Below, piece after piece: positions 1 through 25,621 of a stretch of DNA of 25,621 nt. The notes below the pieces were generated by a model that saw only the letters and a list, made by a program, of their open reading frames with translations, searched no databases and was not told the origin of the DNA. Source of the stretch: a virus. The DNA is taken from positions 1-25,621 of IMG/VR virus record IMGVR_UViG_3300046373_000142; one strand, written 5' to 3'. Position 1 is the stretch's first letter, and the number at the start of each line of letters is the position of its first letter. A program made the translations under genes and the position numbers.

Positions 1-11
1 CACAGAGTTTT

Positions 12-341
12 ATGCGCGTGGCAATCGTCAATCCAGTCGGCTTGCAATCTGTGCAGCTTCAAACATCCTATTACACAAGCAACCAGACTTCGGTAGTCGG
101 ACAGGTTTTCCAGAACAGCAATACAACCTGGTCGTCAGGGGAGGCAACGGACTTGCCGTTTAATGCCGGCGACGAATTCACTTTGTACACGTTGCCGATG
201 GTGGCCGGATCAAATGCTACGGCAGTACAACAGACGATAAACCTGCTGCTGTCTGCTGCTGCACCAGTTGGCGCTGTGCCATCTGTTCAAATCAAGGCGC
301 TTAATGCGGTGAAGACGCCAGCATCCGGTATCCCATTCTGA
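12..341 (+). CDS. Unknown phage structural protein, possibly 5'-truncated
   Basis: The predicted protein has 109 residues from the first ATG. The reading frame stays open to the left edge of the window, so the true start may lie outside. It is rich in Ser, Thr, Gln and Asn with many short hydrophobic stretches, which suggests a small beta-rich protein, and it has no membrane segment. I do not recognise a family. Its stop overlaps the next start (ATGA), and it heads a run of head-tail joining genes. A minor capsid, decoration or head-completion role is therefore likely, but this rests on context only. Confidence 0.6.
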   Translation: MRVAIVNPVGLQSVQLQTSYYTSNQTSVVGQVFQNSNTTWSSGEATDLPFNAGDEFTLYTLPMVAGSNATAVQQTINLLLSAAAPVGAVPSVQIKALNAVKTPASGIPF

Positions 342-529
342 TGACATCCATCCTCATCACACCGGAAATGGAGTTGGCAGGGCTGCGCGCCTTCCGTGAC
401 GAGCTTGGCTATCACCACAATGGCGATGCATCTGATGCAGTGAAGGCCATATTCGCCGCTATGTACGCCACCCTCATCACTCCTCCTGCCGCGCTTGTGG
501 CGGCTGATGCAAAGCAGGCGCCGCAGCAA
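341..529 (+). CDS. Small unknown phage protein
   Basis: The protein has about 62 residues and starts at an ATG overlapping the upstream TGA. Its own stop overlaps the following ATG (the TGA ends at 532), so it is translationally coupled on both sides. The sequence is mainly helical: an acidic N-terminal part with an FRDELGY motif, then an Ala-rich helix and a Gln-rich tail. I cannot assign a family. Its tight packing inside the head-tail joining genes argues that it is real and expressed with them. Confidence 0.6.
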
Positions 530-1149
530 TGAACGGCGAGCGCACCCAAGGCCTGATCTACGCGGGCTATGCCAAGCTGGTGGCCAAGATCGGCTTCGAC
601 TACGACGTCTTCCGCTACGTCGACCCGATCGCGCCGATGGACGATCTCAACAAGATCATCCGTATGCCAGTCGCCTTCGCCGCAGAAAAGAAATTCGCCG
701 TCCCGAACAAGTATCAGATTCCGACCTGGTACTGCTACGCCGACGGCAGGCTGCTGCAGCGGCGCGACATCCTTGTGGGCAGCGGCGGCACGTTCTACAT
801 CGGCGACATGCAGCCGCTGCTGCCGATTCAGGCGATCCAGACCAACCACGTGGTGTCGGTCGGCCGCGGCACCTATACGACGTCCGGGTCGGTCGAGCAG
901 TCGGTCGAATTCTTCGCGACCCGCTTGCCGATTTTCATGCAGTTCAAGCGTGAGGACATCAAGCAGAGTCAGTACGCCAACACGATCGGCCAGGCCATCA
1001 CGCACTGGACCGCGTTTATTCCTTTGCCCGAAGGCATGTTGAAACAGGATGACGTGGTCGAGGACGAGGAGGGCATTCGCTATGTGGTGGACGCGCCCGA
1101 CTTCACCAGCATCGGCTATGCCGCCCACCTGAGGCTGATCACGATATGA
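529..1149 (+). CDS. Probable head-tail connector or neck protein
   Basis: The protein has 206 residues. It starts at an ATG overlapping the previous stop and ends overlapping the next start, as in the rest of this operon. It looks like a compact alpha/beta protein with no signal peptide or membrane segment. The N-terminus (GLIYAGYAKLVAKIGFDYDVFR) is amphipathic, and the middle is beta-rich with several Val/Thr strands. It lies just upstream of the virion morphogenesis and tail terminator genes, where head-closure or neck proteins usually sit. The role is inferred from position, not from a recognised domain. Confidence 0.6.
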   Translation: MNGERTQGLIYAGYAKLVAKIGFDYDVFRYVDPIAPMDDLNKIIRMPVAFAAEKKFAVPNKYQIPTWYCYADGRLLQRRDILVGSGGTFYIGDMQPLLPIQAIQTNHVVSVGRGTYTTSGSVEQSVEFFATRLPIFMQFKREDIKQSQYANTIGQAITHWTAFIPLPEGMLKQDDVVEDEEGIRYVVDAPDFTSIGYAAHLRLITI

Positions 1150-1574
1150 CGATGACCATTGACCTCGGGCACGCGCTGGCCGTGCTCAACCGCCTCGCCG
1201 CGGTCAACCTGTCGCCGTGGATGGAAATGGTCGGCCGGCAAGCGCAGGAATCGATTCAGCACCGCATTCGCGAATCCAAACTGGATCCGGAGAATGCGCC
1301 GTGGTCGCCCTGGATGCCAAGCACTGAGATGCACCGACGGCACAAGGGCAACGCTGGCCAGGGACTGCTATGGGACCAGGGCACGTTGCTGAACTCGATC
1401 CGCTTCGAGCACTCCGGCGACAGTGTCGCGATCGGCACCGATGTCGACTATGCCAAGTATTTGCAGGATGGCACCGGCAACATGGCGGCGCGCCCCTTCG
1501 TCGGCTGGTCGGATGGCCAAATTGCCGAACTCGAATTCAGCGCCGTGCGCTTCCTCGAGGGGCTGATACTGTGA
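1146..1574 (+). CDS. Phage virion morphogenesis / tail completion protein (P2 gpS, Mu gpG-like)
   Basis: The protein has 142 residues and matches the pattern of the phage virion morphogenesis family (Phage_tail_S). It has an N-terminal helix, then a PWSPWMPST segment near residue 50, a lysine/arginine patch, a LLWDQGTLLNSIRF segment, then AIGTDVDYAKYLQDG and the closing ARPFVGWSD. In the family these proteins act in tail completion or head-tail joining. The length is normal. The start overlaps the upstream stop. A second in-frame ATG two codons later (1152) is also possible. Confidence 0.85.
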   Translation: MTMTIDLGHALAVLNRLAAVNLSPWMEMVGRQAQESIQHRIRESKLDPENAPWSPWMPSTEMHRRHKGNAGQGLLWDQGTLLNSIRFEHSGDSVAIGTDVDYAKYLQDGTGNMAARPFVGWSDGQIAELEFSAVRFLEGLIL

Positions 1575-1581
1575 GAAAAAT

Positions 1582-2028
1582 ATGATCTCTGAAAACGCCG
1601 CCGACCTGGTCGCGCGCGTGACCTCCGTGCCCGCGCTGACAGCCTCCGCAGGCTTTGCGCTCGGCGGCCGCGGCTCCGACCCCGGCCTGGTGAAGATTCC
1701 TCTCCCGGCTGCATGGATCATGTTCGGCAAGGATCAGGTAGACGAAGCGCCTTATGGCACGTCCCAGACGGGCGGCGGTGGCCTGGTACCGACCGGCGAG
1801 AACATCCAGCAGATTTTCAGTGTGGTCATCTACGTGCCGTACCTGAGCCAGGACGATCTGCTGAACGTGCAGTTCCCGCTGCTCGAAGCCGTCATCACCG
1901 CCGTGCGTGGCAATGGTGAGCCGGCGCCGTCCGGCAACCGCTGGCGCTACATCGGCCAGAAGCTGGCCATGGTCTATCCGGACCGCCTGGCCTACGAGCA
2001 GCACTACACCCTCGACGCTTTCATGTAA
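1582..2028 (+). CDS. Probable tail terminator protein
   Basis: The protein has 148 residues. It has an N-terminal helix, a glycine-rich loop (QTGGGGL near residue 65), a beta strand IFSVVIYVPYL, a helix (LLNVQFPLLEAVITAVRG) and C-terminal strands. Size, fold pattern and position between the virion morphogenesis gene and the tail tube gene all suit a tail terminator, which caps the tail tube and joins it to the head. A weak purine-rich ribosome site (GAGAAAA) precedes the ATG. The family is not identified from any signature motif, so the function is a contextual inference. Confidence 0.6.
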   Translation: MISENAADLVARVTSVPALTASAGFALGGRGSDPGLVKIPLPAAWIMFGKDQVDEAPYGTSQTGGGGLVPTGENIQQIFSVVIYVPYLSQDDLLNVQFPLLEAVITAVRGNGEPAPSGNRWRYIGQKLAMVYPDRLAYEQHYTLDAFM

Positions 2029-2034
2029 CAGCAC

Positions 2035-2065
2035 CCCGCCCGCGCGAGCGGGTTTTCATACCCGC
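2035..2065 (+). promoter_or_regulatory. Two mutually exclusive hairpins between tail genes
   Basis: The segment at 2048-2053 (GCGGGT) can pair upstream, CCCGC 2035-2039 with GCGGG 2048-2052 followed by TTTT, or downstream with ACCCGC 2060-2065. The first pairing looks like a weak intrinsic terminator. The second would disrupt it. This could tune transcription into the next tail genes. It may equally be a simple stability element. Confidence 0.4.
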
Positions 2066-2080
2066 AAATAAGGAAGAACC

Positions 2081-2869
2081 ATGCCTCTCATTTCCAACGC
2101 CGCCTTGCAGGCAATCGGCGACAAAATGGCCCGTTTCGCTGCCCTTTCGGTCGGTGATCCCGCCTTTGACAACTCATTCACGGCTGGCCTCGATGCGGCC
2201 AGCGCAGCCGTTCTGTCTGGCGGCAACAGCATCGCGCAATACCTGCTCGACTCCAACGACGAGGCGGTGACCGCGGACCTGCTGCCAGCCGCGCGTGACC
2301 TGGACGAATCTCATCCGGTTATGCCGACCGGCTTCCTGCTTGGGATCCCTGGCATCAGCGCGATGATCACAGCGATCAACAATCACCTGAAGCGCTATGC
2401 CGGCGTTCCTTCGCTGGACGCCTACCTGACCACGCTGAACGCGTCGACGCCTACCCTGCGTTTCCACGCTGCGTTCACTGATCACCTGAAGGCGCTGTCG
2501 GCGAAGAACGTTTTCATCGGCAATGACCTCGACATCGCCCGGGTGAACGTGACTGGCGCCGCAACCGGCACCTATACGCACTTGGCTGCGATCGACAAGA
2601 CCAAGTATTCCGGCGCCAAGCTAGTCGCAAGGAACGTCGGCGCGCTGACCGCGACCACGGCGCTGTCGATCACTGGCAAGAAGTTCGACGGCACCACCGC
2701 CACGCTAACCGTCTCGATTTCGACGTTGACCGATGCCGCTGAAACCAACCTGTCCGACGTGACCAAGGTCTTTGTCGACGTGACTGGCATCAGCGTGACC
2801 TCGGGCGGCACCGCCGGCAACGTGATCAAGATCGTCGCCAAGACTGACCGCAGCATCGCCGCCGCCTAA
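2081..2869 (+). CDS. Unknown tail-region structural protein with Ig-like C-terminus
   Basis: The protein has 262 residues, preceded by a good ribosome site (AAGGAAG). The N-terminal 120 residues look helical. From about residue 165 the sequence changes to alternating Thr/Val/Ser strands (for example ALSITGKKFDGTTATLTVSIS), which resembles an Ig-like or decoration domain. It lies between the probable tail terminator and the tail tube. It could be a second tail tube-like or decoration protein. I do not recognise a family, and the position and abundance-type sequence are the only clues. Confidence 0.6.
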   Translation: MPLISNAALQAIGDKMARFAALSVGDPAFDNSFTAGLDAASAAVLSGGNSIAQYLLDSNDEAVTADLLPAARDLDESHPVMPTGFLLGIPGISAMITAINNHLKRYAGVPSLDAYLTTLNASTPTLRFHAAFTDHLKALSAKNVFIGNDLDIARVNVTGAATGTYTHLAAIDKTKYSGAKLVARNVGALTATTALSITGKKFDGTTATLTVSISTLTDAAETNLSDVTKVFVDVTGISVTSGGTAGNVIKIVAKTDRSIAAA

Positions 2870-2898
2870 TCCTTTTCACCAAATAATGAGGTAACAAA

Positions 2899-3666
2899 AT
2901 GGCATACAACGACTCGAGCTACGGTCTTTTCCAAGGTCAGCTGTTCATCCAGGAGCGCGCATTCAACGGTGCGCCGCTTTCCGGCTTCGAATTCATCGGC
3001 GATGCCGATATGTTCACCGTCGACCCGAAGCAAAAATTCGAAGACATCAAGGAAAGCCAGTCTGGCCTTGGCCTGACCGCCGCGCACATCCCGACTGAAA
3101 CCGATGTGGCGGTCAAGCTGCGCACGCTGGACATCCGTATCGCCAACTGGGTTCGTGCTACCTGGGGCGGCAGTGCCGGCGGCGTGGACGCTGCATCCGT
3201 TTCCGGCGAGAGCGTCGTTTTCTACAACAATTCGATGACGCCGCTCGCCCATCCTGGTGTTTCCAACGTCTCCGGCGTGCCAGGCGTTCTCGGCACGGAT
3301 TACCGTATTGACGCGGCAAATGGCGCGATCATCGTGCTGCCCGGCTCGACCGCAATTCCTCCTGGCGCCGGCGTGCCGGGGACGGTGAGCTACGACCACG
3401 CAGCCTACGCCGGCAAGGTCGAGGCCTTCGTGACCGGCCAGCGCTACTACACGCTGCGCCTGCACGGCCGCAATACCGCGCAGGGCAACCAGCCGGTTAT
3501 CGTGACCTGCCACCAGGCTGCGCTCGACATGGCGAAATCCTTCAACCTGATCGAGAAAAAGCACATGACGTTCGAACTGGACGGCATGCTCCTGCAGGAC
3601 ACCACCAAGCCGCTGCCACAACTGGCGACCGACCTGTCCCAGTTCTTCACGGTTATGAAGGCGTAA
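2899..3666 (+). CDS. Major tail tube protein
   Basis: The protein has 255 residues, with a clear ribosome site (GAGG) before the ATG. It is beta-rich and soluble, with two Gly/Ala/Ser loops. A central segment (near residues 110-165) is rich in Gly, Val and Pro, and a C-terminal part has strands such as YYTLRLHGRNT and MTFELDGMLLQD. The size and the position immediately before the tail assembly chaperone are those of the major tail protein that polymerises into the tube. The central variable part could be an inserted surface domain. The identification rests on synteny plus composition. Confidence 0.7.
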   Translation: MAYNDSSYGLFQGQLFIQERAFNGAPLSGFEFIGDADMFTVDPKQKFEDIKESQSGLGLTAAHIPTETDVAVKLRTLDIRIANWVRATWGGSAGGVDAASVSGESVVFYNNSMTPLAHPGVSNVSGVPGVLGTDYRIDAANGAIIVLPGSTAIPPGAGVPGTVSYDHAAYAGKVEAFVTGQRYYTLRLHGRNTAQGNQPVIVTCHQAALDMAKSFNLIEKKHMTFELDGMLLQDTTKPLPQLATDLSQFFTVMKA

Positions 3667-3669
3667 TCG

Positions 3670-4173
3670 ATGAGCGACGCATCAGATATTGACGTCCTGT
3701 TTCCAGGGCGTGATGTGATGGCCAAGGGCGAGGCGGTCAAAGTTCTGCCCTTGTTCTTTGGTCAGTATCCGCAGGCGATCAAGCTATTGAAACCCGTGGC
3801 AACCGTGCTGAGCGAGTCGGGGATCATCCGACTTAGGCCCGAGGGCGTAACGGCGGATTTCAGCATTGCCGACGATTGGGCGCTCAAGCTGCCGGAAATC
3901 ATGATTGAAGGCGGCGAGGCACTGATCCAGTTCCTTGCCTTTGCGATAAACAAGCCGCGCAAGTGGTTTGATGCATTGCCGGCCGACGAAGGTCTGATGC
4001 TGGTAAAGGCCGTCTTTTCCGAGAACGCCGATTTTTTCGTAAAGCGGATTCGCCCTCTACTCGGGCAACTGGTCAAGGTGAATCCGCAAGCGCCGGCGCA
4101 GGATGGGGGGCCATCGCAGCCAGACTCGTCAGGTACGGCCACTCCTGGGACGCCATCCAACGTTACACCTTAG
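3670..4173 (+). CDS. Tail assembly chaperone, short (gpG-type) form
   Basis: The zero-frame product has 167 residues. Its N-terminal part (KVLPLFFGQYPQAIKLLKPV) and helical core (residues 70-135) are typical of tail assembly chaperones, which coat the tape measure protein before tube assembly. After residue 140 it becomes a low-complexity Pro/Ser/Gly tail. This is what one sees when the real extension lies in the -1 frame. The gene follows the tail tube directly, as in lambda-like tails, but the tape measure gene is not next. It begins more than 5 kb downstream. Confidence 0.8.
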   Translation: MSDASDIDVLFPGRDVMAKGEAVKVLPLFFGQYPQAIKLLKPVATVLSESGIIRLRPEGVTADFSIADDWALKLPEIMIEGGEALIQFLAFAINKPRKWFDALPADEGLMLVKAVFSENADFFVKRIRPLLGQLVKVNPQAPAQDGGPSQPDSSGTATPGTPSNVTP

Positions 4174-4313
4174 GGCAGATGCGCCTCTTCCTTCGTGAAG
4201 CCCAAAAGGCTGAGCGGAGCGCGGCGGCGGAGCGCCTGACATATGCGTGGATGGCGGCAAACCTTGATGGTGACGCTGTCAAAGATGCAGTGAGGAGCAT
4301 CAAGGGCGAGTGA
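3670..4313 (+). CDS. Tail assembly chaperone, long form by -1 frameshift (gpGT-type)
   Basis: Past the GGGGGG run at 4105-4110 the -1 frame stays open to TGA 4311-4313. It reads as a compact helical domain beginning AIAARLVRYGHSWDAIQRYT and ending RSIKGE. A slip at codon 147 would give a protein of about 214 residues. The short and long pair matches the G/GT chaperones of many siphophages, where the T part contacts the tail tube. The -1 extension has strong protein character (W, Y, charged amphipathic helices), whereas the zero-frame tail does not. An independent start at ATG 4179 is possible but would discard the best-looking part. Confidence 0.72.
4104..4113 (+). promoter_or_regulatory. Candidate -1 ribosomal slippery site
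   Basis: In the zero frame the codons are GAT GGG GGG CCA. The six-G run lets a glycine tRNA on the second GGG re-pair one base back without mismatch, and the next codon is then GCC. It lies about 60 nt before the zero-frame stop at 4171, a normal place for such a site in tail chaperone genes. I did not find a convincing downstream pseudoknot by eye. Confidence 0.6.
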
Positions 4314-4344
4314 CCGCGTCTGCTGTTTTGGCTCGCCCTTGATG
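4298..4344. terminator. 13-bp perfect inverted repeat at the end of the chaperone gene
   Basis: CATCAAGGGCGAG (4298-4310) is repeated inverted as CTCGCCCTTGATG (4332-4344) with a 21-nt loop. The stem covers the last codons of the -1 extension and the stop codon opens the loop. A T run (4352-4357) follows seven bases later. It separates the convergent tail operon and minus-strand cassette gene, so a terminator role is likely. The long loop and offset T run make it non-canonical. Confidence 0.55.
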
Positions 4345-4348
4345 CGGA

Positions 4349-4561
4349 CTATTTTTTGAAATGCTCGCTTGCCTCTATGTGCTGTGCAGCGTAAACAAGG
4401 ACGAAGCGCGGGTGCTTGCAGCCCGAGCAGGGCGGGAATGGCTTCCCATATACACAAGTAACTTCATGCGGCTGAGCGTGCGAAGAATCGTGAACTACTT
4501 TATAGATTCCTGAGTGAGGCACCTTCTCTCCGGGTTTGAATTCGTCGCCAATAGCGGCCAT
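4349..4561 (-). CDS. Small conserved Cys/His protein (sometimes labelled YjzC-like)
   Basis: The protein has 70 residues from ATG 4561, chosen because CGGAGA lies six bases upstream. It has a strongly patterned sequence: FKPGEKVPHSGIYKVVHD, then HEVTCVYGKPFPPCSGC and a final VLVYAAQHIE. Cysteines at 36, 45 and 48 and histidines at 24, 28 and 32 could bind a metal. I recall this pattern from small conserved bacterial proteins of unknown function. The YjzC label is tentative. It lies on the minus strand in the accessory cassette, downstream of the toxin-antitoxin pair. No function is assigned. Confidence 0.75.
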   Translation of the reverse strand: MAAIGDEFKPGEKVPHSGIYKVVHDSSHAQPHEVTCVYGKPFPPCSGCKHPRFVLVYAAQHIEASEHFKK

Positions 4562-4673
4562 AGCTGTCTCCGATTGTTGTTGGGCTTGCAATATATCCGG
4601 AGGAAATTTATTTTCCTATCCCACGTTTACGGGATGCGGAAAGAGTGAGGTTATTTTTGGCGGGGAGGGGTGG

Positions 4674-5024
4674 CTAAGCAGCCAATCCAGCCCCGCTCGC
4701 TGCACGCTCCAACGCCTCCAAAGCCCACTGGTTCAAGCTCTTACCGGCGGCCTGTGCGGCTACGGTGCTGGCCGCGTGAATGTCAGGAGGCAGGCGCAGC
4801 AGTACCTTGCCGGAAAAGTCTTTGCGCGGCTCGATGCCTTGCTCCTTGCAGACGTCCAAAAATACCTGAAGCGACTTTTCACCTTCAGCATGCAGTCCAG
4901 GCACGTCGGCAGCGTAGAAATCGGCGCCGCCATTGAGCCCAACAAACTCGCCGCGGAACAGGTCAATTTCCGGGTCGAATGCAATGACGGCCTGATAGCC
5001 GTTGATGTTCATTACGTTGATCAT
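4674..5024 (-). CDS. hicB: HicB-family antitoxin
   Basis: The protein has 116 residues from ATG 5024, which overlaps the toxin stop (ATGA). The N-terminal HicB-type domain has the usual elements: a beta strand YQAVIAFDPEIDLFRGEF, then FYAADVPGLHAEGEKSLQVFLDV. The C-terminal part (about 72-108) is a ribbon-helix-helix domain, KVLLRLPPDIHAAST followed by SLNQWALEALE, which should bind the operon's own promoter. It would neutralise the HicA-like toxin encoded just upstream. The order toxin then antitoxin is normal for hicAB. Such pairs are common cargo on phages and help retention of the element. Confidence 0.88.
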   Translation of the reverse strand: MINVMNINGYQAVIAFDPEIDLFRGEFVGLNGGADFYAADVPGLHAEGEKSLQVFLDVCKEQGIEPRKDFSGKVLLRLPPDIHAASTVAAQAAGKSLNQWALEALERAASGAGLAA

Positions 5025-5275
5025 GGTTCCACTCCATTGGATTCCAGCCATTTACGAACCGTCACCACCGCCCCCTTGTCGGTATCAGGGGAGGGATGGG
5101 GGCGATGAAACACGCGGACTTCGCCGAACAGGGTGACGGCAATGCGAGACCCGGCCCGTTCGCTGATTACGGCGCCCAGGCCGCGAAAAAGGGACTCGAT
5201 GTCGGGCCAGCGAATATTGCCCGACGTCGGCCGGGCGAATATGAGATTGAGGGTGCGCTGGTCACGTGTGTTCAT
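5021..5275 (-). CDS. hicA: HicA-family toxin
   Basis: The protein has 84 residues and is the first gene of a two-gene minus-strand operon. The family is a double-stranded-RNA-binding-fold mRNA interferase. Here the fold is indicated by a helix (WPDIESLFRGLGA), three strands around GSRIAVTLFGEVRVFHRPHP and the C-terminal helix VRKWLESNGVEP. Classical HicA has a catalytic His after the Gly-Ser. This protein has GSR (42-44), and the nearest histidines are 57 and 60 in FHRPHP. This looks like the GSR subgroup rather than a dead enzyme, but activity cannot be judged here. Confidence 0.85.
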   Translation of the reverse strand: MNTRDQRTLNLIFARPTSGNIRWPDIESLFRGLGAVISERAGSRIAVTLFGEVRVFHRPHPSPDTDKGAVVTVRKWLESNGVEP

Positions 5276-5281
5276 CCACTA

Positions 5282-5309
5282 ATGATAGCAGATAGTGATA
5301 CTACTGCAA
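5282..5309 (-). promoter_or_regulatory. Promoter of the hicAB operon, probably leaderless
   Basis: On the minus strand, TTGCAG (5309-5304) and TATCAT (5287-5282) are separated by 16 bases. The -10 box lies only six bases before the hicA ATG, so transcription would begin at or next to the start codon. A partly symmetric TATCACTATC/GATAG segment lies in the spacer and could be the HicB operator. Confidence 0.55.
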
Positions 5310-5326
5310 GGGAGATTAGGGCGGCT

Positions 5327-5998
5327 TTATCTTTTTGGCGCGGTAGTTTTTGGCTTGCGGAATGGGAGTTTGCGCTGGACCGGAGGCGCCGGCGAAGGCT
5401 CCAGCTTCGTCTGAGTCTTAGCGCGCTGTTTATCCATATGGAGCATTTCTTCAGCGGACAAGAAGGCGTTAGGGTTAGCTGTTTTGGGTGACTTCGTCTC
5501 AACCCCTTGGTCTGCAGATTGAGGCAAAAAAGCTTGAGGAACCATGTCCCTGGCCATTGCGGTCGCTTCCTGAAAGTTTTTCATTGCCCCCATAAGTTCG
5601 TTCGTTTCTATATGGGGCCGCGCTTCGGCAAGCGCCGCTTGTACTGCGGTTTTCCACTCTTTTATATCCTGATCGAGTGAAGGGCTTGGCTTGGTGCTTA
5701 AGACCGAAAGCTTCGATAGGCACGATGAAAAATGGGTTCCCAGCAATGCAAGCTGAACGTAAGCATGCCGCGCTTGTAGTTCGGCTTTGGCAAGCATTTG
5801 ATGCAGCAGGACGATTGTATCGAGGGCTTTCGACGCGCTCGGCATGCTGCTTTCGGCTCCAGCAAGGCGCGCTACAACCTCAGCGTTCATGCTGCGACCG
5901 TTCGCTTTTGCTGCGCGTGCGATCTCATCGCGCATGCCATCTGGCATTCGAACCATAAAGCGCTCTTGCGCGTCACTTGGGTAGGTTTTTTCTGTCAT
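5327..5998 (-). CDS. Mnt-like ribbon-helix-helix repressor with long C-terminal extension
   Basis: The protein has 223 residues from ATG 5998. Residues 12-45 (RFMVRMPDGMRDEIARAAKA, then NGRSMNAEVVARL) align with the P22 Mnt/Arc family: a beta strand that reads DNA bases, two helices, and the conserved NGRSMN turn. P22 Mnt is only about 82 residues. Here a helical region (60-155) and a basic Pro/Lys tail follow, for which I know no role. It is divergent from a small Arc-like gene that precedes an antirepressor, so it likely represses that operon. An in-frame ATG at 6025 exists, but the -10-like TATCAT at 6010-6005 makes 5998 the better start. Confidence 0.8.
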   Translation of the reverse strand: MTEKTYPSDAQERFMVRMPDGMRDEIARAAKANGRSMNAEVVARLAGAESSMPSASKALDTIVLLHQMLAKAELQARHAYVQLALLGTHFSSCLSKLSVLSTKPSPSLDQDIKEWKTAVQAALAEARPHIETNELMGAMKNFQEATAMARDMVPQAFLPQSADQGVETKSPKTANPNAFLSAEEMLHMDKQRAKTQTKLEPSPAPPVQRKLPFRKPKTTAPKR

Positions 5999-6004
5999 GG
6001 CGAG

Positions 6005-6010
6005 ATGATA
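6005..6010 (-). promoter_or_regulatory. -10-like element of the Mnt-like gene
   Basis: Minus-strand TATCAT lies six bases before ATG 5998, the same element and spacing as upstream of hicA (CTATCAT, six bases, ATG). No good -35 box is visible. It implies a leaderless mRNA. The palindrome at 6014-6022 would lie in the spacer. Confidence 0.4.
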
Positions 6011-6013
6011 GTA

Positions 6014-6022
6014 CCGAATCGG
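6014..6022. promoter_or_regulatory. Candidate operator 1 (CCGA-A-TCGG)
   Basis: An odd-length perfect palindrome lies directly upstream of the -10-like box of the Mnt-like gene. The wider sequence CGAATCGGCATA recurs as CGAGTCGGCATA at 6058-6069 in the opposite promoter, so the two sites are probably bound by the same ribbon-helix-helix repressor. Confidence 0.45.
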
Positions 6023-6044
6023 CATAAACTTAAATGGATGCGAC

Positions 6045-6073
6045 TTGACACTAGTAGCGAGTCGGCATATATT
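6045..6073 (+). promoter_or_regulatory. Strong sigma70-type promoter of the Arc-like/antirepressor operon
   Basis: The -35 box TTGACA (6045-6050) is perfect, the spacer is 17 bases and the -10 box is TATATT (6068-6073). A palindrome (CGAGTCG, 6058-6064) lies inside the spacer, the same arrangement as Arc bound between -35 and -10 of P22 Pant. The ribosome site AAGGAG follows before ATG 6113. Confidence 0.78.
6058..6064. promoter_or_regulatory. Candidate operator 2 (CGAGTCG)
   Basis: This palindrome in the promoter spacer shares the longer motif TCGGCATA with operator 1. A repressor bound here would block RNA polymerase. A third related site is at 6082-6088. Confidence 0.45.
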
Positions 6074-6081
6074 GATGCTGT

Positions 6082-6088
6082 CGACTCG
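6082..6088. promoter_or_regulatory. Candidate operator 3 (CGACTCG)
   Basis: The site is the inverted form of operator 2, inside a TCGACTCGAC context near the expected transcription start. Its centre is 24 bases from that of operator 2. Confidence 0.35.
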
Positions 6089-6112
6089 ACATTAACTCAA
6101 AAGGAGATCGCG

Positions 6113-6283
6113 ATGAAAGTCGCAGCAACGGCAGCTCAAATTCAAGTGCGGACGTCGGAAGATAACCGTGTTTGGCTGAAGGCAAAGGCGCATGAGCAGG
6201 AGCGCTCGGTAAATTGGCTGATCAGCAAAATTCTCGATGACGCGAGAGTGGCCGATAGTAAGAAACAAAATGCAGCGCAGTAA
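6113..6283 (+). CDS. Arc-like ribbon-helix-helix repressor
   Basis: The protein has 56 residues, close to the 53 of P22 Arc. The start is ATG 6113, with AAGGAG eight bases upstream. The strand QIQVR aligns with QFNLR of Arc, whose Gln, Asn and Arg contact operator bases; here Asn is Gln. Helix A (EDNRVWLKAKAHEQE), the RSVN turn and helix B (WLISKILDDAR) complete the fold. It is the first gene after a strong promoter that carries palindromes, and the antirepressor lies three genes on. By analogy with P22 it should dampen its own operon. That role is inference, but the fold is clear. Confidence 0.82.
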   Translation: MKVAATAAQIQVRTSEDNRVWLKAKAHEQERSVNWLISKILDDARVADSKKQNAAQ

Positions 6284-6288
6284 AAGAC

Positions 6289-6329
6289 AAAGCCCTGATC
6301 GTTATCTTGGCGGATGGGATCAGGGCTTT
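6289..6329. terminator. 12-bp perfect stem-loop after the Arc-like gene
   Basis: AAAGCCCTGATC (6289-6300) pairs with GATCAGGGCTTT (6318-6329) around a 17-nt loop, starting five bases after the arc-like stop. There is no long T run, so it may be a partial terminator or an mRNA processing/stability element that sets the ratio of repressor to downstream products. Confidence 0.5.
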
Positions 6330-6363
6330 GAATTCAAACCGGTTAGATTTGAGGCGGAACAAA

Positions 6364-6684
6364 ATGGATGCTATCACAAACAACATCGTGCGGCTCGCCG
6401 CGCAGAAGCAAAAAGCGCCGAACCCAGGCATCGTTTGCATGCTCAGGGGCCTGTTGGAGCAAGCTGAGGCCGGCGAACTCGACAGCCTGAACTGCCAGGT
6501 GAAAAGCGGCGCGGCTTACAAAAGCATGTCTGCCGGCGAGTGGGAAGCGTATGCCTCTGTGACGCATGACCACTTCTGCAACATCCTGTCGCAGTTCGAT
6601 CGCGAGAAGCGGGAGATCAGGATGGAGCAGTTGGGTACCAAGGCGCGCGGCAAGGTGGTCAACCTGGCGCAGGTGCAAGCATGA
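6364..6684 (+). CDS. Unknown protein of the antirepressor operon
   Basis: The protein has 106 residues from ATG 6364 (GAGG nine bases upstream). The frame is open further left, but 6364 is the first ATG after the hairpin. It looks helical and charged, with no membrane segment and only scattered cysteines (for example in IVCML, LNCQV and HFCN). I recognise no family. It overlaps the next gene by ATGA, so it is part of the same transcript as the antirepressor. Confidence 0.65.
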   Translation: MDAITNNIVRLAAQKQKAPNPGIVCMLRGLLEQAEAGELDSLNCQVKSGAAYKSMSAGEWEAYASVTHDHFCNILSQFDREKREIRMEQLGTKARGKVVNLAQVQA

Positions 6685-6923
6685 GCACGCTGCACATACT
6701 GAGCCCAGTGACGAAGCGAAAAGGCCGCGCACCCGGCAAGCAGCAGGATCAGGATCTGATCCTCACGGCAGCAGAGGCCCGCCTGATCCGCGCATATCGG
6801 AACACTGACGACGAGACCCAGGAGATGGCGGTCCGGACGGTGGAGAGATATGCACTGAATCCTGAGCTGATGCGTCACAAGGCGCCGGTGTTTCAGTTGG
6901 TCGCCGGCGGGAGGGGAGCATGA
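6681..6923 (+). CDS. Unknown small basic protein of the antirepressor operon
   Basis: The protein has 80 residues and overlaps both neighbours by four bases. The N-terminus is basic (TKRKGRAPGKQQ). A single helical region follows (LTAAEARLIRAYRNTDDETQ), which looks like a short helix-turn-helix or protein-binding segment but does not match a family I can name. Translational coupling to the antirepressor suggests a joint role in regulation. Confidence 0.65.
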   Translation: MSTLHILSPVTKRKGRAPGKQQDQDLILTAAEARLIRAYRNTDDETQEMAVRTVERYALNPELMRHKAPVFQLVAGGRGA

Positions 6924-7600
6924 ACACGCTGATCAATATCGTTAGCGATGCGCTTCGCATGACGAGCCGCGAAATCGCAGAGTTGACTAATAAGCGGCAT
7001 GACAATGTCGCACGCGTTTGTCGTGATCTCAAGGCAGACGGGGTGTGTCCTCAAATTGAGGAGACCCCCTATGTCCATGAAAAGAATGGGCAAACGTATC
7101 TGGAGTTTCAACTGAGCAAGCGTGATTCGCTGGTGCTGGTCGCGAGGCTTTCGCCAGAATTTACCGGGCGCGTGGTCGACCGCTGGATGGAACTGGAAGC
7201 GCAAAAAGCCGCACCGGTCATGCTTTCTCGGATGCAGTTGATCGAGATGGCCATGCAAGCCGAGAAGGAGCGGCTGGTGTTGGAGCAGAAAGTCGTCGCC
7301 GACGCGCCGAAGGTGGCGTTTCACGACGATGTGGCTGTGGCCATCAACGCGCAGCCGGTAGCTGAAGTGGCAAAAGTGCTGCACACCGGTCCGCGCCGCC
7401 TGTTTGCCTGGCTACGCGAGCAGGGTTTTCTTATGCGGGGCAACCTGCCGTATCAGCGGTACCTGGAGCAAGGCCTGTTCTCTGTAGTTGAAAAAACGCG
7501 AGAGGACACGAAAGGCGAAGTCAGGGTCTACACCCAGACGCTCGTTACTGGAAAAGGTCTTTCGACAATTCAGCGTCGATTTGCTCAACAAGGCGCATAA
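6920..7600 (+). CDS. Phage antirepressor (Rha domain plus KilAC/ANT domain)
   Basis: The protein has 226 residues. Residues 12-95 match the Rha phage regulatory family: TSREIAELTNKRHDNV, then YLEFQLSKRDSLVLVARLS and RVVDRWMELE. After a helical linker, residues 130-225 match the KilAC (ANT) C-terminal domain of phage antirepressors, including VAEVAKVLHTGPRRLFAWLR, FLMRGNLPYQRYL and VTGKGLSTIQ. Such proteins interfere with the prophage repressor or otherwise reset lysogeny genes. The gene lies in the operon that starts with the Arc-like repressor and the strong 6045-6073 promoter, the same logic as arc-ant in P22. Confidence 0.88.
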   Translation: MNTLINIVSDALRMTSREIAELTNKRHDNVARVCRDLKADGVCPQIEETPYVHEKNGQTYLEFQLSKRDSLVLVARLSPEFTGRVVDRWMELEAQKAAPVMLSRMQLIEMAMQAEKERLVLEQKVVADAPKVAFHDDVAVAINAQPVAEVAKVLHTGPRRLFAWLREQGFLMRGNLPYQRYLEQGLFSVVEKTREDTKGEVRVYTQTLVTGKGLSTIQRRFAQQGA

Positions 7601-7610
7601 GGAGACGGTC

Positions 7611-8180
7611 ATGGAAATCCTGAAACTGAAAATCGTAGGCACGAGTCCGCTGATGATGCACTCGGATCGCTTGGCAAATCCGCTGGCGCCCGAAACCCGA
7701 CTGCACAAGGAGTTGACCGGAAAGCGGAAGAAAACGGACGAGGACCACCTCGCGATAGCAAAGTCCGAGTTCATCGCTGGCGCATACTGGGATGCGAAGC
7801 TGGGCTTCTATATTCCTGGCGCCAATCTGGATGCGACGTTCTGGGCCGGCGCTAAGCTGCAAAAGTTGGGCGTCCATTGGAGGCGCGGCGCGCTTGTAAT
7901 GGAAGACAGGATCAAGCTGCAGCATGGCGGTCCGGACACACCTGAGGCGCTATGGGAGTCGCCGGCAAACGTCGATTGCCGCGGCGTTCGAGTCGGGCCG
8001 GCGAAGTTGATGCGCTATCGGCCGATCTTCACCAGCTGGTCGGCGGAGTTGTCCGTTGCCCTGAACAGCGACGTGCTCAATCCGAGCGAAGCGAAGAAGG
8101 CGATGGACGACGGCGGCAGCCTGATCGGCACCTGTGAATTTCGTCCGCGGTTCGGACGTTTCGAGGTGACCTATGAGTGA
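7611..8180 (+). CDS. Conserved phage protein of unknown function
   Basis: The protein has 189 residues from ATG 7611, preceded by AAGGAGA. The start region (KLKIVGTSPLMMHSDRLANP) and the block KRKKTDEDHLAIAKSEF are familiar from many phage genomes, where the family has no assigned function. Later come GFYIPGANLDATF and a C-terminal part, SWSAELSVALNSDVL then GGSLIGTCEFRPRFGRFEV. That alternation of strands and the closing glycine/arginine segment vaguely recall RAMP-fold RNA-binding proteins such as Cas7. This is only an impression and needs a structure comparison. Confidence 0.7.
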   Translation: MEILKLKIVGTSPLMMHSDRLANPLAPETRLHKELTGKRKKTDEDHLAIAKSEFIAGAYWDAKLGFYIPGANLDATFWAGAKLQKLGVHWRRGALVMEDRIKLQHGGPDTPEALWESPANVDCRGVRVGPAKLMRYRPIFTSWSAELSVALNSDVLNPSEAKKAMDDGGSLIGTCEFRPRFGRFEVTYE

Positions 8181-8646
8181 CATCGAATCCGATGACCTGC
8201 CACGCTTCCCTGTGTGGCGCCAGGCGGTCAAAGACTTTCTCCGGGAGTTTCGGTATGGCGATCTGGTCACGCATGACTGGCTTGCGTCGAACTTCAACAT
8301 GCCGACGCTCGACGCTGACTCGTCGCTGACCGCAATGGAGTTCAGGGAGCGGCAGTTCGAGTGGCTGGCAAACATTGAGGCGTTCAAGTCTGAATTGTTG
8401 CGAGACCATCAGGTCTGCCTGCAATCGGTTCGGGGCGAAGGCTTCCGCTGGGTGCCGCCTCACGAGCAGACGCGGGTGACGACTGAAGCGTTCCAGCGCG
8501 ACGCGAACCGCGCTTTTCGGAATGCCGGGCAGAGGTTGCGCAATATTCGCATTAGCGAATTGACGGACGATCAGCGGCGCGAGAATATTGATGCAGTCGC
8601 AAAATTAACTGCGATGAAGGGCATGCATCGCAGGGAATTGAAGTAG
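8173..8646 (+). CDS. Unknown phage protein, last gene of the antirepressor operon
   Basis: The protein has 157 residues and overlaps the upstream gene by eight bases. The N-terminal half has the pattern of a winged-helix protein: FRYGDLVTHDWLASNFNMP, then a helix and VRGEGFRWVPPHE, where the glycine turn could be the wing. The C-terminal half is a charged helix (FQRDANRAFRNAGQRLRNIR). No known family is recognised. DNA binding is plausible. It is followed at once by a 5-bp-periodic array and a terminator. Confidence 0.68.
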   Translation: MSDIESDDLPRFPVWRQAVKDFLREFRYGDLVTHDWLASNFNMPTLDADSSLTAMEFRERQFEWLANIEAFKSELLRDHQVCLQSVRGEGFRWVPPHEQTRVTTEAFQRDANRAFRNAGQRLRNIRISELTDDQRRENIDAVAKLTAMKGMHRRELK

Positions 8647-8730
8647 GTAGGTCAAGGAGCGGCATGCTACGGCACGGCAAGCTAAGTTCGGGTGAGGCGA
8701 GCTTGGGTCTGGCGAGATATGGGCTGACAA
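8646..8730 (+). repeat. 5-bp-periodic G array, block 1
   Basis: A G falls at every fifth base from 8646 to 8726 without exception (17 units). The next base is most often G, giving units such as GGCAC, GGCAA, GGTGA and GGCGA. No unit is exactly conserved. A 5-bp period does not fit a coding sequence. Confidence 0.8.
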
Positions 8731-8786
8731 CAGCAGCTTGATTCTTCTACGAGGGATCAGGCTGATGCGGTAAGCATCGGTGGCGC
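8731..8786. other. Spacer between the two G arrays with a small hairpin
   Basis: The pentamer phase is lost here. A short hairpin is visible (GATGC 8764-8768, GCATC 8774-8778, loop GGTAA). No gene is seen. Confidence 0.5.
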
Positions 8787-8881
8787 GGTCAGTCATGGAG
8801 GGGCTTGGCGAGGTCCGATCAGGAATGGTAGGGCGAGGCGAGGTCTGCTAAGGCGCGACCTGGTTAGGCATGGGTAGAACG
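8787..8881 (+). repeat. 5-bp-periodic G array, block 2
   Basis: G occurs at every fifth base from 8787 to 8877, 19 units in a row. The consensus is GGYNN, with units such as GGCGA (twice running), GGTCT, GGTTA and GGCAT. It is one base out of phase with block 1 and ends at the terminator hairpin. Confidence 0.82.
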
Positions 8882-8907
8882 AAAAAGCTCCATTCGTGGA
8901 GCTTTTT
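8882..8907. terminator. Bidirectional intrinsic terminator
   Basis: AAAAAGCTCCA (8882-8892) and TGGAGCTTTTT (8897-8907) form a perfect stem with a TTCG tetraloop, flanked by A and T runs. It serves both the plus-strand operon ending at 8646 and the minus-strand gene ending at 8918. Confidence 0.93.
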
Positions 8908-8917
8908 CTATTTCTGC

Positions 8918-9469
8918 TCAAGGAATTTTGGCGATCTTTTCGAGCGTTGAAAGCTGGTTGTGGTGTATCAGGTGAACACCGTTGCTCTTTGCGAGAGCGT
9001 GCGCTGATTTCGTGTAGCCGTTCAGGCACACAACCGCGGCCACTTGGGCTCGGTAATGCGCTTTGCTGCCGATGACTTCCTGGACGGCGGCATTGCCGAC
9101 CCGGTTTTGGTACTTCTTGCATTGCACGACCAGCCGGAAGCCACGCAGTTCAGCGAGGATGTCGGCGCCCTGATCTTGAGGTGGCGTGACCCGAGCTTTC
9201 CAGCCAGCCTGGGTCAGCAGTTCGGCGCAGTAGTGCTCGTATTGGATCGGCGACAGTAAATCCACGTCGACAAAGCCGGGACGGAAGGCGTTTTCACGGG
9301 CTTCACGGGCTGATTGTTGTTCGCGCCCGGCCTTGATCATTGCCGGAACAAGGGCGCCCACAACAACTATTGCAACTATAGATCCCACCGGATCGACCGG
9401 AAAGAAGTGGATAGCCACATAGGCTATTAAGGAAAAAACGATAGCAATTCCGGCGTAGGTCGAGTTCAT
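8918..9469 (-). CDS. Membrane-anchored Mrr-like restriction endonuclease
   Basis: The protein has 183 residues from ATG 9469. An in-frame TTG at 9511 is an alternative start. Two membrane segments come first (about 7-23 and 28-44), then a charged linker and an Mrr-type nuclease domain. Catalytic residues are visible: Asp103 in QGADILAE and Gln116-x-Lys118 in VVQCKKY. The rest of the fold (SPIQYEHYCAELLTQAGW at the start, VVCLNGYTKSAHALA later) fits as well. Small membrane-tethered Mrr proteins are thought to cut foreign or modified DNA. Here it is probably prophage cargo against other phages. It is divergent from the tape measure gene. A perfect TTGACA lies upstream on its strand (9530-9525), without a clear -10 box. 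Confidence 0.82.
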   Translation of the reverse strand: MNSTYAGIAIVFSLIAYVAIHFFPVDPVGSIVAIVVVGALVPAMIKAGREQQSAREARENAFRPGFVDVDLLSPIQYEHYCAELLTQAGWKARVTPPQDQGADILAELRGFRLVVQCKKYQNRVGNAAVQEVIGSKAHYRAQVAAVVCLNGYTKSAHALAKSNGVHLIHHNQLSTLEKIAKIP

Positions 9470-9523
9470 ATTTTTGGCAACATTTTTCTCCCAAACGTAA
9501 CACAAAAACAACCAAGGTAAAAC

Positions 9524-12500
9524 ATGTCAAATATGAATGTATCCATGACGCTGTCGCTGGTCGATACGGCCAGCCCGCAAGTCAAGGCATTCATGGAGCA
9601 ACTCGCAGCCCTGGAAGGCGTCGTCGCGTCTGTCGGCAGCAAGATGGCTGGATTTGCTGCAGGCATGGAGTCGTTCGCTGCTTCGCTGGGCCTGGTGAAG
9701 GCAAGCGCCGCTGGCGTCAGCGCAGAAATCGGCGCCGTCGGCGCGAGTGCTGGAGCGGCCTCCGTCGAGACTGCGCGGCTTGAGTCAACGATTGCCGGAT
9801 TGAATGCAGCGCTGCAGAGTGTTCTCGGAAAGCTCGCCGGCGTCGCCGCAGGCATGGCGGATCTGGGTGCGGCATCGACTGCGGCGTCCGCTGGGGCGAG
9901 CGGTGCGATGAATGCGCTTGGTACTGGCGCACAGGCAGCAAACACGCACGTCAACACACTGGCCGACTCAATTCGGGGCATGGCTTTGCTTTGGACGGCG
10001 TTCGAGTTGAAAAAAGGCATGAAGTCGAGCATCCACGAGGCAAGCGACTTCCAGAAAGAAATGCTGACGATCGAAGGACTCAATCTCGGCGATGCGGCGA
10101 ACAAGGAAATTGCTGAAAAGGCCTGGAAAGACAGCCAAGGGTTGGGATTTGTCAGTCCGGTTGATGCTTTGCGCGCCAGGCAAGCGGCGATAGGCGGACT
10201 GGCCCAGCCGATGAATCAAGAGGTGCTTGATGCGACCGTCCCTGCTGCTCTGAAGCTAACAAACAATTTGCGATTTGCCGGCGATAAGACAGAGCTCGCT
10301 GACATGGTGCGAAATCTGTACGGCATCGCCGAAGCGCGCCAGCAGACAGAAGACCCCAAGGCAATGCTAGACACGTTTGATTTCGTGCAGAAGGCGTTTA
10401 CAGCCACTCAAGGAAAGGTGACGCCAAAAGACATCGAAATGTTTGTACGACAGTTGGGGCAGGGCGCGTCCAACATCTCGGACGACGGATTGATGCGCGC
10501 CGTTGCAGCGATCGATCAAATGAAGATTGCTGGCGGCGCTAATGGCGGAGGCGGTGGCGCGTCGAAATATGGCACCGCATACAAAATGCTTCAGGCCTAC
10601 GCGATGGGCAAGCCGATGAACAAGCAGGGAGCGGCGATTTTGATGGAGTCCGGCATTCTTGAGCCAGGGTCCATTGATGCGGATGGCAATACCACGCTCT
10701 CAGCAAATATAAAACCGGGCGGCGCAAAAGACCAGCAGCTTGCCTCGCAGGATATTAATGCTTGGATGGCAAAGAACGCCCCAAATATCATCGCCTACAC
10801 CCGCAAACACGCAAAAGAGTACTACCAGGGCGCCGACATGGACGACCCGAAGGCAATCGAAACCGCGGTACAGAAATATTTGACTGCGCTAGGCATTACC
10901 GTCACAGCACAGCAGGCTGCTAGCCTTCCGATCAATCCGCGCTCTCAGGCGCGCATGGAAGAGCAGCGCGACATGCAGATCAAATCGAAGGGTGTCAACG
11001 ATCAGTCTGAGCTGATCAAAGATTCCTACGCACAGTCTACAACCCGATTTAGCAAGGCTCTCGCAGCGCTTGGGCAGACCATCGGTGAGATCCTGATGCC
11101 AGTTTTGACGCCGCTGATTAACGGCCTTGCCTCTTTGCTGGAAAAGCTTGCAGGATTTTCGAACGACCACCCGGTTGTCGCTTTTGCGCTCACCTTGGGC
11201 GCAGCGTTTATTGGAATCTCAGCCGCCATCAAAGGCTTTGCGCTTGTATTCGGGCCGATCGCCGCTTTGCTGGGGCTTACGGCAGAATCGTTCGGAATTC
11301 TGGGCGTTGCGGTAATGGCAGCGCGAAACTGGTTCGGGTTATTAGTCGCAGGTATTGGAATCGGCGCCAGGGCTATTCTGGCATATATGGGGCCGCTTGG
11401 ATGGATCATCGCCGGCATCGTTCTTGTTTGGGAGGCAGGCCTCGGCGATTGGATCTCTAAGCTCAATGTGTTCGGTCATAGCGTAGGTGACTGGGCGTCG
11501 TCCATGGCCAATGATGTCGTCAATACCTTCCGCAACATGTGGGTGCGGACCAAGCAGTTTTTCGGCTACCTGTCAGAGGATGCGGCAAAGGCGCAGGTCG
11601 AGGCAAACAACACCGCCCGCAATGATAAGCAGAAGGCCCTCGGGTTCGGGAGTCAAGAATCGTCCGGCAAGATCAACTACGGCGGCGCGACCACTTCGCC
11701 AGCCGGAAAACCAAAAACCCGCGCAGAACAAATCCGCGAGCAACAACTCGCGGATGCTGAAAACGTAAAACTAGGGCCGCACGTCGATAAAAAGATGAAA
11801 GGCAGCGCCGGCGGCGGCGGCCGCTTCAAAAACTACGATCCCGACCTAGATGATGCCAAGAACGCGTTTCGCCTGGAGGAAGACGATCTGCGCAGGCATG
11901 GCGCTGCCGAGGACGAGCTCTACAAGGCCAACAAGATCTCGATCGCCGAATTTTACGACGATAAGCTCGCCACCACCCGCAAGGGCATCAACGCACAGAT
12001 CGCCGAGCTCGAGCGCGAGCAGGCCGCCTACCGCGCCCAGGGCGACAAGGCGGGCGTCAACCGCGTCGGCACGGACATCACGATCAAGAAGCGTGACCTA
12101 GCCGATGCCGAGAAGTCGGTCGAAGTGCAGCGCGAGAAGGATCTGAACGCGTTGAAGAAAGAGGGAATTGCGCTCGAAGCGCAGATGCTGGAAGCCGAGG
12201 GTAAGAAGAAGCAGTCGCATATGGCGCGCGAGATTGCCGATCTCGAAGAGAAAAAGAAAAAATTTCTCCTGAACCCCACGGCGCCAGATTCTGCAAAAAA
12301 TGCTGATCTCGCTCAGCAGGCCATCGACACGGCAAAGCTGACTGCCGCGATGGATGAGTACAAGACTGAACTCAAGCAGGTGCAGGACGCCGCAAAAACC
12401 GGAGAGGAACAAATCACCGATGCGGTGAAGTCGGGCGCGCTGTCTGAAGTTTTCGCCCAGGACAAGAAATTCGAACTGCGCAAGAAGGAAGCGGCGCAGC

Positions 12501-13258
12501 TGGATGAGCTGATCGCCAAATACCGCGAACTGATTCTGGCATCGGATGCGCCACAAGAGATCAAGGACATCCAGCTGCGCTCGCTGAAGCTGGAGCAGGC
12601 GAAGGCGAACACTATGGCGAACGAGTTGAGCCCGGACGATGCCAGGATGAAGCAAGGTCTAGACAGTAGCGTGGAAGGCGGCTTTGCAACGTTCTTTAAA
12701 GACATCATCACAGGATCGAAGTCGGCCAAAAATGCTTTTAAGGACTTTGCCAACAGCATCGCAGCGACGGTCAACGATCTCGTCGCCAAGAAGCTCGCGA
12801 AACAGCTATTCGAATCGATATTCGGGAAAGAGGGCGTTCCCATGTCAGCCGGGGGAACTGGAGGTAGCAGCGGTGGCGGCGGGGATGTGTTCGGCAGCAT
12901 CATGAAAATGTTCAGCATGAGCGGCGGATCGTCCGGAGGCTCAGCATCTGCCAACGCCGGAGCTTCCGGCTTTTCCGCAAGTCTTGATGCACTGAACGGC
13001 GCCGGCTCAGCCATCGTCGGCCTGGCAACTGGCACCGACCGCGTCCCGCAGGACATGCTCGCGATGATCCATCAGGGCGAAATGATCATTCCAGCCTATG
13101 ACGCAGAGAAAGTGCGCGCAGGCGGCGCCGGCGGTCAACGCCCAATGCAGGTCAATAACCACTTCACCGTATCCGGGCCTGTCACACGGGAAACACAGAT
13201 GCAGATTGGCCAACAGGCCGGCCTCGGCATCCAGCGCGCAGCCAGGAGAAACGGATGA
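9524..13258 (+). CDS. Tail tape measure protein
   Basis: The protein has 1244 residues, with AAGG before ATG 9524 (a second ATG is three codons on). It sets tail length and passes into the cell during DNA entry. The N-terminus is Ala/Ser/Gly-rich helix. A hydrophobic region at about 548-645, with several potential membrane spans, fits the DNA-entry role. Long charged coiled coils follow (about 760-1040). The C-terminus is Gly/Ser-rich and has the usual motif GTDRVPQDMLAMIHQGE. By the common rule of about 0.15 nm per residue the tail would be near 185 nm. It is separated from its chaperone by the accessory cassette, which is unusual. Confidence 0.95.
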   Translation: MSNMNVSMTLSLVDTASPQVKAFMEQLAALEGVVASVGSKMAGFAAGMESFAASLGLVKASAAGVSAEIGAVGASAGAASVETARLESTIAGLNAALQSVLGKLAGVAAGMADLGAASTAASAGASGAMNALGTGAQAANTHVNTLADSIRGMALLWTAFELKKGMKSSIHEASDFQKEMLTIEGLNLGDAANKEIAEKAWKDSQGLGFVSPVDALRARQAAIGGLAQPMNQEVLDATVPAALKLTNNLRFAGDKTELADMVRNLYGIAEARQQTEDPKAMLDTFDFVQKAFTATQGKVTPKDIEMFVRQLGQGASNISDDGLMRAVAAIDQMKIAGGANGGGGGASKYGTAYKMLQAYAMGKPMNKQGAAILMESGILEPGSIDADGNTTLSANIKPGGAKDQQLASQDINAWMAKNAPNIIAYTRKHAKEYYQGADMDDPKAIETAVQKYLTALGITVTAQQAASLPINPRSQARMEEQRDMQIKSKGVNDQSELIKDSYAQSTTRFSKALAALGQTIGEILMPVLTPLINGLASLLEKLAGFSNDHPVVAFALTLGAAFIGISAAIKGFALVFGPIAALLGLTAESFGILGVAVMAARNWFGLLVAGIGIGARAILAYMGPLGWIIAGIVLVWEAGLGDWISKLNVFGHSVGDWASSMANDVVNTFRNMWVRTKQFFGYLSEDAAKAQVEANNTARNDKQKALGFGSQESSGKINYGGATTSPAGKPKTRAEQIREQQLADAENVKLGPHVDKKMKGSAGGGGRFKNYDPDLDDAKNAFRLEEDDLRRHGAAEDELYKANKISIAEFYDDKLATTRKGINAQIAELEREQAAYRAQGDKAGVNRVGTDITIKKRDLADAEKSVEVQREKDLNALKKEGIALEAQMLEAEGKKKQSHMAREIADLEEKKKKFLLNPTAPDSAKNADLAQQAIDTAKLTAAMDEYKTELKQVQDAAKTGEEQITDAVKSGALSEVFAQDKKFELRKKEAAQLDELIAKYRELILASDAPQEIKDIQLRSLKLEQAKANTMANELSPDDARMKQGLDSSVEGGFATFFKDIITGSKSAKNAFKDFANSIAATVNDLVAKKLAKQLFESIFGKEGVPMSAGGTGGSSGGGGDVFGSIMKMFSMSGGSSGGSASANAGASGFSASLDALNGAGSAIVGLATGTDRVPQDMLAMIHQGEMIIPAYDAEKVRAGGAGGQRPMQVNNHFTVSGPVTRETQMQIGQQAGLGIQRAARRNG

Positions 13259-13914
13259 GCCCGTTTGCTGAGGTCAGGATCGACGACAACCTGATCATTT
13301 ACCACACGGTCGGCGGCCCGCTGTTCTCCACCGACATCGTGCCGGTTGACTCAGGCGATGAATACCGCAATGCGCGCTGGTCCCTGCCGCTTGGCCAATG
13401 GGAGCTCGGCGAGCGCTCCATGATGCCGGCCGACTTTGCGGTGATGAAGAGCTTCTTCAATGCGCGTAAGGGCCAGGCCCAGGGCTTCCGCTTCAAGGAC
13501 TGGGCAGATTACCGGGACGAAGGTGGCGGCATCATCGTCGAGGTTCCGGTGCCGCCCACGTCTACGCAATTCGAGCAGTTTTCCAGCGGCCCGGTGCTGC
13601 AGCTTTACAAGAGCTACACGTCAGGCGGCGAGACGAGCATGCGCAAGATTTCCAAGCCGGTCGCCGGCATCAAGATCTACAACGATGGGATGCTCGATAG
13701 CGGCGCGACCGTTGATCTCACATCCGGCATTGTTGTTCCGTCATCCAGTATCGGAACGCTCACATGGACGGGCGAATTCGATACGCCGGTGCGGTTCGCC
13801 GTCGATCAGCTGAAGACAGAGTTTATCGGCGTGACCGGTGCCGGCGGCGCAGCCAACGTGAAGGATGTCTACCTCCATCTGCTCAGCCTGCCGATTGTGG
13901 AGATCCGCCCGTGA
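13255..13914 (+). CDS. Distal tail protein, DUF2460 family
   Basis: The protein has 219 residues and overlaps the tape measure stop by ATGA. Features of the DUF2460 (TIGR02217) family are present: DEYRNARWSLPLGQWELGER near residues 35-55, FFNARKGQAQGFRFKDWADY, later LQLYKSYTSGGETSMRKISKPV, and the ending with TGEFDTPVRFAVDQL. In the Rhodobacter gene transfer agent the homologue forms the distal ring that joins the tube to the tail tip. The length is normal, and the next gene is the expected DUF2163 partner. Confidence 0.9.
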   Translation: MSPFAEVRIDDNLIIYHTVGGPLFSTDIVPVDSGDEYRNARWSLPLGQWELGERSMMPADFAVMKSFFNARKGQAQGFRFKDWADYRDEGGGIIVEVPVPPTSTQFEQFSSGPVLQLYKSYTSGGETSMRKISKPVAGIKIYNDGMLDSGATVDLTSGIVVPSSSIGTLTWTGEFDTPVRFAVDQLKTEFIGVTGAGGAANVKDVYLHLLSLPIVEIRP

Positions 13915-13919
13915 AGTTG

Positions 13920-14771
13920 ATGAGCCCGGAATTAAAAGCCCATTACACGAGCAAGCTGACGACTCTGGCGACCTGCTGGAAAGCGACGCTCACCAACGGT
14001 AGAGTGGTTGCGGCGACGGGCTTTGACCAGAACATCCTGTTTGACGGCGCATATTTTCTGTCGACCGCCGGCTATATTGGCTCGGACATCCAAAGCTCGG
14101 CTGAGCTCAATCCGGACAATCTGGAGGTAGATGGCTTCCTGCGCTCTCCTGCCATTACGGAGGAGGACATCCATTCCGGGCTATGGGACTACGCGGCTAT
14201 CGAGATATTTGAGGTCAATTACGAAGACCTCACGATGGGAAAGAACGTTCTCCGCGCCGGAACGCTCGGCGAGGTCAAAGGCGGGCGCCACAAGTTCACC
14301 GCCGAGCTGCGCGGGCTGATGCAGGCCTACAGCCGCACGATCGTCCGGCTTATGACGCAGGATTGCAATGCGGACCTGGGAGACGCACGCTGCAAGGTCG
14401 ACCTGTCGGCATGGACCGTTACTGGCACGGTCACGAGCGTATCGGACAACCGCGTGATCGGCGATACGTCCCGTCACGAGGACATCAACTGGTTCACCGG
14501 CGGAAAGCTAACTTTTACGAGCGGGCTGAACGCAGGCCTGAGCATGGAAGTGAAATCCTTCATTAGCACGATTGACCTGCAAGAACGCATGCCGTTCCAG
14601 ATTGTCGAGGGCGACACTTACAGCATGTATGCCGGCTGCTCCAGGCGCGCGCTTCTCGACTGCAGAATAAAGTTCGACAATTACATCAATTTCCGCGGCT
14701 TCCCCGATTTGCCGCAGTCGAAGATTTACCGGCGCGGCAGCGAAGGCGTCGGCACAGGAACAACCCCATGA
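13920..14771 (+). CDS. Tail-tip protein, DUF2163 / phage BR0599 family, probable Fe-S hub
   Basis: The protein has 283 residues from ATG 13920. A GTG at 13911 overlaps the upstream stop and is an alternative start. The DUF2163 part is followed by a BR0599-type C-terminus ending NYINFRGFPDLP. Four cysteines are placed as in the family: Cys149 and Cys158 (CNADLGDARC) and Cys240 and Cys248 (CSRRALLDC). Related tail-tip hubs, lambda gpL and the gene transfer agent hub, bind an iron-sulfur cluster with such cysteines, so cluster binding is expected here. It forms the base of the tail tip beneath the NlpC/P60 peptidase and megatron-type protein. Confidence 0.9.
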   Translation: MSPELKAHYTSKLTTLATCWKATLTNGRVVAATGFDQNILFDGAYFLSTAGYIGSDIQSSAELNPDNLEVDGFLRSPAITEEDIHSGLWDYAAIEIFEVNYEDLTMGKNVLRAGTLGEVKGGRHKFTAELRGLMQAYSRTIVRLMTQDCNADLGDARCKVDLSAWTVTGTVTSVSDNRVIGDTSRHEDINWFTGGKLTFTSGLNAGLSMEVKSFISTIDLQERMPFQIVEGDTYSMYAGCSRRALLDCRIKFDNYINFRGFPDLPQSKIYRRGSEGVGTGTTP

Positions 14772-15196
14772 AGCCAGAGCAGATTGCCGCCATCGCCCGG
14801 GAGACTTTGGATACGCCCTGGCAGCATCAGCAGCGCATCGCTGGGCTCGCCATGGACTGCGCCGGCCTGCCGATCTTCATTGGCAAGCGCCTTGGCATGC
14901 CCGTCGACTCACTGGCGAACTATGGCCGCCTGCCGGTCCCGGCCGAGATGCGCACCGAGCTGGACCGGAGCCTGGTCCGCGTCTCGAAGTCAGACATGCA
15001 GGTCGGCGACGTCGCATGGATTCGCTTCGAGGTCGAACCGCAGCATTTCGGCATCATCGGCGACTACCGGTATGGCGGCTTTTCCCTGATCCACGCCTAT
15101 AACGGTGCGGGCGTGAACCGGGTGGTCGAGCATCGGCTTGACTCCGAATGGATGGGCCGGATTGTCGGCGTCTGGCGATTTCCTGGAGTCGAATAG
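14768..15196 (+). CDS. NlpC/P60-family tail peptidoglycan peptidase
   Basis: The protein has 142 residues and overlaps the preceding stop (ATGA). It matches the phage NlpC family (TIGR02219), with Cys31 in MDCAGL as nucleophile, His93 in PQHFGII and His109 in LIHAYNG completing the likely catalytic set. In tails it opens the peptide cross-links of the cell wall during DNA entry. It is therefore a virion enzyme and not the lysis endolysin, which is not seen in this window. Confidence 0.92.
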   Translation: MKPEQIAAIARETLDTPWQHQQRIAGLAMDCAGLPIFIGKRLGMPVDSLANYGRLPVPAEMRTELDRSLVRVSKSDMQVGDVAWIRFEVEPQHFGIIGDYRYGGFSLIHAYNGAGVNRVVEHRLDSEWMGRIVGVWRFPGVE

Positions 15197-17839
15197 ATGA
15201 GCGGTCAACTTATTGGCGGCGTGCTCGGTGCGGCCATCGGCTTTTTTATCGGCGGGCCGCAAGGCGCGCTGTACGGCTATTCGTTGGGAAGCATCGCCGG
15301 CGGAATCATTGCGCCCGGATCAGTTGACGGCCCGCGCCTGTCGGACCTCAAGCCACAGGCATCCGAGTACGGCCGACCGATCCCGATCGTCTATGGCACG
15401 ACAGCAATGGGCGGCAATGTCATCTGGGCCTCAGACCTCGTTGAAGAGAAGGGCGATGGCGGCGGCAAGGGCGGCGGCCCGTCGGTAACCACCTTCACCT
15501 ATTACGCAAACTTCGCTGTGGCGTTCTGCGAGGGTGAAACGACGTTCGGGCGTGTATGGGCCGGCCCGGAAAAGCGCCTGATCTGGGACGGCACGACCCT
15601 GGAGGGCGGCGGCTCGGTGCGGTTCTACAGCGGCAGCGAAGATCAGTTGCCCGACCCACTGATCGAGTCTTACCTTGGCGTCGGCAACGTGCCAGCCTAT
15701 CGTGGCACGGCCTACATCGTTTTCGAGCGATTCCCGGTCATCAAGGATGGCAATGCCATCCCGTTCATCACCGCTGAGGTTGGCGCGAAGGCCGGCGGCC
15801 ACGGCCAGACGCCGCTGCTTGTTGGCCCCACATTGGCAACGCCGAATTTTCAGCCTGCACGGGCGATTGTCGACCCGACTACCGGCTGGATCTGGAATGT
15901 TCTTGACGATGGCATCCAGCCTGCGCACAGCTATAGCGTCACGGTGATCAACGACGCCACGCAGGAGGTGATTGCAAACTTTCCCGGCCGGCCGCTGGCA
16001 ATTCACGGTGGCTTCATTATGAGCGTGACGACGTTCGGCGGCCTGGTCTACGTGGTGAGCCGCCAGTTCGCATCTCCGGCCGACGAGGCGGGTAACAATG
16101 ACACCGTCTCGAACCTCGCTTTTGTCGATGTGTTCTATTCGGGCAGCGCGAACCCGGACGGGTCGGTCAATACGATGCCTGCATTCTCCACTTCTGCCGT
16201 TTGGGGGCACCTGGGGCGGGTGCGGCCTATTTTTTATCACCTGGTGGGGGCGGATGTCGTTGCCACCCCGGAAAATATACGGCTGACCGACCCGTATGGC
16301 GGCGGCGGGGCGCCACTAGGAGTGCTTGCGGACGGCACGCGCGTAGAAAATCTTCTAACCGCCGAGATGCCCATCTATCCCACTGCAGCCGGTACGGACG
16401 GCACCCGGCTATGGATTGCCTATTCCGATAGCAACAACGGCCCGACAACTGTCGCGGTGTATTCGGACTATCGAAACTTTGCCGAGACCGGAACCGGGCA
16501 AGCGGGCGTCGCCGGGTATATCGGCAACGCCTACCAAATCCTGGGCGACATGTCCTATATGGGCATTGCTGGGAGTCTTGGCCCGACGAACCAAAATTTC
16601 TCCGTTTTTGACTCGAGCGTGGTTTCCGCGAGCAATCCGCCCGTGCCGCTGTATTCGATTGCGGTGCCCTCCGCGCTCGCGGGGAAGGCGTTCGACTACG
16701 ATCCGAAACGCAAAGTCTTCATGTCGTACCTGCCGAACTCGATGGACTGGGTATCGATCGATGCGGCAAGTGGCGTACTGACGACGCATACGCTGACGGT
16801 CGGGCCGGGCGACACCTCGCCGGCGCCGTCTGGCATTGTCACGGCCATCACGTATTCCAAGAAGACAGACCGCTACCTGCTCGGGGCGAGCAGCAACGGT
16901 GGGGATACCGGCACTACCATCTATGTCGTGAACCCCGATACCTTTGCGGTCGAAGGCACCTACACATTTGAGGCCGGCGGCCAACTGATCAATCCGTTGC
17001 TCGATCCGGTGACGACCCAAGCCGGGCCGCCCTATGTCCTTTCCTTCGACCAGCACACCGTCAAGCGCCTCTATCTGGGCGGGGCTGCTGTTGCGGCGCC
17101 AATGAACCTCGGCGACATTGTGGCGGATTTGTCTGCGCGAGCCGGCCTGGCTTCGGGCCAGATCGATGTGGGCGCACTGACAGACATGGTCGACGGGTAC
17201 GCGATCGCGCGCCAGACGACCGTGCGCAATGCAATCGACGCGTTGCGTTCGGCCTATTACTTCGACGCAGTAGAGTCCAGTGGCAAAGTGAAATACGTCA
17301 AGCGCGGCGGCCAATCAGCCGCCGTCATCGATGAATCTGATCTGGATGCACGTCAATACGGCAGTCAGCCGGGCGATCCATTGCTGGCGACGCGGCAGAT
17401 GGAAGTCGAGCTTCCGCGCATCCTGAATGTGAACTATATGCTGGCAGCCACCGACTACTCGGCGGCTACCAAAGTATCAAAGCGACTGGTTGGCTCAAGC
17501 GGGCAAGAATCCACGCTCGATTTGTCCCTCGTCCTGTCCGACACCAAGGCGCAGGAAGTGGCCGATGTAAATCTGCACACGGCATGGGTTCAAAGGCTTC
17601 AGTACGGGCCGTTTTCGTTGCCGCGCAAGTACGCGTTTCTGGAGCCGACCGACATTGTCACGATCAAGGGCTACGCCATGATGCTCACCAAGGTGACGGC
17701 GACGCCCGGCGGGTTGCTGACGTGCGAGGCGGTGGCGCAGGATGCAAATACCTTCATCCCGCACGTCGTCGTCACCGAGACGCCTCCGGCTGGCAAGACA
17801 GTGTTTGTGCCGGGTGCCACGACTTTGGAGCTGATGTGA
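15197..17839 (+). CDS. Tail-tip hub (megatron/gpJ-type), N-terminal part, with inserted propeller-like domain
   Basis: The protein has 880 residues. It begins with the Gly-rich hydrophobic segment usual for these proteins (SGQLIGGVLGAAIGFFIGG), then GPRLSDLKPQASEYGRPIPI, VYGTTAMGGNVIWA and YYANFAVAFCEGE. At about residues 205-620 the family pattern is interrupted by repeated short strands that read like a beta-propeller (for example NPDTFAVEGTYTFEAGG). It resumes at GDIVADLSARAGL with hub domains through residue 860. It ends with LELM just where related proteins continue into LxDxDNxxGFY, which here opens the next gene. The propeller could bind host surface sugars. Confidence 0.9.
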   Translation: MSGQLIGGVLGAAIGFFIGGPQGALYGYSLGSIAGGIIAPGSVDGPRLSDLKPQASEYGRPIPIVYGTTAMGGNVIWASDLVEEKGDGGGKGGGPSVTTFTYYANFAVAFCEGETTFGRVWAGPEKRLIWDGTTLEGGGSVRFYSGSEDQLPDPLIESYLGVGNVPAYRGTAYIVFERFPVIKDGNAIPFITAEVGAKAGGHGQTPLLVGPTLATPNFQPARAIVDPTTGWIWNVLDDGIQPAHSYSVTVINDATQEVIANFPGRPLAIHGGFIMSVTTFGGLVYVVSRQFASPADEAGNNDTVSNLAFVDVFYSGSANPDGSVNTMPAFSTSAVWGHLGRVRPIFYHLVGADVVATPENIRLTDPYGGGGAPLGVLADGTRVENLLTAEMPIYPTAAGTDGTRLWIAYSDSNNGPTTVAVYSDYRNFAETGTGQAGVAGYIGNAYQILGDMSYMGIAGSLGPTNQNFSVFDSSVVSASNPPVPLYSIAVPSALAGKAFDYDPKRKVFMSYLPNSMDWVSIDAASGVLTTHTLTVGPGDTSPAPSGIVTAITYSKKTDRYLLGASSNGGDTGTTIYVVNPDTFAVEGTYTFEAGGQLINPLLDPVTTQAGPPYVLSFDQHTVKRLYLGGAAVAAPMNLGDIVADLSARAGLASGQIDVGALTDMVDGYAIARQTTVRNAIDALRSAYYFDAVESSGKVKYVKRGGQSAAVIDESDLDARQYGSQPGDPLLATRQMEVELPRILNVNYMLAATDYSAATKVSKRLVGSSGQESTLDLSLVLSDTKAQEVADVNLHTAWVQRLQYGPFSLPRKYAFLEPTDIVTIKGYAMMLTKVTATPGGLLTCEAVAQDANTFIPHVVVTETPPAGKTVFVPGATTLELM

Positions 17840-20193
17840 ATATCAACATGCTGCGGGACCAGGACAACGATCCCGGCTTCTATGTGGCTGCCAGCAGCAC
17901 TGACCCTAAGTGGCCGGGCGCAGTCCTATTTAGCTCCAGCGACAGCGGCGCAAGCTATCAGCAGATCGCCACCCTTACTGCCGCGGCGACAATGGGGCGC
18001 CTGGTCGGGACGTTGGGTGACTTCGCCGGCGGCAATATCCCGGATGAGCTGAACGCGATCACGGTGCGCCTGTCCCGTGGATCTCTTTCGTCCATCTCTT
18101 ACGCGTCATTTCTGGCCGGCGCGCAGACGGCGCTGATCGGCGACGAAATCGTCTACTTTCGCAATGCGGCGCTCAACGTCGACGGCACGTACACGGTCTC
18201 CGGTTTCCTGCGCGGGCAGCGTGGCAGCGAATATGCAATCAGTCGGCATGGGCCGCTTGAGCGCTTCATCCTGCTGAATACGGCGACAGTACAGCGCATT
18301 CCCGGCGTGACGGCAGACCTGCATGTGCCGCGGCTGTATAAGGCGGTCACGGTCGGCTCGACGCTGGCGAAGGCGACTGCGCAGAGCTTTACCAATGATG
18401 GCGCCGGGCTGAAGCCCTATGCGCCAGTCCATGTCGGCGGCGGCCGCAATGCTGCGGGAGATGTGCTGATCAACTGGACGCGGCGCGGCAGGATCTCGGG
18501 GGAGTGGCGTAATTTCGCCGACGTCCCTTTGGGCGAAGACAGCGAGCAATACAACGTCGAAATCTGGGATGCAGCTTATGCGACGCTCAAGCGAACGCTT
18601 GGCGCTGTGTCGAGCCCGACGGCGACCTATGCCGCTGCAGACGAAACCGCCGATTTCGGCAGCCCGCAATCAGCCCTCTATCTGAAGGTCTACCAGCTAT
18701 CCAGCATCGTCGGCCGCGGCTATCCTGCCTTAGCTGTCGTGGCGCTGGACGGCACGGTCGCATCCGACACGGGTAGCGCGGGGGCCGGTGGCTCCGGCGG
18801 TGGTGGCAGTACGGGTGGCGGTAGTACAGGCGGCACCGGCGGCACTGGAAGCACCGGTGGTACGGGCGGAACCGGGGGAACGGTCACAGGAACAACCGTA
18901 TCCTATGTCGAAAGCACCGTCGATTTTCCTAACCCCGAGCGCGGTTTTGCGCGCCAGGTGGGCAACTGTCAGAACATCCAGTTCAATTCCAGCAGCGTCG
19001 CGTCCGTACGCACCGGCAGTGCCGCGATCACCGTGCATTGGATGCTGGTGTATCTCAACAGCTTCATTTCCTCTGCCATCAGCAGCACGGTCTTGTCGAA
19101 CATCCAGACCAACTTCGACAACTTGCGCGCCGGCGGCGCCAAAGCGTGGTTGCGCTTCGAGTATGACCAGACCAACGTCGGCAACGACGCCAACAAGACG
19201 CAGATGAAGGCGCACATCGATCAGTTGCGTACCCTGCTGCAAAATAACGCAGACGTGATCGTGGCGATGGATGCTGGCTTCATTGGAAGCTATGGCGAGT
19301 GGTCGCAGTCAGGTAATTACGGCTTTGAAGGGTCCTTCACCACGCAGAACTGGGCGGATCGTAAGGAAGTGCTGGAATACTTGCTCGATGCTCTGCCGTC
19401 GAACAGGATGATCATGCTGCGCGTGCCGGGCTACAAACAGCACTTCTACGGCACCACGGCGCTGAATCCCACTACTGCCTTTACGGGCACCTATGCGGCG
19501 CGACTTGGGCATCATAACGATGCTTTCCTGTCAGGGGCGGACGATCAGGGTACCTACGGCCTGACACAGACCGTTGCATTCGATCGGGCGTTCGTCGCAG
19601 AGGAGTCGAAGTACACCCCTCACGCCGGCGAAAGCGATAACTACAGCACCAGCAACCTGGCCAAGACGGCCTGTCCTGCAGCGCTCTCCGATCTGGCCTA
19701 CCACCATTGGTCGTTCATCAATGACGGCTTTGAGGCGAACGTACTTCAGCAGTGGAAGGACGGCGGCTGCTACAGCAGCATCAGCAAAAAGCTTGGCTAC
19801 CGCTTTGTGCTGGTAGAAGGCACCTATCCTGCGACAGGCGCCCGCGGCGCCACGATAGCGCTCTCGATGACCATCAACAATGTTGGCTTCGCATCGCCGT
19901 TCAATCAGCGGCACGCAAAGCTTGTCCTGCGCAACACGTCCACCAGTGCGGAAACGGCAATCACGCTATCAGCCGATCCGCGGACTTGGCTGCCGGGGGC
20001 GCAGACGGTTACCGAAACGGTCACGCTGCCATCGGGCATGGCGGCCGGGTCCTATGCGCTTTTCCTCGCGCTGCCCGACATGGCGAGCTCACTCGCCGCC
20101 AATCCGGCCTATGCGATCCAGTTTGCCAATGTCGGGGTCTGGGAGTCGACCACCGGCTACAACGACCTGAGCCACACGATCGTAATTTCTTAA
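17836..20193 (+). CDS. Tail hub C-terminal part fused to a DUF4874/DUF4832 glycosidase-like module
   Basis: The protein has 785 residues from GTG 17836 (overlapping the upstream TGA). ATG 17848 is the alternative. Residues 1-310 continue the hub (RDQDNDPGFYVAAS, WPGAVLFSSSDSGASYQ). A Gly/Ser/Thr linker spans about 313-355. From 366 (NPERGF) the sequence follows DUF4874, with RFEYDQT, AGFIGSYGEW (Glu488) and LRVPGYK, then DUF4832, with RLGHHNDAFLSG (556-567), DDQGTYG, LGYRF (653) and a final beta domain ending FANVGVWESTTGYNDL. These domains have a TIM-barrel, glycosidase-like character but no proven substrate. I infer a tail-tip enzyme or receptor binder acting on surface polysaccharide. Confidence 0.85.
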   Translation: MNINMLRDQDNDPGFYVAASSTDPKWPGAVLFSSSDSGASYQQIATLTAAATMGRLVGTLGDFAGGNIPDELNAITVRLSRGSLSSISYASFLAGAQTALIGDEIVYFRNAALNVDGTYTVSGFLRGQRGSEYAISRHGPLERFILLNTATVQRIPGVTADLHVPRLYKAVTVGSTLAKATAQSFTNDGAGLKPYAPVHVGGGRNAAGDVLINWTRRGRISGEWRNFADVPLGEDSEQYNVEIWDAAYATLKRTLGAVSSPTATYAAADETADFGSPQSALYLKVYQLSSIVGRGYPALAVVALDGTVASDTGSAGAGGSGGGGSTGGGSTGGTGGTGSTGGTGGTGGTVTGTTVSYVESTVDFPNPERGFARQVGNCQNIQFNSSSVASVRTGSAAITVHWMLVYLNSFISSAISSTVLSNIQTNFDNLRAGGAKAWLRFEYDQTNVGNDANKTQMKAHIDQLRTLLQNNADVIVAMDAGFIGSYGEWSQSGNYGFEGSFTTQNWADRKEVLEYLLDALPSNRMIMLRVPGYKQHFYGTTALNPTTAFTGTYAARLGHHNDAFLSGADDQGTYGLTQTVAFDRAFVAEESKYTPHAGESDNYSTSNLAKTACPAALSDLAYHHWSFINDGFEANVLQQWKDGGCYSSISKKLGYRFVLVEGTYPATGARGATIALSMTINNVGFASPFNQRHAKLVLRNTSTSAETAITLSADPRTWLPGAQTVTETVTLPSGMAAGSYALFLALPDMASSLAANPAYAIQFANVGVWESTTGYNDLSHTIVIS
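18772..18894 (+). repeat. Gly/Ser/Thr-coding low-complexity linker
   Basis: Short GGT/GGC-rich repeats coding for GGTG and GGST-type units join the hub part to the DUF4874/DUF4832 module. The run marks the domain fusion point. Confidence 0.75.
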
Positions 20194-20229
20194 CCGCCTA
20201 GCAATCACTGCACTTATTCGCCACGAAGG

Positions 20230-20250
20230 CCGCCCCCGGGCGGTTTTTTT
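20230..20250 (+). terminator. Intrinsic terminator after the hub genes
   Basis: CCGCC (20230-20234) pairs with GGCGG (20239-20243) around CCCG and is followed by seven T (20244-20250). It lies between the hub-enzyme gene and the fibre gene, so fibre expression probably depends on read-through or a separate start. Confidence 0.85.
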
Positions 20251-20261
20251 ATGGGACGCCC

Positions 20262-22286
20262 ATGAGCAACAGCACAACGAATCTCGATCTGATCAGCACC
20301 AGCCAGGCAAGCAAGGAAGTGACGGCCAATGCCGCGTTCGACGCAGCGAGTCCGGCCATGTTGTACGGCCGGCGCGCGGTCACGACTGCCGGATGGACGT
20401 GGGGGTATTACGGCGGGACCGTGCTGGTGGCCGGCGTACCCACGCAGATCGCCAATGGCGTTTTGACGCTCACGGCGTCGGCGACGAATTACATTGAGGC
20501 CGATCCTGCGACCGGTGCGGTGTCGGTCAATACCTCCGGCTTCACGACTGGGCGTATGCAGCTGTATTCCGTCGTCACCGGCAGCGCCACGGTCACCAGC
20601 TATACCGATCTGCGCACGGTGGGCGGCGGTGGGGCGGGTGTCACTGACGGCGACAAGGGCGACATCACTGTTGCCGGGGATAGCTGGACCATCGACAGCA
20701 ATGTCATCAGCACATTCGGACGAACCCTGATAGATGATGCTGACGCCGCAGCGGCGCGAGCCACGCTTGGACTCGGCACGGCTGCAGTCCTGGTATCCGA
20801 TACTGACACCTCGCTTGCTGCGAACAGCGATACCCGCGTTGCCACGCAAAAGGCGGTCAAGGCTTATATCGACTCGGTCGCCACATCCGGCGCCACCGAT
20901 GTGATGATCTTCAGGGGCGTGATCGACTGCTCTGCCAACGCGAACTACCCGGCGGCCGACGCCGGTAATCTGTACAAGGTGAGCGTCGCCGGCAAGATCG
21001 GTGGCGCATCGGGTCCGAATGTGGAGGCGGGCGACACGCTGTACTGCATCGCGGATGCAACCGCATCGGGCACGCATGCGTCAGTGGGCGCGAGCTGGGT
21101 CATCGCGCAGGTCAATGTCGACGGCGCCGTGGTTGGACCTGCATCGGCGACCGGCGATCATGTCGCACTATTCAGCGGCAGTACCGGCAAGCTCATCAAG
21201 GACAGCGGCCTGACGCTGTCGGGCACGAATACCGGCGACCAAACCCTGAATGGCCTGCTGCCGACGCAGACCGGAAATTCCGGGAAATTTCTGGCCACCG
21301 ATGGATCGAATGCCTCATGGGCGACAGCATCCGGTGGCGGCACGTCGACAGCCGATTCCCAGACGTTCACGTCAAGCGGAACGTGGGCCAAGCCTGCCGG
21401 CGTGACGTTCGTGGAAATTATTTGCTTTGCCGGTGGTGGTGGCGGCGGTGGCGGCGTTGGCGCTGCTGCCGGGGCAGTCCGTAACGGTGGCACTGGTGGT
21501 GGCGGTGGCGCGTATAGCCGGCTGGTTGTGAGGGCGTCGGATCTGGGCTCTACGGTCTCGGTCACGGTGGGCGCCGGCGGCACCGCAGGGGCTGGCGGAT
21601 CGAGCGGTACCGGCACGGCGGGCGGCGCCGGCGGCAATTCCTCCTTCGGCACCACCCTGTCGGCCTTCGGCGGCGGCGGCGGCGCTGCCCCATCGTCGGG
21701 GAGCGGCAGCAACTTTACCGGCGGTAGTGGCGGCGGCACGGGTAGCGCCGGCATCGTTGGCGCGGCCAGCGGAACCGGTGCGGTTGGTGGCGGCCCCACT
21801 ACGGTCAATACCGCGCCAGGCATTGGCGGGGGCGGCGCGAGCGCTCCCAACACGGGCGTCGGACTGACTGCTGAATATGGCGGCGCGTCCGGTGGCGGCA
21901 CTGTCGGGACGAGCAATGCCGGAAAAGGCGGTACGTCAATCTATGGCGGCAGCGGCGGTGGTGGCGGCGGTGGCCTGTATTCCGATAACTCGACCAACCT
22001 GCAGTCGAACGATGGCGGCGCCACTGGCACCTGGGTGCTGCTGGGCGGCGGTGGCGGCGCAAAAGGAACTGGCACGGCGGGCGCAGCCGGGACCGCTGGC
22101 GCGAACGGCACAGTGGCAGGCGGCTCGGGTGGTGGTGGCGGCGCTACAAACTCAGCCGGCACTGGTGGCGCAGGCGGCGCTGGCGGCACTTCTGGCGGTG
22201 GTGGTGGCGGTGGCGGCGGCGGCACCACTACAGGCGGGGCAGGCGGTGCCGGCGGGCGCGGCGAAGTCCGCATCCTTTCATGGTGA
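20262..22286 (+). CDS. Tail fibre with large polyglycine adhesin domain
   Basis: The protein has 674 residues. The N-terminus (TTNLDLISTSQASKEVTANA) is common in fibres that attach to this tail type. The shaft carries known fibre repeats: ARATLGLGTAAVLVSDTDTS, ATQKAVKAYIDS, GDHVALFSGSTGKLIKDSGL. From about 367 (TFTSSGTWAKPAGVTFVEII) the sequence becomes a Gly-rich domain of about 290 residues, ending GGRGEVRILSW. Such domains form polyglycine-II helix sandwiches in phage adhesins such as that of S16, with the loops reading the receptor. It is therefore the likely host-range determinant. A GGGA ribosome site precedes the ATG. Confidence 0.88.
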   Translation: MSNSTTNLDLISTSQASKEVTANAAFDAASPAMLYGRRAVTTAGWTWGYYGGTVLVAGVPTQIANGVLTLTASATNYIEADPATGAVSVNTSGFTTGRMQLYSVVTGSATVTSYTDLRTVGGGGAGVTDGDKGDITVAGDSWTIDSNVISTFGRTLIDDADAAAARATLGLGTAAVLVSDTDTSLAANSDTRVATQKAVKAYIDSVATSGATDVMIFRGVIDCSANANYPAADAGNLYKVSVAGKIGGASGPNVEAGDTLYCIADATASGTHASVGASWVIAQVNVDGAVVGPASATGDHVALFSGSTGKLIKDSGLTLSGTNTGDQTLNGLLPTQTGNSGKFLATDGSNASWATASGGGTSTADSQTFTSSGTWAKPAGVTFVEIICFAGGGGGGGGVGAAAGAVRNGGTGGGGGAYSRLVVRASDLGSTVSVTVGAGGTAGAGGSSGTGTAGGAGGNSSFGTTLSAFGGGGGAAPSSGSGSNFTGGSGGGTGSAGIVGAASGTGAVGGGPTTVNTAPGIGGGGASAPNTGVGLTAEYGGASGGGTVGTSNAGKGGTSIYGGSGGGGGGGLYSDNSTNLQSNDGGATGTWVLLGGGGGAKGTGTAGAAGTAGANGTVAGGSGGGGGATNSAGTGGAGGAGGTSGGGGGGGGGGTTTGGAGGAGGRGEVRILSW

Positions 22287-22297
22287 TGGAGATTAAT

Positions 22298-22690
22298 ATG
22301 CGAGCAGCAGTGATTGAAAACGGCGTCGTCACCAATGTCATTCTGGTCGAAGCGCTTGACGTATTTCCGGGGCTCGTCGATGCAGCCAATGCGGCTATTG
22401 GGGATACATGGGATGGATCGACATTCAGCACACCAGCGCCGCGCATTGTGGTGCCGGCATCCGTGACGATGCGGCAGGCGCGACTCGCGCTGCTTGGCGC
22501 CGGCGTGCTGGCGACCGTGAACGCCGCCGTCAGCGGCATGCCTGGAACGCAGGGCGAGGCGGCTCGCATCGAATGGGAGTACGCGCGTGATGTATTGCGC
22601 GACAGTCCCCTGATTGCTGGGCTGATGCCGACGCTTAGCATGACAGAGGCGCAGATCGATCAACTGTTCATCGCGGCGGCGGCACTATGA
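22298..22690 (+). CDS. Tail-fibre-associated small protein
   Basis: The protein has 130 residues from ATG 22298, with ATGGAG upstream. It begins RAAVIENGVVTNVILVEAL and has GDTWDGSTFSTPAP, then a helical part (MRQARLALLGAGVLATVNAA, ARIEWEYARDVLRDSPLIAG, EAQIDQLFIAAAAL). This pattern is common in genes placed just after tail fibres and resembles fibre assembly or fibre-tip accessory proteins. The exact function is not established. It overlaps the next gene by ATGA. Confidence 0.78.
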   Translation: MRAAVIENGVVTNVILVEALDVFPGLVDAANAAIGDTWDGSTFSTPAPRIVVPASVTMRQARLALLGAGVLATVNAAVSGMPGTQGEAARIEWEYARDVLRDSPLIAGLMPTLSMTEAQIDQLFIAAAAL

Positions 22691-22971
22691 ATGACATGAA
22701 ATTTACCTTTACCTTCCCCGCTTCTGTTGTCCCGAAAACAGTGACCGTCATATTTGAGGGTGGCGGCGGTGGCGCAGGGGGCGGAGGGTGTGCAGGTGGC
22801 GGCACGGTGTCTGTTCAAAGTGCGTGCAATGGCCCTACGGCCTGCCCGAATCCATGGCGCCATTCAGATGCAGCAGGCGGCCCGCCCTTAAGCCGATCAT
22901 GGTTTTGCACCGTATGCAAGGCTGGCGGTGGCGGTGGCGGTGGCGCCGGGCAGGTACGTGACCGTTACTGA
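22687..22971 (+). CDS. Short Gly/Cys-rich protein, adhesin-domain remnant or accessory
   Basis: The protein has 94 residues and is coupled to the upstream gene by ATGA. Its start (FPASVVPKTVTVIFEGGGGG) resembles the entry of the fibre's Gly-rich domain (WAKPAGVTFVEIICFAGGGG). It then has five cysteines, including CTVC, between two glycine runs. It could be a truncated duplicate of the adhesin domain or a small separate tip protein. The frame has no other support. Confidence 0.5.
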   Translation: MNDMKFTFTFPASVVPKTVTVIFEGGGGGAGGGGCAGGGTVSVQSACNGPTACPNPWRHSDAAGGPPLSRSWFCTVCKAGGGGGGGAGQVRDRY

Positions 22972-23021
22972 TTTCAAGCGCCAGCGACTTTGGGTTCAGT
23001 AAGCCCTGGAAATGCAGGGAG

Positions 23022-23234
23022 TCAAAGTTCGCGCACAGCTTTATCCATCACCGCAACGACTTGTTGGCCTACCTGTCCGACTGCTTCAGGGGATCCAGCA
23101 AATCTTTCGAGGATTTCAAGCATGTCGTCGCGAAGCTGTGGGCCGTTGATTCCAGGCTGTCTGCATAGGGCTGTCGCTAGCGCAGTAAGGGTGATAGCGA
23201 CCTGCTGGTCAAAGTCGTTCTTATTGCTTTCCAT
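23022..23234 (-). CDS. Small unknown cargo protein with own promoter
   Basis: The protein has 70 residues, preceded by a good ribosome site (CGGAGAC, eight bases). It is an acidic, helical, soluble protein (DFDQQVAITLTALATALCRQ, then QLRDDMLEILERF and QVGQQVVAVMDKAV). No family is recognised. It lies against the direction of the surrounding late genes, between the fibre and lysis genes, as an independently transcribed moron would. Confidence 0.72.
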   Translation of the reverse strand: MESNKNDFDQQVAITLTALATALCRQPGINGPQLRDDMLEILERFAGSPEAVGQVGQQVVAVMDKAVREL

Positions 23235-23515
23235 ATGCAGTCTCCGTCAGAGGTGTTGCTCAAACATAACCAGCATTTGTAATTTTGGCAATAGTACTTT
23301 CTGACTAGCAGCCCTCAAGAACCTTGTGTAGCTGCCGTTATAGAGCCATATAGGGGAGGTGGCGGGCCACTTGACGGAAACCGGATTGCTGTCATTTCGT
23401 TATCAAAGGGGCATGAAGGGGAATTTCTTTTGTGGTACCCTTTCCTTGCGAAATTGACCGGTTTGTCAATTTAGTTGCTGTAGATGCACTACCAGTTCAG
23501 GAGCAGGAGAGAAAA
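23235..23515. other. Intergenic region between cargo gene and membrane-protein pair
   Basis: It holds the promoter of the minus-strand gene (23263-23291) and the ribosome site of the plus-strand gene (AGGAGAG before 23516). Plus-strand TTGACG and TTGACC boxes occur near 23372 and 23455, but neither has a good -10 box. I see no gene or RNA. The sequence is AT-richer than the tail genes. Confidence 0.4.
23263..23291 (-). promoter_or_regulatory. Promoter of the small minus-strand cargo gene
   Basis: On the minus strand TTGCCA (23291-23286) and TATGTT (23268-23263) are 17 bases apart, about 29 bases before the start codon. This supports expression independent of the phage late genes. Confidence 0.6.
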
Positions 23516-23701
23516 ATGAGAGACGACACATCCAAATTTACGTTCTTCAGGCTAATGCTATCGGGCGCGCTGGCAGGGACCGCAATTGTCGGCATCATCT
23601 CGCCCATGCTTGGCTATGACGCGTCGCATGCGCTTGATGCAGTGGGCACTGTCGCTGGCGCCGGCACCGTCGTCGCGTTCAAACTTGCCCATTTGATTTG
23701 A
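23516..23701 (+). CDS. Small two-span membrane protein, probable holin component
   Basis: The protein has 61 residues from ATG 23516, chosen because AGGAGAG lies just upstream. After a charged N-terminus (RDDTSKFTF) come two hydrophobic segments, about 12-30 (LMLSGALAGTAIVGIISPML) and 38-58. Size, topology and position after the fibre genes suit a holin or antiholin, which opens the inner membrane at lysis. The next gene also codes for a membrane protein. No endolysin is visible nearby, so the assignment is not certain. Confidence 0.65.
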   Translation: MRDDTSKFTFFRLMLSGALAGTAIVGIISPMLGYDASHALDAVGTVAGAGTVVAFKLAHLI

Positions 23702-23703
23702 AG

Positions 23704-24006
23704 ATGCAGTTTGACGGAAGCCCATTAGACATTGCGACTGTCTTGATAGCACTGTTAGCGATATTGATTAGACCAGCGAGGAACCTGATGAAGGGATTGC
23801 CGGCTCAGGTGAGCTACAGGGATGCGGTAGTAGACTTTCTGAACGGCACTGCAATCGTGCCGTTCTTGCTTTTAGTCGGCTCCGTCTTCTCTAAGCAAGT
23901 CCTTGAAGAGGCGCTGAAGACAAACAAACTGGCCCTCGCCTACGGCGGTGTTATAGGCCTTCTTTTCATCGTCAGAGAGTTGCTCAAACCGAATACACCC
24001 GATTAG
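23704..24006 (+). CDS. Three-span membrane protein, probable holin partner
   Basis: The protein has 100 residues from ATG 23704. TTG 23698 overlapping the previous stop is an alternative. Hydrophobic segments lie at about 8-23 (LDIATVLIALLAILI), 47-62 (GTAIVPFLLLVGSVF) and 76-93 (LALAYGGVIGLLFIVREL), with a charged loop between the first two. It is directly linked to the other small membrane protein and closed by terminators, so the two form a lysis-type pair. Superinfection exclusion is the main alternative. Confidence 0.65.
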   Translation: MQFDGSPLDIATVLIALLAILIRPARNLMKGLPAQVSYRDAVVDFLNGTAIVPFLLLVGSVFSKQVLEEALKTNKLALAYGGVIGLLFIVRELLKPNTPD

Positions 24007-24027
24007 AAAACGACACACCCTCAAATA

Positions 24028-24054
24028 AGCCGACCCAATCAGTCGGCTTTTTTT
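24028..24054 (+). terminator. Intrinsic terminator after the membrane-protein pair
   Basis: AGCCGAC (24028-24034) pairs with GTCGGCT (24042-24048) around CCAATCA and is followed by a run of T to 24054. Confidence 0.92.
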
Positions 24055-24062
24055 ACGCCCAC

Positions 24063-24085
24063 AGCCCGCCTCGCGCGGGCTTTTT
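24063..24085 (+). terminator. Second tandem intrinsic terminator
   Basis: AGCCCGC (24063-24069) pairs with GCGGGCT (24075-24081) around CTCGC, then five T. It is nine bases after the first terminator. Confidence 0.88.
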
Positions 24086-24097
24086 GTTTGCCCACCC

Positions 24098-24113
24098 GCC
24101 CGTGGTTACGGGC
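24098..24113 (+). other. Third hairpin, upstream of the last gene
   Basis: GCCCGT and ACGGGC form a perfect six-pair stem with a GGTT loop, 14 bases before the ATG at 24128 and just before the AGGA ribosome site. It lacks a T run. It may shield the ribosome site or stabilise a processed 5' end. Confidence 0.45.
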
Positions 24114-24127
24114 TCTATAGGACCGCC

Positions 24128-25621
24128 ATGACCATCGATACCATCCCGGCCGCACCCGCCTTGCCCGACAACGCCCCAACCATCTATGAGATGTGGGATT
24201 ACACCAATCCTGACAAGCCGGTGATCACGTCCACTGTGACGTTGAGCGTGCGCGACGCCGACTACGTGAGCGAAGACGCGGTCTACGCGGTCGAGCGCGG
24301 CGCCGCCGCCTGGTATCGCTCGGACCAGGTCCTGAAGCTGGGGGATTTCGAGTTCGGCCCACACCTGTTCGTCAGCCAGGCTGCCAACACCACGTCCGGT
24401 GCCGCCCCGCTGCAGGAGGTGCTGATCGGTTGCGCCAAGCGCGGCACCTGGACGAGCTACCCGGCGGCCGACACCTACGACAAGCACACGACCATCGTTT
24501 TTCCGCCGCCGTTCAAGATCGTTGCCAAGAACCGCAGCGGAAACATCGTCCATACCTTCGAGATGCACGACGGCCTGCCGATCAACGATCCGTCGCTGCA
24601 CCAGGGCTATCCGACCGCTACACAACCCGAGCGGCCGAAGTTTGATTGCGCGATGACGCTGCTTTGGTGGAGCGAGCGGCCGCGCCAGTCCGCGTCCCTT
24701 GCATCCATGTACGCCGGCATGACCGACGCCGGCCGCCGCCCATCCGCTGCGAAGTCGCACTTCTCGGTGCTGTCGTGCGAGCCGGAAATCACAGGTGGCT
24801 ACAGCCGCAGCAGCCTGAATTCGCTGGGCAGCATTTACGCCTCGATGGAGTGGGCGCAGTGCAATGGCGCGCATTGGCCAGATCCCGCCGAAGCTGACCC
24901 ATGGCTGGGCTATACGGACCTGAATTACGAAGGCCATTCTGCCTACATGGGGCCGTATGTGATGGGCTGGAACTACGAGCCCGGATCACGCACCTCGCAC
25001 AACTGGTACACCGCACCAGGCGGCCCGCGCTTCGACCGCGCAGCATTCCCGTCGCAGTTCGCGCTGTGGATGACGGATCCCACCGGCCATCGCCCCCAGA
25101 ACAAGCTCGCCTACTCGGAAATCGCCTACAACTTTGCGCTGGCCTACGGCAACCATTCGAATCACTGGATGACCGACCCATCGAAACTGCGCTGGTGCGA
25201 TGACGCCGACCTGCTCAATGCCAGCAAGTATTTCATCGGCAACTATTACGGCGACGGCGCTGGCCGCGGCCCGAACGCGATCGAGATCAACGGCAATCAG
25301 CGCGACGGCACCGGCCCGCAGCACTACGACGTGAATGGCGACATGCCGTTCCACGGATGGGCGCGCGACGCGCTGCACAACTACGCCTCGGCCGCGCATG
25401 CTGCGATCGCCATGCAGTCGCCGATGATGGCGATCCTGTCGAAGTGGGACACAGCCACCGCATTCATGCTGCACGGGCCTGCCGATCATTCCGGCATCGG
25501 CGGCAGCTACCTGGTGCGCGACATGGCCTGGGAATGGCTGCATCACGTCCTGGCACGGAAGGTCGCCGCGGACCATCCTCTGGGCTTCAAGCGGCAGGAC
25601 ATCGAGGACCGCTTCTGCGCG
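24128..25621 (+). CDS. Large unrecognised phage protein, 3' end outside window
   Basis: The frame is open from ATG 24128 (AGGA six bases upstream) to the window edge, 498 residues so far. There is no signal peptide or membrane segment. The first 160 residues look beta-rich. From about 330 the sequence is helical and rich in Trp, Tyr and His (AYSEIAYNFALAYGNHSNHW, DALHNYASAAHAAIAM, RDMAWEWLHHVLAR), which resembles an alpha/alpha-barrel enzyme such as a polysaccharide lyase. This is an impression only. Codon style matches the tail genes. A secreted-type or tail-associated enzyme is possible, and the function is unknown. Confidence 0.75.
   Translation, partial: MTIDTIPAAPALPDNAPTIYEMWDYTNPDKPVITSTVTLSVRDADYVSEDAVYAVERGAAAWYRSDQVLKLGDFEFGPHLFVSQAANTTSGAAPLQEVLIGCAKRGTWTSYPAADTYDKHTTIVFPPPFKIVAKNRSGNIVHTFEMHDGLPINDPSLHQGYPTATQPERPKFDCAMTLLWWSERPRQSASLASMYAGMTDAGRRPSAAKSHFSVLSCEPEITGGYSRSSLNSLGSIYASMEWAQCNGAHWPDPAEADPWLGYTDLNYEGHSAYMGPYVMGWNYEPGSRTSHNWYTAPGGPRFDRAAFPSQFALWMTDPTGHRPQNKLAYSEIAYNFALAYGNHSNHWMTDPSKLRWCDDADLLNASKYFIGNYYGDGAGRGPNAIEINGNQRDGTGPQHYDVNGDMPFHGWARDALHNYASAAHAAIAMQSPMMAILSKWDTATAFMLHGPADHSGIGGSYLVRDMAWEWLHHVLARKVAADHPLGFKRQDIEDRFCA

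Follow-up and report, generated by a model that had tools for sequence, protein, structure and literature searches.

A separately encoded megatron fibre-binding domain carrying a putative DUF4874/DUF4832 glycosidase in a metagenomic siphophage contig

The window is a linear metagenomic viral contig of 25,621 bases. Its gene at positions 17836-20193 encodes a fibre-binding domain that has been split off from the tail-tip megatron and is followed by a flexible linker and a DUF4874/DUF4832 module. We propose, with a probability of roughly two in three, that this module is a retaining glycoside hydrolase which opens the host exopolysaccharide from the tail tip. The domain identities, the split gene, the predicted barrel fold, the invariant pair of acidic residues and the attachment of other modules at the corresponding position in relatives were all computed here.

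The window contains a siphophage tail block on the + strand, on which all tail genes described below and the features within them are located. The GTA-type baseplate block begins with a distal-tail (DUF2460) gene at 13255..13914 (PF09343, 2.4e-35; phrog_2913). It is followed by a baseplate hub protein gene, which as a mechanical ORF spans 13764..14771 (PF09931, 3.3e-53; PF09356, 2.5e-21; phrog_778). The true start of the latter is probably further in, near 13911-13923, because homology starts only at residue 54. A putative cell-wall peptidase gene with weak matches (14768..15196; phrog_329 minor tail protein, 1e-8; NLPC_P60, only 0.09) occupies the position of the RcGTA g14 peptidase. The first megatron gene (15197..17839; 880 residues; PF13550, 3e-28) and the second (17836-20193; 785 residues) come next, and this order of DUF2460, hub, peptidase and megatron is common to RcGTA, phage R4C and the window. 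Downstream of the module, a terminator-like hairpin followed by a T run (20228..20251, + strand) precedes a tail-fibre gene (20262..22286; phrog_863, 7.8e-12), the gene next after the megatron in the clade, whose N-terminus is similar in the downstream genes of relatives. A similar hairpin with its flank precedes the fibre gene in the related loci L002 and L003. The nearest matches of the hub belong to phages and plasmids of several groups, mostly of Alphaproteobacteria, but also of Alteromonas, Microcystis and Paraburkholderia. Further upstream, positions 6920-8646, which separate the tail assembly chaperone gene from that of the tape measure, encode an anti-repressor (phrog_63, 4e-57) and two products without a known function (phrog_4652, phrog_5926), and the product of 7488-8180 shares 71% identity over 82% with a product of Pseudomonas phage Medea1. 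This segment looks like a cassette inserted into the tail block.

The initial annotation had described the N-terminal 310 residues of the second gene as the second half of a gpJ/megatron-type hub. Their assignment to a tail-tip megatron was borne out; the segment is, however, the fibre-binding domain as a gene of its own rather than a generic second half of gpJ, and the split itself had been overlooked. Residues 6-201 and 623-859 of the first gene align to residues 13-207 and 753-982 of the RcGTA megatron (Rcc01698, PDB 6TBA/6TEH). The N-terminal approximately 300 residues of the second gene align to RcGTA residues 1010-1300 (2.4e-20) and to residues 1162-1438 of the R4C megatron (PDB 8GTC; 4.3e-18). 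In RcGTA, residues 985-1304 constitute the fibre-binding domain (PMC7296036). In a Pfam scan, PF23666 (Rcc01698_C) matched the second gene at 1.9e-20, far above the curated cut-off, and phrog_4271 matched both genes (first, 6.5e-108; second, 3.6e-74). The fibre-binding domain thus delimited comprises the N-terminal 303 residues (17836..18744). Since the N-terminal and central domains of RcGTA are found in the first gene and the fibre-binding domain in the second, the split of the megatron coincides with the border of the central and the fibre-binding domain.

The first gene consists of the iris and adhesin-like domains (residues 1-200), a variable peripheral region (about 202-622) and the central domain (623-880). 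Its two ends are conserved in relatives; its middle is poorly conserved, even in close ones. The peripheral TIM domain of RcGTA (230-744) has no sequence counterpart in this gene, where residues 202-622 form another region. At the place of that domain, window positions 15800-17062 matched no family (best hit DUF4978, E 0.04) and may encode another host-recognition module.

The two megatron genes overlap by the four bases GTGA (17836..17839), which comprise the GTG start of the second and the TGA stop of the first. A GGAG at 17827..17830, inside the end of the first gene, is the likely ribosome-binding site of the second. A first scan detected the same gene border at the junction of the central and fibre-binding domains in 13 related contigs, all with ATG or GTG at the codon that corresponds to 17836, behind a conserved GGAG. 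These relatives back the GTG start, and a longer mechanical ORF beginning at 17584 was rejected as the gene on the same grounds. The motif GGAGCT just 5' of the second start is likewise conserved. The junctions of the relatives display three frame relations, namely a GTGA or ATGA overlap, TAATG, or a stop codon (TAA or TAG) followed directly by ATG; a second scan added further examples. These three frame relations and the conserved GGAGCT argue against a sequencing error as well as a shared frameshift signal, and a reading of the two genes as one frameshifted gene was rejected. The split is a trait conserved in a phage clade. The arrangement of stop, start and GGAG suggests that the second gene is translated by termination-reinitiation.

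A script classified 80 hub loci, several of them on contigs that had already appeared in the first scan, into 30 split and 45 single-chain megatrons and 5 loci of an undecided class; four of the 30 (L082, L084, L085 and L115) are uncertain, as they lack the typical junction. In the close relative L079 (positions 3950-4030), the junction letters are similar (GGAGCTG), there is no stop codon, and the megatron is one chain. The split and fused states therefore seem to be easily interchanged. In each of the nine annotated phage or plasmid records whose fibre-binding region was inspected, a single CDS encodes the megatron, and its end is no more than about a dozen residues away from the match. The megatrons of RcGTA and R4C are also single chains ending at the fibre-binding domain, whereas this domain of the window has its own gene and a C-terminal enzyme-like module. 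The megatron of the window is the same baseplate protein, with homology over the N-terminal, central and fibre-binding domains, but it is not a single polypeptide. As a split form of the same protein, it is classified here as a variant of the GTA-type megatron.

Behind the fibre-binding domain, a Gly/Ser/Thr-rich linker of 44 residues (gene residues 312-355; 18769..18900), read from the translation, leads to the module. This linker and every DUF4874-DUF4832 motif quoted in the initial annotation are present in the translation, and the domain search that it had called for gave full-length matches far above the curated cut-offs. Scanning the ORF with Pfam yielded PF16173 (DUF4874) with an E-value of 2.1e-35 and 122.1 bits (cut-off 30.1) over profile positions 1-157 of 159, and PF16116 (DUF4832) with 4.7e-63 and 213.3 bits (cut-off 29.2) over positions 1-216 of 216. 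No PDB chain matching the module by sequence was found. An AlphaFold2 model (m78f6a5321dac), built on 17 aligned sequences from phages and bacteria, has a pLDDT of 90.9 and a pTM of 0.90; it replaced a weak six-sequence model (pLDDT 68.5), which was set aside together with its Foldseek list. The TIM-barrel fold that the note on the sequence had anticipated is thus the one predicted, and the acidic residues are arranged in a glycosidase-like way. The model comprises a full (beta/alpha)8 barrel (18901..19794), with strands at module residues 15-22, 45-51, 81-87, 120-124, 171-173, 202-206, 241-244 and 272-274, and a seven-stranded C-terminal beta-sandwich that resembles a carbohydrate-binding module (19804..20190). 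The presence of both parts agrees with membership of the DUF4874/DUF4832 family. DUF4874 (module residues 11-176) corresponds to beta1-beta5, and DUF4832 (about 201-410) to beta6-beta8 plus most of the beta domain. Because the modelled barrel runs across this boundary, the two families would not represent two structural domains; the Pfam border cuts the barrel. A Foldseek comparison with the PDB placed glycosidases at the top (probability up to 1.0), with an endo-beta-mannanase as the best match (E 6e-7) and a GH5 endoglucanase, a GH35 beta-galactosidase and a beta-amylase among the others. Judged by TM-score, the resemblance to solved glycosidases is modest, not exceeding 0.38 (by query length) for any of the matches listed.

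In clan GH-A enzymes, the acid/base residue follows beta4 and the nucleophile is located at beta7. The module has a corresponding layout, according to the predicted secondary structure: a (beta/alpha)8 barrel with one Glu after beta4 and another at the end of beta7. The first is Glu488 (module Glu133; codon 19297..19299) in the motif GSYGEW of the beta4 loop, the candidate acid/base; the second is Glu599 (module Glu244; codon 19630..19632) in the motif HAGES, the candidate nucleophile. Both are invariant in 17 of 17 sequences, as are, in module numbering, Arg154, Arg174, Asn206, Asn274 and Trp285. Glu488 and Asp562 had originally been put forward as the candidate acids. Glu488 is retained in this role, but Asp562 (module Asp207; motif HND; codon 19519..19521), although invariant, ends beta6 in the model and probably serves in substrate binding or support. 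Since GH-A nucleophiles sit at beta7, Glu599, rather than Asp562, is the probable catalytic partner of Glu488.

The published activity of a bacterial family member points in the same direction. SIR_1591, a DUF4832 protein of Streptococcus intermedius, was expressed and disperses Pel-dependent aggregates as well as the PelA hydrolase (PMC12345266); its activity was judged by aggregate dispersal, and it is likened to the module of the window by description, that is, by the domain name and the two-part plan of a TIM barrel followed by a seven-stranded beta domain. In contrast to the module, which is part of a tail-tip protein, SIR_1591 is free-standing, membrane-anchored and linked to a pel operon, and is not located on a virion. 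DUF4832 genes adjoin Pel clusters in streptococci and clostridia (PMC7112168), and one is present in a Klebsiella capsule locus (PMC6258164). The layout of barrel and acids, the activity of SIR_1591 and the occurrence of DUF4832 at Pel and capsule loci together support a glycosidase activity of the module. Pel was considered as the substrate and not adopted, because the support for it comes from one relative.

The mechanism that we favour is as follows. By analogy with the homologous structures of RcGTA and phage R4C, where the fibre-binding domain is located at the bottom of the baseplate (R4C; PMC10276861), three copies of the protein would sit at the bottom of a three-fold baseplate, where the tail fibres attach. 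The barrel would then hydrolyse a capsule or matrix polysaccharide of the host by a retaining mechanism, with Glu488 as acid/base and Glu599 as nucleophile. Meanwhile, the beta-sandwich would hold the polysaccharide chain, so that the tail tip could reach the outer membrane during adsorption. A baseplate-associated enzyme on a GTA-type tail, the RcGTA tailspike TspA, degrades biofilm and aids delivery (PMC13420450, preprint), which is similar to the role proposed here. Unlike the module, TspA is a separate, detachable trimeric beta-helix spike that is not fused to the megatron and has no TIM barrel.

According to the initial annotation, these domains were known from free-standing proteins and not from a phage tail tip. 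In agreement with this, a tblastn search of 50,697 phage records gave no DUF4832 match, the PHROGs contain no such family, and none of the open-access papers found to name DUF4832 or DUF4874 deals with phages. The module does, however, occur in other viral contigs, within large virion-type or secreted proteins; alignment-based scans identified about 20 of them. None of the loci fetched for the DUF module (L019-L043) contains a megatron or hub part. In L024, the module belongs to a protein of 1,770 residues with an F5/8-type-C-like part, located among virion genes of a phage that has an internal-virion-protein gene. In L036 (600-4502), one ORF comprises DUF4874 and DUF4832, the latter interrupted by a GDSL hydrolase, together with another GDSL-like segment and a GH16 domain; it is located between a tail-type gene and the endolysin and, judged by its domains, is a multi-enzyme polysaccharide tool. 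L025-L035 and L039-L043 encode mostly secreted-type DUF4874-DUF4832 proteins of low-G+C, Flavobacterium-like phages. Those of L025-L035 and L039-L042 have an apparent signal peptide, in many cases together with a sorting tail for type IX secretion, and might leave the infected cell by export instead of becoming part of the virion. The gene of L031 is flanked by tail-type genes on one side and lysis genes on the other, with endolysin, GroEL and terminase genes nearby, and the proteins of L037 and L038 (1,051 residues) have further C-terminal parts without a sorting tail. Proteins of Bacteroidota and of the Flavobacterium-like phage contigs (L019-L022, L025-L035 and L039-L043) share the module, including its invariant Glu pair, at about 30-42% identity; many of these are free-standing proteins that combine an apparent signal peptide with a type IX sorting tail. 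The BFVD contains one annotated DUF4832 phage protein, A0A8S5R645 of Ackermannviridae sp. ctaCq7 (731 residues), which is the best viral structural match to the module (E 6.7e-17; TM 0.63 by query) at a sequence identity of 14%. The module of the window is 32-42% identical to its relatives in the alignment of 17 sequences. In a tree, it is placed at an open fork, and L024 and L036 attach by long branches.

It is conceivable, though unlikely, that the module is only a receptor-binding device, whose barrel and beta-sandwich hold a surface glycan without cleaving it and are under selection for adsorption. A module that only binds could afford to lose some of the conserved residues, but both candidate catalytic Glu residues and, in gene numbering, Arg440, His460, Arg529, Asn561, Asp562, Asp570, Asn629 and Trp640 are all kept. 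The phage of L036, moreover, joins the module to further hydrolases. We prefer the reading as a hydrolase.

Most fibre-binding genes of the split clade stop right after the core (...GRGYPA.A.I). The exceptions with a C-terminal module are the window, L003 and the pair L056/L057. In L003 (the same contig as L055), the module (8907-10010) has 368 residues and starts with SSIWNMPIGSGAVY; it matched no Pfam family and only weakly phrog_17388, a PHROG of minor tail proteins. L056 (4001-6004) and L057, contigs from two samples that are identical over the stretch compared, encode a split fibre-binding domain fused to a module of 366 residues with a DUF1565 match (7e-8) and a sub-threshold beta-helix match. 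Two single-chain hubs, L090 and L092, have C-terminal extensions of about 300-340 residues without a Pfam match. The end of the fibre-binding domain therefore accepts different modules, and since relatives carry quite different ones there, the fusion spot has the appearance of a socket for tools directed at the host surface. In the single-chain megatron of L112 (3917-5460), the fibre-binding domain seems to be interrupted by a domain that by eye looks like the LamG type. That splitting and the gain of modules are linked is suggestive only, as the numbers are small and the contigs related. A broader interpretation would be that splitting gave rise to a socket for interchangeable parts at the tail tip, that members of this one clade exchange whole C-terminal modules there (the DUF4874/DUF4832 glycosidase, the beta-helix module and the unclassified one) in keeping with the polysaccharide coat of their host, and that DUF4874/DUF4832 is an undescribed class of phage depolymerase used independently by several lineages. 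We consider this tentative and somewhat more doubtful than not. The module was absent from all 80 hub loci surveyed, and its exact fusion to a hub was found neither in other phages (tblastn) nor in other viral contigs (single-sequence scan), so that it is known from one contig only.

This restriction to one contig, together with the nearest kin being proteins of Bacteroidota (38-42% identity) and of phages (38-39%), would also fit cargo that was recently appended from a bacterium and is tolerated without being of use to the phage. We regard this as improbable. At most 42% identity to the nearest known kin, a complete reading frame, the invariant residues and a G+C content like that of the rest of the phage (0.588 versus 0.594) make the module look maintained, and in two other loci this position is taken by different modules. 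That a chimeric assembly or a frame error produced the fusion or the split, as a metagenomic linear contig with a megatron read in two frames might suggest, is highly improbable, since the frame is open from the hub into the module, sequence typical of the clade (on the 3' side the terminator and tail-fibre gene, as in L002 and L003) flanks the module on both sides, and the split recurs, with the junction features described above, in 13 contigs from the first scan and in further ones from the second.

The glycosidase activity of one bacterial DUF4832 protein, SIR_1591, has been published (PMC12345266). New are the combination of known parts, the split clade with its exchangeable modules and the proposed catalytic pair. 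Because the only family activity found published targets a Pel-type biofilm matrix, a virion-borne relative offers a lead for enzymes that degrade such matrices. The pair of Glu488 and Glu599 offers a concrete candidate for catalysis in a family that is still named 'unknown function', and the swapped modules are a natural set for asking how host recognition changes. Tail-borne depolymerases of phages are mostly beta-helical spikes. A TIM-barrel glycosidase on a GTA-type fibre-binding domain would, if true, widen both the kinds of enzymes used as depolymerases and the points at which they are attached.
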